Shown: positions 1 through 64,000 of the stretch, piece by piece
Layout of the letters: the number at the start of each line of letters is the position of its first letter
Numbering within the stretch: position 1 is the first letter of the stretch
Source: Amycolatopsis albispora
Lineage (GTDB): Bacteria > Actinomycetota > Actinomycetes > Mycobacteriales > Pseudonocardiaceae
Assembly: GCF_003312875.1 (NCBI RefSeq)
Contig: NZ_CP015163.1
Coordinates: 8,742,001-8,806,000, forward strand
DNA length: 64,000 bases
Direction: 5' to 3'
The notes under the pieces: generated by a model
Told to the model about the DNA's origin: nothing
The model's database searches: none
What the model saw: the letters and a program-made list of their open reading frames with translations, nothing else
Made by a program: the position numbers and the translations under genes

Positions 1-1
1 C

Positions 2-391
2 GCGCTGACCGGGCCACAGCCGATCGGTCCCGCGGTGACTGGGCCGCAGGCTGCCGGGCCCGGCGTGACCGGGCCGCAGCCGACCGGCGCCGCGGTGAGC
101 GGGCCGCAGGCTACCGGGGCCGCTCTCACCGGTGGCGCGCCGGGCTCGTCCGGGCAGCTCACCGACCTCAACACGGCACCGCCGCCGGATTTGGCGCGGC
201 TGCCCGGCATGACCCCGCAGCGCGTCGCCGCCGCCGTGGAACTGCGCCGGCGGCAGGGCGGCTTCGCCGATGTCGAGGCGTTCGGCGTCGCCGTCGGGTT
301 GCAGCCGCATGAGATCGTCCGCCTTCGCGCCCGCGCGACCACGAGCCGTATCCAGCACCACAACACCGGCGTCCGCCAGCTCGACATCTAA
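2..391 (+). CDS. Helix-hairpin-helix (ComEA-like) protein, C-terminal part
   Basis: The reading frame is open at the left window edge, so the N-terminus is missing. The first 45 residues are a low-complexity tract of about four 10-residue units of the type A-V-T-G-P-Q-x-x-G-x, then a short linker. The last ~75 residues begin DLNTAPPPDLARLPGMTP and continue through AAAVELRRRQGGF, the typical paired helix-hairpin-helix fold of ComEA-type DNA-binding proteins (non-specific binding through backbone amides). Known ComEA proteins are membrane anchored and bind incoming DNA; here neither signal nor membrane segment is in view. It ends 11 bases before the convergent IclR gene. Exact role unknown. Confidence 0.7.
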   Translation, partial: ALTGPQPIGPAVTGPQAAGPGVTGPQPTGAAVSGPQATGAALTGGAPGSSGQLTDLNTAPPPDLARLPGMTPQRVAAAVELRRRQGGFADVEAFGVAVGLQPHEIVRLRARATTSRIQHHNTGVRQLDI

Positions 392-402
392 ACAGGCCGG
401 GC

Positions 403-1164
403 TCAGTGGTCCCGGTGGCCCAGCCCCGCCGAGATCTGCTGCGCCGCCCGGCCGACCACCTTCGCCAGGCCCCGCAGCCGGGCGGCGGGCATGTACGGCC
501 GGGTCGCCGACACGCTGATCGCCCCGGCGATCGTGCCGCTCGCGTCCCGCACGGGCGCCGCCACGCAGCGGATACCGGGCTCGTTGTCCTCCAGGTCGAG
601 CGCCACCCCGGTCTCCGCGTACTCCCGCATCCGCACCAGGAACGCGTCCAGGTCCCCGGGGTGCACCTGGTCCGGCTCCAGCGGCGCCTCCGCCTGGTAC
701 AGCCCCCGCCACTCCGGCTCCGAGTCCAGCAGCAGCGCCATGCCCACCCCGGTGCGCGTCAGCGGCATCCGGTGCCCGATCCGCGAGCGCATCTCCGCCC
801 CGCGCGAACCCGGCAGCTTGTCCAGGTACAGCACCGAATCACCGTCCCGCACGGCCAGGTGCACGGTGTCGCTCAGCTGCGCGGACAACTCCTCCAGCAC
901 CGGCCGCGCCACTACCGGCAGCGGATTGCCGTGCAGCGCCTGGAACCCCAGCTCGATCAGCGTCGGCCCGAGTGTGTAGCCCTCCCGCCCGCTGCGCAGG
1001 TAACCCTCGCTGACCAGCAGCTGGACCAGCCGGTGCGCGGTGCTGCGGCCCAGCCCGGTGCGCGCGACCAGCGCACGCAGATCGGTCGCGCCGTCGGCGA
1101 CGGCGCGGATCACCGCGAGGCCGCGGGCGAGCGTCTGGGTGCCCGGCGGGGGAGCGTCTGCCAC
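403..1164 (-). CDS. IclR family transcriptional regulator of the galactonate operon
   Basis: 253 residues, the normal IclR size. Residues ~8-70 form the winged helix-turn-helix (LRALVARTGLGRSTAHRLVQLL is spread over its two helices) and ~75-250 the GAF-like effector domain, ending in the usual GAISVSATRPYMP segment. It is divergent from the 2-dehydro-3-deoxygalactonokinase gene with a 64-base gap, so it probably controls the four-gene galactonate operon and itself. The E. coli dgo operon uses a GntR regulator instead, so this is a different regulator on the same pathway. The effector (galactonate or KDGal) is inferred. GTG start. Confidence 0.85.
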   Translation of the reverse strand: MADAPPPGTQTLARGLAVIRAVADGATDLRALVARTGLGRSTAHRLVQLLVSEGYLRSGREGYTLGPTLIELGFQALHGNPLPVVARPVLEELSAQLSDTVHLAVRDGDSVLYLDKLPGSRGAEMRSRIGHRMPLTRTGVGMALLLDSEPEWRGLYQAEAPLEPDQVHPGDLDAFLVRMREYAETGVALDLEDNEPGIRCVAAPVRDASGTIAGAISVSATRPYMPAARLRGLAKVVGRAAQQISAGLGHRDH

Positions 1165-1171
1165 GGCGTCA

Positions 1172-1186
1172 TCCTACATATAGGGA
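1172..1186. promoter_or_regulatory. Possible IclR operator
   Basis: The divergent gap contains TCCTACATATAGGGA, in which CCTA and TAGG are inverted around a 4-base centre. It is an AT-rich spot in GC-rich DNA, placed 8 bases from the IclR start codon. The role as IclR operator is inferred from position and symmetry only. Confidence 0.4.
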
Positions 1187-1228
1187 CGGCATTCGCATTA
1201 TTGGGAACCGCGTCGCACAGTGCCCCCT

Positions 1229-2194
1229 GTGACGGACACCGAACCCGCCCTGGTCGCGCTCGACTGGGGGACCTCCGGCCAGCGCGCCTGGCTGCTCGGC
1301 ACCGGTGGCCGCGTCCTGGACGGCCGCCGCTCGAAGCGCGGGCTGCTGGCCGTCACCGAGGGCATCGACCCCGGCGACCCGGCCGCCCGCGCCGCCGCCT
1401 ACGAGACGGCCTTCCGGCAGGCCTGCGGCGACTGGCTCACCGCGCACCCCGGCCTGCCCGCCATCGCCTGCGGCATGGTGGGCAGCGCGCAGGGCTGGAC
1501 CGACACCGGCTACCGCGCCGTTCCCTCCACTTTGGACTTCACCGGCCTGGTCCCGGTGCCGCACCGCGACGGCGTGCTCCACCTGGTGCCCGGCCTGCGG
1601 ATCCCGTCCGGTGACCGGCCCGGCGACGTGCTGCGCGGTGAGGAGACCCAGCTCGCCGGCATGCTCGACGTGCTCACCGGGCCGTGCACCGTGGTGCTCC
1701 CCGGCACGCACACCAAGTGGGTCCGCGTCGAGGGCGACACGGTGACCGGGTTCGCCACCTCGATGTCGGGCGAACTGCACGGCCTGCTGACCAAGCACGG
1801 CATCTTCGCGCGCACGGCCGCCGAACCGGTCCGGGACGACGCGGCGTTCGAACGCGGGCTCGCGGCCGGGCGGCGGTCGCGCGGGCTGGCCGCGGAGCTG
1901 TTCGGCGCCCGCCCGCTGGTGCTCGACGGCGCGCTCGCCCCGGCGTCCCTGCCCGACTACCTCTCCGGCGTGCTGCTCGCCGACGAGGTCGCGCACCAGC
2001 TGTCCACTTCGGACACCGAGCGCGTGGTGCTGTGCGGCACGGCCGACCTGTGCCGCCGCTACGCCGCCGCGCTCGCCGACCGGGGCGTGGCGGCCGTGGT
2101 GCTGACCGAGGAGACCACCGTCCGCGGCCTGTGGCGCATCGCCACCGCGGCCGGGCTGGTCCACCACACTCCAGAAAGGACACCGCAACCGTGA
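1229..2194 (+). CDS. dgoK: 2-dehydro-3-deoxygalactonokinase
   Basis: About 321 residues, close to the usual DgoK length. It phosphorylates 2-dehydro-3-deoxy-D-galactonate to the 6-phosphate in the De Ley-Doudoroff pathway. The family's N-terminal phosphate-binding motif is visible as ALDWGTSGQRAW, followed by GMVGSAQGW, a PGTHTKWV segment and the SMSGEL motif of the DgoK family. I prefer the GTG at 1229 (V-T-D-T-E-P) over the GTG at 1220 because homologues start with this short tail. The stop overlaps the aldolase start (GTGA), so the two are translationally coupled. First gene of the operon. Confidence 0.88.
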   Translation: MTDTEPALVALDWGTSGQRAWLLGTGGRVLDGRRSKRGLLAVTEGIDPGDPAARAAAYETAFRQACGDWLTAHPGLPAIACGMVGSAQGWTDTGYRAVPSTLDFTGLVPVPHRDGVLHLVPGLRIPSGDRPGDVLRGEETQLAGMLDVLTGPCTVVLPGTHTKWVRVEGDTVTGFATSMSGELHGLLTKHGIFARTAAEPVRDDAAFERGLAAGRRSRGLAAELFGARPLVLDGALAPASLPDYLSGVLLADEVAHQLSTSDTERVVLCGTADLCRRYAAALADRGVAAVVLTEETTVRGLWRIATAAGLVHHTPERTPQP

Positions 2195-2796
2195 CCGGGC
2201 TGATCGCGATCCTGCGTGGCGTCACCCCCGCCGAGGTGGCGGGAATCGGCCACGCGCTCGCCGACGCCGGCATCACCGGCATCGAGGTGCCGCTCAACTC
2301 TCCCGAGCCGTTCACCAGCGTGCGGCTGCTCGCCGACGCGCTCGGCGACCGGTGTGAGATCGGCGCGGGCACCGTGCTCACCGCCGAGGACGCCGGGCGC
2401 GCCCAGGAAGCGGGCGCCCGGATGATCGTGGCGCCCAACTGCGACCCCGCAGTCATCCGCGCCGCGGTCGAGCTGGGCATGACGCCGTACCCGGGCGTCG
2501 CCACCCCCACCGAGGCGTTCACCGCGATCGCCGCGGGCGCCCGTCACCTCAAGCTCTTCCCGGCCGGTGCGGTCGGGACCGGCGGAGCCGCGGCCTGGCG
2601 TGCCGTGCTCCCGCCGGACGTCGGACTCCTGCCGGTGGGCGGGGTCGACGGAACCAACCTGGCCGCGTGGGCCGCCGTCGACGGCGTGGTGGGCGCGGGG
2701 CTCGGCTCCTGCCTCTACCGGCCGGGCGACACCGCCGAAGTGGTCGGTGCCCGAGCCGGTGAACTCCGCCGGATCTGGGACGGAACGTCGCAGTAG
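2191..2796 (+). CDS. dgoA: 2-dehydro-3-deoxy-6-phosphogalactonate aldolase
   Basis: 201 residues, a single-domain KDPG/KDPGal aldolase of class I. It splits KDPGal into pyruvate and glyceraldehyde 3-phosphate. Visible motifs are the catalytic glutamate region [11 protein letters not shown], the GAGTVL strand, the PNCDP segment and the Schiff-base lysine in [17 protein letters not shown] is the phosphate-binding loop. The GTG at 2191 overlaps the kinase TGA by 3 bases. In E. coli the aldolase was long annotated as fused to the dehydratase; here it is separate, with the dehydratase 11 bases downstream. Confidence 0.9.
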
Positions 2797-2807
2797 TAAG
2801 GGAAACC

Positions 2808-3956
2808 ATGAAGATCACGTCAATGACGACATTCCAGGTGCCGCCCCGCTGGTGCTTCTTGAAGATCGAGACCGACGCGGGGATCACCGGCTGGGGCGAG
2901 CCGGTGCTGGAGGGCAGGGCCGAGTCGGTGGCCGCGACGGTGGCCGAGCTGTCGGACTACCTGATCGGCCAGGACCCGGCCCGCATCGAGGACATCTGGA
3001 CCGTGCTCTACCGCGGCGGGTTCTATCGCGGCGGCGGCATCCACATGAGCGCGCTGGCCGGGATCGACCAGGCGCTGTGGGACATCAAGGGCAAGTCGCT
3101 GGGCGTGCCGGTGCACGAGCTGCTCGGCGGCCGGGTGCGCGACCGGATCAAGGTGTACTCCTGGATCGGCGGCGACCGCCCGGCCGAGACCGCCCGCGCC
3201 GCCCGTGACGTGGTGGACCGGGGGTTCACCGCGGTCAAGATGAACGGCACCGAGGAACTGTCCTATCTGGACAGCTGGGCCAAGGTGGACCGCTGTGTGG
3301 CCAATGTGGACGCGGTGCGCCAGGCGGTGGGCGCGGACGTCGGCATCGGCGTGGACTTCCACGGCCGCGTGCACAAGCCGATGGCCAAGGTGCTGCTGCG
3401 CGAGCTGGAGCCGTACCGGCTGATGTTCGTCGAGGAGCCGGTGCTGTCCGAGCACGTCGAGGACTTCGCCGAGGTGCTGCGGAACTCGCCGATCCCGATC
3501 GCGCTCGGCGAGCGGCTGTATTCGCGCTGGGACTTCAAGTCCGTGCTGGCCTCCGGGGCGGTGGACATCATCCAGCCCGACCCGTCGCACTGCGGTGGCA
3601 TCACCGAGGCGCGCAAGATCGCGCACCTGGCCGAGGCACACGACGTCGGCCTGGCGCTGCACTGCCCGCTCGGCCCGATCGCGCTCGCCGCCTGCCTGCA
3701 GATCGACGCCGGTTGTTACAACGCGACGATCCAGGAGCAGAGCCTGGGCATCCACTACAACACCAGCAACGACCTGCTCGACTACCTGGTGGACCCGTCG
3801 GTGTTCACCTACCGCGACGGGCAGGTCGACATTCCCGGCGGCCCCGGGCTCGGCATCGAGATCAACGAGGAGTACGTCACCGAGCGCGCCGCGGAAGGGC
3901 ACCGCTGGCGCAATCCGGTGTGGCGGCACGCCGACGGCTCGTTCGCGGAGTGGTGA
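2808..3956 (+). CDS. dgoD: D-galactonate dehydratase (enolase superfamily)
   Basis: 382 residues, the usual DgoD length. It removes water from D-galactonate to give 2-dehydro-3-deoxygalactonate. The capping domain is at the N-terminus and the barrel from about residue 125. Metal ligands fit the aspartate in GVDFHG, the glutamate in FVEEPV and the glutamate in [12 protein letters not shown]; the C-terminal [13 protein letters not shown] motif carries the catalytic histidine of the galactonate dehydratase group. A Shine-Dalgarno-like AAGGGAA precedes the ATG. The stop overlaps a possible GTG start of the transporter. Confidence 0.92.
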
Positions 3957-3961
3957 GCGGC

Positions 3962-5272
3962 ATGACGCAGACAACAACCGCGGGCGCCGGGCTGTCCACA
4001 ACGGCCTCCCGCATCCGGGTGCTGGTCGCGGTGATGCTCTTCGTCACCGTGGTGATCAACTACCTGGACCGCTCGAACCTGTCGATCGCCATGCCCGCGA
4101 TCGCCGGTGAACTGGACCTTTCCAAGGCGCAGCAGGGATTGCTGCTGTCGGCCTTCGGCTGGACCTATGCCGCGCTGCAGATTCCCGGCGGGTGGCTGGT
4201 CGACCGGGTGCCGCCGCGGGTGCTGTACCCGGTGTGCCTGGTGCTCTGGTCGCTGGCGACCTTCTTCATGGGCATCATCGGCGGTTTTGCCGCGCTGATC
4301 GTGCTGCGGCTGATGGTCGGCGTGTTCGAGGCGCCCGCGTACCCGATCAACAGCAAGATCGCCACCGTGTGGTTCCCCGAGCGGGAACGCGCCACCACCA
4401 TCGGGTTCTACACCTCCGGCCAGTTCATCGGGCTGGCGCTGCTGACACCGGTGCTGTCCTGGCTGCAGTCGGTGCTTTCGTGGCACTGGGTGTTCGTCAG
4501 CACCGGCCTGGTCGGCATCCTGTGGGCGGTGATCTGGTACGCCTGGTACCGGGAACCGCGTGATTCGCGGGCGAACGACGCCGAGGTGGAGCTGATCAAG
4601 TCCGGTGGCGGGCTGGTGGACCTGGCGCGCGAACGGCCGGAGCGGGCGCGGATCACGCGTGGTGATCTGGCGACCGTGCTGGGCCGCCGGAAGCTGTGGG
4701 GCATCTACCTCGGGCAGTTCTGCCTGACCTCGACGCTCTGGTTCTTCCTCACCTGGTTCCCGACGTACCTGGTGGAGTACCGGGACATGGACTACATCAA
4801 GTCCGGTTTCCTGGCCTCGCTGCCGTTCGTCGCCGCGCTGGTGGGCGTGCTGATTTCCGGGGTGCTGTCGGACTTCCTGCTGCGCCGCGGTGCTTCGCTC
4901 GGCGCGGCGCGCAAGGGGCCGATCATCGCCGGTCTGCTGCTGAGCACGCTGATGGTGGGCGCGAGCTTCACCGATTCGACCGCGCTGGTCATCGTGTTCC
5001 TGTCGGTGGCGTTCTTCGGCAACGGGCTCGCGTCGATCACCTGGTCGCTGGTCTCGGCGCTGGCGCCGCGGCGGCTGTTCGGGCTGACCGGCGGGATGTT
5101 CAACTTCATCGGCAACCTGTCGTCGATCGCGACGCCGATCGTGATCGGGCTGATCGTCACCGACGACAGCTTCGCGCCGGGCTTCGCCTACATGACCGTG
5201 ATCACCATCGCCGGGATCCTGTCGTACGTGTTCCTGGTGGGGAAGGTGGAACGGGTCGAAGAACGCGGGTGA
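3962..5272 (+). CDS. MFS transporter, likely galactonate uptake
   Basis: About 436 residues with twelve hydrophobic segments, of the anion:cation symporter type used for hexonates and hexarates. Family marks include NYLDRSNLSIAMP in the first loop, the GWLVDRVPPR segment between helices 2 and 3, and the ALRRFGLTGGMFNFIGN-like stretch near helix 11 (here ALAPRRLFGLTGGMFNFIGN). As last gene of the galactonate operon it most likely imports D-galactonate with protons. The start is ATG 3962; a GTG at 3953 that overlaps the dgoD stop is possible. Substrate is inferred from context. Confidence 0.88.
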   Translation: MTQTTTAGAGLSTTASRIRVLVAVMLFVTVVINYLDRSNLSIAMPAIAGELDLSKAQQGLLLSAFGWTYAALQIPGGWLVDRVPPRVLYPVCLVLWSLATFFMGIIGGFAALIVLRLMVGVFEAPAYPINSKIATVWFPERERATTIGFYTSGQFIGLALLTPVLSWLQSVLSWHWVFVSTGLVGILWAVIWYAWYREPRDSRANDAEVELIKSGGGLVDLARERPERARITRGDLATVLGRRKLWGIYLGQFCLTSTLWFFLTWFPTYLVEYRDMDYIKSGFLASLPFVAALVGVLISGVLSDFLLRRGASLGAARKGPIIAGLLLSTLMVGASFTDSTALVIVFLSVAFFGNGLASITWSLVSALAPRRLFGLTGGMFNFIGNLSSIATPIVIGLIVTDDSFAPGFAYMTVITIAGILSYVFLVGKVERVEERG

Positions 5273-5279
5273 CCCCCTG

Positions 5280-5315
5280 AACACGACCGGTCGTCCGGGT
5301 ACGACCGGTCGTGTT
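5280..5315. terminator. Perfect hairpin between convergent genes
   Basis: AACACGACCGGTCGT and ACGACCGGTCGTGTT form a perfect 15-bp stem around a 6-base loop. It lies 7 bases after the transporter stop and 5 bases before the stop of the convergent VOC gene, the right place for a bidirectional terminator. Each arm also contains the 12-base palindrome ACGACCGGTCGT. Confidence 0.75.
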
Positions 5316-5320
5316 CGTGT

Positions 5321-5782
5321 TCAGTCCAGGCAGAACTCGTTGCCCTCGGGGTCGCGCATCACGATGAACCCGTGGCTGAGCGGTGGCGCGGGTTCGTGCC
5401 GTTCGAGCCGCTCGGCGCCCAGCGCGACGAGCCGTTCGCACTCCACCTCCAGCGCCGCCATGCGCTCGTCGCCCTGCAAGCCGGGCGCCGCGCGGATGTC
5501 GATGTGGACGCGGTTCTTGGCCACCTTGTCCTCCGGCACCTGCTGGAAGAACAGCCGCGGCCCCCGCCCGTCCGGGTCCTCCACCGCGGAACTCGAGTTG
5601 CGCTGGTCCTCCGGAACGCCGACCCGCTCCAGGAATTCGTCCCACGCCGCCAGCGGGTCCGCGCCCTCGGGCAGCTCGACCCCCGGCGGGGCCGGGTGGA
5701 CGTAACCCAGTGCGTCGCGCCAGAAGCAGGACAGCGAGCGCGGGTCGTGCGCGTCGAAGGTGAGCTGGATTTCGCGGCTCAT
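5321..5782 (-). CDS. VOC (glyoxalase-like) family protein
   Basis: 153 residues. It opens with IQLTFDAHDP and closes with the FIVMRDPEGNEFCLD strand typical of the vicinal oxygen chelate fold of actinobacterial 'glyoxalase-like' proteins. The middle has a GPRLFFQQVPEDK segment. Metal-binding and substrate cannot be told from sequence. It overlaps the DinB-like gene upstream by 4 bases (ATGA), so the two are one operon and translationally coupled. Confidence 0.8.
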   Translation of the reverse strand: MSREIQLTFDAHDPRSLSCFWRDALGYVHPAPPGVELPEGADPLAAWDEFLERVGVPEDQRNSSSAVEDPDGRGPRLFFQQVPEDKVAKNRVHIDIRAAPGLQGDERMAALEVECERLVALGAERLERHEPAPPLSHGFIVMRDPEGNEFCLD

Positions 5783-6348
5783 CGGAGGGCTCCGTTCGTG
5801 TGCAGGTACAGGTCGCGCAGCAGGCAGACCTCGGACAGGTGGTGGATCAGCTCGCGGTGGATGTGCAGCACCAGATCGGCGATCGCCAGCTCGGGATAGG
5901 GCTCCTTGTTACCGACCGGGGTGCGGAGCTCCGCCTCGCTGAGCCCGCCGACCCCGGTCACCCAGGCGTCGAGCTGCGTGCCGAGCTGGTCGAGCGCGGT
6001 GGCCGCGTCGCCGGCGTAGTGCCAGCTGTCGTAGGACGCCGGGGGCCCGCCGAAGTGCGACGCGTTGCGGGCGGCGAGCACACCGACGATGACGTGGCCG
6101 AGCCGCCAGGCGATGGTGGTGAAGGGCGCGGGATCGGGCGTGGGAATGGCGTAGTCGATGGTGAAGTCCCCGGCTCCGGCCTGCACGGGCGCGGTCGAGG
6201 TGCCGCGCGGGCGCACGCTCCAGGCGTCCGGCACGGGCGCCCAGAAGTACTCGTCGTCGGTCAGGCCGTCGAGGCGGGCGCGGACCTGGTGCCGCCAGTG
6301 GAACTCCCACTGCTCCCGCAGGCTCCGGTTCCAGTCGAATCCGTTCAT
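5779..6348 (-). CDS. DinB-like four-helix protein
   Basis: 189 residues starting MNGFDWNRSLREQWEFHW, a common opening of the DinB_2 / DUF664 group. These are four-helix bundles that bind a metal through three histidines and include mycothiol-dependent enzymes. Candidate metal ligands are the histidines in WRLGHVIVGVL and in LHIHRELIHHLSEV. First gene of a two-gene operon with the VOC protein. It is divergent from the WYL regulator across a short gap with a strong palindrome, so it is probably that regulator's target. Confidence 0.75.
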   Translation of the reverse strand: MNGFDWNRSLREQWEFHWRHQVRARLDGLTDDEYFWAPVPDAWSVRPRGTSTAPVQAGAGDFTIDYAIPTPDPAPFTTIAWRLGHVIVGVLAARNASHFGGPPASYDSWHYAGDAATALDQLGTQLDAWVTGVGGLSEAELRTPVGNKEPYPELAIADLVLHIHRELIHHLSEVCLLRDLYLHTNGALR

Positions 6349-6367
6349 GGGACCACCCTGGCATGCC

Positions 6368-6390
6368 TAGCGGACAGATACGGTCCGCTA
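6368..6390. promoter_or_regulatory. Operator palindrome between DinB-like gene and WYL regulator
   Basis: TAGCGGAC and GTCCGCTA are perfect 8-bp inverted arms with a 7-base spacer. The site is 20 bases upstream of the DinB-like start codon and 21 bases upstream of the regulator's start. Its position suggests control of both divergent genes by the WYL regulator. Confidence 0.7.
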
Positions 6391-6410
6391 TCTCCGATAG
6401 GGTGAGCGGG

Positions 6411-7370
6411 GTGGACGGTGAGGACCGGGGGACGACGGAACGGGTGCTCACCCTGCTCGGGCTGTTGCAGCAGCGGCAGGTCTGGACCGGACCCGAGCTC
6501 GCCGACCGCCTCGGGGTCACGCCGCGCACGGTCCGGCGTGACGTCGAACGGCTGCGCGCGCTCGGTTATCCGGTGCACGCGAGCCAGGGCGTCGGTGGCG
6601 GATACCAGCTCGGCGCCGGGCAGGACCTGCCGCCGCTGCTGCTCGACGACGAAGAGGCGATCGCCACCGCGGTCTCGCTGCTGGTCGGCGCGGGCGGGGC
6701 GGTCGCCAGCGCGGGGGACGCCGCGCTGCGGGCGCTGGCCAAGCTCGACCGGGTGCTGCCGTCGCGGCTGCGGCACGAGGTGCGCACGTTGTCCGACGCG
6801 GTGGAGTCCTTCGACGGTGGCCGCGTGCCGGTTGATCCCGAGGTGCTGATGACGCTGGCCAGGGCGTGCCGCGACCAGGTCGAGGCCGGGTTCGGCTACC
6901 CGTCCGGCGGCGAGGTGCGGGAGCGGCGGGTCGAGCCGTACCGCGTGGTCGCCTCCGATCGCCGCTGGTACCTGCTCGCCTATGACCTCGACCGGGACGG
7001 CTGGCGCAATTTTCGGGTGGACCGGATGACCGGGGTGATCGCGCGGACCTGGCGGTTCAGCCCGCGCGAGGCGCCGGACGCGGCGGCGTTCGTGCAGGAG
7101 AACGTCGCGTTGCGCGTTTACCCGCAGCAGGCGCGGTTCCTCGTGCACGCCGCGGCGGACACGGTTCGCGCGCAGGTCCCGGCGTCGGCCGCCGTGGTCC
7201 GCGCGCGGGGGAAGGGGCGCTGCGAGGTGCGCAGCGGCGCGGCCAGCCTCGACTACGTCCTGATGCACGTGCTGCTGCTGGGGCACGAGTTCGAGGTGCT
7301 CGACCCGCCGGAACTGCGGGCGCGCTGCGGTGAGCTGGCGGACCGGCTGCGGGCGGCCGGGTCCGTGTGA
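6411..7370 (+). CDS. WYL-domain transcriptional regulator (YafY type)
   Basis: About 319 residues. The N-terminal HTH_11 domain contains ELADRLGVTPRTVRRDVERL, followed by the GGGYQLGAGQDLPPLLLDDEEA linker region and a WYL domain near residues 140-220 with the SDRRWYLLAYDLDRDGWRNF core. Such regulators bind nucleic-acid or nucleotide ligands through the WYL fold. GTG 6411 is chosen because homologues start close to ERVLTLLGLL; GTG 6402 is also in frame. Its probable targets are the divergent DinB-VOC operon and itself. A second WYL regulator of equal length lies at 12.1-13.0 kb. Confidence 0.85.
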   Translation: MDGEDRGTTERVLTLLGLLQQRQVWTGPELADRLGVTPRTVRRDVERLRALGYPVHASQGVGGGYQLGAGQDLPPLLLDDEEAIATAVSLLVGAGGAVASAGDAALRALAKLDRVLPSRLRHEVRTLSDAVESFDGGRVPVDPEVLMTLARACRDQVEAGFGYPSGGEVRERRVEPYRVVASDRRWYLLAYDLDRDGWRNFRVDRMTGVIARTWRFSPREAPDAAAFVQENVALRVYPQQARFLVHAAADTVRAQVPASAAVVRARGKGRCEVRSGAASLDYVLMHVLLLGHEFEVLDPPELRARCGELADRLRAAGSV

Positions 7371-7380
7371 TCATGGCAGC

Positions 7381-8694
7381 GTGCAGTTCGAGACTTCGTC
7401 GGGGCCGGTCGTCGGGCGGGTCGAAGCGGACGTGGTGCGGGTGCTCGGGGTGCCCTACGCGGTCGCGAAACGGTTCGAGGTGCCGGAGGCGCCGCCCCCG
7501 TTCAGCGAACCGTTCACCGCGTTCGAGCGGGCGCTCGCCCCGCCGCAGCACCGGTCCCCGCTGCTCACCCGGCTGATCGGGGACGACGACCTCGGTGACG
7601 GCGAGGCGTGCCAGCGGCTGTCGATCACCGCGCCCGCGGACCTCGCCGAGGGTGAGCGCCTGCCGGTCATGGTGTGGATCCACGGCGGTTCCTACGTCAC
7701 CGGCGCGGGTGACCTGAACGTGTACGACCCGCGGGCGCTGGTCACCGAGCAGCGGGTGGTGGTCGTGACGGTGACCTACCGGCTCGGCGTGCTCGGCTTC
7801 CTCGGCGACGGAGTCCGGGTGCCGGCGAATCTCGGCCTGCTCGACCAGCTCGCGGCGCTGCGCTGGGTGCGCGACAACATCGCGGCGTTCGGCGGTGATC
7901 CCGGGGCGGTCACGGTGTTCGGCCAGTCCGCCGGTGGGGACGCGATCGCGCACCTGATGATCAGCGAGGGCGCCGACGGGTTGTTCCGGCGCGCGATCAT
8001 CCAGAGCGCGCCGCTGGGCATCACGTCCGGGCGGTCCGCGATGACTTCGGCGATGCTCGCGGCGGTCGGTGAGCTGTCGCGGGAGGCGCCGGTCGGGGAG
8101 ATCCTCGCGGCGCAGATGGTCGCGGAGAAGGCGGCGCGGCGCTTCGGGCTGCCCGGCGGAATGCCGTTCGGGGTGCAGTACGGCCTGCCGCCGGTGCCCC
8201 CGGAAGCCGAACGGGACGAGGCCTGGCGGAAGGCCGCGCCCCGGATCGACGTGCTGATCGGCTGCACCGCGGAGGAGGCGGCCCTGTTCGCCGGGGCGGT
8301 GCCCGCGATCGAGCGCGTGTTCCGGATTCCCGTGGCGGGCCCGGTGATCCGGCGTTTCGGCACGGCGCCGCTGACCCGGAAGATCTACGACGCGCCCGCG
8401 CGCGCCTTCGCCCGGCGGCATCGGGAGGCGGGCGGGCAGGCCGTGCGGTACCGGATGACCTGGCAGCCGGACGGCAGCTCGTTCGGCGCGGCGCACATCG
8501 CCGACCTGCCGCTCATCCTCGGCACGCGGCAGGCCTGGGAACGCTCGAAGCTGCTGGGGCGCGTCGACTGGTCCGAAGTGGACCGTCGTGGCCGTGCGGT
8601 CCGCCGCGTCTGGGCGGGTTTCGCCCGCACCGGCCAGGTTTCCCCGGACGACGCGCAGGCAGCCCGCGACACGCTGACCTTCCCGGCGAGCTGA
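7381..8694 (+). CDS. Carboxylesterase, type B
   Basis: 437 residues of the carboxylesterase/lipase family, somewhat shorter than the usual ~500. The oxyanion-hole motif is VWIHGGSYV, and the nucleophile elbow is VFGQSAGGDAIAH (G-Q-S-A-G). A TAEEAALF segment and the late GAAHIADLPLIL segment fit the acid and histidine regions. It hydrolyses carboxylic esters; substrate unknown. No signal peptide, so probably cytoplasmic. The GTG start lies 10 bases after the WYL stop, so it may be co-transcribed with the regulator. Confidence 0.85.
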   Translation: MQFETSSGPVVGRVEADVVRVLGVPYAVAKRFEVPEAPPPFSEPFTAFERALAPPQHRSPLLTRLIGDDDLGDGEACQRLSITAPADLAEGERLPVMVWIHGGSYVTGAGDLNVYDPRALVTEQRVVVVTVTYRLGVLGFLGDGVRVPANLGLLDQLAALRWVRDNIAAFGGDPGAVTVFGQSAGGDAIAHLMISEGADGLFRRAIIQSAPLGITSGRSAMTSAMLAAVGELSREAPVGEILAAQMVAEKAARRFGLPGGMPFGVQYGLPPVPPEAERDEAWRKAAPRIDVLIGCTAEEAALFAGAVPAIERVFRIPVAGPVIRRFGTAPLTRKIYDAPARAFARRHREAGGQAVRYRMTWQPDGSSFGAAHIADLPLILGTRQAWERSKLLGRVDWSEVDRRGRAVRRVWAGFARTGQVSPDDAQAARDTLTFPAS

Positions 8695-8700
8695 CCGACG

Positions 8701-9765
8701 GTGAACGAGATCCGTGCTCGGGGGAGGCGGGCGAAGGAGCTTGCGCGGGCGGGGCGCATCGAAGAACTGCGCGACCTGGTGGCGGCCGGTGACGAGCAGG
8801 CGGCGTGGCACCTCGCGCACTGTCTGATGCGCTCCGGTCAGCTCGACGAACTGCGGGAGCGGATGACCGCCGGCGACGGCTCCGCGCGCTGGGCCTACGT
8901 GAAGCACCTGACCCGCAAGCGGCGGATGGCCGAGGCCATCGAAGTGCTGCGACCACTCGCGGACGCCGGAAGTCTCCCGGCTCGGCAGCGCCTGGCCAGG
9001 CTGCTGGCCGGGCACGGGCGTTACGCGGAGGCGGTGGCACAACTGCGACAGGTCCCGGCGCGCTCGGTCGACCTCCGGCGGGTGGGCCGCTGGCTGTGGG
9101 GGTGCGGGCTGGCCGACCACGCCGGGGTGCGCCCGGACTACCTCGATCGGCTCCGCCAGGAGGGCGCGAAGCTGGAGTTGTCCTGGATCGTGCTGCTGTG
9201 GTGGCGGTCCCGGACCGCGGACGCGGTGGCGTTGCTGGCCGATGTCGGGCCGAGCGACTGGCTGCACGAACGTCTGGTGGAGGAGTCGCGAGGCTGGTGG
9301 CTCGCCGATCTCCGGGCGGTGGCCATCGATCTGCTCGCCACGTCGGCGTACCGGCGTACCCGGGCGATCTTGCTGTTGCAGCAGAAGCGACGCGACGAAG
9401 CCATCGCGGAACTGCGGGCGCTCGCCGCCGAGGGAGACCGGGGCGCAGAGAGCGAGCTGACCGCGGTTCTTACCGCGGAGCAGCCTTGGCGGGAGCTCAA
9501 CGTGGCTCCGTTGCAGGTGCACGGGCTGGCTTTCAGCCAGGACGGCGGATGGCTCACGGTGTGGGGACACGGACCGGGTTCGCGGGCGGTGGCCGTCCGG
9601 TGGGACGTCGCCAGCGGCACGGTCGAGGAACTCCCGCTACCGTCCGGCGCCGAGCACTATCGGGGGACTGCGGTCGCCCCGGAGGCCGGCCTGCGCGCCA
9701 CCTCCGACCCGGTCGACGGAACCGTGCGGTTGTGGCGTCTCGACGATGTTCGCGAATCGAGTTGA
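8701..9765 (+). CDS. Helical-repeat protein with C-terminal WD-like segment, unknown function
   Basis: 354 residues, GTG start six bases after the esterase stop. Residues 1-260 are made of helical pairs rich in A, L and R such as AGDEQAAWHLAHCLMRSG and ALAAEGDRGAESELT, resembling TPR or Sel1-type repeats. The last ~90 residues change to beta strands with LTVWGHGPG and DGTVRLWRL, typical of one or two WD40 blades, too few for a closed propeller. I do not recognise a family with assigned function. It probably serves as a protein-protein scaffold. Confidence 0.6.
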   Translation: MNEIRARGRRAKELARAGRIEELRDLVAAGDEQAAWHLAHCLMRSGQLDELRERMTAGDGSARWAYVKHLTRKRRMAEAIEVLRPLADAGSLPARQRLARLLAGHGRYAEAVAQLRQVPARSVDLRRVGRWLWGCGLADHAGVRPDYLDRLRQEGAKLELSWIVLLWWRSRTADAVALLADVGPSDWLHERLVEESRGWWLADLRAVAIDLLATSAYRRTRAILLLQQKRRDEAIAELRALAAEGDRGAESELTAVLTAEQPWRELNVAPLQVHGLAFSQDGGWLTVWGHGPGSRAVAVRWDVASGTVEELPLPSGAEHYRGTAVAPEAGLRATSDPVDGTVRLWRLDDVRESS

Positions 9766-9868
9766 CCTTTCCGTTGGTCGCCCATTCGTGGCTTTTCCGG
9801 GGTCGCCGAGAACGTTCGGGCTGATCGGCGCGATTGAGCCGGTGAGGTTGAGCGTCCGAGGGGGAAAA

Positions 9869-10738
9869 ATGTCGGGAATGCCCGCGATGGCGTGGTTCGA
9901 AGGCGTGTCGGACAACTGCATCCGCTGGTCCGAAGCCCAGCCGGAGGACGGCGAAGCGGCGGTCGAAGTGCTCGGCGACCGCCGCACCGGGCGGGCGGTG
10001 GCGCTGGCGGGGGATACGACCAGCACCTATATGGCCTGGAAGGGGCTTGATCAGCGGATCTGGTGGTCACACCGGCATCGCGGCGGGCGCTGGTCGCCGC
10101 GGAAATCGACCGGCTTCCAGACGTTGGCCTTTCCGTCGCTCGGCAGGCTCGGCAACCGAACGTTTCTCGCCTTTCGTCAGGAGGAACCGGATTTCCGCCC
10201 GCCGAGCCATCAGCAGTACACGATCCGCTGGGCGGAATTGCGCGGGGAGAACTGGGACGCCGGGCCGGAAGATCTCGGCCTGCACTTTGTCGACGAAAAC
10301 GTCTCACTCACCGAACACGGCGGCTGCCTGCACTTGTTCTGGCGGCGCACCTTCGATTCCCGCGTGTGCCGGGCCGTGTTCGACGGGAGCTGGACGGTCG
10401 TGGGCCCGGTCGCGGACTGGCGGACGAGCACACCGCCCGCGGTGGCCTCCGACGGCACCTGCCTGCACGTCGCCTGGCGCCGCGTCGAGGACGACCGCAT
10501 CGGCTGGGCGACCATTTCGGGTGATCGCCCGCGAAGCGAAGTCGTGCTCGGCGACCGGCGGGCGTTCGGCGCGCCGGCGCTGGGCAGGTCGGGCGACGGC
10601 GAACTCGTGCTGGTCTGGCGTGACCCCGCGGGTGGCGGGCTGTGGTGGTCGCGCTGCCGTGACCTGCGGTGGGAGCCGCGGTGGCACGAGTTCGCCCACC
10701 ACCGGACCGAGGTGTGGCACGGCGTCAGTCTCGCGTGA
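9869..10738 (+). CDS. Beta-propeller-like repeat protein, unknown function
   Basis: 289 residues with ATG 9869 preceded by a clear purine-rich GAGGGGGAAAA. The protein is built from five or six ~45-residue units that each carry a pattern of small-hydrophobic-A-W followed by R-I-x-W, for example YMAWKGLDQRIWWSH, FLAFRQEE...YTIRWAEL and LHVAWRRVEDDRIGWAT. This is the look of a sialidase-type or BNR-like propeller without the Asp boxes. No signal peptide. Function unknown. Its 3' end overlaps the convergent MarR gene by 14 bases. Confidence 0.65.
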   Translation: MSGMPAMAWFEGVSDNCIRWSEAQPEDGEAAVEVLGDRRTGRAVALAGDTTSTYMAWKGLDQRIWWSHRHRGGRWSPRKSTGFQTLAFPSLGRLGNRTFLAFRQEEPDFRPPSHQQYTIRWAELRGENWDAGPEDLGLHFVDENVSLTEHGGCLHLFWRRTFDSRVCRAVFDGSWTVVGPVADWRTSTPPAVASDGTCLHVAWRRVEDDRIGWATISGDRPRSEVVLGDRRAFGAPALGRSGDGELVLVWRDPAGGGLWWSRCRDLRWEPRWHEFAHHRTEVWHGVSLA

Positions 10739-11276
10739 GCCCGTCGCCGACCTGGCCGAGCCTGCGGTCACCGAGTTCGGCATGCAGGCCGTCGAGCAGC
10801 AGCCGCAGCAGTTCCGCGAGTTCGGCCTGCTGGCTCTCGCTCAACCTGGCCACCAGTTCGGACTCGCGGTCAAGCACCCGGTCGACCAGCCGCTCGACCA
10901 GCGCGTGCCCGGCGGCGGTGAGTTCGACGTCGACCTTGCGGGACCCGTCCGCGCGGGTGGTGCGGGTGACCAGGCCGTCCCGCTCGGCGCGGGCGACGCG
11001 CTGCGAGATGGCACCGGCGGAAACCAGCGTCGCGTCCGCGAGTTCCCTGGTGGTCAGGCGGTACGGCTCGCCGCTGCGGCGCAGGACCGAGAGCAGGTCG
11101 AGGATCGCGGCGTCGGCGCCCGCGGCGGCCAGCGTGCGCGTGCGGTCCTCGCCAAGCAGCTTCGCCGCGTGCCAGATCCGGGTGACGATGCCGATGGAGG
11201 CCACGTTGGTGCCCGGCCGCTCGGTGGTCCAGGCCAAGGCGATCGCGTCCACGGGGTCGTTCGGGTCGAGTGCCAC
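10725..11276 (-). CDS. MarR family regulator
   Basis: 183 residues. The winged helix-turn-helix is at residues ~60-125: LTTRELADATLVSAGAISQRVARAERDGLV then the wing TRADGSRKVDVELTAAG. A long C-terminal helix (SESQQAELAELLRLLLDGL) serves for dimerisation. It is divergent from an SDR gene, and the gap contains two similar palindromes, so it most likely represses the SDR gene and itself. GTG start. Ligand unknown. Confidence 0.85.
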   Translation of the reverse strand: MALDPNDPVDAIALAWTTERPGTNVASIGIVTRIWHAAKLLGEDRTRTLAAAGADAAILDLLSVLRRSGEPYRLTTRELADATLVSAGAISQRVARAERDGLVTRTTRADGSRKVDVELTAAGHALVERLVDRVLDRESELVARLSESQQAELAELLRLLLDGLHAELGDRRLGQVGDGLTRD

Positions 11277-11287
11277 ACCAGTCCTCG

Positions 11288-11324
11288 TTTAGGTCTAAAT
11301 CTTCTGCTACGTTTAGGCCTGAAC
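11288..11324. promoter_or_regulatory. Pair of MarR-type operators
   Basis: TTTAGGTCTAAA (11288-11299) and GTTTAGGCCTGAAC (11311-11324) are related palindromes with the shared core TTTAGG-CT-AA. Their centres are 24 bases apart. They sit in the divergent gap between the MarR and SDR genes. Confidence 0.65.
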
Positions 11325-11352
11325 ATGCTAACCCGACCGAGGGGAGAACCTC

Positions 11353-12075
11353 GTGAGCAGGACTGTTTTGGTGACCGGCGGCGGGACCGGGATCGGCAAG
11401 GCGATCGCGGCGGCGTTCGCCGGGCGCGGCGACGGCGTGGTCATCACCGGGCGGCGGCAGGAAGTGCTCGACAAGGCGGCCGCCGATCTCGGCGGTGCGG
11501 TGCGCACCGCCTGCTTCGACGCCGCCGATCCCGCGCAGGTGGAAGCGTTTGCGGCCACGCTGGGCGAGGTCGACGTGCTGGTCAACAACGCCGGCGGGAA
11601 CACCGATTTCGATCGCGGCGAGCCCGGCGGCCTAGCCGCGGTCGCCGAGAACTGGCGGGCGAACCTCGAAGCGAACGTGCTGACCGCGGTGCTGATGACC
11701 ACCGCCTGCCTCGGCAAGCTGCGGCCGGGCGGGTCGATCGTCACCATCGGCTCGATCGCCGCGGACAAGGGCGCTGGTTCCTACGGCGCCGCGAAGGCCG
11801 CGATCGCTTCGTGGAACATCGACCTGGCCAGGACGGTCGGACGGCGGGGCCTGACCGCGAACGTGGTGGCGCCCGGCTACATCGCCGACACCGAGTTCTT
11901 CCGGGACAAGCTGACCGACGAGCGCCGGTCTTCGCTGATCGACGCCGCGATGACCGGCCGGGCCGGTGCGCCCGAGGACATCGCCGAGACGGTGACTTTC
12001 CTCGCCTCGCCGGGTGCCCGGCAGCTCACCGGCCAGGTCATCCCGGTCAACGGCGGGGAGTGCACCACCCGCTGA
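11353..12075 (+). CDS. Short-chain dehydrogenase/reductase
   Basis: 240 residues of the classical SDR family. The nucleotide-binding motif is VTGGGTGIGKAIA, the NNAG motif is DVLVNNAGGN, and the catalytic residues are the serine in TIGSIAAD and the YGAAK pair (Y-x-x-x-K). The C-terminus reads QLTGQVIPVNGGE. It oxidises or reduces a carbonyl/alcohol with NAD(P)H; substrate unknown. A GGGGAGAA ribosome site precedes GTG 11353. Likely controlled by the divergent MarR protein. Confidence 0.88.
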   Translation: MSRTVLVTGGGTGIGKAIAAAFAGRGDGVVITGRRQEVLDKAAADLGGAVRTACFDAADPAQVEAFAATLGEVDVLVNNAGGNTDFDRGEPGGLAAVAENWRANLEANVLTAVLMTTACLGKLRPGGSIVTIGSIAADKGAGSYGAAKAAIASWNIDLARTVGRRGLTANVVAPGYIADTEFFRDKLTDERRSSLIDAAMTGRAGAPEDIAETVTFLASPGARQLTGQVIPVNGGECTTR

Positions 12076-12077
12076 GG

Positions 12078-13037
12078 TCAGGCCGAGCGCAACGCGGTTC
12101 CCAGTGCGCGCAGGCGTTCGCGGATCTCGGTGTCGGCTTCGACCCGTGAATCCGGGGCCAGCGCGCAGATCGCGGCGAGGTACTGGGTGAGCACTTCGGC
12201 GCTGTCGGTGCTGAGCAGGACCACGCAGCCCTCCGGGCCGTCATCGCGGATCCCGCCCGGAATCGGCGAAAAAAGCTTGGCACGCAACGAATCCGCGGAC
12301 ATCGGCACATGCATCGTCGCGCTGTGGCGGTACACCGCGCCCGACAGCGAGCGCGAGACGTAGTCGGCCGGGCTTTCCGCGGGCAACTCGCGCGGGGTGA
12401 ACCGGTGCCGGGTGGACGTGGGCGCGTCGATGCGATCGACGCGGAAGACCCGCCAATCCTCCCGGTGCACGTCAAAACCGAGCAGGTACCAGCGGCGTTC
12501 CAGCGTGACCATGCTGTGTGGCTCGACGCGCCGCTCACTCGGCTCGCCTGCCCGGTTGCGGTAGCCGAAGGTGACCGTTTCCCGCTCGGTGCAACAGGAT
12601 GCGAGCGTGGCGAGGACCAGCGGGTCGGCTCCGGCCGGCGCGTGTGGTGAGGCCGCTTCGGCGAGCGCGGCCAGCCGGGGCCGCAGGCGCGCGGGCAGCA
12701 TCCGCCGCACCTTCGCCAGCGCTCGCACCGAGCTGCTGTCGAGGTCGGCGATGCTGCCACCACCGCGCGTCACCAGCCCGGCGGCGACCGCGATCGCCTC
12801 GTCGTCGTCGAGCTGCAGCAGCGGCATGCGCTGCCCGGCGCCGAGCCGGTAGCCGCCCGCGGTCCCGGTGGTCGCTTCGACCTCGTAACCGAGCTGCCGC
12901 AGGCGTTCGACGTCGCGGCGCACGGTCCGCGTGGTCACGCCGAGCTTCGCGGCGAGGTCGGCACCCGGCCACTCGGGGCGTCCTTGCAGTAATGACAGCA
13001 ACCGCAGCAGCCGGGTCGACATGTCCTGGCGTGTCAT
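12078..13037 (-). CDS. WYL-domain transcriptional regulator (second copy)
   Basis: About 319 residues. It has the same build as the regulator at 6.4 kb: N-terminal HTH_11 (LAAKLGVTTRTVRRDVERLR), a GGYRLGAGQRMPLLQLDDDEA linker part, and a WYL domain with RRWYLLGFDVHREDWRVF. The two proteins are clearly paralogous but not near-identical. ATG 13037 is preferred because GAGCGGA is directly before it; GTG 13046 is an alternative. It is divergent from an FAD-dependent oxidase gene, its probable target. Its stop is two bases from the stop of the convergent SDR gene. Confidence 0.85.
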   Translation of the reverse strand: MTRQDMSTRLLRLLSLLQGRPEWPGADLAAKLGVTTRTVRRDVERLRQLGYEVEATTGTAGGYRLGAGQRMPLLQLDDDEAIAVAAGLVTRGGGSIADLDSSSVRALAKVRRMLPARLRPRLAALAEAASPHAPAGADPLVLATLASCCTERETVTFGYRNRAGEPSERRVEPHSMVTLERRWYLLGFDVHREDWRVFRVDRIDAPTSTRHRFTPRELPAESPADYVSRSLSGAVYRHSATMHVPMSADSLRAKLFSPIPGGIRDDGPEGCVVLLSTDSAEVLTQYLAAICALAPDSRVEADTEIRERLRALGTALRSA

Positions 13038-13097
13038 TCCGCTCACCCGTCACGTTGAGGACTTCTGGTGTCCGCAACGGATCCTACGGTGGCGGGC

Positions 13098-14387
13098 ATG
13101 ATCGAGAACAACAACGGATTCCAGCTGCTCGCCGCACACCGGCCCGAGGTGACTTTCGCGGTGTCGAACAGCGAAGACGTCCGCGACGCCGTGCGGTCGG
13201 CCACCGGGCCGGTGGCCGTGCAGGCGACCGGGCACGGGCTCACCCGGCCGCTCGACGGCACCGGGGTGCTGATCGACACCAGCGGAATGCGGGCGGTCGA
13301 GGTGAACGCGGACGGGCGCACGGCATGGGTCGAAGCGGGCGCGCGCTGGTGGGACGTGATCGACGCGGCCGCCCCGCACGGGCTCGCGCCGCTTTCGGGC
13401 AGCTTGCCCGGGGTCGGTGCCGTCTCGTACACGCTCGGCGGCGGGGTCGGCGTGCTGGCGCGGCGCTACGGATTCGCCGCCGACCACGTCCGCCGCATCG
13501 ACCTCGTCACCGCCGGCGGACGCCTTCGCCAGGTGACTCCGGACGGTGAGCCCGGCCTGTTCTGGGCGCTGCGTGGTGGTGGCGGCAACTTCGGCGTGGT
13601 CACCGGCATGGAGATCGGGCTGGTGCCGGTCACCAGGCTTTACGGCGGCACGCTCACCTTCGACCTCGCGCGGACGCCGGAACTGCTGGAAGCCTGGTAC
13701 CGGTGGACGGCGGACGTGCCGGACGAGCTGACCTCGGCGGTGTCGGCGCTGGCTTTCCCCGACGAGCCGTGGGCGCCCGAGCCGGTGCGCGGTCGTCACG
13801 TCGGCAAGGTCCAGATCGCCTTCCTCGGGTCGCAAAAGGACGGTGACGACCTGCTGGAACCGTTGCGCGCACTGGGTCCGCTGGCCGACGAGGTGCGGGA
13901 GATCCCGTTCGCCCAGTCCGAAGTGGTCTTCGGAGAGCCCGACCAGCCGCACGCCTACCGGGGCGACAACCTGCTGCTGCGCGACCTGGATCCGGCCAAG
14001 CTTTCCGCGCTGGTCAAGGAAACCGGGTCCGGTGCCCCGGCGATGTGCGTGGTCGGCCTGCGACACCTCGGCGGTGCGTTGTCGCGGTCGCCGGAGATCC
14101 CGAACGCGGTCGGCCACCGCGACGCCGGTTACCTGCTGGGCGTGCTTTCACCGACCAGCACCGAGGAACTGCCCGCGGTGCGGGCGATGCACGATCAGCT
14201 GCTGGAACCCTGGTCGGCGCACGCGATGGGCCGTTCGCTCAATTTCCTGTTCGACATCGGGGAGGTCGATGACGCGAAGATCCGCTCGGCGTTCGCTCCG
14301 GCGGACTACCGGAGGCTGTGCGAGATCAAGGCGGAAGTCGATCCGAAGGGCTTGTTCCGGGCCGGCTTCCCGATTCCGCCGGGCTGA
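13098..14387 (+). CDS. FAD-linked oxidase (berberine-bridge-enzyme type)
   Basis: 429 residues. The N-terminal FAD_binding_4 (PCMH) domain shows QATGHGL, the AGARWWDV strand and the GSLPGVGAVSYTLGGGVG loop. The C-terminal BBE segment ends YRRLCEIKAEVDPKGLFR. The usual histidine for covalent flavin attachment corresponds to the H of ATGHG; the second attachment cysteine of bicovalent enzymes is replaced in the PGVGAV loop, so at most one covalent bond is expected. Substrate unknown. ATG 13098 is chosen over GTG 13068. Divergent from the WYL regulator. Confidence 0.85.
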   Translation: MIENNNGFQLLAAHRPEVTFAVSNSEDVRDAVRSATGPVAVQATGHGLTRPLDGTGVLIDTSGMRAVEVNADGRTAWVEAGARWWDVIDAAAPHGLAPLSGSLPGVGAVSYTLGGGVGVLARRYGFAADHVRRIDLVTAGGRLRQVTPDGEPGLFWALRGGGGNFGVVTGMEIGLVPVTRLYGGTLTFDLARTPELLEAWYRWTADVPDELTSAVSALAFPDEPWAPEPVRGRHVGKVQIAFLGSQKDGDDLLEPLRALGPLADEVREIPFAQSEVVFGEPDQPHAYRGDNLLLRDLDPAKLSALVKETGSGAPAMCVVGLRHLGGALSRSPEIPNAVGHRDAGYLLGVLSPTSTEELPAVRAMHDQLLEPWSAHAMGRSLNFLFDIGEVDDAKIRSAFAPADYRRLCEIKAEVDPKGLFRAGFPIPPG

Positions 14388-14484
14388 CCAGTCCCCGGCG
14401 GTCTGCCGGAATTTTTCCTTGACCGGCGGGGTTGGGGGAGGCAGACCGGCAGCTGCCGGTCCCGGACAGGCGAGGAAGGTTTCC

Positions 14485-15279
14485 ATGACGGGCAAGGATG
14501 TCTCCGGTGTTGCCGCGAAGGCCGCCGAACTGCTCCGGCTGCACCGCGAGCCGGAACTGCTGCGGGTGGTCAACGTCTGGGACGTGATCAGCGCGAAGGT
14601 GGTCGCCGGGGTCGAGGGCACGACCGCGCTCGCGACGGCCAGCCACTCGATCGCCGCCTCGCGCGGGTACGAGGACGGGGAGAACATCCCGGTCGGCGAA
14701 ATGATCGACGAGGTGGCACGCATCGTCGCCGCCACCGAGCTGCCGGTGACCGCCGATCTCGAAGGCGGGTACGGCAACGCGGCCGAGACGGTCCGCCGCG
14801 CGATCGGTGTGGGTGCGGTCGGCGCCAACATCGAGGACCAGCTCAAGCCGCTCGCCGAGGCGGCCGCTCAGGTCGAGGCGATCATGAAGGCCGCCGACGC
14901 GGAAGGCGTGCCCGATTTTGTGCTGAACGCCCGGACCGACGCGTTCCTGAAAGCCGGTGACCGCGACCCGGCCGATGTGCTCGCGGACGCGGTCGAGCGC
15001 GGAAAGGCGTTCCTCGACGCGGGCGCGCCCGTGGTTTTTGTGCCGGGTGTGCTTTCGGAGGGGCAGATTTCCACCTTGAGCGAGGCTTTCGGTCCGCAGC
15101 GGCTGACCGTCATCGGCCTGCCGGGATTGCCGTCGCACGAACGCCTCGCCGAACTCGGCGTCGCGCGCATTTCCTACGGTCCGCTTTCCCAGCGGGTCGC
15201 GCTGACCGCGCTCGCCGAACTCACCGAATCCGTCCGGGAGGGTGGCGGCATTCCGGCCGGAACTCGTGCACTGAACTGA
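14485..15279 (+). CDS. Isocitrate lyase / PEP mutase family protein
   Basis: 264 residues of the phosphoenolpyruvate-mutase-like group. Motifs include NVWDVISAKVV at the N-terminus, TADLEGGYGNAAETV (metal-binding D and E), GANIEDQ and NARTDAF. These enzymes cleave or form C-C or P-C bonds next to a carboxylate, such as 2-methylisocitrate or oxaloacetate. Many such short actinobacterial members have no assigned substrate. A strong GAGGAAGG ribosome site precedes the ATG. It stands alone, with a hairpin 57 bases after the stop. Confidence 0.85.
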   Translation: MTGKDVSGVAAKAAELLRLHREPELLRVVNVWDVISAKVVAGVEGTTALATASHSIAASRGYEDGENIPVGEMIDEVARIVAATELPVTADLEGGYGNAAETVRRAIGVGAVGANIEDQLKPLAEAAAQVEAIMKAADAEGVPDFVLNARTDAFLKAGDRDPADVLADAVERGKAFLDAGAPVVFVPGVLSEGQISTLSEAFGPQRLTVIGLPGLPSHERLAELGVARISYGPLSQRVALTALAELTESVREGGGIPAGTRALN

Positions 15280-15335
15280 AAAATAGCGCATTTCCTGGCG
15301 GAATTTCCTCCGGATCGGCGGTCGCGCCGGACGGC

Positions 15336-15371
15336 CCGGCTCGGCGCGGTGAAGGTGCCGGGCCGAGCCGG
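15336..15371 (+). terminator. Probable hairpin terminator
   Basis: CCGGCTCGGC (15336-15345) and GCCGAGCCGG (15362-15371) are perfect 10-bp arms with a 16-base loop, following the PEP-mutase-like gene. There is no U-run, as usual in such GC-rich genomes. Confidence 0.5.
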
Positions 15372-15404
15372 CCCGGTCACGCGGACCGAGTGAAGGGGAA
15401 TCCG

Positions 15405-15532
15405 ATGACTGATCTGGTTCTCGCCCAAGCCGCCGTCGACATCAACCCGGGCCTGGCGGCCATCGGCTACGGACTGGCCGCCGTCGGCTCGCGCTGATCG
15501 GCATCGTGATGTACTTCCTGGCCTCACTCTGA
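15405..15532 (+). pseudogene. atpE: Deletion relic of ATP synthase subunit c
   Basis: After a good ribosome site (GAAGGGGA) an ATG opens MTDLVLAQAAVDINPGLAAI, then GYGLAAVG, which is the N-terminal helix of actinobacterial F1F0 ATP synthase subunit c. The frame stops at 15497. In another frame the next codons (15488-15532) read LALIGIVMYFLASL and a stop, the C-terminal end of the second helix. The middle part of about 40-50 codons, including the helix-2 segment with the proton-carrying carboxylate, is missing. I read this as a non-functional extra copy with an internal deletion. There are no other atp genes nearby. An alternative is a 30-residue peptide made from the first frame. Confidence 0.65.
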
Positions 15533-15570
15533 CGGCCGGGCCCGGGTGCGGTGCCCTCGCCGTGCCCGGG

Positions 15571-16263
15571 CTAGCCGGTGTTCGGTACGACCTTGCCGAT
15601 GGCGGTGGCGGCCAGGTCGGTCACCGTCGGCTTGATGGGGGCGCCGTCGGTCTGGTTGCTGTAGTCGACGTGGTAGACGACGTTGCGGTAGCGCACCGTG
15701 ACGTCCGCGGTGAAGTCGGTGTCCTCCTTGGCGACGAGCAGTGCTTCCTCGGCGCCCTTCACGTTCACCTCGACGCCGTTCTTCACGCGGCGCTGGAGGT
15801 GTTCCTTCGCGGCGTCCACTCCGGACTTGGTCTGGGTGGCGCGGTAGACGTAGCTGGTCACGATCACGAACGCCGGGCGGACCTTGTCCTTGGTGAAGGT
15901 GTCGGAGTTGTTCCAGTTGCACTGGCCCTGCTCGACCAGCTGGTTGGACCCGTTGACCGAGCCGACTTCGAACTCCATGCGGCCGGGGATGTGCGGCTTC
16001 ACCTCGTGCTCGTCGAAAACCGCGCAGCCACCGGGTGCCTTCGGCAGGTCCTGCGACGCGTCCACGCGCGGTGCCGCGTCGCCGGAGTCGTCCATCGCCA
16101 CGAACACCCAGACCCCGGCGCCGGCCAGCAGGAGCACCACCACGGCGGCCACGATCCCGATCAGCAACCCCGTCTTCCGCTTGGGCGGCCGTGGATGGTG
16201 CTGCTGGGGATACTGCTGGTATTGCCGCGGGTACTGGGGCGGGTACTGCCCTGGCCCGGTCAT
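15571..16263 (-). CDS. Membrane-anchored exported protein with Pro/Gln/Tyr-rich head
   Basis: 230 residues. Residues 1-30 are rich in P, Q and Y (GQYPPQYPRQYQQYPQQ) and lie in the cytoplasm. One membrane helix follows at about 32-54 (GLLIGIVAAVVVLLLAGAGV). The outer part of ~175 residues has a C-A-V-F and a Q-C-N-W segment that may form a disulfide. It resembles actinobacterial DUF3558-like or septum-type proteins of unknown function. A protein of the same architecture is encoded at 31.9-32.7 kb. No operon partner. Confidence 0.65.
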   Translation of the reverse strand: MTGPGQYPPQYPRQYQQYPQQHHPRPPKRKTGLLIGIVAAVVVLLLAGAGVWVFVAMDDSGDAAPRVDASQDLPKAPGGCAVFDEHEVKPHIPGRMEFEVGSVNGSNQLVEQGQCNWNNSDTFTKDKVRPAFVIVTSYVYRATQTKSGVDAAKEHLQRRVKNGVEVNVKGAEEALLVAKEDTDFTADVTVRYRNVVYHVDYSNQTDGAPIKPTVTDLAATAIGKVVPNTG

Positions 16264-16358
16264 CCAACTCCCTCGGTCCCGGGGCGCGGTGCACCCCTCG
16301 CGCGCACCAGCTTCGGCGCACCGCTTTCACCGCGGTTTCAGCCCGGGGAAACCGTGGG

Positions 16359-16787
16359 TCAGTCGTCCAAAGAGGACGCTAGGCGGTCCAGGTCGGACAG
16401 GAACTGGGGGCGGCGGCTCGCCGGGACGGCGTCGGTCAGGCGCTGGTCGATGGCGTAGACGGCGGCGCGTGCCCGGTCGAGGCGTTCCTTGCCGAGTTCG
16501 GTGAGGGTGGCGGGCAGGGCGCGTCCGTGGTCGCTGGTCGGCGGCCGGGTGATCAGGCCGGCCGACTGCAGGCCCCGCAGCACCACGTTCATCGACTGCC
16601 GCGTGACGAAGGTGCCCCTGGCCAGCTCGGCGTTGGACAGGCCCGGCTGCTGGTCGAGCAGCTCGAGGCAGGCGTACTGCGGCACGGTCAGCTCGTGCTC
16701 CCGCAGCGCCTTGTCCATCGCCCCGCGCAGGGCGGCCGCGGCCCGCTTGAGCCGGTACCCGAGCCGCTCGGTCACGTCGTTTTGCAT
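16359..16787 (-). CDS. MarR family regulator
   Basis: 142 residues from the ATG at 16787. It has the standard winged helix domain: LTVPQYACLELLDQQPGLSNAELARGTFVTRQSMNVVLRGLQ, split here by helices, then the wing DHGRALPATLTELG. Homologues begin about at MQNDVTERLG, so the longer frame that starts at 16838 is not preferred. It is divergent from a VOC gene. A palindrome overlaps its start codon, which implies autoregulation. Confidence 0.85.
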   Translation of the reverse strand: MQNDVTERLGYRLKRAAAALRGAMDKALREHELTVPQYACLELLDQQPGLSNAELARGTFVTRQSMNVVLRGLQSAGLITRPPTSDHGRALPATLTELGKERLDRARAAVYAIDQRLTDAVPASRRPQFLSDLDRLASSLDD

Positions 16788-16849
16788 GTCAGGAGTTTGA
16801 CATACCTCGGCGCACTGGTCTAGCGTCGGCCATGTCAAAGTCCTGACAT
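16786..16849. promoter_or_regulatory. Two identical MarR operators
   Basis: ATGTCA-N6-TGACAT occurs twice, at 16786-16803 and 16832-16849, with centres 46 bases apart. The first covers the start codon of the MarR gene, the second lies 15 bases upstream of the VOC gene start and next to its ribosome site. Confidence 0.75.
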
Positions 16850-16864
16850 CAAACGGAGGTTCCC

Positions 16865-17227
16865 ATGGTCACCGGACCGGATTTTGTGGCTCTGCAAGTA
16901 CGTGAGGTCGAGAAGGCGGCGCGCTTCTTTGAGGAACACCTCGGCCTGCGCCGGGCGCCCGCCGGCCCGCCAGGGGCGGTGGTTTTTGCCACCGAGCCGA
17001 TCCCGTTCGCCGTCCGCGAGCCGCTGCCCGGCCTTGATCTCGACGCGATCGAGCGCCCCGGTGCCGGGGTCGCGCTGTGGTTCCGCGCCGACGACGCGCA
17101 GGCGCTGCACGACCACCTGGCCGGCGCGGGCGTCCCGGTGCTGCGGGCGCCGGAGCGCGGGCCGTTCGGGCTGGCGTTCACCTTCGCCGGCCCCGAGGGC
17201 TACGCCATCACCGCGCACGACGGCTGA
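16865..17227 (+). CDS. VOC (glyoxalase/bleomycin-resistance fold) protein
   Basis: 120 residues, a single VOC module. It starts DFVALQVREVEKAARFFEEH, has the GLRR strand and ends FTFAGPEGYAITAHD, with the E-G-Y strand carrying one potential metal ligand. It is probably a small-molecule binding or detoxifying protein. An AAACGGAGG ribosome site precedes the ATG. The divergent MarR regulator with its double operator probably represses it. Confidence 0.82.
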   Translation: MVTGPDFVALQVREVEKAARFFEEHLGLRRAPAGPPGAVVFATEPIPFAVREPLPGLDLDAIERPGAGVALWFRADDAQALHDHLAGAGVPVLRAPERGPFGLAFTFAGPEGYAITAHDG

Positions 17228-17271
17228 GTCCACTGTGGAGCGCCGGGTTGGGTTTCATCAGGAATTCATCG

Positions 17272-17943
17272 ATGTTCGTTAGTTTCCGTCACATGAGGAA
17301 GATTTCCGCATTTCTGGCCGGCCTGGTGGCTTCGACCGGCCTCGTGCTGGCCGGGGCGCCCGCGGCGCAGGCTCAATCGTGTGCAGGCACCTACACGATC
17401 GTGGTGGGTGGCACCGGTGACAACAATTCCGCCGCGCCCTACTGGCACGGCAACATCAGCCAGCGCGTCGGTTATCCGGCGCAGCCGATCGGCATCAACG
17501 CGCGGCAGGGGGTGAACGAGCTCAACCGGCTGGTCCGCGACCACCGCAACGCCTGCCCTGGGCAGCACGTCAAGGCGATCGGCTTCTCGCTCGGCGCGGC
17601 CGTGGTGCACACCTGGGTGACCGAGAACTGGGAAACCTTCGACAACGTCAACGCCGTGCTGATCGCCGATCCCAAGCGGGCGGGCGACCCGGGCGCGCCC
17701 GGCGCCGCCGCGCACCCGGCCGTGGCGCCGGTGGCCGGCTTCCCGCTCGCGGGCGCCGACGACTTCTTCGGGAACGTGCCGGTGCTGACCCTGTGCACCG
17801 ACGACATCATCTGCGACGCCAACGCGGCGTCCGGGCTGCCGGGTTATCTGTGGGAAGGAAAGCACGGCAACTACAACTTCAACGTCGACACCTACGCGGA
17901 CGACGCCAGCGGCCAATGGTTCAACGGCGTCTTCTACCCCTGA
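17272..17943 (+). CDS. Secreted alpha/beta hydrolase of the PE-PPE / cutinase-like type
   Basis: 223 residues from ATG 17272, which has AGGA eight bases upstream; ATG 17293 is the alternative. A signal peptide is clear (RKISAFLAGLVASTGLVLAG followed by A-P-A-A-Q-A). The mature part begins with a cysteine-containing SCAGTYTIVVGGTGDNN and has the nucleophile motif AIGFSLGAAVVH (G-F-S-L-G) and a late EGKHGNYNF histidine. This is the serine hydrolase fold known from mycobacterial PE-PPE domains and cutinase relatives. Substrate is probably an ester or lipid outside the cell. It stands alone, with a palindromic repeat just after the stop. Confidence 0.78.
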   Translation: MFVSFRHMRKISAFLAGLVASTGLVLAGAPAAQAQSCAGTYTIVVGGTGDNNSAAPYWHGNISQRVGYPAQPIGINARQGVNELNRLVRDHRNACPGQHVKAIGFSLGAAVVHTWVTENWETFDNVNAVLIADPKRAGDPGAPGAAAHPAVAPVAGFPLAGADDFFGNVPVLTLCTDDIICDANAASGLPGYLWEGKHGNYNFNVDTYADDASGQWFNGVFYP

Positions 17944-17949
17944 TCCAGC

Positions 17950-18000
17950 ACACGAATGTGGCTTTCGGAGCGGAAAACGCCCCGAAAGCCACATTCGTGT
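17950..18000. repeat. Palindromic repeat, copy A (GACAC-like subtype)
   Basis: ACACGAATGTGGCTTTCGG (17950-17968) and its exact complement (17982-18000) form a 19-bp perfect stem, with a further imperfect inner stem around a GAAAA loop. It lies between the stops of two convergent genes, 7 bases from each, and could act as a bidirectional terminator. One of nine copies in the window. Confidence 0.9.
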
Positions 18001-18007
18001 CCGCCGG

Positions 18008-18451
18008 TCAGGTCCGATCGAGCACCACGACCGGGATTTCGCGGCGGCTGCGCGCGGCGTAGGTGTGGTAGACCGGCGCGAGCCCGGTCATCAGGCGCCA
18101 CAGGCGGTCCCGTTCCGCGCCCTCGGTGGTGCGGGCGCGGACGGTGAACCGCTCACCCAGGATCTGCACCTCGGCCTCCGGTTCGGCCACCAGGTTCAGG
18201 TACCACTGCGGATGCGTGTGCGTGATCGCCGAACCCGAGGCGACCAGCACGTAGCGGCCGTTCTCCTCACCGTAGAAGAGCCCGGTCCGGTAGCGGCGGC
18301 CGGATCGGCGTCCCCGGTGGGTGAGCACCAGGTTGGTCACCCCGCCCTCGCGGTAACCGCTCGCGCCGTCGGTCGCGAGGTAACGCCGCACGTGCTCGGC
18401 GACCGACGGATCGGGGCTGTCCGCCACCGGCGGCTGGGTTTCGGCTGACAT
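18008..18451 (-). CDS. Deazaflavin (F420)-dependent nitroreductase-like protein
   Basis: 147 residues of the DDN family. Family marks are LVLTHRGRRSGRRYRTGLF, the YVLVASGSAITHTHPQWYLN segment and the terminal REIPVVVLDRT. Known members use cofactor F420 to reduce nitro groups, quinones or other acceptors. Not every member has been shown to bind F420. It is monocistronic, with its stop next to palindromic repeat A and its start 73 bases from the stop of an oxidoreductase gene on the same strand. Confidence 0.85.
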   Translation of the reverse strand: MSAETQPPVADSPDPSVAEHVRRYLATDGASGYREGGVTNLVLTHRGRRSGRRYRTGLFYGEENGRYVLVASGSAITHTHPQWYLNLVAEPEAEVQILGERFTVRARTTEGAERDRLWRLMTGLAPVYHTYAARSRREIPVVVLDRT

Positions 18452-18524
18452 CGCTGGTTCCCGTCTGCTCGTTGCTGCTGACGGGAACCAGCCTGCGCCG
18501 ACCGGCTTTCGGTTTGCTTTCGGT

Positions 18525-19478
18525 CTACGGCACGAGCACGACCTTGCCGGTGGTGGCGCGGCTTTCCAGGGCCGCGTGCGCCGCCGCGGCTTCGGCGAGC
18601 GGGAAGGTGTGCACGGCGGGCACCAACTTGCCCTCGGCGGCGGCTGCCAGTGCCCGCACCTCGAACGCGGGTCCCTCGTCGAGCCGGTCGAGGATGTTCA
18701 GCAGTGCGTTCGTGGTGGTGATGCCGCGCGTGGCGGCCGGGCGGTACTCCTGCTGCGACGACGTGCCGATGGTGAGATACCGCCCGCCGTCGGCGATCAG
18801 GCTGTACGCGGCTTCGCCCTTCGAGCCGCCGACGCCGTCGAGCACAACGGTGACCACGCGGCCGTCGACGGCCTTCTCCCACCCGGGTTCGTTGTAGTCG
18901 AGCGCCAGGTCCGCGCCGAGCGCCCGCACGATCTCCACCTTGTCCGGACCACCCGCCGCGCCGATCACGGTGGCGCCGAGACCGCGCGCGTACTGCACGA
19001 GCAACTGCCCGATGCCACCCGCCGCCGACGTGATCAGCACGGTGTCGTCGCCGGTCAGCTGGGCGACGTCCAGGAACTGGAGCGCGGTGGTCCCGGTGAC
19101 CACCATGGCGACCGCGGCTTCGTACCCGAGATCGTCCGGGATCCGGTGCAGCGCGGGCACTTCGGCGACCACCAGCTCCGCGTAACCGCCCGGCTGGCTC
19201 GCGGAAACGACCACCCGCGCGCCCAGCCACGAGGGGTCCACGTCCGGCCCGACCGACTCCACCTCACCCGCCACCTCACCGCCGAAAATGGCCGGGAGTT
19301 CGGGCGGGGGCGGCGCCAGTTCGGTCTGCTTGCCGGTGCGCATCACCGTTTCGATGAAGTGGACACCGGCCGCGCGGACCGCGATCCGCACCTGGCCCGG
19401 CCCCGGTTCGGGATCGGGCACCCGCTGGTAGGTGAGGTTCGTGGCGGGCCCGTAGGCGTGGAGGACGACTGCGTGCAT
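18525..19478 (-). CDS. NADPH:quinone oxidoreductase-type MDR protein
   Basis: About 317 residues of the zinc-free medium-chain dehydrogenase family. The N-terminal GroES-like domain starts MHAVVLHAYGPATNLTYQRV and the Rossmann domain carries VLITSAAGGIGQLLVQYARG and GAAGGPDKVEIVRALGAD. There are no zinc-ligand cysteines. It should reduce quinones or enones with NADPH. ATG 19478 is chosen because homologues start at M-H-A-V-V. It is divergent from a VOC gene with 67 bases between. Confidence 0.87.
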   Translation of the reverse strand: MHAVVLHAYGPATNLTYQRVPDPEPGPGQVRIAVRAAGVHFIETVMRTGKQTELAPPPPELPAIFGGEVAGEVESVGPDVDPSWLGARVVVSASQPGGYAELVVAEVPALHRIPDDLGYEAAVAMVVTGTTALQFLDVAQLTGDDTVLITSAAGGIGQLLVQYARGLGATVIGAAGGPDKVEIVRALGADLALDYNEPGWEKAVDGRVVTVVLDGVGGSKGEAAYSLIADGGRYLTIGTSSQQEYRPAATRGITTTNALLNILDRLDEGPAFEVRALAAAAEGKLVPAVHTFPLAEAAAAHAALESRATTGKVVLVP

Positions 19479-19545
19479 GCCCCCAGTCGACAACCTCAAC
19501 CAAGGTTCAAGTCAAGGCGGTGGCCGGATCTGGTTCACTGGGCCC

Positions 19546-19893
19546 ATGGCCGTGCGTCGTGTGATGCCCATCGTCCACTCCGAAAAGGAGCGGGAAAACC
19601 GCGAGTTCTACGGGATCCTCGGGCTCGAGGAGGTGATGAACCACGGCTGGATCATGACGCTGGCGCCGCCGGGCAATCCCGGTGCGCAGCTCAGCTTCAT
19701 CACCGCGGACCAGACCGCGCCGGTGAACCCGGACGTCAGCATCGAAGTGGACGATGTGGACGCCGCCTATGCCGGATTCCAGGCCAGTGGCGCGGAAATC
19801 GTCCACCCGCTGCGGGATGAGGAGTGGGGTGTGCGGCGGTTCTTCGTGCGCGACCCCAGCGGCCGCGTGGTGAACGTGCTCAGCCACCGCTGA
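19546..19893 (+). CDS. VOC family protein
   Basis: 115 residues, one VOC module. It starts RVMPIVHSEKERENREFYGI and continues G-L-E-E-V-M, with the DVSIEVDDVDAAYAGFQ helix and the end strand FFVRDPSGRVVNVLSH. Probably a binding or detoxifying protein; metal site not certain. No obvious ribosome site, so it may be leaderless or start near GGGCCC. It ends 41 bases before the convergent argG. Confidence 0.8.
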   Translation: MAVRRVMPIVHSEKERENREFYGILGLEEVMNHGWIMTLAPPGNPGAQLSFITADQTAPVNPDVSIEVDDVDAAYAGFQASGAEIVHPLRDEEWGVRRFFVRDPSGRVVNVLSHR

Positions 19894-19934
19894 CCCGCGC
19901 CACGCCACCACGGCGAAGCGCGGGTCAACGGGGA

Positions 19935-21413
<1,479 letters not shown>

Positions 21414-21442
21414 AAATCCGGGGTCGGGGTGGCGCCGGGGTC

Positions 21443-21497
21443 GGACACAAATGTGGCTTTCGGGGCGTTTTCCGCTCCGAAAGCCACATTCGTGTCC
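21443..21497. repeat. Palindromic repeat, copy B (GACAC subtype)
   Basis: Arms 21443-21463 and 21477-21497 are 21-bp inverted repeats with one mismatch (A for G at the fourth base before the core), loop 13 bases. It lies upstream of argG and about 40 bases from copy C. Confidence 0.9.
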
Positions 21498-21537
21498 ATC
21501 GGCAGCGGGCCCGGCGGCTCGGGCGGGCGGCGCGGGT

Positions 21538-21590
21538 GTCACGAAAGCCACATTCGAGACGGCGAACGTCCCGAAAGCCACATTCGTGAC
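21538..21590. repeat. Palindromic repeat, copy C (GTCAC subtype, one core inverted)
   Basis: The outer GTCAC (21538-21542) and GTGAC (21586-21590) and the inner GAGACG / CGTCCC are inverted as in other copies. The 13-base core is GAAAGCCACATTC in both arms (21543-21555 and 21573-21585), so it is a direct repeat instead of inverted. One core has been flipped in place. Confidence 0.85.
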
Positions 21591-21595
21591 GTGGG

Positions 21596-22024
21596 TCAGC
21601 GGCGCCAGCCGGCGTAGGTGAGGGTCAGGCCCATCACCGCGAGGCAGCCGAAGAACACGCGCGCCACCAGCAAGCCGGTCGGCGACAGCATGGTCGCGTC
21701 CACCGCCGACGAGAGCGTGTCCGGCACGGCGATCAGCAGGAAGCCCCGGATCGCGACGAACCAGCCGAACAGCGAGATGGTGACCGCGAGCGGGCCCCGC
21801 CAGTTGCGGTGGAGGCCGATGATCACCAGGCCCGCGCCCAGCATCAGCGCGCCGAGCATCAGCACCGGCACCGGGTCGGCGAACAGCTCGGTGGTCAGTC
21901 CCTGCAACGAAGGCAGCCGGATCGCGTAGATCGTGGTGAACACCGCGACGTACGGGCCGATGACGCGGGCGAACGCGCGGGTGCGGCGCTGGGCGTCGAG
22001 AGCGGTGGTGGCCGTGCTGGTCAT
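21596..22024 (-). CDS. Small membrane protein, four helices
   Basis: 142 residues with four predicted membrane helices (around VIGPYVAVFTTIYAIR, VLMLGALMLGAGLVII, LAVTISLFGWFVAIRGFLL and LLVARVFFGCLAVMGLTL). I do not recognise a family with a known role; it resembles DUF4345-like proteins. It lies 9 bases downstream of the TetR gene on the same strand, so it is co-transcribed with it and probably part of its regulon. Repeats B and C follow the stop. Confidence 0.65.
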   Translation of the reverse strand: MTSTATTALDAQRRTRAFARVIGPYVAVFTTIYAIRLPSLQGLTTELFADPVPVLMLGALMLGAGLVIIGLHRNWRGPLAVTISLFGWFVAIRGFLLIAVPDTLSSAVDATMLSPTGLLVARVFFGCLAVMGLTLTYAGWRR

Positions 22025-22033
22025 GGTGGTCTC

Positions 22034-22606
22034 CTAACTCGGCCGGTAACCGGCCTGGTGGCAGATGGAACGCAGGTAGCGCTCGGTTTCGGCGGCCGTC
22101 GTGGTGTCCGGCCGGGTGGCCAGGTGCTGCCAGGTGGCGCCGGTCAGCAGGTCCAGCAGCACGGCCGGATCGGTGTCGGCGGGCAGCTCACCGCGGTCGC
22201 GTGCCTGCTCCAGCACGGCCCGCCGGGCGTCGTCGCGGTGGTGCCCGAGCTGGTTCTGGTAGACGGCCGCGAGTTCGGGGTAGTCCTCGATCGCGCCGTA
22301 CAGCCGCCGCAGGAGGCGGCGCTGCGACGGGTCCGCGAGCACGCTGGCCCACGCGGTGAGCAGGTGCTCGAGGTCGCGGATTTCCGGTTTCCGCGGCGGA
22401 TTCCCGTACGCCGCCTCGACGGTGGCCAGCAGCAACCGCGCTTTGTCGGGGAACCGCCGGTACACCGTCGCCCTGGTGACGCCGGCGCGCCGGGCGACCT
22501 GCTCGATGCTGAACGCCTCCGCGCCACGTTCGAGGAACAGTTCCAGTCCGGCGGCCAGGATCGCCGCGTCGGCTTCCCGGCTCCGGGGACGGCCAGCCGT
22601 GCTCAT
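22034..22606 (-). CDS. TetR family regulator
   Basis: 190 residues from ATG 22606. The N-terminal helix-turn-helix is ILAAGLELFLERGAEAFSIE with QVARRAGVTRATVYRRFPDK, followed by a C-terminal TetR_C ligand domain. The frame remains open further upstream, but the added residues pass through the operator and look non-coding. It is divergent from a phosphotransferase gene. A perfect 29-base palindrome lies in the gap, so it should control the membrane gene, itself and the phosphotransferase. Confidence 0.88.
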   Translation of the reverse strand: MSTAGRPRSREADAAILAAGLELFLERGAEAFSIEQVARRAGVTRATVYRRFPDKARLLLATVEAAYGNPPRKPEIRDLEHLLTAWASVLADPSQRRLLRRLYGAIEDYPELAAVYQNQLGHHRDDARRAVLEQARDRGELPADTDPAVLLDLLTGATWQHLATRPDTTTAAETERYLRSICHQAGYRPS

Positions 22607-22611
22607 GGCAA

Positions 22612-22640
22612 TTACAATACAGTGCTGCTCTGTATTGTAA
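22612..22640. promoter_or_regulatory. Perfect TetR operator
   Basis: TTACAATACAG and CTGTATTGTAA are perfect 11-bp arms with the 7-base centre TGCTGCT. It begins 6 bases upstream of the TetR start codon. It is strikingly AT-rich for this DNA. Confidence 0.85.
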
Positions 22641-22691
22641 AGGCGGTAAATCCGTTGCCTCCGCCCGCATGTGGCCGAGATCATCGCGGGC

Positions 22692-23585
22692 ATGCCAGAA
22701 GACGGCCGTGCCGGAATCGACGCCGCGCTGGTGCGGCGCCTGATCGCCGCCCAGTTCCCCCAGTGGCGTCACCTGCCGGTGACCCCGGTCGAGGTCGACG
22801 GCTGGGACAACCGGACCTACCGCCTCGGCGACGAGTTGACCGTCCGCCTGCCGACCGCCGCCGGGTACGTGCCCGCGGTGGACAAGGAGAACGAGTGGCT
22901 GCCACGCCTGGCGCCCGGCCTGCCGTTGGCCGTGCCGTCGATCCTGGGCCGCGGTGAGCCGGGGGAGGGCTATCCGTTCCCGTGGTCGGTTCGCGGCTGG
23001 CTGCCCGGTGAGACCGCGGTGCCCGAGCGCATCGGCGACCTGTCCTCGTTCGCGCTCGCGGTGGCCGAATTCATCCTGGCGCTGCAGCGCTGCGACACCA
23101 CCGGCGGGCCGCTGGCCGGGGCGCACTCCTTCTACCGGGGCGCCTCACCCGGCCACTACGACGAGGACACCCGCCGCTATCTGTCCATACTGGACGGTCA
23201 CATCGACACCGCGAAGGCTGCCAGGGTCTGGGAAGCCGCGCTGGAAGCCCGGCACACCGGTCCGCCGGTGTGGTTCCACGGCGATCTCGCCTACGGGAAC
23301 CTGCTGATGGAGAACGGAAAGCTCACCGCCGTCATAGACTTCGGCACTTCGGGCGTCGGCGATCCGGCCTGCGACCTCGTGCTCGCGTGGACGATGCTCG
23401 ACGACCACAGCCGCGAGGTGTTCCGCGAAGCCGTCGCGCAGGACGAAGGCACCTGGGCACGGGCCCGCGGCTGGGCGCTGTGGAAGGCGATGCTGACGCT
23501 GGCCAAGGACCTCGGTCGGGCCGACCAGCGCGAGGTGATCGAGCGGGTGCTCGCCTGGGAGCCTAGGACTGCATCGGGCTCATGA
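22692..23585 (+). CDS. Aminoglycoside-phosphotransferase-fold kinase
   Basis: 297 residues from ATG 22692 (GTG 22671 possible). The APH fold is shown by the catalytic loop VWFHGDLAYGNLL (H-G-D...N) and the metal-binding VIDFGTSGVGDPACDL. The N-terminal part has DGWDNRTYRLGDELTVRLP, matching the nucleotide-binding lobe. Close relatives are usually called macrolide or aminoglycoside 2'-phosphotransferase-like without proof. Substrate unknown. It is divergent from, and probably regulated by, the TetR protein at the shared operator. Its 3' end overlaps the convergent GT39 gene by 23 bases. Confidence 0.82.
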   Translation: MPEDGRAGIDAALVRRLIAAQFPQWRHLPVTPVEVDGWDNRTYRLGDELTVRLPTAAGYVPAVDKENEWLPRLAPGLPLAVPSILGRGEPGEGYPFPWSVRGWLPGETAVPERIGDLSSFALAVAEFILALQRCDTTGGPLAGAHSFYRGASPGHYDEDTRRYLSILDGHIDTAKAARVWEAALEARHTGPPVWFHGDLAYGNLLMENGKLTAVIDFGTSGVGDPACDLVLAWTMLDDHSREVFREAVAQDEGTWARARGWALWKAMLTLAKDLGRADQREVIERVLAWEPRTASGS

Positions 23586-25167
23586 ACTGCCAGGTCTCGG
23601 CCCACGAGCGCAGCGGGCCGCGGCAGATGAACACGGCCTGGCCCTGCGTGCCGTTGTTGATCTGCTCGCCGTTGTCCACCAGCGTCACCGCCTTGACCTC
23701 GGAGAACAGGCCTTCGGCGTGTTCGGGGGAGAAGCCGACGACGATCGCGGTGGTGGCCGATTCGGGCGGGCTGCCGAAGTACCAGTACCCGCGGTGCGGG
23801 CTGTGCACCTCGGGCAGGCCGCGTTCCGGGCCGTACTCGTCGAGCGCGCTGGCCTGCCAGTAGTGCCCGGCGAGCACGGTGGTGGTGGCGCGCTCGGCCT
23901 CCGGCACCGCGAGATAGGCGCGTTCCACCGCGTCCACCATGTGCGGCCAGCCGAACTCCTCCAGCTGCATGTTGGCCGGGCTGAACGGCTGGTTCGCGAA
24001 GTGCGACAGCGGCCAGATCGGCGGCCCGCTCGGCAGGCCCCACAGCATCAGCGCGCCGCACACCGCGTAGATCGGCCCGGCGATCCAGCGCACCTGCGCG
24101 CGCTTCGGACGGCGTTGCTCGATGACCACCGCCGCGGCGGCCCAGCACACCACGAACAGGCCCGCCATGTAGAACGGCCGCCCGTCGTTGTACCAGAACA
24201 CCGCGATGATGCCCGCCGCGGCGAGGCCGTAGAAGCGGAACGGCCGCAGTGTCGGCGCGAACAGCAGGGAGAGCACCCCGATGCACAGCAGCACCGCGCC
24301 CAGCGGCCCGGCGACGTAGGCGAAGGCGACCGGCAGGAAGGTCAGCTTGCCACCGCCCTCCGCCTCGATCTCCTTGGCCACCACCTCGGTCATCGCCGCC
24401 TGCGGCCAGTCGTGGGCGCGCTGCCAGAGCAGGAACGGCACCGCCACCGCCGCGGCGACGACCGCGCCGAGCCACAGCTGCTTCTTCAGCAGCATCCTGC
24501 GCGGCCCGAGCAGCAGCACCGCGATCGCGACGCCGATCCAGAACACCGCCAGCATGACCTTGGCCTGCAGGCCGACCGCGGTGACCAGCGCGGCGTAGAG
24601 CAGCAGCCGGTCGTCGCGCTTGCGGACCCAGCGCAGCACCAGCCAGCCGGTCAGCGTCCAGAAGAACGAGTCGAAGGACTGGGTGGACAGCGTGTGCCCG
24701 GCGCCGTACATGAAGAACGGCGAGACGGCGAAAACCCCGGCGGTGAGCAGCTGCGCCAGCCTGCCGCCGCCGAGTTCCCTGGCGATCAGCGCGCACAGGT
24801 ACACCCCGGCGACCACCAGCGCGATGATCGGCAGCCGGGTGCCGACCACCGACGAGCCGAACAGTAGGTCCATCGCGCGGGCGACCAGCGGGACCAGCGG
24901 CGGCTGGTCGGCCAGTCCGCTGTCCAGGTGCCGCCCGGCGGCCCGGAAGTACAGCTCGTCACCGAAGAACCCGTAGCGCCAGCTGGTGCCGAGCAGCAGG
25001 GCCGCGACCGCGCCGGCGATCACCGAAACCGGCCGCCAGGCCAGCTCCGGTACCTTGGCGAGCGCCGGTTCCGACGGCCGTTCCGCTACCGCGCTGGTCT
25101 GCAAAAGATTCTCCGAAACTGCTCCGATGTCGACAACCAAGGCTGCCACAACACCGGAACGCGGCAC
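23563..25167 (-). CDS. GT39-type membrane glycosyltransferase / mannosyltransferase-like
   Basis: Up to 534 residues. About a dozen membrane helices follow an N-terminal cytoplasmic tail. The first outer loop has YGFFGDELYFRAAGRHLDSG and QPPLVPL, the acidic motif and Q-P-P-L signature of the PMT_2/ArnT-like glycosyltransferases that use lipid-linked sugars. A ~130-residue soluble C-terminal part (from about GWPHMVDAVERAY) follows. Such actinobacterial proteins are of unknown acceptor. The start is uncertain: GTG 25167 or a later GTG at 25146. No sugar-nucleotide genes lie nearby. Confidence 0.8.
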   Translation of the reverse strand: MPRSGVVAALVVDIGAVSENLLQTSAVAERPSEPALAKVPELAWRPVSVIAGAVAALLLGTSWRYGFFGDELYFRAAGRHLDSGLADQPPLVPLVARAMDLLFGSSVVGTRLPIIALVVAGVYLCALIARELGGGRLAQLLTAGVFAVSPFFMYGAGHTLSTQSFDSFFWTLTGWLVLRWVRKRDDRLLLYAALVTAVGLQAKVMLAVFWIGVAIAVLLLGPRRMLLKKQLWLGAVVAAAVAVPFLLWQRAHDWPQAAMTEVVAKEIEAEGGGKLTFLPVAFAYVAGPLGAVLLCIGVLSLLFAPTLRPFRFYGLAAAGIIAVFWYNDGRPFYMAGLFVVCWAAAAVVIEQRRPKRAQVRWIAGPIYAVCGALMLWGLPSGPPIWPLSHFANQPFSPANMQLEEFGWPHMVDAVERAYLAVPEAERATTTVLAGHYWQASALDEYGPERGLPEVHSPHRGYWYFGSPPESATTAIVVGFSPEHAEGLFSEVKAVTLVDNGEQINNGTQGQAVFICRGPLRSWAETWQFMSPMQS

Positions 25168-25182
25168 TGGCCAGGCCCCGGC

Positions 25183-25437
25183 TCAGTCCTCGCCACCCGA
25201 CCAGTGGTGCAGGTAGGACAGCACAAAGCCGAGCAGCCCGGTCACCGCGGCGGCGGTGGTCATCGGCACGGCGAGCACCCCGGCCACGCCTTCGACCAGC
25301 GTGCCGTCGCCCACCACGATCCCGGCGGCCTGGCCCAGCACGAGGACCACCCCGAGCACCAGGAACACCACCAGCCCGACCTTGAACACCGGCATCGTGA
25401 CGCGCTTGAGCAGGGTGCGAGTACGCGATTCGGACAT
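25183..25437 (-). CDS. Small two-helix membrane protein next to TRAP-like permease
   Basis: 84 residues from ATG 25437, with two membrane helices (VFKVGLVVFLVLGVVLVLGQ and AVPMTTAAAVTGLLGFVLSY). It is 14 bases downstream of the DctM-like permease gene and surely in its operon. It is much smaller than a normal four-helix DctQ subunit (~160 residues). It could be a reduced small subunit of the transporter; this is an inference from position and topology. Confidence 0.6.
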   Translation of the reverse strand: MSESRTRTLLKRVTMPVFKVGLVVFLVLGVVLVLGQAAGIVVGDGTLVEGVAGVLAVPMTTAAAVTGLLGFVLSYLHHWSGGED

Positions 25438-25451
25438 GACAGCCTCCAGGG

Positions 25452-26798
25452 TCAGGCGAAGACGGGCAGCAGGCCGACGGCCACCAGCACGCCGATCACC
25501 AGCACGGGCAGCACGAACCAGAGGATCAGCCGGACGAACATCCGCGCCGGGTCCACCCCGGCGATGCCGCTGGCGATGTAGATCGGCGCCGCACCCGGCG
25601 GTGACGCGCCCTCGGTGGAGGCGAAGATCAGGATGGCCACCGCCGCCGCGACCGGGTGCACCCCGGCCGCCACCAGCGCGCTGAAGCTGACCCCGCCGAC
25701 CGCGGCGATGGTCGCGGTGCCGGTCAGCGGCGCGGAGACGATCACGATCAGCAGGCCGACCAGCGTGGCGATGACCACCGCCGGCGCGTCGATCCGCTCC
25801 ATCAGCCCGGTCAGCTCGGCGACCAGGCCGAGTTCGCCGAGGCAGGCCGCCGCGGCGAAGGCGAAGAACAGGGTGGCGCCGATGATCGCGTACCTCGGTG
25901 CCATCGCGGCGAGCAGCTCGTTCCAGCCGCGGCCGGTGCGCGGCAGCCGCCGCCAGGCCACCAGCAGCGTGCTGATGATCATCAGCACCGGGATCCAGAC
26001 CACGATGCTGATCTCGCCGGCGGCGTCCTCGCCGATCCAGCCTTCGAGCAGCTTCTGCCCGGTTTCGACGGTGAGGAACACCGGGATCGCGATGCCCGCG
26101 TAGACCAGCAGCGAGGTCCAGCCCTGCCGCCACGCCGTGCGGAACGGCAGGATGCCCTCCGGCTCGACCCGGCCGATCCGGTGCCGCCGCACCCAGATGA
26201 ACACCACCAGGAACCGGTAGAGCACCGTCCACAAACCACCGGCGAAGGCACCGGCGAGCAGCTGGTCGGCGCTGAGCACCGGCGCCACCGCGGCCGAGCC
26301 GAGCAGCAGGAACATCGACGAGCTGGGCGGGATCGAGATGCCCAGCCCGGCGTTGCCCGCGACCAGGCTGGCCGCCAGGTCCGGCCGCCACTTCGACCGG
26401 ACCATCCACGGAATGGTCACCGAGCCGACCGAGGCGGCGATGCCCGATCCGGACCCGGCCGGGCCGCCGAGCAGCGCGGACGCGGCCGTCGAGACGTACC
26501 CGGAACCACCGCGCATCCGCCCGAACACCGCGTTGAGCAGGGTGACCTGGCGATCGATCAGGCCCAGCTCGGTGAGCAGGTAGCCCATGAAGACAAAGGC
26601 GAGCGCGGCGAACACGACCTCTTCGGCGGCGGCGTCGGCGATGCCGGCCCCGGCCAGCGAGAGCGCGTCGGTCCCGCCGAACAGGCAGACCACCACGAAG
26701 CCCAGCACCATGGCCTCGCCGATGTTGCGCTTGAGGACCGCGTTCCAGACCACGATGACGGCGATGTAGGTGATCAGCGCCCAGACGGCGACGCCCAT
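25452..26798 (-). CDS. TRAP-type (DctM) large permease
   Basis: 448 residues and about twelve membrane helices. DctM-family marks are GGPAGSGSGIAASVGSVTIP, GNAGLGISIPPSSSMFLL and a second repeat with SAPLTGTATIAAVGGVSFSA and ASTEGASPPGAAPIY. The family moves C4-dicarboxylates and other organic acids with sodium, normally with a periplasmic DctP protein. No DctP gene is in the cluster. The downstream lyase and CoA-transferase suggest the substrate is a hydroxy-dicarboxylate. First membrane gene of the operon after the lyase gene. Confidence 0.85.
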   Translation of the reverse strand: MGVAVWALITYIAVIVVWNAVLKRNIGEAMVLGFVVVCLFGGTDALSLAGAGIADAAAEEVVFAALAFVFMGYLLTELGLIDRQVTLLNAVFGRMRGGSGYVSTAASALLGGPAGSGSGIAASVGSVTIPWMVRSKWRPDLAASLVAGNAGLGISIPPSSSMFLLLGSAAVAPVLSADQLLAGAFAGGLWTVLYRFLVVFIWVRRHRIGRVEPEGILPFRTAWRQGWTSLLVYAGIAIPVFLTVETGQKLLEGWIGEDAAGEISIVVWIPVLMIISTLLVAWRRLPRTGRGWNELLAAMAPRYAIIGATLFFAFAAAACLGELGLVAELTGLMERIDAPAVVIATLVGLLIVIVSAPLTGTATIAAVGGVSFSALVAAGVHPVAAAVAILIFASTEGASPPGAAPIYIASGIAGVDPARMFVRLILWFVLPVLVIGVLVAVGLLPVFA

Positions 26799-26831
26799 GA
26801 GGTACTCCTTTGTATCGAGGGCGTGGAAGTG

Positions 26832-27641
26832 CTAGACGGCCAGGCGCGCGGCCAGCTCGAGGACGCGGCGGGCGCGGTCCACGATCGGCTGGTCCACGAA
26901 GGTGCCGTCGGGCAGGGCGATGGCCCCGCGCGCACCGGCGGCTTCGGCGGCCTCGACCACGGCGCGCGCCCTGGCCACCTCCTGGCCGGTCGGCGCGAAG
27001 GCCTGGCGCACCACCGGGATCTGCCGGGGGTGGATGACCGAGCGGCCGAACATGCCGAGTTCCCGGCCGCGGCGGGTGCTGTGCAGCAGCCCGTCGTCGT
27101 CCCGGACGTTGGCGTGCACCGACATGGCCGGTGCGGGCAGTCCCGCGGCCGCCGCGGCGAGCACCGCGCGCAGGCGCAGGTGGTCCAGCGCCTCGGGCGC
27201 GGTGAGCGCCAGCGCCGAGGCCAGGTCCTGTTCCCCGAGGCCGAGTCCGGCGACGCGGGGGTGGGCGGCGATCTCGTCCATCGCGGCGAGCCCGCGCGCC
27301 GATTCGATCAGCACGTGCACCGGGAAGTCCCCGGGCAGCGCGTCGAGCTGGGCGGTCGATTCGACCTTCGGCACGCGGATCCCGGACAGCCCGGGCAGCC
27401 CGGCGAGCGCGTCGAGATCGGCGCGGCCGCGGTCGCCGTCGTTGATCCGCACGTGCCGCGGTGGCCCGTCGTGCGGCCGGGCGAGGTAGCCGGCGACGGT
27501 GGCCCGCGCGGCGTCCTTGTCGGCGGGCGCGACGGCGTCCTCCAGGTCGATCAGCACCACGTCGGCCCCGCTGGCGGCGGCCTTCTCGAACCGTTCCGGC
27601 CGGTCGCCGGGCACGTAGAGCCAGGTGAGGGGCGTGCTCAC
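26832..27641 (-). CDS. CitE-like CoA-ester lyase
   Basis: 269 residues of the HpcH/HpaI aldolase and citrate lyase beta family. It starts TPLTWLYVPGDRPERFEKAA, followed by VVLIDLEDAVAP, HVRINDG, VHVLIESARGL (metal-binding E) and GLGEQDLASAL, and ends with IHPRQIPVV. Free-standing CitE-like proteins cleave malyl-CoA, citramalyl-CoA or 3-hydroxy-3-methylglutaryl-like CoA esters. Its GTG start overlaps the stop of the CoA-transferase gene (GTGA), implying equal output of both. A citramalyl-CoA or malyl-CoA lyase role is inferred. Confidence 0.85.
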   Translation of the reverse strand: MSTPLTWLYVPGDRPERFEKAAASGADVVLIDLEDAVAPADKDAARATVAGYLARPHDGPPRHVRINDGDRGRADLDALAGLPGLSGIRVPKVESTAQLDALPGDFPVHVLIESARGLAAMDEIAAHPRVAGLGLGEQDLASALALTAPEALDHLRLRAVLAAAAAGLPAPAMSVHANVRDDDGLLHSTRRGRELGMFGRSVIHPRQIPVVRQAFAPTGQEVARARAVVEAAEAAGARGAIALPDGTFVDQPIVDRARRVLELAARLAV

Positions 27642-28825
27642 GCGACCACGCCCCGGTCACGCAGGTCGGCGATGCGGTCGGCGCCGTAGCCGAGTTCACC
27701 GAGGACCTCGTCGGTGTGCCTGCCCTTCGCCGGGCCGGGCCACCGGATCTCGCCGGGTGTTTCGGAAAGCCGGAACTGGACGTTCTGGAGGGTGACTTCG
27801 CCGAGATCCTCGTCCGGCATGGTGAGGAACGTGCCCAGGGCCTGGTACTGCGGATCGCGCACGATGTCGGAGGCGTCGTAGACCAGCGCGATCGCCGCCT
27901 GCGCCTCCTCGAAGGCCGCGATGACCTCGTCGCTGTCGCGCGCGGCGATCCAGTCGGCCACGGCGGCGTCGAGTTCTTCGACGTGCGCGACCCGGCCCTG
28001 CCCGGTGGCGAACCACGGTTCGTCGATCAGCTCCGGCCTGCCGACCAGGCGCATCACCCGCTCGGCAATGGACTGCGCGCTGGTGGAAATCGCCACCCAG
28101 CGCCCGTCGCGCGTGCGGTAGGTGTTGCGCGGCGCGTTGCTGTTGGACCGGTTGCCGGTGCGCTGCGGCAGCACGCCGAGCGCCTTGTACGCGGTGACCT
28201 GCGGGCCGAGCAGGCCCAGGATCGGCTCGATGATGGCCATGTCGATCACCTGGCCGCGGCCGGTCTGCCCGCGGGCGTCGAGCGCGACCATGATCGCGTA
28301 GGCCATGGCCAGCCCGGCGATGCCGTCGGCGAGCGCGAGCGGCGGCAGCACGGGCGGGCCGTCCGGCTCGCCGGTGGAGGAGGCGAACCCGCTCATCGCC
28401 TCGGCCAGCGTGCCGAAACCGGGCCGCTTCGCCATCGGCCCGGTCTGGCCGAAGCCCGTCATGCGTGCGATGACCAGCCGCGGGTTGATCCTGTGCAACT
28501 CGTCCGGGCCGATGCCCCAGCGCTCCAAGGTGCCGGGCCGGAAGTTCTCGATCAGCACGTCGCTGCGGGCGGCCAGCTCACGCAGGATCGCCTGGCCGTC
28601 GGCGCTGGACAGGTCGACCGCGGCGGCGCGCTTGTTGCGGGCCAGCGACTTCCACCACAGCCCGGCGCCGTGGGCGGCCGGGCCGTGACCGCGGGCCGGG
28701 TCGCCCTTGCGCGGGTGCTCGATCTTGATCACGTCGGCGCCGAAGTCCCCGAGCATGGCCGCCGCGGACGGACCGGCGAACAGGGTGGCGACGTCGAGAA
28801 CGCGGAGCGACGACAGTGGGCTCAT
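27638..28825 (-). CDS. Class III (CaiB/BaiF) CoA-transferase
   Basis: 395 residues. It begins LSSLRVLDVATLFAGPSAAA and has GDFGADVIKIEHPRKGDPAR, SLARNKRAAAVDL, VLIENFRPGTLERWG and the PLALADGIAGL region in which the aspartate is the catalytic residue of the family. It should transfer CoA between carboxylic acids. First gene of the operon with the lyase and the permease: activation of an imported acid, then cleavage. Divergent from a GntR regulator. Substrate inferred only. Confidence 0.87.
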   Translation of the reverse strand: MSPLSSLRVLDVATLFAGPSAAAMLGDFGADVIKIEHPRKGDPARGHGPAAHGAGLWWKSLARNKRAAAVDLSSADGQAILRELAARSDVLIENFRPGTLERWGIGPDELHRINPRLVIARMTGFGQTGPMAKRPGFGTLAEAMSGFASSTGEPDGPPVLPPLALADGIAGLAMAYAIMVALDARGQTGRGQVIDMAIIEPILGLLGPQVTAYKALGVLPQRTGNRSNSNAPRNTYRTRDGRWVAISTSAQSIAERVMRLVGRPELIDEPWFATGQGRVAHVEELDAAVADWIAARDSDEVIAAFEEAQAAIALVYDASDIVRDPQYQALGTFLTMPDEDLGEVTLQNVQFRLSETPGEIRWPGPAKGRHTDEVLGELGYGADRIADLRDRGVVA

Positions 28826-28830
28826 GACTC

Positions 28831-28844
28831 ATAAGTTATAAGAT
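28831..28844. promoter_or_regulatory. AT-rich site upstream of the CoA-transferase operon
   Basis: ATAAGTTATAAGAT starts 6 bases upstream of the CoA-transferase start codon. It contains two ATAAG direct repeats and the palindromic TTATAA. It may be a GntR binding site or part of the promoter; weakly supported. Confidence 0.35.
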
Positions 28845-28934
28845 CTCGCCGGAATCACCGTGATCCTGTTGTGCAGGTCACATCCATGCCGCCCGGTAAC
28901 GTGTTCGCGACAGCGGGTGCCGGGAGGGGTTTGC

Positions 28935-29579
28935 ATGGCGGGACCACCGCAGAGCAAGGCGGACTACGTCTACGCGTCCCTGCTCGACGACCTGCGCAAC
29001 GCCCGCATCTCCGGCGGCACCCCGTTGCGTGCCACCGAAATCGCGCAACGGCTGGGCGTGTCCATCACCCCGGTCCGCGAAGCGTTGCGGCGCCTGGAAA
29101 ACGACCGGCTGATCCGGTACGAGCAACACCACGGCGCGACGGTGATCGACCTGTCCGCCGACGCGCTGGTGGAGTACTACAACGTGCGTGCCGTGGTCGA
29201 GGGTCTCGGTGCGCGGCTGGCCGCCGGGCGGATCACCGAAGACGAGCTGACGCGGCTGTGGGGCATGCACGAGCGGATGGTCGCCGACGAGAAGGCGGGC
29301 CGGTACGAACTGCTCGGCGAGCAGAGCCGCGAATTCCACCTGGCCATCGCGGACATCGGCGGCCCCGCCTTTCTCGGCGCGCACGCCAGGGCCGTGCGCA
29401 ACAACTTCCCGGTGCCCGCGCACGCGTCGCTCTGGCTGGACCCGGATCAGGCCCGCAACCACCTGACCGTGCACGAGCAGCTGCTCAAGGCCCTGAAGGC
29501 CGGGGACGGCACCACCGCCGAACGGATCATGATCGACCACGTCCAGTTCAGCGGCCAGTACCGCCTCGACCGCGGTTAG
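28935..29579 (+). CDS. GntR family regulator (FCD domain)
   Basis: 214 residues with ATG 28935 after a GGGAGGGG ribosome site. The helix-turn-helix is ATEIAQRLGVSITPVREALR followed by RLENDRLI; the FCD ligand domain occupies ~80-200 with the metal-type residues D/H in EFHLAIADIGG and HLTVHEQLLKAL. FadR-type FCD proteins sense organic acids. The divergent CoA-transferase operon is the obvious target, with the imported acid or its product as likely effector. Confidence 0.87.
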   Translation: MAGPPQSKADYVYASLLDDLRNARISGGTPLRATEIAQRLGVSITPVREALRRLENDRLIRYEQHHGATVIDLSADALVEYYNVRAVVEGLGARLAAGRITEDELTRLWGMHERMVADEKAGRYELLGEQSREFHLAIADIGGPAFLGAHARAVRNNFPVPAHASLWLDPDQARNHLTVHEQLLKALKAGDGTTAERIMIDHVQFSGQYRLDRG

Positions 29580-29636
29580 AGATCGTTGAGCCGGTGCGCG
29601 TGGCCACCGCAAGCGGCTGCGCGGCTTCGATCGCGG

Positions 29637-30182
29637 TTAGCTGCCTTTGAGCAGTTGCTCGAAGCTGGGCACCGAGCTGAACTCGTCGGCCGGTTTGCGG
29701 GGTGCCGCGCCGAGCAGCTTGGCCGCCAGTTCCCCGCCCGCGCGGTCGATCCGCCGGACCACCCCGCCGTCGTCCGCCCAGTCGTCGGTGGCGGCGAACA
29801 CCGCGGTGGTCACCACGTCGGCGTGCAGGTAGGTGAACAGCGGGCGGAGGTTGTACTCCAGCGCCAGCGAGTGGCGCGGGGTGCCGCCGGTCGCGCCGAG
29901 CAGCACCGGCATCCCGGTCAGCGCCTCGGTGTCCAGGGTGTCCACAAAGGACTTGAACAGCCCGGAGTACGAGGTGGTGAACACCGGGCTCACCGCGATC
30001 AGCCCGTCCGCGCCGGTGACCCGCTCCAGCACTTCGGGCAGGCCGCCCGCCGGGAAACCGGTGAGCATCATGTTCACCACGTCGTGCGCGATGTCGCGCA
30101 GTTCCACGGTTTCCACCGTGGCCGTGGCGCCTTCGGCTTCGAGCGCGGCCACGGCCGCCGCGCCCAGCCGGTCGGCCAGCAA
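29637..30182 (-). CDS. FMN reductase, CE1759 family, without a normal start codon
   Basis: The flavodoxin-like reductase partners luciferase-like monooxygenases. Visible motifs are VSPVFTTSYSGLFKSF and LLGATGGTPRHSLALEY. The given start is the TTG at 30182, the first usual start codon. Coding homology clearly extends upstream to about 30236 with FKIVTVSAGLRQPSSTRLL, the first strand and FMN phosphate loop of the family. A strong AGGAGG is at 30249-30254, but no ATG, GTG or TTG lies between it and 30182. Either a rare codon (ATC at 30227) is used or the start was mutated or misread. It follows the monooxygenase gene by 25 bases or less. Confidence 0.75.
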   Translation of the reverse strand: MLADRLGAAAVAALEAEGATATVETVELRDIAHDVVNMMLTGFPAGGLPEVLERVTGADGLIAVSPVFTTSYSGLFKSFVDTLDTEALTGMPVLLGATGGTPRHSLALEYNLRPLFTYLHADVVTTAVFAATDDWADDGGVVRRIDRAGGELAAKLLGAAPRKPADEFSSVPSFEQLLKGS

Positions 30183-30260
30183 CCGGGTGGACGACGGCTG
30201 CCGGAGCCCCGCCGAAACGGTGACGATCTTGAACTCGTTCCTCGGGAACCTCCTGGCGGT

Positions 30261-31349
30261 TCAGGCGGCGAGCGCGGCCTTGGCCGCGACGCGGTCGGCG
30301 TGGCTCGGCGGGTTGGCGGGGACGTGCTCCGGGCGCTTGGCTTCCATTTCCTTGCGCAGCACCGGGACGACCTCTTCGGCGAGCAGGTCGATCTGCTCCA
30401 GCACGGTCTTCAGCGGCAGGCCCGCGTGGTCGACCAGGAACAGCTGGCGCTGGTAGTCGCCGACGCCCTCGCGCATGCCCGCGTACCGCTCGATCACCTG
30501 CTGCGGGCTGCCCACGGTCAGCGGGGTGCTCGCGGTGAAGTCCTCCATCGACGGGCCGTGCCCGTAGACCGGCGCGTTGTCGAAGTAGGGCCGGAACTCG
30601 TTCCACGCGTCCTGCGAGTTCTTGCGCATGAACGCCTGGCCACCGAGGCCGACGATGGCCTGGTCCGCCTTGCCGTGGCCGTAGTGCTCGAAGCGCTGGC
30701 GGTAGAAGCGGACCATCTGCGCGGTGTGCGACATCGGCCAGAAGATGTTGTTGTGGAAGAAGCCGTCGCCGTAGTAGGCGGCCTGCTCGGCGATCTCCGG
30801 GCTGCGGATCGAGCCGTGCCAGACGAACGGCGGCACGCCGTCCAGCGGGCGCGGGGTGGCGGTGAAGCCCTGCAGCGGGGTGCGGAACTTGCCCTCCCAG
30901 TCGACCACGTCCTCTTCCCACAGTCGCCGCAGCAGCGCGTAGTTCTCGATGGCCAGCGGGATGCCCTGGCGGATGTCCTGGCCGAACCACGGGTAGACCG
31001 GTCCGGTGTTGCCGCGGCCGAGCATCAGGTCCATGCGGCCGTCGGAGATGACCTGGAGCATCGCGTAGTCCTCGGCGATCTTCACCGGGTCGTTGGTGGT
31101 GATCAGCGTGGTCGAGGTGGACAGCGTGATGTTCTTCGTGACCCCGGCGAGGTAGCCGAGCAGCGTGGTGGGCGAGGAGGCCACGAAGGGCGGATTGTGG
31201 TGCTCGCCGGTGGCGAAGACGTCGAGTCCGGCCTGGTCGGCGTGCTGGGCGATCTTGAGCATCGAGCGCACGCGCTGGGTGTCGTCGGGGGTCTCCCCGG
31301 TGGTCGGGTCGGTGGTGACGTCGCTCACAGTGAAGATGCCGAACTGCAT
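30261..31349 (-). CDS. Luciferase-like FMN-dependent monooxygenase, CE1758 family
   Basis: 362 residues from ATG 31349 with a GGAGG site directly upstream. The TIM-barrel of the bacterial luciferase group starts MQFGIFTVSDVTTDPTTG, with FATGEHHNPPFVASSP, DGRMDLMLGRGNTGPVYPWF and VWHGSIRSPEIAEQAA. The long ~45-residue tail with KRPEHVPANPPSHADR is characteristic of this family. It is expected to use FMNH2 from the adjacent reductase to oxidise an organic substrate that is unknown. Two-gene operon. Confidence 0.87.
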   Translation of the reverse strand: MQFGIFTVSDVTTDPTTGETPDDTQRVRSMLKIAQHADQAGLDVFATGEHHNPPFVASSPTTLLGYLAGVTKNITLSTSTTLITTNDPVKIAEDYAMLQVISDGRMDLMLGRGNTGPVYPWFGQDIRQGIPLAIENYALLRRLWEEDVVDWEGKFRTPLQGFTATPRPLDGVPPFVWHGSIRSPEIAEQAAYYGDGFFHNNIFWPMSHTAQMVRFYRQRFEHYGHGKADQAIVGLGGQAFMRKNSQDAWNEFRPYFDNAPVYGHGPSMEDFTASTPLTVGSPQQVIERYAGMREGVGDYQRQLFLVDHAGLPLKTVLEQIDLLAEEVVPVLRKEMEAKRPEHVPANPPSHADRVAAKAALAA

Positions 31350-31472
31350 GGGGAGCCTCCTGTGGTCCTCCGCGCCCGGGGTGGCGCTACCGGGGTAAAC
31401 GTCTCGCGCGGAAGAATATTTCCCGCAAGACGTTATGGGGTGGCCGGGGTCCGGGGAGGCGGGGGCCGAGGG

Positions 31473-31527
31473 GGACACGAATGTGGCTTTCGGAGCGTTT
31501 TTCGCCCCGAAAGCCACATTCGTGTTC
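31473..31527. repeat. Palindromic repeat, copy D (GACAC subtype)
   Basis: Arms 31473-31493 and 31507-31527 are 21-base inverted repeats with one mismatch at the second outer base. The inner GGAGCG / CGCCCC extends the stem around a TTTTT-like loop. Confidence 0.9.
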
Positions 31528-31560
31528 GGGGGCGGGCGGCCCCGGCGGCTGGGGCTCGCG

Positions 31561-31866
31561 ATGCTGGCCGCGGCTGATCGCGGTGGCCTTGGCTGGGGCC
31601 GGGGCGGGCTCCGGTTGATCGCGGGCGGACGCGGCTGATCGCGGCGGCTTGGCTGGTGATGGTGCGCTTGGCTGAACACGGTGGGCGCGGCTGGCCGGGT
31701 GGGCGCGGCTGATCATGGTGGCCGCGGCTGATCGAGACGGGCTCGGCTGATGGCGCCGGGGCGCGGTTGCGGCTGGCCGCGGTGGGCGCGACTGGCTGGG
31801 CGGGCGCGGCTGATCATGGTGGGCGCGGCTGATCGGGCCAGGGCTCGGCTGATCGCGCCGGGCTGG
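31561..31866. repeat. Degenerate tandem repeats, GCGCGGCTGATCATGGTGG type
   Basis: About a dozen diverged units of 18-20 bases, best seen as GCGCGGCTGATCATGGTGG (twice, near 31704 and 31805) and variants such as GCGCGGCTGATCGGGCCAGG and GCTCGGCTGATCGCGCCGG. Most units keep GGCTGATC. The stretch fills the space between palindromes D and E. No gene is credible here; frames across it give only low-complexity products. Confidence 0.7.
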
Positions 31867-31921
31867 TGTCACGAATGTGGCTTTCGGGACGCAGAACGTC
31901 TCGAAAGCCACATTCGTGACA
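31867..31921. repeat. Palindromic repeat, copy E (GTCAC subtype)
   Basis: TGTCACGAATGTGGCTTTCG (31867-31886) and its exact complement (31902-31921) are 20-bp arms. The inner GGGACG / CGTCTC continues the stem with one mismatch. It lies 17 bases after the stop of the exported protein gene. Confidence 0.9.
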
Positions 31922-31938
31922 TGTGGGACCGGGTGCCG

Positions 31939-32664
31939 CTACCGGCTGACGGCTTCGGTGGCGGCGGTGGCCACCTTGAGCACGTCGGATTCGCAGGTGG
32001 CCGTGGTGACCCCGGCGTCCTCGTCGGCGTAGTAGGTGGCGCCGATGTACACGTTCCCGACCAGCACGTGGATCGAGCAGTCCGTGTTCGAGAAGGACGT
32101 CCGGCTCGCCCTGTCCGCGCCGGGTACGTCGGCGGAGCCGTTCTGGCTGCCCTGCCCGGCCATGGTGTCGAAGTACCGGCTCGCCGCGTCGGTGCCGGCG
32201 CCGGACTTCCCCGGCAGCGACGCCGACAGGTGGAACGAAAGCTCCACCCGGATCGGGCTGTCCCCCGAGTCCCACAGGCACGAGTGCCCGGTCATCGTCA
32301 CGTCCGGGTCCGAGGTGCCGTGGTCCTTGGCCTCGTCGGTCATCTTCTCCGGCAGCCCGGTGACCCGGCGCTCCACCTCCGCGCACCCGGGCACCGCCTG
32401 GAACCGGTCCGGCGGCCCGGTCTCGGTGCTGGGCGCGGGCCCGGAACTCGCCGACCTCGACGACGACGAACCGCTGTCGATCAGGAAGTACGCGCCCACG
32501 CCGAGCCCGGCCAGCAACAGCACACCGACCAGGCACAGCGTGACGATCAGCCCGGTGTTCGACTTCTTCGGCGGCGGATAACCGGGATAACCGGGATAAC
32601 CCGGCTGATACCCCTGCTGTCCCTGATATCCCTGCGGCGGCGGGTAGCCCGGCTGCATGATCAT
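31939..32664 (-). CDS. Membrane-anchored exported protein with Pro/Gly/Tyr-rich head
   Basis: 241 residues. The head is rich in P, G, Q and Y (QGYQPGYPGYPGYPPPKK), a single membrane helix follows at ~38-60 (LIVTLCLVGVLLLAGLGVGA), then a Ser-rich linker and an outer domain of ~160 residues with four or five cysteines (VPGCAEVE, GHSCLWD, NTDCSIHV, TATCESD). The cysteine spacing resembles DUF3558-type exported proteins. Same architecture as the protein at 15.6-16.3 kb. Function unknown; stands alone. Confidence 0.65.
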   Translation of the reverse strand: MIMQPGYPPPQGYQGQQGYQPGYPGYPGYPPPKKSNTGLIVTLCLVGVLLLAGLGVGAYFLIDSGSSSSRSASSGPAPSTETGPPDRFQAVPGCAEVERRVTGLPEKMTDEAKDHGTSDPDVTMTGHSCLWDSGDSPIRVELSFHLSASLPGKSGAGTDAASRYFDTMAGQGSQNGSADVPGADRASRTSFSNTDCSIHVLVGNVYIGATYYADEDAGVTTATCESDVLKVATAATEAVSR

Positions 32665-32732
32665 CCCCCCAAGTGCTCATGTGGCGCCGCCAGTACACCA
32701 CAGGCTCACCCGCCGTCCCGAGTGGACTGCGC

Positions 32733-34238
32733 TCAGTCGCGCAACCGGACGATTCCCCCGTCCGCCAGGTAAAGCGCGTCGTCGGGACCGGTCGCGAGCC
32801 CGGCGAACGGGATCGGCACGCCCGGCAGGCCGTCGACGAACAACGCCCGTTCCACCGGCGGCGGCTCGACGGTGAGGTCCTCCGCCATGATCCGCGTCAC
32901 GCCCGTGCTCAGCGAAATCGCGCGCAGCCGCCCGTGCGTGGTTTCCACCGTGCACAACTCGTCGCCGCGCACGGTCAGGCCCTGCGGCGCCCCGAGGTCC
33001 TCGGCGAGCGGCACCAGCGCACCGCCGTCGATCCGGTAGATCCCGCCACGCCGGTCGTCGCTGACGTAACAAGCGCCCGACGCGTCGAAGGCCACGTCCA
33101 CCGGGTGGTCGAGACCTTCGGCGAGCACGCTCACCTGATCGCCGTCGTCGATCGCGATCACCCGGCCGGCCTCCGCCTCGGCGACCACCAGCGCACCATC
33201 CGCCCGCACCGCGATGCCCATCGGCCGCGCCAGCCCGTTCGCGCGCGGCCGCGACTCGCCGGTTGCCGGGTCGTACGTGCTGACCTGCCCGTACTGCGAG
33301 GTCAGGTGCAGCAGACCGCCGTCGGCGACCACGCCGTGCGTGAAGATCAGCAGGTCCTCGGTGCGCACCTCACCCGACGGGCCCGGGCTCGCCAGCCGGT
33401 AGTGGTCACCGGCGTGGACGCGGCCGCCGAGATCGACGGTCACCCCGTACGGCCCGCCGAAGCCCGGATCGACCACCTGCCGCGTGCGGCCGTCGGGATG
33501 CAGTTCCGCGATGCCACCGCTGGCGTAACTGGACACGAACATGCGGTTCTCGCCGTCGAACGCCGCGTTGTCCAGCCCCACCACACCACTGGTGACCACC
33601 GACCGCCCGCCGTCGCCGAACAGGTCGATCCGGGTGACGATGCCCGCCGCACCACGGGACAGCACCTGCAGCACACCGCCGCGGTCGAACCGGACCGCGA
33701 CCGGCTCGTGTACCTCGTCGGCGACCAGTTCCGGCTCGCCGCCGTCGGCCGGGACGCGGAACACCTGGCCGGTCAGCATGTGCGGGTAGTACAGGCAGCC
33801 GTCCGGGCCGGGCTGCATCGCGTTGCCCATGGCCAGCCCGCCGGCCAGCACACGCAGCTCACCGCCGGTCAGCTCCACCACCCGCCCGCCCGGCCGCATC
33901 TCGTTGACGAACAGCCGGTCGCCGACGCAGGTGATGCCGTTGGGCAGCCGCAGTTCGCCCGACACCAGGTGGAACTCGCCGCCGGGATCCCGCCGCCACA
34001 CCCGGCCCGGCACCAGGTCGGTGACGTACATCGAGCCGTCGGCACCGAAGGCCAGGTCGTCCGGCGCCTGCACCGGACCGCCCGCGGGCACGACCACTTC
34101 GACGTCACCCGAGCCGAGGTCCACCGCGCTGATCCGCCCGGCGAGGAACTGGGCGACGTACAGCCGCCCGTCCGGCCCGAACGCGACCCCGTTCGAGCCG
34201 GGCAGCGGGTTCGGCCCGCTCAGCCGTTCGCGCTTCAC
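32733..34238 (-). CDS. SMP-30/gluconolactonase-like beta-propeller protein
   Basis: 501 residues, about 1.7 times the usual SMP-30 length. It is built of repeated strands such as GVAFGPDGRLYVAQFLAGRI, DLAFGADGSMYVTDLVPGRV, GIAVRADGALVVAEAEAGRV and DVAFDASGACYVSDDRRGGI, giving perhaps two propellers or one long one. SMP-30 family members hydrolyse lactones or act as calcium-binding esterases. The GTG start overlaps the stop of the Baeyer-Villiger monooxygenase gene (GTGA). Given that context a lactonase step is a reasonable guess. Last gene of the P450 operon. Confidence 0.75.
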   Translation of the reverse strand: MKRERLSGPNPLPGSNGVAFGPDGRLYVAQFLAGRISAVDLGSGDVEVVVPAGGPVQAPDDLAFGADGSMYVTDLVPGRVWRRDPGGEFHLVSGELRLPNGITCVGDRLFVNEMRPGGRVVELTGGELRVLAGGLAMGNAMQPGPDGCLYYPHMLTGQVFRVPADGGEPELVADEVHEPVAVRFDRGGVLQVLSRGAAGIVTRIDLFGDGGRSVVTSGVVGLDNAAFDGENRMFVSSYASGGIAELHPDGRTRQVVDPGFGGPYGVTVDLGGRVHAGDHYRLASPGPSGEVRTEDLLIFTHGVVADGGLLHLTSQYGQVSTYDPATGESRPRANGLARPMGIAVRADGALVVAEAEAGRVIAIDDGDQVSVLAEGLDHPVDVAFDASGACYVSDDRRGGIYRIDGGALVPLAEDLGAPQGLTVRGDELCTVETTHGRLRAISLSTGVTRIMAEDLTVEPPPVERALFVDGLPGVPIPFAGLATGPDDALYLADGGIVRLRD

Positions 34239-36028
34239 TCCGCCTCCGCCAGCACGTCGTCCATCCGGTTCGCACGCCAGTCCCGCAGCACCTCGTGGAA
34301 GGCGATCGGGCCGTCACCGTAGGAGAACCGGCGCTCGTGCGGCATGCCCTCGTTGTTGTAGTAACCGGGCGTGCATTCGAGGTGGAACTTGTAGTTGTCC
34401 GCCGACTTCTCCTCGATCGTGCGCACCCAGTCGCGTTCGGCTTCCTCGGTCGGTTCCACGCACCGGGCACCGCGCCGCCTGGCCTCCGCCACCACCTCAC
34501 CGACGTGCGTGGCCTGCTCGTCGAGGATGTGCACGAAGTTCACCGAAGCGGCGTTCTGCAGCGGGCCGAGGTGGAACAGGTTCGGGAAGTTGCGGCTGTA
34601 GAACCCGTGCAGCGTCTTCGGACCGCGGCCCCAGTACTCCAGCAGTGACAGCCCGCCGCGGCCGTGCACCGGCAGTTTCCCCGACAGCACGCCGGAAATG
34701 CCGACCTGGAAGCCGGTGGCGAAGATGACGCAGTCCACTTCGTACTCCTGGTCGCCGACCACCAGGCCGCGCTCGGTCATCCGCTCGACCCCGCCGTGGT
34801 CGGCGGTGTCCACCAGGGTGACGTTGGGGCGGTTGAAGGTTTCCAGGTAGTCGTCGCTGAACGTGGGGCGCTTGCACATGTAGCGGTACCACGGCTTCAG
34901 CTTCTCGGCGGTGGCCGGATCTTCGACCAGCCGGTCCACCCTGGCCCGCAGCTCGTTCATCTTCTGGAAGTCGACCACCTCGTCGATCTGCTCGCGTTGC
35001 TCGGCGGGCAGTTCGGGATAGGCGTCGGTGGGGATGAGCTTCTGCAGCAGCCGCGCGCTGCCGGTCCAGGCGTCGGCGACCAGGTCCTCTCCGGCCGGTT
35101 TCCCGGTGACCACGGCGAGGAAGTTGTCGCGGCGCTCCCGGTGCCAGCCGGGCTTGAGCGAGGCCGCCCATTCCCGGTCCGTCGGCCGGTTGCCGCGAAC
35201 GTCCACAGTGGACGGCGTGCGCTGGAAAACGTACAGGTGCTGGGCGTCGCGACCGAGGTGCGGGACCACCTGGATGGCGGTGGCGCCGGTGCCGATCACC
35301 GCGACGCGCTTGTCGGCCAGCCCGGTCAGCCCGCCCTGGGCGTTCCCGCCGGTGTAGTCGTAGTCCCAGCGGCTGGTGTGGAACAGGTGGCCGGTGAACT
35401 TCTCGATGCCCGGGATGCCGGGCAGTTTCGGCGTGCTCAGCGTGCCGCTGGACACCACCACGTACTGCGCGCGCATCCGGTCGCCGCGGTCGGTCTCCAC
35501 CGTCCACTCTTCGGCGTTGTCGTCCCAGCGCAGGCCGGTCACCCTGGTCTGGAAGACGGCGTCGCGGTACAGGCCGAACTTGCGCCCGATGGCGCGCGAG
35601 TGCTGCCGGATCTCCTCACCCGGCGCGTACTTCCACTCGGGCACGTAGCCGACCTCCTCCAGCAGCGGGAGGTACACATAGGACTCGATGTCGCAGTGGA
35701 TGCCGGGATAGCGGTTCCAGTACCAGGTGCCGCCGAAGTCGGCGCCGTCGTCGATCAGCCTGATCCGGTCCAGCCCGGCCTGGCGCAGCCGCGCCCCGGC
35801 GAGCAGGCCGCCGAACCCGCCGCCGACCACGATGGCGTCCACGCGGTCGTGCAGCGGTTCGCGGCGGTAGTCCGGATCGGCGTGGGGATCCTTGGCGTAG
35901 TCGGCGAATTCGCCTTCCGGGCGCCGGTACTGCGCATTGCCGTCGGGGCGGATCCGGCGGTCGCGCTCGGCCTTGTATCTGGCGCGCAGCTCGTCGGGAT
36001 CGAAGCCGAGGTCCTGGGGAGTGGGCAT
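34235..36028 (-). CDS. Flavin-containing (Baeyer-Villiger type) monooxygenase
   Basis: 597 residues from ATG 36028. The first FAD-binding motif is AIVVGGGFGGLLAGARLRQA, and GGTWYWNRYPGIHCDIESYV is typical of cyclohexanone/phenylacetone monooxygenases. The type I BVMO fingerprint appears around GHLFHTSRWDYDY (F-x-G-x-x-x-H-T-x-x-W), and the NADPH motif is VAVIGTGATAIQVVP. It should insert oxygen next to a ketone to form an ester or lactone. It lies 25 bases after the P450 gene and is coupled to the SMP-30-like gene. Confidence 0.88.
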   Translation of the reverse strand: MPTPQDLGFDPDELRARYKAERDRRIRPDGNAQYRRPEGEFADYAKDPHADPDYRREPLHDRVDAIVVGGGFGGLLAGARLRQAGLDRIRLIDDGADFGGTWYWNRYPGIHCDIESYVYLPLLEEVGYVPEWKYAPGEEIRQHSRAIGRKFGLYRDAVFQTRVTGLRWDDNAEEWTVETDRGDRMRAQYVVVSSGTLSTPKLPGIPGIEKFTGHLFHTSRWDYDYTGGNAQGGLTGLADKRVAVIGTGATAIQVVPHLGRDAQHLYVFQRTPSTVDVRGNRPTDREWAASLKPGWHRERRDNFLAVVTGKPAGEDLVADAWTGSARLLQKLIPTDAYPELPAEQREQIDEVVDFQKMNELRARVDRLVEDPATAEKLKPWYRYMCKRPTFSDDYLETFNRPNVTLVDTADHGGVERMTERGLVVGDQEYEVDCVIFATGFQVGISGVLSGKLPVHGRGGLSLLEYWGRGPKTLHGFYSRNFPNLFHLGPLQNAASVNFVHILDEQATHVGEVVAEARRRGARCVEPTEEAERDWVRTIEEKSADNYKFHLECTPGYYNNEGMPHERRFSYGDGPIAFHEVLRDWRANRMDDVLAEAE

Positions 36029-36053
36029 GAGGGCCTTTCCGGTGGGGTGGGGA

Positions 36054-37244
36054 TTACCAGGTGACGGGGAGTTCGTAGACGCCGTAGACAAAACCGTCGT
36101 GCTTGAACGGGATGTCGTCGAAGTCGGCGGCCAGCGCGAGTTCGGGCGCGCGCCGGTAGAGCGTGCGGTAGACCACCTCCAGTTCCAGGCGGGCCAGCGG
36201 CTGGCCGAGGCATTGGTGCACGCCGAAGCCGAAAGCCACGTGGTGACGGGCTTCGCGGGTGATGTCGAGGCGGTCGGGGTCGGGGAACGCGTCGGCGTCG
36301 CGGTTGGCGATCTCGTTGGGCAGCACCAGTCCTTCACCCGCGCGGACCAGCTGACCGGCGACCTCGATGTCCTCCAGCGCGACGCGCCGCCGCCCGCCGT
36401 GGGTGATGTTGAGGTAGCGCAGCATTTCCTCGACCGCCCGCGTCGCCACGGCAGGGTCGCCGGACTCGCGCAGCAGGGCGAGCTGGTCCGGGTGGCGCAG
36501 CAGGAGCAGGGTACTCAGCGCGATCATGTTGGCGGTGGTCTCGTGCCCGGCGATGAGCAGCAGCACGGCCATCGCGGTGGCCTGTTCCAGCTCCAGCTCG
36601 CCCGCCTTGATCCGCTCGCACAGCCGCGACAGCAGGTCGTCGCCCGGATTGTCCATTTTGGACGCCAATAGGCCGCCGAGGTAACGCGCCAGGTTGCCCG
36701 ACGCCTCGGTCCGCTGCTCCGGGGTGGAGTTGCGGTTGATCATCGTTTTGCTGTTGTCCTGGAAGAAGCCGTGATCGGCGTACGGCACGTCGAGCAGCTT
36801 GCAGATGACCAGCGAGGGCACCGGCAGCGCGAACCCTTCGACCAGGTCGGCGGGCTTCGGGCCGCCGAGGAACTCGTCGAGCGCGTCGTCGACGATCTCC
36901 TGCACCATCGGGCGCATCGCGGCCACCTTCTTCACCGCGAACGCGGAGCCGACCATGCGCCGCAGCCGGGCGTGCTCGGGGTCATCCATGCCGATGAAGC
37001 TGAGCGTGGCGCGGCCGGGTGCCTGGCGCGGATAAGTGGGATGGGTCATGTCGGCGCTGACGCGGGGATCGCTGAGCACCGCGCGCTGGTCGGCGTAGCG
37101 GGTGACCAGCCACGGCGTGCTGCCGTCCCACAGGCGGATCCGGGTCAGCGGCGCCTCCTGCTGGAGTTCGCGCAGCCGCGGTGGCGGGTCGAACGGGCAG
37201 CCCGCGGCCCTGGCCATCGGGTATTCCGGGGCGGTACTGGTCAT
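36054..37244 (-). CDS. Cytochrome P450
   Basis: 396 residues, the usual length of soluble bacterial P450s. The oxygen-binding helix I shows LLLIAGHETTANM, the E-x-x-R pair is in EEMLRYL, and the heme loop is HVAFGFGVHQCLGQPLARLE with the cysteine ligand. It hydroxylates an unknown, probably hydrophobic, substrate and takes electrons from the ferredoxin and reductase encoded directly upstream. Its ATG overlaps the reductase stop (ATGA). Substrate guesses rest on operon context only. Confidence 0.92.
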   Translation of the reverse strand: MTSTAPEYPMARAAGCPFDPPPRLRELQQEAPLTRIRLWDGSTPWLVTRYADQRAVLSDPRVSADMTHPTYPRQAPGRATLSFIGMDDPEHARLRRMVGSAFAVKKVAAMRPMVQEIVDDALDEFLGGPKPADLVEGFALPVPSLVICKLLDVPYADHGFFQDNSKTMINRNSTPEQRTEASGNLARYLGGLLASKMDNPGDDLLSRLCERIKAGELELEQATAMAVLLLIAGHETTANMIALSTLLLLRHPDQLALLRESGDPAVATRAVEEMLRYLNITHGGRRRVALEDIEVAGQLVRAGEGLVLPNEIANRDADAFPDPDRLDITREARHHVAFGFGVHQCLGQPLARLELEVVYRTLYRRAPELALAADFDDIPFKHDGFVYGVYELPVTW

Positions 37245-38416
37245 CGGGTTCCTCCGGTGGTGAGGTGCTGCTGGCGGTGCAGACGGGCTTGTTTCGGCAT
37301 GTTCCAGCCGAGCACGCCGACGGCCTTGCCGTGGCGTTCGTAACGGGCGACGAAGCGGCGGCCAGCGGGGTCGCCCTCGACCACGGTCACTTCGGCGCCG
37401 GGGGTGAGCACGCCGTGGATCTGGAGCTTCGCGTCGAACTGGTCGGTCCAGAAGTACGGGATCGGGGTGTAGGGCTGGTCGGCGCCGAGGAGGTTGGCGG
37501 CCACGGCCAGCGCCTGCTCGGTGGCGTTGGTGCGGTTTTCCAGGCGCAGCAAGGAACCCAGGCGCTCGTGGTGCCAGCGCGCCACGTCACCGGCGGCGTA
37601 GACGCCCTCGGCCGCGCGGCACCGGGAGTCGCAGACGACGCCGTTGCCCAGCACCAGCCCACTGTCCTCCAGCCAGTCGGTGCGGGGAACCGCCCCGAGT
37701 GCGACAACGACGAGTTCCGCGTCCAGCACCTCACCGGTGCTCAGCCGCGCGCCGGTGACCCGGTCGCCGTCGGCGGTGAGCGCCTCGACCCCGGCGCCGA
37801 GCCGCAGTTTTACGCCGTTTTCCGCGTGCAGTTCGGCCAGCAGGCCGGAAGCCAGCGGCCCGAGCTGCGTGGCCAGTGGTGCGGACTGCGGACCGGCCAG
37901 TATCACCTCGACGCCCAGACCCCGTGCGGTGGCGGCGATTTCGGCGCCGAGCACACCGTCGCCGACCACCAGCAGCCGGCGGGCGCGGAGCAGGTCGGCT
38001 CGCAGGGCGAGCGCGTCGTCCAGTGAGCGCAGGACGTGCACACCGCGCAGGTTTTCCTGACCGGGCAGGGTCCGCGGGCGGACGCCGGTGGCCAGCACGA
38101 TCGCGTCGGCTCTCAGCGCGCGACCGGACGCGGTGTGGATCGTGCGGTTCGCCGTGTCCAGTGAGACGGCCGCGTCGCCGAGCACGAACCGCGCGTCGAG
38201 TGCGTCGAGCACCTCGCGGGTGCGCAGGTGCGCGCGGTCGGGCTGCCAGGCCCCGGCGAGCACCTGCTTGGACAGCGGCGGCCGGTCGTACGGCACGTGC
38301 GGTTCGTCGCCGAGCAGGGTCAGCTCACCGGTGTACCCCTTGCGGCGCAAGGCTTCCGCGGTGGCCAGCCCGGCCGCCGACGCGCCCGCGACGAGCACGT
38401 GCGACGGCGTGCTCAC
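37241..38416 (-). CDS. FAD-dependent ferredoxin reductase
   Basis: 391 residues, type of putidaredoxin and rhodocoxin reductases. The FAD motif is HVLVAGASAAGLATAEALRR, with PYDRPPLSKQVLAG typical for the group, and the NADH motif is RLLVVGDGVLGAEIAATARG. YAAGDVARW binds the flavin ribityl chain. It passes electrons from NAD(P)H to the [3Fe-4S] ferredoxin for the P450. The GTG start at 38416 overlaps the ferredoxin stop by 4 bases. Confidence 0.92.
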   Translation of the reverse strand: MSTPSHVLVAGASAAGLATAEALRRKGYTGELTLLGDEPHVPYDRPPLSKQVLAGAWQPDRAHLRTREVLDALDARFVLGDAAVSLDTANRTIHTASGRALRADAIVLATGVRPRTLPGQENLRGVHVLRSLDDALALRADLLRARRLLVVGDGVLGAEIAATARGLGVEVILAGPQSAPLATQLGPLASGLLAELHAENGVKLRLGAGVEALTADGDRVTGARLSTGEVLDAELVVVALGAVPRTDWLEDSGLVLGNGVVCDSRCRAAEGVYAAGDVARWHHERLGSLLRLENRTNATEQALAVAANLLGADQPYTPIPYFWTDQFDAKLQIHGVLTPGAEVTVVEGDPAGRRFVARYERHGKAVGVLGWNMPKQARLHRQQHLTTGGTR

Positions 38417-38610
38417 GCCTCGCTCAGCGAGATCGCGGCGGCCGGGCAGACGTTGGCGGCCTCGCGGACCGCGGGCCGCAGGTGCTCGGCGGGCTCGGCT
38501 TCCAGGAGCAGCACCACGCCGTCCTCGTCGCGCTGGTCGAACACCTCGGGCGCGGCCAGCACGCACGAACCGGCACCGCAGCACTTGTCCTCGTCGACGG
38601 TGATCTTCAC
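38413..38610 (-). CDS. [3Fe-4S] ferredoxin of the P450 system
   Basis: 65 residues from GTG 38610, with an AGGAGGA ribosome site. The cluster ligands are in DKCCGAGSC and ANVCPAAAI, i.e. C-x5-C and a distant C-P, the pattern of actinobacterial P450-associated 3Fe-4S ferredoxins. VFDQRDEDGVV is the usual middle motif. It carries electrons from the coupled reductase to the P450. A longer frame to 38667 has no ribosome site and a basic unlikely N-terminus. Confidence 0.92.
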   Translation of the reverse strand: MKITVDEDKCCGAGSCVLAAPEVFDQRDEDGVVLLLEAEPAEHLRPAVREAANVCPAAAISLSEA

Positions 38611-38633
38611 GTTCTCTGTCCTCCTACGGGGTT

Positions 38634-39266
38634 TCAGCGACCGGCCGGGGTGACCGGCGCCGTCCACAGGCCGGTGATCGCGTCGATCAGGCCGGTGGCG
38701 GTGCGCTCCCAGGTGTCCTGGCGGCCGGTGCCCTCGGCGAGGGCCCGCTCGCGTTCGGCGCAGCCGTGGGAAATCAGGTGGCGGGCGAGTTCGCCGCGCT
38801 CCAGGTGCACCGGGACGGGCAGCGCGGGCAGGCAGTGGTTGAGCCGCTCGACGACACGCTGGATCGTCACGCCCGACATCGCGTCGTCGACGACCACCCG
38901 GCGCAGCACCGGATCGGTCATCACCTGCGCGCCGAAACGGGCGAACCAGGTCGGGCTGCCCAGCTCGGCCAGGTGCTCGGTGAGCGGGCGGACCAGGCAG
39001 GCGATCCAGTCGCGGACCTCGCCCCGGCCGTGGATGCTTTCGATCATCCGCACCCGGTGGCGCTCGATCGGCTCGGCGTGCCGGTCGAGGATCGCGCGCA
39101 CCAGCGCGGTCCGGTCGCCGAAGTGGTAACCGACGGCGAAGTTGTTGCCCTGCCCGGCGGCTTCGCCGATCTGGCGGTGGGAGACCGCGGTGATCCCGTG
39201 CTCGGCGAACAGCCGTTCCGCCGCGGTGAGGATCGATTCACGCGTGCTCAGCGAGCGCCGGCTCAC
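38634..39266 (-). CDS. TetR family regulator of the P450 operon
   Basis: 210 residues. The helix-turn-helix is SILTAAERLFAEHGITAVSH followed by RQIGEAAGQGNNFAVGYHFGD. The C-terminal domain ends GLIDAITGLWTAPV. It is a close paralogue of the TetR protein at 39.7-40.4 kb, sharing the G-Q-G-N-N-x-A-V-G-Y-H-F-G stretch and the L-I-D-A-I-T-G-L-W-T-A-P tail. It lies 23 bases upstream of the ferredoxin gene on the same strand, so the operon is probably regulator-first. GTG start. Confidence 0.87.
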   Translation of the reverse strand: MSRRSLSTRESILTAAERLFAEHGITAVSHRQIGEAAGQGNNFAVGYHFGDRTALVRAILDRHAEPIERHRVRMIESIHGRGEVRDWIACLVRPLTEHLAELGSPTWFARFGAQVMTDPVLRRVVVDDAMSGVTIQRVVERLNHCLPALPVPVHLERGELARHLISHGCAERERALAEGTGRQDTWERTATGLIDAITGLWTAPVTPAGR

Positions 39267-39326
39267 CGCACCTCCTCACATCGTTCAAGGCCACCTGGAA
39301 AACAGCTAACCGACTTCCCGACCTTG

Positions 39327-39342
39327 AGTCAAGCGACTGACT
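39327..39342. promoter_or_regulatory. TetR-type operator upstream of the P450 operon
   Basis: AGTCAAGCGACTGACT has AGTCA/TGACT arms around a 6-base centre. It lies 60 bases upstream of the TetR start. A close match is found upstream of the MFS gene at 40.5 kb. Confidence 0.65.
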
Positions 39343-39413
39343 TAGATTTTCGGGCGGGGGGGGCGGGGAGCCGGGTACGCGCCTCGGCGGAGCGGGCCGG
39401 AGGGGTTGCGCGG

Positions 39414-39468
39414 TGTCACGAATGTGGCTTTCGAGACGTTTGGCGTCTCGAAAGCCACATTCGTGACA
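39414..39468. repeat. Palindromic repeat, copy G (GTCAC subtype, 25-bp perfect arms)
   Basis: Arms 39414-39438 and 39444-39468 are perfectly complementary over 25 bp around the loop TTTGG. It begins TGTCACGAATGTGG and the inner part is GAGACG/CGTCTC. It is the longest perfect copy in the window. The 447-base gap between the two TetR genes contains this, copy F and a solitary arm, and no gene. Confidence 0.92.
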
Positions 39469-39534
39469 TCCGAGCGCACCGGGCAGCGGCAGTGCTCGGG
39501 CGGCCGGGACGCCCGGGGCGCGCGCCCCGCTCCC

Positions 39535-39587
39535 GGACACGAATGTGGCTTTCGGGGCCGAATCCGCCTCGAAAGCCACATTCGTCC
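39535..39587. repeat. Palindromic repeat, copy F (GACAC subtype)
   Basis: Left arm 39535-39555 (GGACACGAATGTGGCTTTCGG) and right arm 39568-39587 are inverted, with the outer right end shortened to CGTCC. It is 66 bases from copy G. Confidence 0.85.
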
Positions 39588-39596
39588 CCGCCGGGC

Positions 39597-39620
39597 GACA
39601 CATAAGCCACATTCGTGTCC
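39597..39620. repeat. Solitary arm of the palindromic repeat
   Basis: GACAC, then the core ATAAGCCACATTC, then GTGTC: one core flanked directly by the outer inverted pentamers. It looks like a collapsed unit in which only one arm remains. It lies 10 bases after copy F. Confidence 0.75.
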
Positions 39621-39713
39621 CGCGGCGGGGGGCTCGCAGGCGGCGCGTTGGCACCCGCGCGTTCGCGGCCCGGCGCCCGGGAGAGCGCGGGCTCGGCTGG
39701 GCAGGCGAAAAGG

Positions 39714-40376
39714 TCAGCGGGTGGTGGGGGCGGTCCAGAGGCCGGTGATGGCGTCGATCAGGCCGGTGGCGGCCTCGTCCCAGGTGGCGCGCGGGGTGGG
39801 TGTGCCTTCGGCGAGGGCGCGTTCGCGTTCCGCGACCACGTGCACCATGAGCGTCCGCAGCATGTCGCCGCGTTCGGCGCGGACTTCGGCCGGGAGCTTC
39901 GGCGGGCACTGCCGGAAGTTGTCCACCACCGACTGCAGCGACGGCGTGGCCAGCGACTCCTCCGCCATGATCGGCCGGAACGCCGGGTCGGTCATCACCT
40001 GCGCGCTGAACCGCGCGTACCACGACTGCCCGTCGAACGAGGCCAGGTGCGTGGTGATCGGCCGCACCAGGCACGCCACCCAGTCGCGGACCTCGCGCGA
40101 ACCCTCCACCGCCGCGGCCATCTCGGTGCGCAGCGCTTCGATCGGACCGGCGTGCCGCCGCACGATCGCGCGGACCAGGTCGGCCTTGGTGCCGAAGTGG
40201 TAACCGACGGCGGCGTTGTTGCCCTGCCCCGCCGCGGCGCTGATCTGGCGGTTGGACACCGCGTACAGCCCCTGCTCGGCGAACAGCCGCTCCGCGGTGG
40301 TCAGTATCTGCAGCCGGGTGGCGCCGACCTGCGCGGCCCGCGGGGTTCTGCCGACATCGGTCACCACGATCACCAC
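39714..40376 (-). CDS. TetR family regulator, paralogue
   Basis: 220 residues. The helix-turn-helix is LQILTTAERLFAEQGLYAVS with NRQISAAAGQGNNAAVGYHF. The C-terminal part shares REVRDWVACLVRPITTHLA and the GLIDAITGLWTAPTT tail with the regulator at 38.6-39.3 kb. The two likely arose by duplication. It is divergent from an MFS exporter gene, its likely target, which has an operator resembling that of the P450 operon. GTG start, exact position uncertain. Confidence 0.87.
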   Translation of the reverse strand: MVIVVTDVGRTPRAAQVGATRLQILTTAERLFAEQGLYAVSNRQISAAAGQGNNAAVGYHFGTKADLVRAIVRRHAGPIEALRTEMAAAVEGSREVRDWVACLVRPITTHLASFDGQSWYARFSAQVMTDPAFRPIMAEESLATPSLQSVVDNFRQCPPKLPAEVRAERGDMLRTLMVHVVAERERALAEGTPTPRATWDEAATGLIDAITGLWTAPTTR

Positions 40377-40498
40377 CGTACCGGGACGGTCCGCGGTTCA
40401 CCGGCCGCCACGCGCCGGACGATCGTGTAGTGCACCGGGAGTCCTCCTCAAACCTGCGCGCGGGGTGGTTGGGCCAGTCAAACCGGACACTTTATGCT

Positions 40499-40518
40499 AA
40501 GTCAAGCGCCTGCTTTAA
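40499..40518. promoter_or_regulatory. Operator-like site upstream of the MFS gene
   Basis: AAGTCAAGCGCCTGCTTTAA matches the site at 39327 at AGTCAAGCG-x-CTG-x-CTT. It is 38 bases upstream of the MFS start and directly follows a TATGCT -10-like hexamer. Confidence 0.6.
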
Positions 40519-40555
40519 CTCTGGCCCATTCCACCACTCCCAGGGAGGCCGTCCC

Positions 40556-41986
40556 GTGGCGTCCATGCCAGTGACCTCGCCAGCCGGACCCACCGGACCG
40601 GCGCCCGTGGCGGCCCGGCGGCCGAACCTCGTGGTCGCCGTGCTCGCCTTCGGCGGGGTGACCGTCGCGCTCATGCAGACGGTGATCATCCCGCTGGTCC
40701 CGCGGCTGCCGGAGCTGCTCGGCTCCACCCCGGCCGACACCGCGTGGGCGATCACCGCCACCCTGCTCGCCGCCGCGGTCGCCACGCCGACCATGGGACG
40801 GCTCGGCGACATGTACGGCAAGCGCCGCATGCTGCTGATCAGCCTCGGCCTGCTGGTCGCCGGGTCGGTGCTCGCCGCGCTCAGCACCAGCCTCGCGCCG
40901 CTGGTGGTGGCGCGGGTGCTGCAGGGGCTGGCCTCCGGGGTGATCCCGCTCGGCATCAGCATCATGCGTGACGAGCTGCCCGCCGAGCGGCTCGGCTCGG
41001 CGACCGCGCTGATGAGCGCGTCGCTCGGCGTCGGCGGCGCGCTCGGCCTGCCGCTGGCGACCCTGCTCGCGGAGAGCGTCGACTGGCACGTGCTGTTCTG
41101 GGTGGCCTCCGGGCTCGGCCTGCTCGCCACCGCGCTGGTGGTGACCGTGGTGCCGGAGTCGTCGGTCCGCACGGGCGGCCGGTTCGACTTCGTCGGCGCG
41201 CTCGGCCTGTCGATCGTGCTGCTCTGCCTGCTGCTCGCGGTGTCGAAGGGCGCCGAATGGGGCTGGGGCAGCGGGCTGACGCTCGGCCTGTCCGGCGGCG
41301 CCGCGGTGGTGCTGCTCGCCTGGCTCCGCTGGGAGCTGCGGACCCGCGAACCGCTGGTCGACCTGCGGACCTCGGCACGGCGCACGGTCGCGCTGACCAA
41401 CCTGGCGTCGGCGGTGTTCGGCTTCTCCATGTTCGCCATGTCGCTGGTGCTGCCGCAGCTGCTGCAACTGCCCGCGGCCACCGGGCACGGCCTCGGCCAG
41501 CCGATGACCGTGGTCGGCCTGGTGCTGGCGCCGTCCGGGCTGGTGATGATGGCGATGGCCCCGGTGTCCGCGCGGATCACCCGGCTCAGCGGCCCGCGCA
41601 CCACGCTCATCGTGGGCACGCTGGTCGTCGCCGTCGGGTACGCGCTCAACCTGCTGCTGATGAGCGAGATCTGGCACCTGGTGGTGATGTCCAGCCTGAT
41701 CGGCGCCGGGATCGGGCTGGCGTACGGCGCGATGCCCGCGTTGATCATGTCGGCGGTGCCGGTTTCGGAGACCGCGGCGGCCAACAGCCTGAACACGCTG
41801 ATGCGCTCGATCGGCACGTCGGTGTGCAGCGCGGTGGCCGGGGTGGTGCTCTCGCAGCTGACCGTGCCGTTCGGCCCGGCCGAGGTGCCCTCGCTGACCG
41901 GGTTCCGGCTGGTGGTCGGGATCGGCGCTGGCGCGGCGCTGGCGGCGGCGGTGATCGCCTGCTTCATCCCGCGCCGCCGGGCCTGA
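40556..41986 (+). CDS. MFS drug:H+ antiporter-type exporter
   Basis: About 476 residues from GTG 40556 (ATG 40565 possible), after a GGGAGG site. Twelve to fourteen helices. Motif A is GRLGDMYGKRRMLL and motif C-like sequence is LMSASLGVGGALGLPLATLL, as in EmrB/QacA-like (DHA2) exporters. A late NSLNTLMRSIGTSVCSAVAG segment is typical for the group. It probably exports a toxic compound or a product of the P450 pathway. Controlled by the divergent TetR protein or its paralogue. Confidence 0.85.
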   Translation: MASMPVTSPAGPTGPAPVAARRPNLVVAVLAFGGVTVALMQTVIIPLVPRLPELLGSTPADTAWAITATLLAAAVATPTMGRLGDMYGKRRMLLISLGLLVAGSVLAALSTSLAPLVVARVLQGLASGVIPLGISIMRDELPAERLGSATALMSASLGVGGALGLPLATLLAESVDWHVLFWVASGLGLLATALVVTVVPESSVRTGGRFDFVGALGLSIVLLCLLLAVSKGAEWGWGSGLTLGLSGGAAVVLLAWLRWELRTREPLVDLRTSARRTVALTNLASAVFGFSMFAMSLVLPQLLQLPAATGHGLGQPMTVVGLVLAPSGLVMMAMAPVSARITRLSGPRTTLIVGTLVVAVGYALNLLLMSEIWHLVVMSSLIGAGIGLAYGAMPALIMSAVPVSETAAANSLNTLMRSIGTSVCSAVAGVVLSQLTVPFGPAEVPSLTGFRLVVGIGAGAALAAAVIACFIPRRRA

Positions 41987-42004
41987 CCGGGATAGGCTCG
42001 GGGC

Positions 42005-42241
42005 ATGACCGAACCCGAGGGTGGCCCTCCGGGCACCGACTACACCGACTCCGGCGTGCCGAACTTCGACTACGTGCGCGACAAGATCGACAAGCGCTTC
42101 GCCACCGCCGAGGGCGCCACCGAGCTGGCCGGGATCGGCGGTGAGGAGACCGTCGAGTCGCTGGACAAGAAGCTGGCCGACCGCGACGAGGCCGCACGGT
42201 CCAAATTGGACGAGATCAGGCGGTCGATGCGCGGGGAGTGA
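42005..42241 (+). CDS. Small acidic protein, unknown
   Basis: 78 residues, hydrophilic and strongly charged. It starts TEPEGGPPGTDYTDSGVPNF, then DYVRDKIDKRFATAEG, with a helical C-terminus ending KLDEIRRSMRG. It looks like a conserved actinobacterial protein, partly coiled-coil, of unknown role. It follows the MFS stop by 18 bases and precedes the MOSC gene by 4, so it is in the same transcript. Confidence 0.65.
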   Translation: MTEPEGGPPGTDYTDSGVPNFDYVRDKIDKRFATAEGATELAGIGGEETVESLDKKLADRDEAARSKLDEIRRSMRGE

Positions 42242-42245
42242 CCGC

Positions 42246-42749
42246 GTGCCCCCGGTGGAGATCGTGGCGCTGCTGGTGTCCTCGCGGCACGCCTTCGAAG
42301 GCAGGCCGTCGGACGGGCCGCGGCCCGATCCGGAGCCGCCCGGGCGGGAGGTGGTCACCGTGCGGGCCGGGCTCGGCCTGGCGGGTGACCGGTTCTTCAA
42401 CCATCCCGCGCACCGGCAGGCCGCGGTCACCGTTATTGCCGCCGAATCGCTGGACCACCTGGTGCGCGAACTCGGCCTGCCCGCCGCGCCGGATCCGCAC
42501 CTGACCCGCCGGAACATCACCCTGCGCGGCTTCGACGTCGACGGGCTGGAGCGGGGCACGGTGTTCAGCCTCGATTCCGGTGACGGGCCGGTGCGGTTCC
42601 GGGCGCACCGGCCGGCGCACCCGTGTGCCTGGATGGACGTGGTGCTTGCGCCGGGTGCCTTCCGGGGCCTGCGGCGGCGTGGCGGGGTCCGCTGCGAACC
42701 GCTCGACGACGGCCTTCTCCGCCTCGGACCCGCCACGCTGACCGTCTAG
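42246..42749 (+). CDS. MOSC domain protein
   Basis: 167 residues from GTG 42246. The MOSC fold (molybdenum cofactor sulfurase C-terminal domain) is shown by GLAGDRFFNHPAHRQAAVTV and TRRNITLRGFDV. The family's conserved cysteine, thought to carry sulfur to a metal centre, is in AHPCAWMD. Its role may be in sulfur transfer or in reducing N-hydroxylated compounds. The stop overlaps the stop of the convergent ThrRS gene by 4 bases. Confidence 0.82.
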   Translation: MPPVEIVALLVSSRHAFEGRPSDGPRPDPEPPGREVVTVRAGLGLAGDRFFNHPAHRQAAVTVIAAESLDHLVRELGLPAAPDPHLTRRNITLRGFDVDGLERGTVFSLDSGDGPVRFRAHRPAHPCAWMDVVLAPGAFRGLRRRGGVRCEPLDDGLLRLGPATLTV

Positions 42750-43924
42750 CGCACGGCCGCCTCGATCAGCGCGAGTGCCCGGCCGACGGCCATCGGCTCC
42801 GGGCGGCTCCCGTCACGCAGGCGCAGGGCGGCTTGGCCGTTCGCGGCTTCCGACGGGCCGATCACCGCCTGGAACGGCACCAGCCGCCCGTTCCGCACGC
42901 GCGCGCCGAGGCTGCCGTGTGCCGCGATCTCCACCCGCAGGCCGAGTCCGGTTGCCTGGTCGGCGAATTCCCGTGCGCGGGCGAATTCGTTGCCGGAGAC
43001 GGGAAGCACCAGCAGCTGCACCGGCGCGAGCCACGCCGGGAACGCACCGCCGTGCACTTCGACCAGTTGCGCCACCACCCGTTCCAGGCTGCCGAGCACG
43101 CTCCGGTGCACCATCACCGGCCGGTGCTTCGCGCCGTCCGCGCCGATGTAGTGCAGCCCGAACCGCTCCGGCTGGTGGAAATCGACCTGCACGGTGGACA
43201 GGGTCCATTCGCGACCGGCCGAATCGGCGAGCTGCACGTCGATTTTGGGACCGTAGAAGGCCGCTTCCCCTTCGACGGCTTCGTAGTCCATGCCGTCCAG
43301 CGCTTCGGCGAGCACGGCCGCCGCGCGCCGCCACATTTCCGGGCCGGCCACGTACTTCCCGTCCTGGCCGGGCAAGGAGAGGCGGTAGCGGGCCGCGCGC
43401 AGGCCGAGGTCGTCGTAGGCGCGCCCGATCAGTTCCAGCGCCGCGCGCACCTCCGCCACGGCCTGCTCCGGCGCGCAGAAGATGTGCCCGTCGTTCAACT
43501 GGATGGACCGCACGCGCGCCAGCCCGCCCAGCACGCCGGACGGCTCGTCGCGGAACATGCCGCCCAGTTCCGCCAGCCGCACCGGGAGTTCGCGGTGGCT
43601 GCGACCGCGTGACCGGTAGATCAGCGCGTGGTGCGGGCACAGGCTCGGGCGCAGCACCACCTGCTCCTCGCCGAGATCCATCGGCGGGAACATGTGCTCG
43701 CGGTAGTGGTCCCAATGCCCGGAAAGCTCGTACAGCTCCCGTTTTCCGAGCACCGGCGAGTACACGTGCTGGTACCCGGCGCGGCGTTCGGCGGCACGCA
43801 GGTAGTCCTCCAGGGCCTGCCGGACGGCGGCGCCGGCGGGCAGCCAGTACGGCAGGCCCGCGCCGATCAGGGGATCGCTGCCGAACAACCCCAGTTCGCG
43901 GCCGAGTGCGCGGTGGTCGGGCAT
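42746..43924 (-). CDS. thrS: Threonyl-tRNA synthetase without TGS and editing domains
   Basis: 392 residues from ATG 43924, after AAGGAG. Normal bacterial ThrRS has ~640; here the N-terminal TGS and editing domains are absent and the protein starts at the catalytic core (LGRELGLFGSDPLIGAGLPY). Class II motif 2 is GMFRDEPSGVLGGLARVRS. The three zinc ligands are present: cysteine in PSLCPHHAL, histidine in LNDGHIFC and histidine in VMVHRSVLGSLER. The C-terminal anticodon-binding domain is kept. It charges tRNA-Thr but cannot edit Ser-tRNA in cis. It is preceded by a Thr-codon leader and an attenuator. It may be a paralogue tolerant to a ThrRS inhibitor. Confidence 0.88.
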   Translation of the reverse strand: MPDHRALGRELGLFGSDPLIGAGLPYWLPAGAAVRQALEDYLRAAERRAGYQHVYSPVLGKRELYELSGHWDHYREHMFPPMDLGEEQVVLRPSLCPHHALIYRSRGRSHRELPVRLAELGGMFRDEPSGVLGGLARVRSIQLNDGHIFCAPEQAVAEVRAALELIGRAYDDLGLRAARYRLSLPGQDGKYVAGPEMWRRAAAVLAEALDGMDYEAVEGEAAFYGPKIDVQLADSAGREWTLSTVQVDFHQPERFGLHYIGADGAKHRPVMVHRSVLGSLERVVAQLVEVHGGAFPAWLAPVQLLVLPVSGNEFARAREFADQATGLGLRVEIAAHGSLGARVRNGRLVPFQAVIGPSEAANGQAALRLRDGSRPEPMAVGRALALIEAAVR

Positions 43925-43963
43925 GGTGGTCTCCTTCCGCCGGAACGGATGACCACACGACAA

Positions 43964-43987
43964 AGCCCGGGGCACCCGCCCCGGGCT
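43964..43987 (-). terminator. Attenuator hairpin in front of thrS
   Basis: AGCCCGGGGC and GCCCCGGGCT are perfect 10-bp arms with a 4-base loop, followed on the minus strand by TTTG. It lies 40 bases upstream of the thrS start and 18 bases after the leader-peptide stop. CCGGGAC in the leader (44014-44020, plus strand) can pair with GCCCCGG of the hairpin (43978-43984) in seven pairs with one G-U, giving an alternative, anti-terminating fold. Confidence 0.8.
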
Positions 43988-44005
43988 GTTGTCACTGCAT
44001 GGGAA

Positions 44006-44056
44006 TCAGCGCGCCGGGACCTTGTCCGGCGTCGTGGTGACGGATGCGCGCTTCAT
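44006..44056 (-). CDS. Leader peptide with three Thr codons (thrS attenuation)
   Basis: A 16-codon frame reads MKRASVTTTPDKVPAR and stop, with ACC ACG ACG in a row in the middle. It ends 18 bases before the attenuator hairpin. When charged tRNA-Thr is scarce, a ribosome would stall on the three Thr codons and leave the following GTCCCGG free to pair with the hairpin's first arm, so thrS is transcribed. This is classic ribosome-mediated attenuation, inferred from sequence. The start lies 32 bases after the phosphotransferase stop. Confidence 0.75.
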   Translation of the reverse strand: MKRASVTTTPDKVPAR

Positions 44057-44087
44057 GTGTTCCACGGTATCCCCGCGCGCAACGGAT

Positions 44088-44984
44088 TTACCGCCGCGCC
44101 CAGTCGAGCATGAACCGGCCCCACGGATCGTCGGGCCGGTGGCGCAGCAGGCTGACCGCGATCGCCGCGGCGAACCCGCGGCACCAGGCCCACAGCCGAT
44201 CCCGGTCCACGCCGGGGATCCGCTCGCTGAGCAGGTCCACACGCCGCCGCGCGGTTTCCTCGTCGGTGGTGCCGTCGAGCGCCCAGTCGACCAGGTCGAT
44301 GGCCTGGTCACCCAGGCACGGCCGCGGATCGATGGCGACCAGCCGCCCGCCGGTGCGCACCACGTTGCCCGCGTGCAGATCCCCGTGCACCAGGCCGATC
44401 GGGCCGCCTTCGGCCAGTTCGAGGCAGGCCGCCCGGCTTTCGGCCAGCAGGCCGGGCAGGAAGTGGAGCGACGGCAGTTCCCGCGCACGGCCGTCCATCA
44501 GGTCGAAGAGGAAGCCGACGCGCTCGGTCAGCGTCGGCAGTTCCGCGCCGTCGGGTGGCGCGACGCGGAGTGCGGTCAGCAGCGGAACGACTTCCTCCAG
44601 CGACCAATCGGCGTCGGCGAGGGGTTCCGGTTCCGGCAACCATTCCAGCAGGACCGCACCGCGTCCGGGGTCGGCTTCGAGCAGATCGACCACGTACGGG
44701 ACGCCCCACCAGCCCCGCAGCGCGGTGGCTTCCTGCCGGGCGACTTCCGGATCGGGCGTCAGTTTCAGCACGGCCTGGCCGTGCTCGTCGGATTCACACC
44801 GCAGCACCACGGAATTGCTGCCCGCCGGGAGCAGTTCCAGCGGGCGCAGCCGCCAGGCCGCCGCGAATTCGGCGATGAGCGCGTCCAGTTCGTCGCACCA
44901 CCCGGCGGCCGCGGCGCCGAAGCGGTGCAGCAGGCGGGCACGCGACGAGTCCGGGAGCACGATCGAAGTGGTCATGCCGTCCAT
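44088..44984 (-). CDS. Aminoglycoside/hydroxyurea-type phosphotransferase
   Basis: 298 residues of the APH(6)/hydroxyurea kinase family (relatives of streptomycin 6-phosphotransferase). Motifs are QAVLKLTPDPEVARQEATAL (ATP-binding lysine), GAVLLEWLP, the catalytic IGLVHGDLHAGNVV and LVAIDPRPCLGD. It should phosphorylate a hydroxylated antibiotic; the substrate is not proven. Its ATG overlaps the stop of the upstream glycosyltransferase frame (TAATG), so the two are coupled. The ThrRS leader follows. Confidence 0.85.
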   Translation of the reverse strand: MDGMTTSIVLPDSSRARLLHRFGAAAAGWCDELDALIAEFAAAWRLRPLELLPAGSNSVVLRCESDEHGQAVLKLTPDPEVARQEATALRGWWGVPYVVDLLEADPGRGAVLLEWLPEPEPLADADWSLEEVVPLLTALRVAPPDGAELPTLTERVGFLFDLMDGRARELPSLHFLPGLLAESRAACLELAEGGPIGLVHGDLHAGNVVRTGGRLVAIDPRPCLGDQAIDLVDWALDGTTDEETARRRVDLLSERIPGVDRDRLWAWCRGFAAAIAVSLLRHRPDDPWGRFMLDWARR

Positions 44985-45954
44985 TATGGAACGAACTCGG
45001 GCAGGCGCTGAGCGATTTTCTCCGGTGACGGCATCGCGGCGATTTCCTCGGCGACGGTTCGCGCGGCTTCGCGGTAATCGTCCGACTTCAGCAAATTCCG
45101 CGCGTTGTCCGCGATTTCGTGTTCCCCGCCTGAGATCCCCGCGCCCGCGGTGCTCACCGCGGCGGCGTTGGCGAACTGGTCGGCGCCCTGCGGCAGCAGC
45201 AGTTGTGGCACGCCGGCGGCGAGCGCGCCGAGCGTGGTACCGCTGCCGCCGTGGTGCACCACCAGATCCGCGTGCGGCAGCACGTCGGCCTGCGGTACCC
45301 AGGACCGCACGGTGACGTTGTGCGGCACGTCACCGAGTTGCTCCGGCGCCACCCGCCGGTGGCGACCACCACGCGTGCGTCGAGCGCGGCCAGCGCGCGG
45401 ACCGCGGTGGTGAGTAACCCCGCCGTGCCGAAAGCGGTGCCGAGCGTCAGGTAGATCAGGGGTTTCTCATCGCGGTCCATCGTCCACGACGACAGCGGCG
45501 AGTAGGGCACCGGCCGCAGCGGGATGCGCTGGCCGTTGGCGAGGAAGTCCTTGTCCTGCAAGGAAGGCGGGCAGATGTCGAAGTGCGGCCGGTCGGGCGC
45601 GACGGCCATCGGCAGTTCCAACCCGATGCCGGGCGGGACCATGCGCCCGAAGCCGTGCCAAATCCCCGGAATCCCGGCCCGGGTCGCGGCGACCGCCGCT
45701 CCCGGCAGGCCCCATTCGTGCACCACCAGATCCGGCCGCAACCGCGCCAGCTCCGGTTCCAGGTCTTCGGCGTAGATCTCGTAGAACGCGTCGGCCGGCC
45801 GGAACGGCCGCAGCCCGCTCTCCGCCAGCGGCCCGTGCACTTCCTCACCGGCGGCGAAGTGCACCTCGTGCCCGGCCGCCCGGACCGCGATCGCGAGCGG
45901 GATCAGCGGATAGGTGTGACCGGCCGAAGCCAGGCTGGCAAAAAGGACACGCAT
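44984..45954 (-). pseudogene. MGT-type glycosyltransferase, frameshifted
   Basis: Two frames together give a complete GT1 family enzyme of macrolide-glycosyltransferase type. The 5' frame (from 45954) has VLFASLASAGHTYPLIPLAI and YLTLGTAFG up to [12 protein letters not shown] at ~45357. The 3' frame (45352 to 44984) goes on with [20 protein letters not shown] and the donor-binding [19 protein letters not shown]. One base is missing near 45355 in a GGCGGGTGGCG run. Either a young pseudogene or a sequencing error. If intact, it would glycosylate a small molecule, perhaps as inactivation. First of a possible resistance operon. Confidence 0.8.
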
Positions 45955-45963
45955 GGACCGAAC

Positions 45964-47205
45964 CTACGCGAGCGCGGCCAGCTTGCGGCGCAGATGCGCA
46001 CGATCCGGTTCCGTGCCGGCCAGCTCGATCGCCCGCTGGTAGGCCTCCTTGGCTTCGGCGATCCGGCCGAGCCGCTGCAACAGGTCCCCGCGCGCGGCGG
46101 GGAACGGGTGGTACGTGCGCAGCAGCGGCTCGTCGGCGAGTTCGTCCAGCAGCGCCAGCCCCGCTTCCGGGCCGTCGCGCATGGCGACCGCGGCCGCGTG
46201 GTTCAGCGAAACCACCGGTGACGGCGTGAGCTGCCGCAGCACCTCGTAGAGCGCGACGATCTGCGGCCAGTCGGTGCTGGCCAGGTCGGCGGCCTCGTCG
46301 TGCAGCGCGGCGATCGCCGCCTGGACCCCGTACGGGCCGGGTGGGCCGCCGGTCAGCGACGGCGGTACCAGCGCGCTGCCTTCGTTGATCATCGCGCGGT
46401 CCCAGCGGGTCCGGTCCTGGTCCTCGAGCAGCACCACCGAGCCGTCCGGGCCGGTGCGGGCGTCGCGACGGGCGTGGACCAGCAGCATCAGCGCCAGCAG
46501 GCCGGTGACCTCGCGTTCGCCGGGCAGCAGCCGGTGCAGGATCCGGGTCAGCCGGATCGCCTCTTCGGCCAGGTCGAGCCGTTGCAGGTCCGGGCCGGAA
46601 CTGGCCGCGTAGCCCTCGGTGAAGATCGAATACACCACCTGCAGCACGCCGGGCAGCCGTTCCGGCAGCTCGTCGGCGTCCGGCACGCGGAACGGGATGC
46701 GGGCCTCGCGGATCTTCTTCTTCGCGCGCACGATCCGCTTGGCCATGGTGACGGGCGGGACCAGGAACGCACGCGCCACCTCGGGAGTGGTCAGGCCCGC
46801 GAGGCAGCGCAGCGTGAGCGCCGTGCGGTCCTCGGCGGGCAGCGCGGGATGCGCGCAGGTGAAGAACAACTGCAGCCGCTCGTCCGGCAGTTCGGTGCCG
46901 TTCTCGCCGGGCGCGGGCGGCGGCGCCGCGCGATCGGCCTCCACCTGCAACACGGCCAGCCGGGTGGCCAGCACCTTGTCGCGGCGGAGGCGGTCGACCG
47001 CGCGGCGGCGCGCCGTGGTCATCAGCCAGGCACCCGGCTTGGCGGGCACGCCTTCGACCGGCCAGCGCGCCAGCGCCACCTCGATGGCCTCGGAGGTGAC
47101 CTCCTCGGCCAGGTCGAGATCCCCGAACCGGCGCACCAGCGCGGCGAGCAGCCTGCCGTGTTCCTCGCGGAACACCGATTCGATGGATGACACCGGCGCG
47201 CCCAT
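45964..47205 (-). CDS. ECF sigma factor with C-terminal TPR-like domain (ECF42 type)
   Basis: 413 residues, more than twice a plain ECF factor. Sigma region 2 is LAALVRRFGDLDLAEEVTSE and GAWLMTTARRRAVDRLRR, region 4 is LRCLAGLTTPEVARAFLVPP with TMAKRIVRAKKKIR. The remaining ~230 residues form the DUF6596/TPR-like domain with VSLNHAAAVAMRDGPEAGL and LGRIAEAKEAYQRAIELA. ECF42 factors lack an anti-sigma factor and are encoded beside a DGPF protein, as here (5 bases upstream). The tail is needed for activity in studied members. Start at 47205 uncertain within a few codons. Confidence 0.88.
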   Translation of the reverse strand: MGAPVSSIESVFREEHGRLLAALVRRFGDLDLAEEVTSEAIEVALARWPVEGVPAKPGAWLMTTARRRAVDRLRRDKVLATRLAVLQVEADRAAPPPAPGENGTELPDERLQLFFTCAHPALPAEDRTALTLRCLAGLTTPEVARAFLVPPVTMAKRIVRAKKKIREARIPFRVPDADELPERLPGVLQVVYSIFTEGYAASSGPDLQRLDLAEEAIRLTRILHRLLPGEREVTGLLALMLLVHARRDARTGPDGSVVLLEDQDRTRWDRAMINEGSALVPPSLTGGPPGPYGVQAAIAALHDEAADLASTDWPQIVALYEVLRQLTPSPVVSLNHAAAVAMRDGPEAGLALLDELADEPLLRTYHPFPAARGDLLQRLGRIAEAKEAYQRAIELAGTEPDRAHLRRKLAALA

Positions 47206-47210
47206 TCCGG

Positions 47211-47551
47211 TCAGGCGTCGAAGTCGGCGACCGGCCGGACGACCACCGAACCACCGCCGAGCGCGCCGGGGCAGCGTGCCGCCCAGTCCAGCGCGACGTC
47301 GAGGTCCGGCACGTCGATCACGTAGAAGCCGCCGAGCACCTCGCGGGTCTCGGCGAACGGGCCGTCGGTGACCGTTCGCTTGCCGCCGCGTCGACCCGCA
47401 CGGTGGTCGCGGTGACCAGGTCGGCGAGGGATTCGCTGGAGACCAGGATGCCCGCGTCGCGGACCTGCTTGTCGTAGGCGATCCAGTCGGCGGGCTCGCA
47501 GCCCGGCTCGGTCTGCCCGGCGGCGGCGTTGATCAGCAGCAGGTACTTCAT
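47211..47551 (-). pseudogene. DGPF (YciI-like) protein, frameshifted
   Basis: The 5' frame starts MKYLLLINAAAGQTEPGCEP and runs to TTVRVDA near 47398. The 3' frame continues GGKRTVTDGPFAETREVLGG with FYVIDVPDLDVALDWAARCP and ends ADFDA at 47211. Joined with one added base in the GACGCGGCGGCAAG run they give a normal ~113-residue DGPF protein, with the D-G-P-F motif intact. These proteins are partners of ECF42 sigma factors and belong to the YciI fold; the mechanism is unclear. The frameshift may be an error in the sequence. Confidence 0.8.
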
Positions 47552-47634
47552 GGTTTCGGCTCCTCGTGTTGCGGCTTGACCACCTCACCACGAACGGGCC
47601 GCGCCCGGATGGACAAACCACGCGAAGAAATTCT

Positions 47635-48531
47635 TCACGGCATCGGGGCGTCCAGGAAGGCGGGGATCGCGGGCAGCAGGATCTCCGTGCGGTCCACCAG
47701 GCCGATGTGGGACGCGCCGGGCACCACGAGCAGCTGCGACGCGGGCATCGGGCCGACGTCACCCATCACCCCGCCGCCCAGGAGCCGGAAGAACTCGACC
47801 GTGTGCTCCGGCGTGACGATGTCCGAATCGGCGGCGATCAGCTGCACCGGCGCCTTGATCGCCTTGACCTGCTCGGCGGTGAGCTCCGGCATGCGCAGGT
47901 CGAGGTCCTTGGTCTTCTCCAGGAACACCGGCCAGTGCGCCGGATCCGGGTGCTTCGCCAGGTACTCGGCCTCGAACACGCTGCCCGCCAGGTCCTCCGG
48001 CTTGAGCTGGTCGATCCCGTCGAGCACCCCCGGGTGCAGGCCCGAGTTGTGGTACGAGACCGCGGCGAGCACCAGCTTCCGCACCCGGTCCGGGTGCCGG
48101 ACGGCGATCTGCAGCGCCACCGAGCTGCCCATGCTGTAGCCGAAGAAGTCGGCCTTGGGCACGCCGAGCTGGTCGAGCAGCGCGACCGTGTCGTCGGCCA
48201 TCTGCTCGATGGACAGCGGCTGGTCGCGGTCGGCGGTGTGCCCGTAGCCCTGCTGCTCCACCGCGATCACCCGCCGCGACTTGGCCAGCTCCGGCATCAG
48301 CTTGCCGAACGAGGTGGTGATGGTGGACAGCGAACCGTGCAGCAGCACCAGGGGCTGCTGGCCCTGTCCCTGGGTTTCGTAGTACATGTTCAGGCCGTTG
48401 ACCTGGGCGTAGTGCGCCTCGGGGCCGGGCGCGGGCGCGGCGGGTGCCGCCTGACCGCCGCCGGGCTCGCAGCCGGCGAGCAGCAGGACGGCGAGCACCG
48501 CCGCTACGGTGGGCCTGAACTTCAGTGGCAT
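47635..48531 (-). CDS. Exported alpha/beta hydrolase lipoprotein
   Basis: 298 residues. A lipoprotein signal ends LAVLLLAGCEP (lipobox L-A-G-C), so the protein is anchored outside the membrane. The alpha/beta hydrolase fold shows VLLHGSLS, the nucleophile in DFFGYSMGSSVAL, the acid in IAADSDIVTP and the histidine in VPGASHIGL. Relatives are esterases or haloperoxidase-like hydrolases. Substrate unknown. It stands alone, with a direct repeat just upstream. Confidence 0.82.
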   Translation of the reverse strand: MPLKFRPTVAAVLAVLLLAGCEPGGGQAAPAAPAPGPEAHYAQVNGLNMYYETQGQGQQPLVLLHGSLSTITTSFGKLMPELAKSRRVIAVEQQGYGHTADRDQPLSIEQMADDTVALLDQLGVPKADFFGYSMGSSVALQIAVRHPDRVRKLVLAAVSYHNSGLHPGVLDGIDQLKPEDLAGSVFEAEYLAKHPDPAHWPVFLEKTKDLDLRMPELTAEQVKAIKAPVQLIAADSDIVTPEHTVEFFRLLGGGVMGDVGPMPASQLLVVPGASHIGLVDRTEILLPAIPAFLDAPMP

Positions 48532-48550
48532 CGGATCTCCTCGGGTCGCT

Positions 48551-48567
48551 TGAAGTGCACTGAAGTG
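48551..48567. promoter_or_regulatory. Direct repeat upstream of the hydrolase lipoprotein
   Basis: TGAAGTG occurs at 48551 and 48561, exactly one helical turn apart, 20 bases upstream of the start. On the minus strand it reads CACTTCA twice. It may be an activator or repressor site; weak evidence. Confidence 0.35.
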
Positions 48568-48630
48568 TCGAGCGGCGCCACCGGAAATCGACCACCTGCC
48601 CGGAGATTTTCCCCCGGATTTCCGAGTGGG

Positions 48631-49869
48631 TCAGGCCTGGCCGCGGGCCAGCGCGATGAGCCGGTCGAGCACGTGGCCGCCACTGGCACGCAGGCCGTTG
48701 TGCTCGTACTCGTTGGTCAGCCACGGCCGCATGCGGGGCAGCAGCCGGGCGGTTTCCTCCGACAGCGCCCGGTCCACGTAGGCGTCCTCGGCGTAGATCG
48801 CCGCGGCGCACGGCACCTCGCAGACCCGCAGGCGGTCGGTGTCGTAGAGCCGTGGCCACTCGTGCTCGGCGAGCAGCTCGGCGGCTTCGGCCAGCGGCGC
48901 CAGGCCCCGGTCGTCGGTGAAGGTCCACGGGAAAACATGCTCCCCGGTGAACAGCGTGACGTCGTCTTCAAACTCGCCGGGCAGCACCCGCGCGGCGGAC
49001 CAGCGCGTGGTGTGCCCGTCGGCGTAGCAGGCCTCGTGGATCACCGCGTAGAGCGGATTGCGCGCCGAGAACGGCAGGGCGGCGGCGACGTCGTGGGCGA
49101 AGGCGGGTGAGGCCGGGTCGCGTTCGAGCAGGTAGTGCAGGTGCTCGGCGCCGTCGCTCATGCCGAGCACGTTGCCGACCTGGCGGAACAGCCGCGCGGT
49201 CAGCGTCGATCCGTTGGGCAGCGTGATTTCGCCCGCGTCGAGCCGGTCGTGCAGCGCGCGCACGCGGTCGCGGTCGCCGGGGTAGCGCTGGTAGTAGCGG
49301 CGGTTGCGCTCGAGCACCGTGGCGAAGGTGGCGCGGTAGATGTCGTCCGGGTGCAGCCCGACCGGCGGCAGCCCGCCGGTGAAGAACGCCTCGCGCAGGC
49401 CGTCCGGTGCGGTGGACAGGTAGTTCAGCGTGCAGAAGCCGCCGAACGACTGGCCGAGCACGCTCCACTTCTCGACGCCGAGCGCCTCGCGGATCAGCTC
49501 GGCGTCACGCACGATCGAGTCCGCGCGGAAGTGCCTGAGGTAGTCGGCCTGCTGCTGCGGGGACAGCCCAGGCAGCGTGCCCACCGGGGTGGACCGGCCG
49601 GTGCCGCGCTGGTCGAGCATCAGCACGCGGTAGTCGCGCAGGGCACGGGAAAGCCAGCCGGGCCCGGTCGGTGAACCGGTGGGCCGCGGTGCTTCCTGGC
49701 CGGGGCCGCCCTGCAGGAACACCAGGAACGGGCGGTCGCGACCGGCCGGATCGGCCACCTCCCGCGCGAAGACGGTGAGCTGCTCGCCGCCGGGGTTGCC
49801 GTGGTCGAGCGGGACCTGGAATTCGTGTTCGGTCAGGACAAGTCCGGGAATCTGCACGGTTTCAGCCAC
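48631..49869 (-). CDS. Alpha/beta hydrolase, proline iminopeptidase-like
   Basis: 412 residues from GTG 49869. The motifs FLVFLQGGPGQEAPRP (oxyanion loop) and VLMLDQRGTGRSTPV are those of peptidase family S33. The nucleophile is in WSVLGQSFGGFCTLNYL, and the C-terminal EYEHNGLRASGGHVLDRL has the histidine region. It likely removes N-terminal residues from small peptides in the cytoplasm. Its start lies within the last codons of the upstream P-loop kinase frame, so the two genes overlap by 37 bases. Confidence 0.85.
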   Translation of the reverse strand: MAETVQIPGLVLTEHEFQVPLDHGNPGGEQLTVFAREVADPAGRDRPFLVFLQGGPGQEAPRPTGSPTGPGWLSRALRDYRVLMLDQRGTGRSTPVGTLPGLSPQQQADYLRHFRADSIVRDAELIREALGVEKWSVLGQSFGGFCTLNYLSTAPDGLREAFFTGGLPPVGLHPDDIYRATFATVLERNRRYYQRYPGDRDRVRALHDRLDAGEITLPNGSTLTARLFRQVGNVLGMSDGAEHLHYLLERDPASPAFAHDVAAALPFSARNPLYAVIHEACYADGHTTRWSAARVLPGEFEDDVTLFTGEHVFPWTFTDDRGLAPLAEAAELLAEHEWPRLYDTDRLRVCEVPCAAAIYAEDAYVDRALSEETARLLPRMRPWLTNEYEHNGLRASGGHVLDRLIALARGQA

Positions 49870-50392
49870 GACGCCGATCCTGCCAGCCAGGCGTCGACCG
49901 CGCGCTGCCCGCGGAGCCGGACCCTGGCCCGCAACCACGCGTGACGCCGCCAAGCCTCGCGAACGATTTGGTCGCGGTCGGTGAAGAAGGTGTGGAGCGG
50001 CCCTTCGGTGTTGCCGCCCGGGATCGTGCTTTCCCGGCCGAATCGGCGCATGAGCGTGCGCGCGTGATCACCCTGGTCATGGTGAACCGGCGCGGGTGGT
50101 CGAGCCAGACCAGCACCTGCGTGCGAGCGGTCAGCTGCTCGCGCACTTCCTCGCCCTGCCATTCGATCGCCCAGCTTTCGCGGCCGATGTGGGCGAGCAC
50201 CCGCTCGCGCCAGTCCGGCAGCACGGTCCAGTCCGGGCCGTGGAAGAAGGTCTCGAACTGGGTGAACGGCACGCCGAGCCGGGCGCTGATCTGCTCCGCC
50301 AGCGTGGTTTTCCCGGAACCGGGCGGGCCCGCCACCGCGATCCGCCGGGGCCGGTCGATGGGCATGGGGTCGGTGGGTCCGAGCAGGCGCAT
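49833..50392 (-). pseudogene. P-loop kinase (adenylate-kinase-like), frameshifted
   Basis: The 5' frame from 50392 has the Walker A motif VAGPPGSGKTTLAEQISARL, the VPFTQFETFFHGPDW region and QVLVWLDHPRRFTMTRVITR at ~50060. The 3' frame continues RTLMRRFGRESTIPGGNTEG with PLHTFFTDRDQIVREAWRRH and ends at 49833. One base is missing near 50055 in a CGCGCGCACG run. Joined, they form a typical ~185-residue actinobacterial topology-modulation/adenylate-kinase-like protein of unknown substrate. Frameshift may be real or a sequence error. Confidence 0.78.
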
Positions 50393-50427
50393 GGAAGCAA
50401 CTTAGCGACTCATGCCCTCCCGACTAT

Positions 50428-50446
50428 TTGACAATGACGTTCATGT
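50428..50446 (+). promoter_or_regulatory. Promoter/operator candidate of the ABC importer
   Basis: A consensus -35 hexamer TTGACA (50428) is joined to ATGACGTTCAT, in which ATGA and TCAT are inverted. It is 37 bases upstream of the permease start. It could be a metal-regulator box. No good -10 is seen. Confidence 0.35.
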
Positions 50447-50482
50447 TCGGCAACCCTGCGTCGGGCGAACGGCGGAGGCGAC

Positions 50483-51559
50483 GTGTTCATGGGGAAAACC
50501 CGGCAGACCGGGGAAAAACGGGGTGCGGGGCGGGACGCGGTGGTGGTCGCGGCCGGGCTGGGGGCGGTGCTGGTCGTTTCGGTGGTGCTGGCGATCGGCC
50601 TCGGGTCGGCGGTGATCCCGCCGGCGGACACCGCGCGGTACCTGTGGGCGGCGCTGGTCGGCGACGGCATTCCCGCCGAGGAGTTCACCCGCTACCAGAT
50701 CATCTGGCAGGTGCGCACACCACGCGTGCTGCTGGCCGCGGTGATCGGCGCCGGGCTCGGCGCGGTGGGCGTGGCGATCCAGGCGATGGTGCGCAACGCG
50801 CTCGCGGATCCGTTCATTCTCGGCGTTTCGTCCGGGGCGTCGGTGGGTGCGGTCGCGGTGACCTCGTTCGGCGCGTTCGCCGTGTTCGGCATCTACGCGG
50901 TGTCGATCGGCGCCTTTCTCGGCGCGCTGGTGGCGTCCGTACTGGTCTACGCCGCGGCCCGCTCGCGTGCCGGGATCACGCCGCTGCGGCTGGTGCTCAC
51001 CGGTGTCGCGCTGGCCTTCGGCTTCGAGGCGGTGATGAGCCTGATCATCTACTTCGCGCCGGACAGCGAAGCCACCAGCACGGTGCTGTACTGGACGATG
51101 GGCAGCTTCGGCGGCGCGACCTGGGGCGCGTTGCCGGTGGTGGCGGTCGCGGTGGTCGCCGGGGTGGTGGTGCTGCGCCGGTACGCGCGCAGCCTGGACG
51201 TGCTCTCCCTCGGCGACGAGACCGCCGCGAGCCTCGGCGTGCGCACGGAATCGTTGCGGCGCGGGCTGTTTGTGCTGACCGCGGTGGTCACCGGCGCGAT
51301 GGTCGCGGTCAGCGGCGCGATCGGCTTTGTCGGACTGGTCATCCCGCACCTGGTCCGGATCCTGTTCGGCGCTTCGCACGCACGTGTGCTGCTGATCGCC
51401 CCGCTCGCGGGCGCGATCTTCATGGTCTGGGTCGATCTCGCCGCGCGCACCGTGGTCGCGCCCCGCGAACTGCCGCTCGGGGTGATCACCGCGCTGATCG
51501 GCGTGCCGGTTTTTGTCACGCTGATGCGGCGGCGCGGCTACCTGTTCGGAGGGCGTTGA
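50483..51559 (+). CDS. FecCD-type ABC permease
   Basis: 358 residues with about nine or ten membrane helices. FecCD marks are WQVRTPRVLLAAVIGAGLGA, IQAMVRNALADPFILGVSSG and VSGAIGFVGLVIPHLVRILF, with the EAA-like loop before ASHARVLLIAPLAGA. Family members import iron-siderophores, heme, cobalamin or related large ligands. It is followed by its ATPase and binding-protein genes without gaps. GTG 50483 has GGAGG four bases upstream; ATG 50489 is possible. Confidence 0.88.
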   Translation: MFMGKTRQTGEKRGAGRDAVVVAAGLGAVLVVSVVLAIGLGSAVIPPADTARYLWAALVGDGIPAEEFTRYQIIWQVRTPRVLLAAVIGAGLGAVGVAIQAMVRNALADPFILGVSSGASVGAVAVTSFGAFAVFGIYAVSIGAFLGALVASVLVYAAARSRAGITPLRLVLTGVALAFGFEAVMSLIIYFAPDSEATSTVLYWTMGSFGGATWGALPVVAVAVVAGVVVLRRYARSLDVLSLGDETAASLGVRTESLRRGLFVLTAVVTGAMVAVSGAIGFVGLVIPHLVRILFGASHARVLLIAPLAGAIFMVWVDLAARTVVAPRELPLGVITALIGVPVFVTLMRRRGYLFGGR

Positions 51560-51560
51560 G

Positions 51561-52346
51561 GTGGAACTCCGGTTCGACGACGTAACCGTTGCACTGCAAG
51601 GGAAAACCCTGGTCGACCAGCTCAGCCTGACGGCTGGGTCCGGGCGGGTGACCGGGCTCGTCGGGCCGAACGGCTCGGGCAAGTCGACCGCGCTGCGCTG
51701 CGTGTACGGCGCGTTGAAACCCCACGGCGGCGCGGTCTGGCTGGAGGACAACGCCTTGGCGGAACTGGGAAACCGCCGTGCGGCGCGGGCGATCGCCGCG
51801 CTGACCCAGGAAAGCAGCAGCGAATTCGACTTCACCGTGGCGGAACTGGTCGAACTCGGCCGGTTCCCGCACCTCACCGGCAACCAGGCGCTCACCGCCC
51901 GCGAAAAGGACCTGTGCCGCGACGCGATGGAACGGCTCGACGTGGCGCACCTCGCCGACCGCGGCGTGCTGACGCTGTCCGGCGGGGAACGGCAGCGCGT
52001 GCTGATCGCGCGGGCACTGGTGCAGGAACCCGCGGTGCTGGTGCTCGACGAACCGACCAACCACCTCGACGTCCGGCACCAGATCGAACTGCTGTCGCTG
52101 CTGCGCACCCTCGGGCTGACCGTGCTCGTGGTGCTGCACGACCTCAATCTCGCGGCGGCGGTGTGCGACCGCATCGGCGTGCTGTCGAACGGTTCGCTGG
52201 TCCGCGCCGGCACCCCGGCCGAGGTGCTCACCGCCGAGCTGGTGCGCGAGGTCTTCGGCGTCGAGGTGACCGTGGTGGACCACCCGCTCACCGGCGACCC
52301 GCAACTGCTCTACGCCCTGACCAGTGACAGAAGGAGTTCGGTGTGA
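51561..52346 (+). CDS. ABC importer ATPase
   Basis: 261 residues. Walker A is GLVGPNGSGKSTALRCVYGA, the Q-loop is in ALTQESSSEFDF, the signature is LTLSGGERQRVLIARAL and Walker B is AVLVLDEPTNHLDV. The H-loop is LVVLHDLNLAA. It powers the FecCD permease encoded one base upstream. The 3' end overlaps the binding-protein start (GTGA). Confidence 0.9.
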   Translation: MELRFDDVTVALQGKTLVDQLSLTAGSGRVTGLVGPNGSGKSTALRCVYGALKPHGGAVWLEDNALAELGNRRAARAIAALTQESSSEFDFTVAELVELGRFPHLTGNQALTAREKDLCRDAMERLDVAHLADRGVLTLSGGERQRVLIARALVQEPAVLVLDEPTNHLDVRHQIELLSLLRTLGLTVLVVLHDLNLAAAVCDRIGVLSNGSLVRAGTPAEVLTAELVREVFGVEVTVVDHPLTGDPQLLYALTSDRRSSV

Positions 52347-53317
52347 AGAAGGCGGTCCCCATCCTGGCGGCGTTGCTGCTGCTGTCGGCTTGCGGCGCGG
52401 AGGTCGAAGGCGGCGCGCCGGCGGCACAGGAGAAGGTGGTGAAGCGGTGCGGTGAGGACGTCAAGTACACGACGCCGAAGCGGTCGGTGGTCTACGAAGC
52501 GGGCAGCGCGGACAAGATGTTCGCGCTGGGCCTGACCTCGCACGTGCACGGGTACGTGATGCCGCCGGCCAACCCGCCGGTGCAGGAATCCCCGTATGCC
52601 GCCGAATACGCGAAGGTGCAGTTCCTCGGCGACGACCTGCTCAACCGCGAACTCGTGGTCGACGCGCAGGCCGATTTTGTGGTGGCGGGCTGGAATTCGG
52701 GCTTCAGCGACCAGCGCGGCATCACCCCGGCGATCCTGGACGGGCTCGGCATCCAGAGCTTCATGCACAGCGAATCCTGCTTCAACTACCCGAAGTTCCC
52801 GGAGAAGCTGCCGCCGTTCGAGGCGCTGTACACGGACCTGATCCGGATGGGGCAGATCTTCGGCGTGGAGGAGCGCGCGCAGCAGCTGGTCGCCGACTAC
52901 AAGCGGCGGGTGGACCAGGTGGTCGCGGCGGCGCCGAAGGGCGACCCGGTGAAGGTGTTCCTCTACGACTCGGGCGCCGACCAGGCCTCCACCGCGGGGA
53001 ACCAGGTGCCACCCAACGACATCATCCGCTTCGCCGGCGGCCGCAACATCTTCGACGGGGTCGAGGCGCGCTGGACGAAGGTCGGCTGGGAAGCCGTGGT
53101 GGACGCGCAGCCGGAGGTGGTGGTGATCCTGGACTACGGCGACAAGCCGGCGCAGGAGAAGATCAACTTCCTGAAGACCTCCCCGGCGACCGCGCAACTG
53201 CCCGCGGTGGTGAACGACAAGTTCTACGTGCTGGACTACAACGAGGGCATCAGCGGGCCGCGCAACATCGACGGCCTGGAGGGTTTTGCCAAGTACCTGC
53301 GAGAGTTCCAGCGCTAG
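52343..53317 (+). CDS. ABC importer substrate-binding lipoprotein
   Basis: 324 residues. The signal peptide with lipobox is ILAALLLLSACGAEV. The fold is of the TroA/FecB cluster with YEAGSADKMFALGLTSHVHG and VVDAQADFVVAGWNSGFSDQ. The segment GLGIQSFMHSESCFNYPKF is like that of importers proposed to carry coenzyme F420 precursors (F420-0) or related ligands, though siderophore or cobalamin remain possible. It has AAGGAG before the GTG. Its last codons overlap the stop of the convergent VOC gene. Confidence 0.85.
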   Translation: MKKAVPILAALLLLSACGAEVEGGAPAAQEKVVKRCGEDVKYTTPKRSVVYEAGSADKMFALGLTSHVHGYVMPPANPPVQESPYAAEYAKVQFLGDDLLNRELVVDAQADFVVAGWNSGFSDQRGITPAILDGLGIQSFMHSESCFNYPKFPEKLPPFEALYTDLIRMGQIFGVEERAQQLVADYKRRVDQVVAAAPKGDPVKVFLYDSGADQASTAGNQVPPNDIIRFAGGRNIFDGVEARWTKVGWEAVVDAQPEVVVILDYGDKPAQEKINFLKTSPATAQLPAVVNDKFYVLDYNEGISGPRNIDGLEGFAKYLREFQR

Positions 53318-53655
53318 ACCGGGCCGCCGCCGTAGCCGATCTCGTTGCCTTCCGGGTCGCGGTAGGTGATCTTGCGGACGCCGTTGTCGTAGGTCTCGCG
53401 CAGCGCGGGTTCGATGCCGCGCTCGGTGATCCCGTCGACGACGGTATCGAGATCGTCGACGAACAGGGTGATCAGCGCGTGGCCCGCGTGCTCGGGCCGC
53501 AGTTCGACGTACACCGACCGCCCGTCGGCGATCTCCCAGACGGCCTCGACGTCGTTGGGGAACAAGCTCGGCGGCGAGCCGAAGAGGCGCTCGTACCAGG
53601 CCAGCGCGGCGGGCAGATCCGCGACGGAGATCCCGGCGTACAGATACGGCCCCAT
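53314..53655 (-). CDS. VOC family protein
   Basis: 113 residues from ATG 53655, with GGGAGG upstream. It begins PYLYAGISVADLPAALAWYE and ends KITYRDPEGNEIGYGG, the E-x-x-Y strand of VOC proteins. ALITLFVDDLDTVVDGITER is the second-half strand and helix. One VOC module that dimerises in known members. Function unknown. Palindrome H and the IS110 element lie upstream. Confidence 0.82.
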   Translation of the reverse strand: MGPYLYAGISVADLPAALAWYERLFGSPPSLFPNDVEAVWEIADGRSVYVELRPEHAGHALITLFVDDLDTVVDGITERGIEPALRETYDNGVRKITYRDPEGNEIGYGGGPV

Positions 53656-53729
53656 CGACACCTCCCTGACGTTGTGGCCACCCAACCGCATTCCCCGCCG
53701 GGCCGCAAAATCAGGAGGCGCCCTCCGCT

Positions 53730-53822
53730 GAACACGAATGTGGCTTTCGGGGCGAAATCCGCCCGCCCGTCGCCCACCGCCACCCTCAATGGAGCTGCGC
53801 GCGGTGTCTATTCGAAAGCCAC
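53730..53822. repeat. Palindromic repeat, copy H (GACAC subtype), split by IS110
   Basis: GAACACGAATGTGGCTTTCG (53730-53749) is the left arm. The right arm is split: CGAAAGCCAC at 53813-53822 and ATTCGTGTTC at 55111-55120 on the far side of the IS110 element. Joined, the right arm is the exact complement of the left over 20 bp. The loop is unusually long (63 bases, 53750-53812). Confidence 0.85.
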
Positions 53823-53839
53823 TCAGTGTCAGGGTTGGT

Positions 53840-54030
53840 GTGGCCGCTCGTGGTGGGCGGTTAGGGTCCGGTCTTGATCGCGTGGTGACTCTGAAAGCCA
53901 CTGCCGTTGCTGGCTTGCGAACGAATTGTCCAGCGTGATCAAGGTCCGGGCCTGGCTGGCCTGACTTGATAGAAGCGTGGGCATACGCCATCAACCTCGA
54001 CTGAGGTGTGTCCGACCAGCCCGGCCCGGA
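53840..54030 (+). ncRNA. Candidate bridge RNA of the IS110 element
   Basis: Three hairpins are visible. A short 5' one has CCGC/GCGG (53844-53860). The second has a 10-bp stem, CTTGATCGCG (53873-53882) with CGTGATCAAG (53934-53943); its loop holds GAAAGCCACT (53893-53902), identical to the left target flank, and ACGAAT (53921-53926), complementary to the right flank ATTCGT. The third has a 12-bp stem with one mismatch (53948-53959 with 54016-54027). Its loop holds ATAGAAGC (53969-53976), identical to the right end of the element, and ACTGAG (54000-54005), complementary to CTCAGT at the left end. This matches the target and donor loops of known bridge RNAs. Confidence 0.65.
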
Positions 54031-54069
54031 AAAGACGCATGTTCTCCGGCTAGGGAAGGAACACACGCG

Positions 54070-55098
54070 GTGTCCATGGTGGTCATTGGCATCGATCCGC
54101 ACAAGTCCAGCCACACCGCGGTCGCGGTCGATCAGACCGGCCGCCGCCTGGGGCAGAAAACCGTGACCGCCGACCCCGACGGGCTGCTGCGGCTGCGGTC
54201 CTGGGCCACCCAGTTCGGCACCGGGCCGCGCTGGGCGGTCGAAGACGGCCGCGGCGTGGCCGGGCGACTGGTCCGCACCCTGATCGGCACCGGCGCCACC
54301 GTGGTCTGGGTCCCACCCAAACTGATGGCCGCCTGCCGCGCCAGCGCCCGCACCCGCGGTAAATCCGACCCGATCGACGCCCTGGCCATCGCCCGCGCCG
54401 CCCTGCGCGAACCCGACCTGCCCACCGCACACCTGGACCAGACCGCCCTGGACCTGCGCCTGCTCTCCGACCGGCGCGAACACCTGGTCAACCGCCGCAC
54501 CGCCAGCATCAACCAACTGCGCTGGCACCTGCACGACCTCGACCCCGCCCTGGACCAGACCCACCCCCGCCTGACCGGGCCCCGCGCCCAGCACACCCTC
54601 ACCACCGCCCTGTCCACCCTGCCCGCCAGCGTCCGCCGCGACCTCGCCCTGGACCTGCTCACCGAGATCACCACCCTGACCCAGCAGATCACCCAGCTCG
54701 AACACCAACTCCGCACCCGAGTCCAGCCCCTGGCCCCCACCCTGCTGGCCATCACCGGCGTCAGCACCGTCCTCGCCGCGAAAATCATCGGCGAAACCGC
54801 CGGCATCACCCGCTTCCGCTCACCCGCCGCCTACGCCATGCACACCGGCACCGCACCCATCCCCACCTGGACAGCCAACAAACCCCACTACCGCCTCAAC
54901 CGCGGCGGCAACCGCCAACTCAACACCTGCCTCCACCGCATCGCCATCACCCAACTCACCCACCACCCACCCGCCCGCACCTACCGCGACAACTGGACCA
55001 AACACCACCCCCACGCCACCACCAAAGCCGCCCTCCGCGCCCTCAAACGCCACCTCGTCAACACCATCTACCGAGCACTCACCACCGACCTCACTTGA
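54070..55098 (+). CDS. IS110-family transposase (DEDD recombinase)
   Basis: 342 residues from GTG 54070 (ATG 54076 possible) with an AAGGAA site upstream. The N-terminal RuvC-like DEDD domain has VIGIDPHKSSHTAVAVD, RWAVEDGRG and GKSDPIDALAIARAAL. The C-terminal Tnp domain has ITGVSTVLAAKIIGETAGI, AYAMHTGTAPIP and RLNRGGNRQLNTCLHRIA. In most relatives a catalytic serine follows G-T-A-P-I-P (e.g. W-S-G); here the aligned residues are T-W-T-A, so a threonine (~268) may replace it. The gene is unusually rich in CAC and ACC codons. Confidence 0.9.
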   Translation: MSMVVIGIDPHKSSHTAVAVDQTGRRLGQKTVTADPDGLLRLRSWATQFGTGPRWAVEDGRGVAGRLVRTLIGTGATVVWVPPKLMAACRASARTRGKSDPIDALAIARAALREPDLPTAHLDQTALDLRLLSDRREHLVNRRTASINQLRWHLHDLDPALDQTHPRLTGPRAQHTLTTALSTLPASVRRDLALDLLTEITTLTQQITQLEHQLRTRVQPLAPTLLAITGVSTVLAAKIIGETAGITRFRSPAAYAMHTGTAPIPTWTANKPHYRLNRGGNRQLNTCLHRIAITQLTHHPPARTYRDNWTKHHPHATTKAALRALKRHLVNTIYRALTTDLT

Positions 55099-55202
55099 CA
55101 TAGAAGCTTCATTCGTGTTCGGTGCGCCCCGGTGAGCGGCCCCCGGCGAGCGCGCGCCGAGGCCGCATCGGGCCGCGAGGCTCACTCCGCGGGGTGGCCA
55201 AG

Positions 55203-55217
55203 TGTCACGAATGTGGC
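55203..55217. repeat. Palindromic repeat, copy I, left part (split by IS30)
   Basis: TGTCACGAATGTGGC is the outer part of the left arm. The last four bases, TGGC, are repeated at 56438-56441 beyond the IS30 element. Confidence 0.85.
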
Positions 55218-56437
55218 GCGGGCTCAAGCGGTGGTTGCAACGGGGGACTGTCCGGACAGTACTCGGTTGAGGGATTGGGCTGGGGTGAGCCAGCCCAGGG
55301 TGTGGCGGGGGCGTTCGTTGAGTTCGGCGGCGACGGCGGCGAGGTCGTCGGCGGTGTGCCTGGTCAGGTCGGTGCCTTTGGGGAAGTACTGGCGGAGCAG
55401 GCCGTTGGTGTTCTCGTTGGTGCCGCGTTGCCAGGGTGAGTGCGGGTCGCAGAAGTAGATGGCCATGTCGGTGGCCAGGGTGATCTCGGCGTGGCGGGCC
55501 ATTTCGTTGCCGCGGTCCCAGGTCAGCGAGCGTCGCAGCTGGGCGGGCAGGGTGGTGATGGTGGCGATCATCGCGTCGCGGACGTGCTCGGCGGTGTGAC
55601 CGTGGGGCAGGTGCAGCAGCAGCACGAACCGGGTGGACCGCTCCACCAGCGTCCCGATCGCGGAGCTGTTGCCGGCGCCGAGGATCAGATCGCCTTCCCA
55701 GTGCCCGGGCACCGCGCGGTCGGCGGCCTCGGCCGGGCGCGCCGAGATCGGGATCGGGCCGGGCAGCCGGGGCGGCAGGTGGCGGCGGGCCTGGCCGCGG
55801 GGACGGCGCAGCGCCCGCCCGGTCCGCAGGCACGCGGCCAGCTCACGCCGTAACGCGCCCCGGCTCTGGACGTAAATGGCCTGGTAGATCGTCTCGTGCG
55901 ACACCCAACGCTCCGGCTGATCGGCAAAAGCGAGCTTGCGCGCGGCCGCGATCTGCCCGGGCGACCACCGCTTCTCCAGCCGAGTCTGCACCCACGCCCG
56001 CAGCCGGGCGTCAACAGCCAGCTTCACCGGTTTCGGACGCCGCGCCCGCACCCGCGCCGCGCTGTCGGCAACCACCGCCCGATACGCCACCGGCCCACCA
56101 TGACGAGCCACCTCCCGGCTCACCGTCGACGCCGCCCGCCCCAGCCCCCGAGCGATCCTGCGCAACGACCACCCCGCACACAACCCCCGCGAGATCTCCT
56201 CCCGCTCAGCCAACGACAAATACCGCCCGCCCAGCGCACACGGCGCGTTCCCGATCACCCCACCAGCCTGCGCGAACCACCGCCGCCCCGTCTCATGCGA
56301 CACACCCGCCAACCCCGCCGCCGGCCGCACCGCCCACCCCGCCCGCACCAACCCCCAAAACCGCACCCGAACATCACGACCCAGCACCATCACAACTCCC
56401 ATCAACAAGGGTGTTGCAACAACCACTGGAATCCACC
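55218..56437 (-). mobile_element. IS30-family element inserted in palindrome I
   Basis: 1220 bases flanked by the direct repeat TGGC (55214-55217 and 56438-56441). The ends are imperfect inverted repeats; the inner part matches best, AGCGGTGGTTGCAAC on the left against AGTGGTTGTTGCAAC on the right read inward. Size and duplication length fit the IS30 family. Removing it restores a 27-bp palindrome with one mismatch. Confidence 0.85.
55224..56390 (-). CDS. IS30-family transposase
   Basis: 388 residues from ATG 56390 (ATG 56402 also possible). The N-terminal helix-turn-helix region is LSLAEREEISRGLCAGWSLR with RIARGLGRAASTVSREVARH, typical for IS30. The DDE catalytic residues fit D in GHWEGDLILG, D in LTWDRGNEMARH and E in RGTNENTNGLLRQYFPKG. 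The frame fills almost the whole element and is intact, so the element may be active. Confidence 0.9.
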   Translation of the reverse strand: MVLGRDVRVRFWGLVRAGWAVRPAAGLAGVSHETGRRWFAQAGGVIGNAPCALGGRYLSLAEREEISRGLCAGWSLRRIARGLGRAASTVSREVARHGGPVAYRAVVADSAARVRARRPKPVKLAVDARLRAWVQTRLEKRWSPGQIAAARKLAFADQPERWVSHETIYQAIYVQSRGALRRELAACLRTGRALRRPRGQARRHLPPRLPGPIPISARPAEAADRAVPGHWEGDLILGAGNSSAIGTLVERSTRFVLLLHLPHGHTAEHVRDAMIATITTLPAQLRRSLTWDRGNEMARHAEITLATDMAIYFCDPHSPWQRGTNENTNGLLRQYFPKGTDLTRHTADDLAAVAAELNERPRHTLGWLTPAQSLNRVLSGQSPVATTA

Positions 56438-56482
56438 TGGCTTTCGAGACGTCAAACGTCCCGAAAGCCACATTCGTGACAC
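56438..56482. repeat. Palindromic repeat, copy I, right part (GTCAC subtype)
   Basis: TGGCTTTCGAGACG, the loop TCAAA, then CGTCCCGAAAGCCACATTCG and TGACAC. Together with the left part it restores a GTCAC-type palindrome. It lies 18 bases after the stop of the SDR gene. Confidence 0.88.
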
Positions 56483-56500
56483 TTCCGGCCGCGCGCCGGG

Positions 56501-57274
56501 TCAGGCCAGCATGCCGCCGTCCACTCGGAGTATCACGCCGGTGACGTAGGAGGCCCGGTCACTGAGCAGCCAAGCGGCCGCCTCGGCGACCTCCTCCGGC
56601 TCGGCCACGCGGCCCAGCGGCGTCCCCGCGTTGAGCCGTTCGATGACCCCGGGGGACGCCTTGTCCCAGTCCAGCAGCATTTCGGTGCGCGTGGTGCCGG
56701 GCGCGACGGCGTTGATCCGGATGCCCTCCGGCCCGTAGGTGGCCGCGGCCGACGCGGTGAGGCTGTTCACCCCGCTCTTCATCGCGCCGTACGCGGTCAG
56801 TTCCGGGTTGGCCATCAGGCTGCCGACGCTGCTGGTGTGCACGATCGCGCCGGTGCCCGCGGTGGCCCGGATCGCGGCGACCTCGGCGATCATGGCCAGC
56901 CACGGCGCCTTCAGGTTCACCGCGTAGTTGTGGTCGAAATCGGCTTCGGTGGTCTGGTCCATCGGGCCGGGCGGGACGCCGGTGGCGGCGTTGTTGAGCG
57001 CGACGTCGAGGCGCCCGTGCAGCTCGACAACGCGGTCCACCGCGGCACGCAGGCTGTCGGGGTCGGCGAGGTCGCAGACCACGTAGTCGGCGACACCGCC
57101 GTCCGCGCGGATGTCCTCGGTGACGGTCTTGAGCTGGGCTTCGGTCCGGGCCGCGAGCAGCACGCGCGCGCCTTCGCGGGCGAACAGGCGGGCCGCGGCG
57201 GCGCCGATGCCCCGCCCGGCGCCGGTGACAAACGCGACCTTGCCCTCGAGCAGGCCGGTGATTGATCGAGTCAT
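56501..57274 (-). CDS. Short-chain dehydrogenase/reductase
   Basis: 257 residues. The nucleotide motif is AFVTGAGRGIGAAAARLFAR, the N-N-A-G region reads DVALNNAATG, and catalytic residues are the serine in IVHTSSVGSL and Y-x-x-x-K in AYGAMKSGVN. It ends SYVTGVILRVDGGMLA. Substrate unknown. Divergent from a MmyB-like XRE regulator with a large palindrome between, so it is probably that regulator's target. Confidence 0.88.
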   Translation of the reverse strand: MTRSITGLLEGKVAFVTGAGRGIGAAAARLFAREGARVLLAARTEAQLKTVTEDIRADGGVADYVVCDLADPDSLRAAVDRVVELHGRLDVALNNAATGVPPGPMDQTTEADFDHNYAVNLKAPWLAMIAEVAAIRATAGTGAIVHTSSVGSLMANPELTAYGAMKSGVNSLTASAAATYGPEGIRINAVAPGTTRTEMLLDWDKASPGVIERLNAGTPLGRVAEPEEVAEAAAWLLSDRASYVTGVILRVDGGMLA

Positions 57275-57296
57275 GGTGCCGAGCTTGCGACCCGCC

Positions 57297-57341
57297 GGCC
57301 GGGCTCAGCCAGGCATCGCTGGTACCTGGCTGAGCCCGGCC
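57297..57341. promoter_or_regulatory. Long perfect palindrome between SDR and MmyB-like regulator
   Basis: GGCCGGGCTCAGCCAGG (57297-57313) and its exact complement (57325-57341) are 17-bp arms with an 11-base spacer. It ends 21 bases upstream of the regulator's start. Shape and place fit an operator for both divergent genes; a terminator is less likely because no gene ends here. Confidence 0.7.
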
Positions 57342-57362
57342 GCCACCGCGCACACTGGACGG

Positions 57363-58214
57363 GTGGATCGAGCAGAACTCGCCGGATTCCTGCGCAGCAG
57401 GCGCGAGCGGATCACCCCGGCCGACGTGGGGCTGCCCGCCGGGCGCCGCCGTCGCACGCCGGGGCTGCGCCGCGAGGAGGTGGCGCAGCTGGCGTTCATC
57501 TCGAACGAGTACTACACGCGGCTGGAGCAGGCGAAGGCGCCGCGCCCGTCGCGTGAGGTGCTGGCCGGGCTGACGCGCGCGCTGCGCCTGTCCGACACCG
57601 AGCGCGACTACCTCCACCACCTCGCCGGCGCCCCGCCCGGCCCGGCTCCCGGACCTTCGCGTGAGGTCCGGCCCAGCATTCTCGCCCTGCTGGACCGGTT
57701 GCCGCTGGCCGCCGCGCTCGTGCTGTCCGCGTCGTACGAGGTGATCGCCTGGAACCCGCTCGCCGCCGCGTTGATGGAGGACTTCTCGGCGTTGTCCCGG
57801 CGCGAACGCAACCTGGTCCGCCGGGCCTTTCTCGAACCACGACACGACGGTCGGCCGTTGTACGGCCTGACCGACAGCGGTGAGTTCGCCGCGAGCGCCG
57901 CCCGGCACCTGCGCGCCACCGCCGCGCGGTACCCGGACGACCCGGAACTGGTCGCGCTGATCGCCGAACTGCGTGAGGGCAGCGAGGAATTCGCGCGGCT
58001 GTGGGATTCGCGGGACGTGTGCGCCGGGCCGAGCCTGTGCAAGACCTTCCACCACCCGGTGGTCGGCCCGGTCTCGGTGATCTGCGACGTGCTCGACATC
58101 ACCGACCGTGACCAGCGTGTGGTGATCTACACCGCCGAACCGGGGTCGCGGTCGGAGGAGGCGCTGCGGTTGCTCTCGGTGGTCGGCACGCAGCGGCTGG
58201 ACGTGCCCGGCTGA
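57363..58214 (+). CDS. XRE family regulator with MmyB-like ligand domain
   Basis: 283 residues from GTG 57363. The N-terminal HTH region starts ELAGFLRSRRERITPADVGL and has RRTPGLRREEVAQLAFISNE followed by YYTRLEQAKAPRPS, the hallmark of this group. The MmyB-like PAS domain follows (ALVLSASYEVIAWNPLAAAL, then FLEPRHDG). Members bind a fatty-acid-like ligand. These regulators nearly always control a divergent SDR gene, as here. Its 3' end overlaps the convergent membrane gene by 88 bases. Confidence 0.9.
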   Translation: MDRAELAGFLRSRRERITPADVGLPAGRRRRTPGLRREEVAQLAFISNEYYTRLEQAKAPRPSREVLAGLTRALRLSDTERDYLHHLAGAPPGPAPGPSREVRPSILALLDRLPLAAALVLSASYEVIAWNPLAAALMEDFSALSRRERNLVRRAFLEPRHDGRPLYGLTDSGEFAASAARHLRATAARYPDDPELVALIAELREGSEEFARLWDSRDVCAGPSLCKTFHHPVVGPVSVICDVLDITDRDQRVVIYTAEPGSRSEEALRLLSVVGTQRLDVPG

Positions 58215-59188
58215 GCCGGGCGCTTCACCAGCAGTCCCAGCCAGATCAGCCCGCCCATCACCGCGACCAGCAGGTACTCGATCAGCGGGATGCGCACGAT
58301 CTCGTGCAGTCCGCCGAGCGAGCGCGAACCGTAGACGACCACCGCCGCGGCGAGGTACCCGAGCCCGATGGTCCAGCGCGTGCGCAGGCCGAGCCCGAGG
58401 CCGTGCATCTGCGTCACCACAAAAACGCCGAGGAAGCCGAACAGGAACATCGGCCACATCCCGTCCGGCCCGGAGTTCATCACCGCGACCAGCGTGCCGT
58501 GCACCGCCACCATCAGCTCCAGCGCCAGTGTCCACCAGCGGTTGGTGTGCGCGCGGGTGAAGAAGATGCTGCCCTGGAACAGCAGCAGGAACATGTAGAA
58601 GAAGCCGATCAGGTGGCCACTGGTGGTCTCCATCGGGTGGTACCAGAAGGTGTAGATCGCCGCCCAGCTGAACAGGTAACCGTGGTACTTGCGGGCGAAC
58701 CGGACGACCTCCGCCGAAAGCGGCGCACGCCGCCCGAAGAACAGCCCGCGGCGGCGGTTTTCCATCAGCAGCACCACGATCAGCAGCAGCACCACCGAGC
58801 CCTGCGAGCTGAAGATGGACACGTCCTGCGCCAGGCCGTCGTAGAACACGCGCGTCTGCACCTCGTGCAGCGCGATGAAGCCGAGGTTGGCGGCGAGCGC
58901 GACCACGTTCACCGGGTGCAGCCCGGTGGTGTAGCGGCGGACGTGGCGCTGGGCGTAGAAGATCAGCCACCACGAGACCAGCTGGTGGGCCGCGTACCCG
59001 AGCCATGCCGACGCCCTGGTCCAGAAGGTCGGGTCGGGCAGCTTCCAGTAGTACCAGGACGCGCCCTGGTCCGGCAGCAGCGTGACGGCCAGCCCCTGCC
59101 CGAACACCCACACCAGCCCGGTCAGCACCGCCGCGGCGACCACGCCCCAGAGCGGCAGCCACCGCGAATTGCTCAGCATGCTGAGCAT
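58127..59188 (-). CDS. Polytopic membrane protein, unknown
   Basis: 353 residues from ATG 59188 (ATG 59179 possible). About nine membrane helices, with conserved-looking loops HEVQTRVFYDGLAQDVSIF, WYHPMETTSGHLIGFFYMFL and FFTRAHTNRWWTLALELMVA. The histidines in helices could bind a metal or heme, but I do not recognise the family. The last ~27 residues are polar and overlap the XRE gene. It is divergent from a MarR gene with palindromic sites over its start, so it is likely repressed by it. Confidence 0.65.
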   Translation of the reverse strand: MLSMLSNSRWLPLWGVVAAAVLTGLVWVFGQGLAVTLLPDQGASWYYWKLPDPTFWTRASAWLGYAAHQLVSWWLIFYAQRHVRRYTTGLHPVNVVALAANLGFIALHEVQTRVFYDGLAQDVSIFSSQGSVVLLLIVVLLMENRRRGLFFGRRAPLSAEVVRFARKYHGYLFSWAAIYTFWYHPMETTSGHLIGFFYMFLLLFQGSIFFTRAHTNRWWTLALELMVAVHGTLVAVMNSGPDGMWPMFLFGFLGVFVVTQMHGLGLGLRTRWTIGLGYLAAAVVVYGSRSLGGLHEIVRIPLIEYLLVAVMGGLIWLGLLVKRPAQPGTSSRCVPTTESNRSASSDRDPGSAV

Positions 59189-59215
59189 TCTGCCCAACGT
59201 TCAGCAGGCTGAGCA
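59170..59215. promoter_or_regulatory. Two MarR-type operators
   Basis: TGCTCAGCATGCTGAGCA (59170-59187) is a perfect 18-base palindrome covering the first codons of the membrane gene. TTCAGCAGGCTGAGCA (59200-59215) is a related, imperfect copy 25 bases before the MarR start. Confidence 0.75.
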
Positions 59216-59240
59216 AATGGCCTGATGAGAGGATGCGGGC

Positions 59241-59699
59241 GTGCCGAGGAAAACCGTGATGCCCGACGAGGACGAGACCGGCGACGTCAGCTCCTGGCCG
59301 ACCGGGCGGCTGCTCTCGGTGGCCGCCAGGGTGCTCGAGTCGCGGTTCGACGACGTGCTCGCCCGGCACAACCTGACCCACGCCGGGCTGATCGCGCTGC
59401 ACCACCTGGCTGGGCGGCCGCGCTCGCAGCGGGAGCTGGCGATGCGCTGCCGGGTCACCGACCAGACCATGAGCCGGACCATCGAGCGCTTGCGGCGCAA
59501 CGAGTTCGTCGCGCGTGCACACGATCCGGCGGATCGGCGCCGCAGCATCGTGCGGCTGACCGAGGCCGGCGAGCGCGTGCTGGCCACGGCGCGGCGCGAG
59601 GAACGCGAATCGGAGCTGCTGCTCGGCGTGATCGACGACTACGAGCACTTCCGCGGCCAGCTGCTCAAGCTGATCCGGCACGCGAGCCCGGACCGGTAA
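59241..59699 (+). CDS. MarR family regulator
   Basis: 152 residues, GTG start. The winged helix domain runs from LTHAGLIALHHLAGRPRSQR through ELAMRCRVTDQTMSRTIERL with the wing DPADRRRSIVRLTEAG. Helices at both ends form the dimer. Probable target is the divergent membrane protein gene; the palindromes between them are the likely sites. Ligand unknown. Confidence 0.87.
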   Translation: MPRKTVMPDEDETGDVSSWPTGRLLSVAARVLESRFDDVLARHNLTHAGLIALHHLAGRPRSQRELAMRCRVTDQTMSRTIERLRRNEFVARAHDPADRRRSIVRLTEAGERVLATARREERESELLLGVIDDYEHFRGQLLKLIRHASPDR

Positions 59700-59756
59700 C
59701 GCCGCGCCGAGCGGCGGCGACTACGGCCCTGAGGGGACGGACTCCGAGGCGGGCGA

Positions 59757-59981
59757 ATGAATGGGGACTTCCCAGCCGATGCGCTGGACCGGCTGCTCGC
59801 GGCGTGGCGCGCGGAGATCGACGGTGTGCCGATGCCGGAACTCGTATCCACAGAGGAGGCGCTGGCCATCCTGGCTGGGGCGGTGAAGGCGCGGGGCTGC
59901 TCGTGCCCGCGACCCGGTGTCGACAGGCGGCGTGGGCCTGGGCGTCCGGGTTGCCGCAGGGCTCGTTCCCAGGCATTATGA
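59757..59981 (+). CDS. Short protein, unknown, possibly truncated
   Basis: 74 codons from ATG 59757 after GAGGCGGGCG. The first ~45 residues look like a real helical protein (ADALDRLLAAWRAEIDGVPM, then STEEALAILAGAVKAR), but the rest is basic and low-complexity (RRRGPGRPGCRRARSQ), as if the frame were lost by a shift or deletion. Unrecognised. It ends inside the operator of the methyltransferase operon. Confidence 0.35.
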   Translation: MNGDFPADALDRLLAAWRAEIDGVPMPELVSTEEALAILAGAVKARGCSCPRPGVDRRRGPGRPGCRRARSQAL

Positions 59982-60006
59982 ACACGAGTTCATGAACGTG
60001 TGTTCA
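59979..60006. promoter_or_regulatory. TetR-type operator of the methyltransferase-tetR operon
   Basis: TGAACACG at 59979 and TGTGTTCA ending at 60006 flank the centre GTTCATGAAC. The 28-base site matches its own complement at 24 positions. It lies 19 bases upstream of the methyltransferase start; the TetR gene two places on is the likely regulator. Confidence 0.75.
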
Positions 60007-60024
60007 CAATGATGGGGAGTCCCG

Positions 60025-60861
60025 ATGACCGACATCGTCAACACCGCGCAGGCGGAGGCGTGGAACGGCTACGAGGGCGAGCACTGGGCCACGCACGACG
60101 ACCGGTTCGACGCGGTCAACGGCGGCTTCAACGAGTTCGTGCTCAACGCCGCCGCGATCGGCGAGACCGACCGGGTGCTCGACATCGGCTGCGGCAACGG
60201 GCAGCTGACCCGCCTTGCCGCGGCACGGGCGCCGAAGGGACGGGTGTCCGGTGTGGACCTTTCCGGCCCGATGCTCGCCACCGCGCGGGCGCGCGCGGGC
60301 GCCGAAGGCCTCGGCAACCTGACCTTCGAACAGGGCGACGCGCAGGTTTTCCCCTTCGAGCCCGGCTCGTTCGACGTGGCGCTGAGCCGGTTCGGCGTGA
60401 TGTTCTTCGCCGACCCGGTCGCCGCGTTCGCCAACGTGCACCGCGCGCTCAGCCCGGCGGGACGCCTCGCCTTCCTCTGCATGACCGAGCTCCAGGGCAC
60501 CGATCTCGGCAGCGTGCTGGCCGCCATGGAGCCCCACGTGCCGCGGCCCACCGGCGCCGACGGCACCGGGCCGACCTCGTTCGCCGATCCCGTGCGCACC
60601 CGGGCCGTGCTGTCCGGCGCGGGTTTCACCGGAATCGACTGCACGCGGGTCGAAGCCGACCAGATCTGGGGCGCCGACCTCGAGGACGCCACCGCCTTCA
60701 TGGCCGACTGGGGTCCGGTGAAGCACCACCTCACCCTGGCCGATCCCGAAACCGCCGCGAAGGCCCGCGCCGCCCTCACCGCCGCCTTGCGCCCGTTCGC
60801 CCAGGCTGACGCCGTCCGCCTGCGCGGCACCGCCTGGCTGGTCACCGCGCGCAAGTCCTGA
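60025..60861 (+). CDS. Class I SAM-dependent methyltransferase
   Basis: 278 residues. Motif I is RVLDIGCGNGQLTRLAAARA, the acidic residue after strand 2 is in SGVDLSGPML, and LTFEQGDAQVFPFEPGSFDV with ALSRFGVMFF are motifs post-I and II of the UbiE/Methyltransf_25 group. Substrate unknown, a small molecule. ATG 60025 follows GGGGAG. It forms an operon with the TetR gene 10 bases downstream, probably autoregulated from the upstream palindrome. Confidence 0.87.
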   Translation: MTDIVNTAQAEAWNGYEGEHWATHDDRFDAVNGGFNEFVLNAAAIGETDRVLDIGCGNGQLTRLAAARAPKGRVSGVDLSGPMLATARARAGAEGLGNLTFEQGDAQVFPFEPGSFDVALSRFGVMFFADPVAAFANVHRALSPAGRLAFLCMTELQGTDLGSVLAAMEPHVPRPTGADGTGPTSFADPVRTRAVLSGAGFTGIDCTRVEADQIWGADLEDATAFMADWGPVKHHLTLADPETAAKARAALTAALRPFAQADAVRLRGTAWLVTARKS

Positions 60862-60871
60862 GGAGCCGCGT

Positions 60872-61480
60872 TTGTCCCCGCGAAAAGCAGCCGCGTTGAA
60901 GCACACCGACGGCCGTTCGCTGCGTGAGCACCTGATCGACACGGCCGTGCGCTTGATCGCCGAGCAGGGCACGGCCGGGCTCACCGTGCGTGCGATCGCG
61001 CGTGCCGCCGGTGTCGCCGACGGTGTGCTGTACAACCACTTCGCCGACAAGGAAGAACTGCTGGCGAACGCGTTGCGCGCGCACGTCCGCGCGGTGGAGG
61101 CGGAACTCGGCGAACTGCCCGAGCCCGGCACCGGCACGGTGGAGGCGAACCTGCGCGAGCACCTGGCGTACGGGCTGGCGCTGCACCGCGCCATCCTGCC
61201 CGCCTTCACCGGACTGCTCGCCCAGCCCGAGGTTCTCGCCCGGTTCGGCGAACTCGACGGCCACGGCGACGACTGGCGCGGCCAGCTGCGCCGGTACCTG
61301 CGCACCGAACGCGCGCTCGGCAGGCTGGCCGCCGGTGCGCGGGTGGACGCGGCGGCGGCCATGCTCGTCGGCATCTGCCACGAAACCGTGTTGTCCGCGC
61401 TGCTCCCGCACACCGGCACCACCAAGGCCCCGGCGGTCCGCGACGTGGTCGAGGCGGTGCTCGACGGCATCGCTAAATGA
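60872..61480 (+). CDS. TetR family regulator
   Basis: 202 residues with a TTG start placed after GAGGAG. The helix-turn-helix is TAVRLIAEQGTAGLTVRAIA with RAAGVADGVLYNHFADKEEL. The C-terminal domain has no recognised ligand motif. It is the second gene of the methyltransferase operon. The last codons overlap the convergent DoxX-like gene by 8 bases. Confidence 0.87.
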   Translation: MSPRKAAALKHTDGRSLREHLIDTAVRLIAEQGTAGLTVRAIARAAGVADGVLYNHFADKEELLANALRAHVRAVEAELGELPEPGTGTVEANLREHLAYGLALHRAILPAFTGLLAQPEVLARFGELDGHGDDWRGQLRRYLRTERALGRLAAGARVDAAAAMLVGICHETVLSALLPHTGTTKAPAVRDVVEAVLDGIAK

Positions 61481-61811
61481 GCACCAGCGACGCCGCGGCG
61501 GGCGCCAGGTACATCAGCGGGGCCGGGATGTGCGCCCACGACCGCGCGCGCAGCACGGTGATCAGCGCGCCGGTGAAGTACAGCACCAGCCCGATCGCCG
61601 CCGCCACGCCGATCCACGGCACGAACAACCCGGCGACCAGGCCGGCCGCGCCCGCCGATTTGGCCGTGGCGAGCCACGGCCACCACGAGCGCGGCACCCC
61701 GTAGGCGGCCAGCGGCCCGACCACGAACTCGAACCGGAAGACGATCGCGGCCGCCGAGAAGGCGGCCAGCGCGGCGGCGATGATCGTGACGACAACGTAA
61801 GCAGTGGACAT
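61473..61811 (-). CDS. DoxX-like small membrane protein
   Basis: 112 residues and four membrane helices: TAYVVVTIIAAALAAFSAAA, GPLAAYGVPRSWWPWLATAK, GLVAGLFVPWIGVAAAIGLV and a last one near APLMYLAPAAASLVLI. V-P-R-S-W-W-P-W and L-A-T-A-K-S-A-G-A-A-G-L are typical of DoxX-like proteins. Function is unclear; members have been linked to redox stress. Monocistronic. Confidence 0.8.
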   Translation of the reverse strand: MSTAYVVVTIIAAALAAFSAAAIVFRFEFVVGPLAAYGVPRSWWPWLATAKSAGAAGLVAGLFVPWIGVAAAIGLVLYFTGALITVLRARSWAHIPAPLMYLAPAAASLVLI

Positions 61812-61879
61812 CGGAACTCCTCATCCGTAGCGGGTTCAACGCCTCGACCCGCCCGCCGCCGCGGATGTGACAACCCCGG

Positions 61880-64000
61880 TCAGTCCAGGTAGTCCTTGAA
61901 CTGCACGGTGACCGAGTGCCCGTCCGACGGCCAGTTCACCACCGGCACCGTGCGTTCCTGACCGCCCGAGCCGCGCGCCACCTGGGTGACGTCGATCGCG
62001 GCCGCCGCACCAGGATCCGCGGGCAGATAGGTGTCCACCCCGGCAAGGAACGGCAGCGCGTTGAACGGCGGCAGCGCCACGCCCGGGGTGGACGCGAGGT
62101 CGCAGTGGTCGTCGAAGGCGAACGCCGCGAGGACCTGGCGAAGCCGCGGTGCGACGGCCGGGGCGAGCACGTTGACGCCGTTGAACGCCAGCTGGTCACC
62201 GTCCGGCTGGTCCGACCACCACTCGCGGCCGCGCAGCACGGTGACCGCGGTGTGCGTAGGACACTTGTCGACATATTCGCCGATCCCGCCCGGCCCGGAC
62301 ACCTGCAACCGCAGGAACCGGTCGCTGCGCTCGAACGGCTCGAAGTAGAAGTGGTAGGTCTGCTGGCCTGCACGCAGCAGGGCCAGCTCGTAGTGCTTGT
62401 GCCCGTTGATCTTCAGCGGCCCGAACGAACCGTCCGCGGCGGTCTGCAGGTCGTGCACCGGCAGGCCGTGCCGCTTGCCCCCGCGGACCTCCCAGACCTG
62501 GAGCCGCCCGGAAATCCCGGTGTTCTGCGGGAAGTACACCGCGCGGCCCGCGATCTCGACCAGGCCGGGCGGCTCGGGCGTGACCTCGGTGGTGATCGGC
62601 GGCCGGTCACGCAGGAACTGGTGCATGTGCGCGAAACTCTCGGCCGAGGTGGTGGTTTCGGTGTGCCCGAGGTGGGGCAGGCGGACGTTGACCGCACCGC
62701 CGATGTTGCCTTCGGGTTGCAGGCCGCCCCACAGCGCGAGCGTCGGCACGCCGCCGGGTTGCTTGGCGCTGGACCGGCCATCGACGTTGACGTACCGGCG
62801 CACCAGCGCCGCCCGTTCCGGGGCGGCCAGGTAGGCGTGCATCACCGTGGTGCCGCGGGAATGCGCGATGATGTCCACAGTGGACGCACCGGTACGCGAA
62901 CGGACGTCCGCGATGAACGCGTCGAGTCCGGTGATCGCGTGGTCGTTGGTGGGGATGCTGGTGTCGTACTCGAAGGAGTAGAGCAGCTTGTCGGCGTATC
63001 CGTTGGCGGAGAAGCGTTTGGCGTTCGACTGCCACTGGTGGGCCGAGCCCTGGTGGCCGTGCACGAAGATCACCGGCGTGGTGGGTGCGCGGTCCGCATC
63101 GGCGGCGAGCAGGTATCCGGCGCGGATGTTCCGCGCGTCCGCGACGGCCACCTTGTTGTCGTAGTGCGTCACGCTCGGGTAGAGGCTCGCCAGGGTCTTC
63201 TGGTCGAACGGGAGGTACGTGCCGAACAACTGGCAGAAGGTCTCGCCGCTGTTGTCCCCGGTGTTCAGCGCGGTCGGCACGGCCACCTCCGAAAGCCGGA
63301 TGCCACCGAGTGCCAGGCCGAGTTCGTCACGCTTCTTGGTCACGCCGTCCGCCTCGAATTCCAGCGGTGGCGCGGTCGGCGGAGGGGTGCCGCGCTCGGT
63401 CCAGCGGCGCAGGTGCTCGTACGCGGCGGCGGTCACGTGGTGCATCGGCACGCGGCTGAACGGTGGCTTGGCGCAGTTGTACTGCGGTGCCGCGCCGAGG
63501 TCGCGTTCGGAGATCGGCGTGCGGTAGACCTGCCCCTGGTAGCCCGAATGCGCACCACCCGCCACCTCCCAGCGCCGGAACTGCGTGGTGTCGGCCGGAC
63601 GCTGCGAATTTCGCACGTCGGTCTCGGACAGGATCTGGAACACCGGTTCCTTGCCGACCCTGGTGGGCGCGGGACCGACCACGAACGCGTACCCGTCGAA
63701 GACCGGCGTCTGCTGCGGCAGCACCTTGTCGTAGAGCACGGTCATCCGGCCCGCCGACTGGGAAGCGCCGATGGCGAGCAGTGTGCGCGGCCGCAGTCCG
63801 CCCAGCACCGCGCCGGTGTCCACGGCCCGGCCCGCCTGCGTGAAGATGTCGTAGGACAGCTCGTCGGCGGTGTGCTTGCCGCCGCCGGTCACGTCGAGGC
63901 CGCCGTACCGCGCCGGGCTCCAGCCGCGGAGCTGGTCGACGCCGACCCGCTGGGCCGACACGCCGATCCACGCGTGCCCGGCGCGGAGCACCGAGTCCGC
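61880..64000 (-). CDS. Large exported-type protein with two alpha/beta hydrolase domains, 5' end missing
   Basis: At least 706 residues, with the frame open at the right window edge. The visible N-terminal part belongs to the alpha/beta-hydrolase domain family with nucleophile motif TLLAIGASQSAGRMTVLYDK, running to about residue 260. A second, separate alpha/beta hydrolase follows: VIFVHGHQGSAHQWQSN, the nucleophile in VDIIAHSRGTTVMHAYL and the late VRLPHLGHTETT histidine. The last ~230 residues form a beta-rich domain (VEIAGRAVYFPQNTGISGRL, then a heart of strands) as in some secreted lipases. The fusion is in one uninterrupted frame. Probably a secreted lipase or esterase; signal peptide would be outside the window. 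Confidence 0.8.
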   Translation of the reverse strand, partial: ADSVLRAGHAWIGVSAQRVGVDQLRGWSPARYGGLDVTGGGKHTADELSYDIFTQAGRAVDTGAVLGGLRPRTLLAIGASQSAGRMTVLYDKVLPQQTPVFDGYAFVVGPAPTRVGKEPVFQILSETDVRNSQRPADTTQFRRWEVAGGAHSGYQGQVYRTPISERDLGAAPQYNCAKPPFSRVPMHHVTAAAYEHLRRWTERGTPPPTAPPLEFEADGVTKKRDELGLALGGIRLSEVAVPTALNTGDNSGETFCQLFGTYLPFDQKTLASLYPSVTHYDNKVAVADARNIRAGYLLAADADRAPTTPVIFVHGHQGSAHQWQSNAKRFSANGYADKLLYSFEYDTSIPTNDHAITGLDAFIADVRSRTGASTVDIIAHSRGTTVMHAYLAAPERAALVRRYVNVDGRSSAKQPGGVPTLALWGGLQPEGNIGGAVNVRLPHLGHTETTTSAESFAHMHQFLRDRPPITTEVTPEPPGLVEIAGRAVYFPQNTGISGRLQVWEVRGGKRHGLPVHDLQTAADGSFGPLKINGHKHYELALLRAGQQTYHFYFEPFERSDRFLRLQVSGPGGIGEYVDKCPTHTAVTVLRGREWWSDQPDGDQLAFNGVNVLAPAVAPRLRQVLAAFAFDDHCDLASTPGVALPPFNALPFLAGVDTYLPADPGAAAAIDVTQVARGSGGQERTVPVVNWPSDGHSVTVQFKDYLD

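Follow-up and report, generated by a model that had tools for sequence, protein, structure and literature searches.

The element and its recombinase

The window, by which we mean the whole 64-kb stretch of DNA analyzed here, apparently from an Amycolatopsis genome, contains a 1288-bp insertion sequence of the IS110 group (Table 1). Counting the window copy, eight full-length copies (L001-L008) are present in the genome, and each of the others has 0 to 3 base differences from it; comparison of the eight with uninterrupted repeats fixes the element ends to within one C. The copies fall into four pairs of identical sequence, the members of each pair being located at two distant sites, as if there had been one recent move per lineage. 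The left end measures 247 bp up to the GTG at 54070, and the right end reaches 12 bp past the stop codon. A long left end with a bridge RNA and a short right end place the element in the IS110 group and not in IS1111, and the identification of 53823-55110 as a new actinobacterial IS110 element carrying a natural bridge RNA is well-supported.

Table 1. Coordinates of the element, its insertion site and the parts of its bridge RNA
Feature	Position	Strand	Basis
Intact opposite arm of the same hairpin repeat	53735..53749	-	15-mer search of window
Left half of target repeat, CGAAAGCCAC	53813..53822	+	Flank comparison of copies, repeat loci
Whole IS110-group element, TCAGTG...GAAGCTTC, 1288 bp	53823..55110	+	Eight same-genome copies and uninterrupted repeats
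CAGGGT, -10-like box in left end	53830..53835	+	xAxxxT there in 21/22 distinct junctions
Bridge RNA, match to covariance model R1	53834..54025	+	206.6 bits, by construction (window sequence in model)
5' stem-loop	53841..53863	+	Fold and pair covariation
Target-binding loop, with inner GCC/GGC hairpin	53873..53943	+	Fold, consensus, covariation
Target-loop stem, 10 bp, CTTGATCGCG / CGTGATCAAG	53873-53882 / 53934-53943	+	Sequence, fold
Left target guide, GAAAGCCAC	53893..53901	+	9/9 to left flank in 8/8 copies; covaries in sisters
Right target guide, CGAAC (complement GTTCG; target ATTCG, 4/5)	53918..53922	+	Register fixed by sisters
GAAT facing the right end CTTC (3/4), handshake/core segment	53923..53926	+	Covaries with right end
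Donor-binding loop	53954..54021	+	Fold, consensus, covariation
Donor-loop stem, GGCTGGCCTGAC / GTCCGACCAGCC	53954-53965 / 54010-54021	+	12 positions, 10 paired in consensus
Left donor guide, ATAGAAGC (= right end 55100-55107)	53969..53976	+	26/5000 shuffles
Right donor guide, ACTGAG (complement of CTCAGT across left end)	54000..54005	+	Sequence; 924/5000 shuffles
DEDD recombinase, start GTG 54070 or ATG 54076	54070..55098	+	Pfam, profile match, fold
TTGACA, -35-like box in right end	55095..55100	+	In circle 17 bp from CAGGGT
Right half of target repeat, ATTCGTG	55111..55117	+	Flank comparison of copies, repeat loci

The encoded protein combines a DEDD RuvC-like domain (PF01548, 1.3e-28) with a Transposase_20 domain (PF02371, 3.1e-14), the two domains of an IS110 family recombinase. 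In an alignment of the window protein with the 120 best of 7,974 hits, D9, E58, D100 and D103 are kept in 119, 120, 120 and 120 of the 121 sequences, respectively. A PDB search with the single sequence returned ISCro4 alone, as a weak match (E 0.0016), and a profile search returned ISCro4 and IS621 together with a weak match to 1nt2 chain B (E 0.0062). The fold is that of the solved bridge recombinases, with ISCro4 and IS621 closest. Identity in the aligned structure is about 21% for IS621; it is also about 21% for the ISCro4 bridge recombinase (PDB 9t56), which was compared by protein alone.

Insertion into a dispersed hairpin repeat

All eight copies are inserted at the site CGAAAGCCAC|ATTCG, and in all eight the flanks abut to the 15-mer CGAAAGCCACATTCG. 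The genome contains 646 uninterrupted occurrences of this 15-mer, split between the strands as 327 and 319, and the reversed control gave counts of 0 and 0; the 64-kb window has 15 occurrences. The flanks abut exactly to the empty site, with only one base (C) ambiguous, and insertion therefore produced no target duplication. Sequence-specific insertion without target duplication follows the pattern of the IS110 group.

The repeat forms a hairpin whose stem is about 25 bp long, and the 15-mer is one of its arms; when 30 loci were sampled, neighbors in opposite orientation lay 30 bp apart in 12 of 16 distinct pairs. If any base is permitted at position 10, 32 of the 80 genomes of the genus have the repeat, some of them in no more than one or two copies. 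The two 15-bp arms at the site of the window element are 63 bp apart (53750-53812), compared with 15 bp in the usual copies spaced at 30 bp. Some hairpins have one 15-bp arm flipped, so that both arms point in the same direction, as at 21542 and 21572 of the window and in the flanks of L004; among sampled pairs at 30-bp spacing this was the case for 2 of 14. Because the 15-mer ends in CGAA and TTCG, such a flip leaves the flanks unchanged. A second copy of the hairpin repeat (55200-56484) is interrupted by an IS30-type element with an ORF at 55224-56471 on the minus strand; the arms around it, 55200-55217 and 56467-56484, are exact complements, and TGGC is present on both sides.

The bridge RNA and its structure

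The consensus fold of seven close sisters, the window element among them, has a 5' stem-loop followed by the target loop and then the donor loop, and the same seven sequences were used to build covariance model R1. Searched at the gathering score, Rfam gave no match in the whole 64-kb window. With a threshold of E 1e-4 and E-values that are rough, 12 of the 80 genomes examined from the genus contain an R1 match, as do 37 of 390 from the family, the model's source genomes being counted in. Since the match of R1 to the window is by construction, independent support comes from relatives outside the model and from covariation of the pairs. In 78 R1 matches from 77 sources searched (46 distinct rows), 91.9% of the pairing cells are paired, and 45 of 53 base pairs have compensatory changes on both sides. 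The covariation score is 0.437; shuffles score 0.168, and slid structures no more than 0.099. The alignment was fitted to the structure, which favors covariation, but a difference of this size is not due to the fit alone.

The folding check proposed in the preliminary description came out in favor of both loops, which fold stably (z -3.08 and -4.01, with 0 of 200 shuffles as stable). For the whole 253-nt stretch z is only -1.74, a stability equaled in 7 of 200 shuffles, and for the 5' stem-loop by itself it is only -0.87; in the latter, all seven model pairs have changes on both sides and 89.6% of the cells are paired. Covariation thus backs the 5' stem-loop, the target loop and the donor loop of an IS110 bridge RNA.

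The strings from which a bridge RNA had first been proposed are all in place: GAAAGCCACT at 53893-53902, ACGAAT at 53921-53926, ATAGAAGC at 53969-53976 and ACTGAG at 54000-54005. So is the 10-bp stem around the target guides, and the second stem, described as 12 bp long, does have 12 positions, of which not all but 10 pair in the consensus. The proposed left/right guide logic, with the target loop preceding the donor loop, agrees in architecture and strands with IS621, for which the available sections of PMC11208160 and PMC11208158 describe a left-end RNA with a 5' stem-loop followed by target and donor loops, the left guide corresponding to the bottom strand and the right guide to the top strand.

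Guides and targets change together

The agreement between guides and DNA in the window element was compared with chance using dinucleotide shuffles of the left end (53836-54069). The left target guide, taken as a 9-mer, was reached in 5 of 5000 shuffles, and the right target guide, in the register first proposed for it, in 198 of 5000. For the left donor guide, where a match to any 8-mer within the final 14 bases of the right end was counted, the count was 26 of 5000; the right donor guide, for which any of four six-letter windows was accepted, is not significant alone (924 of 5000). Of the two donor guides claimed originally, the left one therefore stands above chance and the right one does not by itself. 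The left guides beat chance alone and the right ones hardly or not at all, so that the comparison with sister elements decides.

For this comparison the left end was recognized by motif in 65 of the 78 R1 matches, and the other 13 were dropped. Three more (L122, L053 and L097), in which the guide pattern was misplaced or the match weak, were left out, and the remaining 62 matches comprise 27 guide types at 53 distinct sites. Left guides were scored as the best of four shifts, and right guides in a fixed register in 22 types. Right ends for ten loci were also sought in longer or other loci with a strict motif, which located two of them. The one in L153 is a repeat of the end already known for L092; the one in L043, on the same contig as L121 and used for it, entered only the closest-clade and register comparisons. 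The eight loci without such a hit contribute no right-end data of their own.

Left guides agree with their own targets at 8.10 of 9 positions on average, versus 4.81 for permuted guides (27 types, 53 sites), and right guides at 4.46 of 5, versus 1.91 (22 types). In addition, the four letters that follow the right guide match the right end of their own element at 3.50 of 4 positions, versus 2.19 when permuted (22 guide types). None of 20,000 permutations reached the left, the right or the right-end agreement, but relatives share ancestry, and the permutations are less than independent. Changed loops accompany changed targets, for example, in Prauserella, where the guides CACGGTGCC and CTTGG are found at the sites CACGGTGCC|CTTCG and CACGGTGAC|CTTGG, and in sisters with AAATGTGGC and GTGCT at AAATGTGGC|GTGGT, or with GAATGACGT and ATTCA at GAATGACCC|ATTCA. 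Between elements the left match requires a shift of 0-3 nt. The weakest rows reach 6/9 on the left (L087, L133, L142 and L145) and 3/5 on the right (L052, L064, L087, L116, L148 and L149). The guides of the target loop thus covary with the target on the expected strands, and the comparison of sisters with other targets, which had been named as a test that could overturn the proposal, strongly supports it. Four copies in genome G343 (L092, L101, L107 and L111) share the left guide AAATGTGGC and are inserted at CAAATGTGGC sites; three of them are without a motif-recognizable right end within about 2.6 kb.

The right guide of the window element mismatches position 10 of the target in all eight copies. 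We considered GTTCG, which this guide would match perfectly, as the native target; the perfect target GAAAGCCACGTTCG has 0 occurrences in the genome of the window, and the idea was rejected for this genome. Among other genomes of the genus, CGAAAGCCACGTTCG is listed for G107.

Core and predicted junction promoter

The bases immediately before the cut are AC in the target and TC in the donor end, so that at most one core nucleotide, the C, is common to both. The preliminary description could not fix the core dinucleotide; it is still not fixed, and is now narrowed to this C. Inspection by eye revealed no fixed two-base core in the sisters, most rows of which have C or G at target position 9. 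A CT core dinucleotide is absent from target and donor, and we do not file the element with the IS621-like CT-core elements.

When the right and left ends are joined, they read TTGACA-17-CAGGGT, and this sequence pattern predicts that a promoter is rebuilt at the junction of right and left end. The pattern matches the promoter that, according to the available sections of PMC11208160, is rebuilt in the IS621 circle. Every right end listed begins with TTGACA, but the right ends were located by a motif that begins with TTGA, with TTGACA written in front, and the -35 part is therefore partly by construction.

Interpretation and alternative explanations

We are highly confident that the IS110-group element in the window encodes in its left end a bridge RNA that matches the hairpin repeat and the element's own ends. 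This conclusion builds on the anatomy of the left end, the covariation of the RNA structure, the covariation of guides and targets, and the target fidelity of all eight copies. Guide and target change together in the relatives, and the element therefore belongs to the RNA-guided IS110 recombinases; the suggestion that it is an RNA-guided recombinase addressed to a genomic repeat has held up, with 8 of 8 copies in a 15-mer of several hundred occurrences. Transcription, RNA binding and catalysis would proceed as follows. The recombinase would excise the element as a circle, whose joined ends would form the promoter and drive transcription of a bridge RNA of about 190 nt. The donor loop would pair with the element's own joined ends, and the GAA(T) of the target loop, which faces CTTC of the right end, may pair with the incoming donor strand after exchange, like the handshake guides of IS621, which provide a precedent for the GAAT/CTTC pairing (available sections of PMC11208158). 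The two DNAs would recombine conservatively after GAAAGCCAC, without duplicating the target.

One could assume instead that the recombinase protein itself recognizes the hairpin repeat, that the left end is a structured leader regulating expression, and that the string matches are coincidental. Two of the four guides are indeed near or within chance when taken alone; however, in the nine guide types of the closest clade the loops track the target on the left (8.72/9 versus 5.74 permuted) and on the right (4.37/5 versus 2.50), in each case with 0 of 20,000 permutations as good, and the scaffold around the guides is conserved while the loop strings change, which makes this explanation very improbable. 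We give practically no credence to the idea that the copy of the target in the left end is a remnant captured by gene conversion or a nested insertion. A captured junction would agree fully with the left junction, as GAAAGCCACT does, but in 27 guide types the match occupies one constant place in the target loop, the right half is on the complementary strand across a conserved inner hairpin, and a remnant would not be expected to follow the target in sisters, contrary to the rule there. A different question is whether a bridge RNA is correctly read, but with its right guide in the register proposed originally, ACGAAT to ATTCGT. This register has six perfect pairs in the window element, compared with 4/5 in the register of the sisters, and it reaches 5/6 in L075 and L121, whose guides also begin with ATTCGTTC. 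Over 37 sites, however, it averages 2.08/6 versus 4.24/5 for the sister register, and it borrows three of its six letters from the fixed GAA that faces the right end in close sisters. ACGAAT fits in the window because the loop happens to read ATTCGTTCG in complement; we consider this register improbable and have replaced it, as a 4-nt slip on a TTCG repeat that fails in most sisters, by CGAAC.

The remaining alternative concerns the protein. In the profile alignment Thr268 (54871-54873) corresponds to IS621 Ser241 (chain position 243, with an offset of 2 inferred from D11), the residue that links covalently to DNA and that, when mutated, left IS621 inactive (available sections of PMC11208158). 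The threonine, which keeps the hydroxyl, is present in all eight copies, and these could therefore be dead relics moved by a helper with serine that has since been lost. This scenario is unlikely, though worth bearing in mind: no full-length copy with serine is found among the genome matches listed (E up to 1e-60, seven candidates scored), the frames are open, with copies at most 3 bases from the window sequence, and in the 121 aligned proteins (the window's and the best 120 of 7,974) the column has serine in 97, a gap in 1 and threonine in 23. With eight threonine copies at eight cognate sites, the Thr268 recombinase is probably catalytically competent. Two copies in genome G169 have alanine at this place. 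The word "threonine" does not occur in the available text of the two IS621 papers (PMC11208160, PMC11208158), and titles and abstract beginnings of the mostly open-access IS110/transposase literature contain no threonine nucleophile in an IS110 recombinase, which is a weak negative.

Bridge-RNA IS110 recombinases are an already known kind, and IS621 from E. coli, also of the IS110 group, has the RNA layout, the strand logic, the fold and the insertion into palindromic repeats in common with the window element, being found in repetitive extragenic palindromes (available sections of PMC11208160 and PMC11208158). The window element differs in having threonine at the Ser241 column, in a left donor guide that ends before the core, and in the single common base at the cut, where IS621 has its CT core. 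ISPpu9, ISPpu10, ISPa11 and ISRm19, IS110-family elements located in REP sequences (available sections of PMC1525189), likewise use a dispersed palindromic repeat as their site, but their repeats and hosts are different and the likeness is one of insertion site alone. What is added here is the set of sister guide classes, the threonine and the missing common core dinucleotide. As natural variants of one scaffold with many different guides, the sisters amount to a ready-made table of bridge RNAs and targets in high-GC actinomycetes, which are distant from the E. coli systems. From this table the register of the right guide is fixed, the spacing from the left-guide match to the cut is seen to vary by 0-3 nt, a core dinucleotide common to target and donor turns out to be unnecessary, and four letters of the target loop are found to agree with the donor end; with the Thr268 variant, the requirement for serine becomes testable.

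Sister elements and their addresses

In a subgroup of sisters whose right ends terminate in AAC or CAC, the right guide meets an ATG or GTG in 18 of 19 loci (L093, L103, L108, L112, L114, L116, L102, L126, L050, L066, L067, L095, L056, L057 and L146-L149; the exception is L053). In the same 18 loci a TANNNT begins 12-14 nt upstream of the start codon and the frame from the ATG or GTG is open for at least 80 codons, the element lying between the two signals and the guides matching both; ten downstream frames that we picked from the 18 were scanned, and all ten contain a Pfam domain. In 19 of 29 loci of the TAGGAG type examined, an ATG or GTG is located at the place of the right guide. A spacing of 12-14 nt between TANNNT and the start codon is typical of leaderless promoters in actinobacteria, and the start-codon sisters appear to be aimed at -10-box/start-codon sites resembling such promoters. 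Their right end puts an AGGAG about 6 nt before the start codon, and since this motif is Shine-Dalgarno-like, a leaderless gene would become a led one upon insertion. From these sisters it seems that promoter signals, and not repeats alone, can serve as addresses for mobile RNA guides.

Titles and abstract beginnings of the mostly open-access IS110/bridge-RNA literature contain no IS110 element aimed at leaderless promoters, a weak negative. A paper by Doran from 1997 reportedly refers to translation initiation signals in its title. The nearest precedent found for insertion at translation starts is IS900, an IS110-family element of Mycobacterium with the target motif CATGNNNNNNTCTCCTT (available sections of PMC8141618); however, this motif pairs CATG with a CTCCTT stretch, whereas the sisters pair a -10-like box with a start codon.

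We give roughly even odds to the broader reading that these elements form an actinobacterial IS110 clade with a constant bridge-RNA scaffold, in which the guides were swapped between hairpin repeats, leaderless-like -10-box/start-codon sites and the NENT|NGLLR codons of IS30-type transposases, with AGGAG insertions turning leaderless genes into led ones and with the window element using a threonine nucleophile. The subgroup aimed at the NENT|NGLLR codons has the left guide GAGAACACG or a similar one. Six of its seven loci are among the 13 matches dropped from the covariation sample or are without part of an end. Both halves of NENT|NGLLR are found in three of the seven (L080, L150 and L152); by eye, L096 has the right half only, L132 and L136, for which no right end was found, have the left half only, and L151 has just ENT on its left side and a different sequence on its right.
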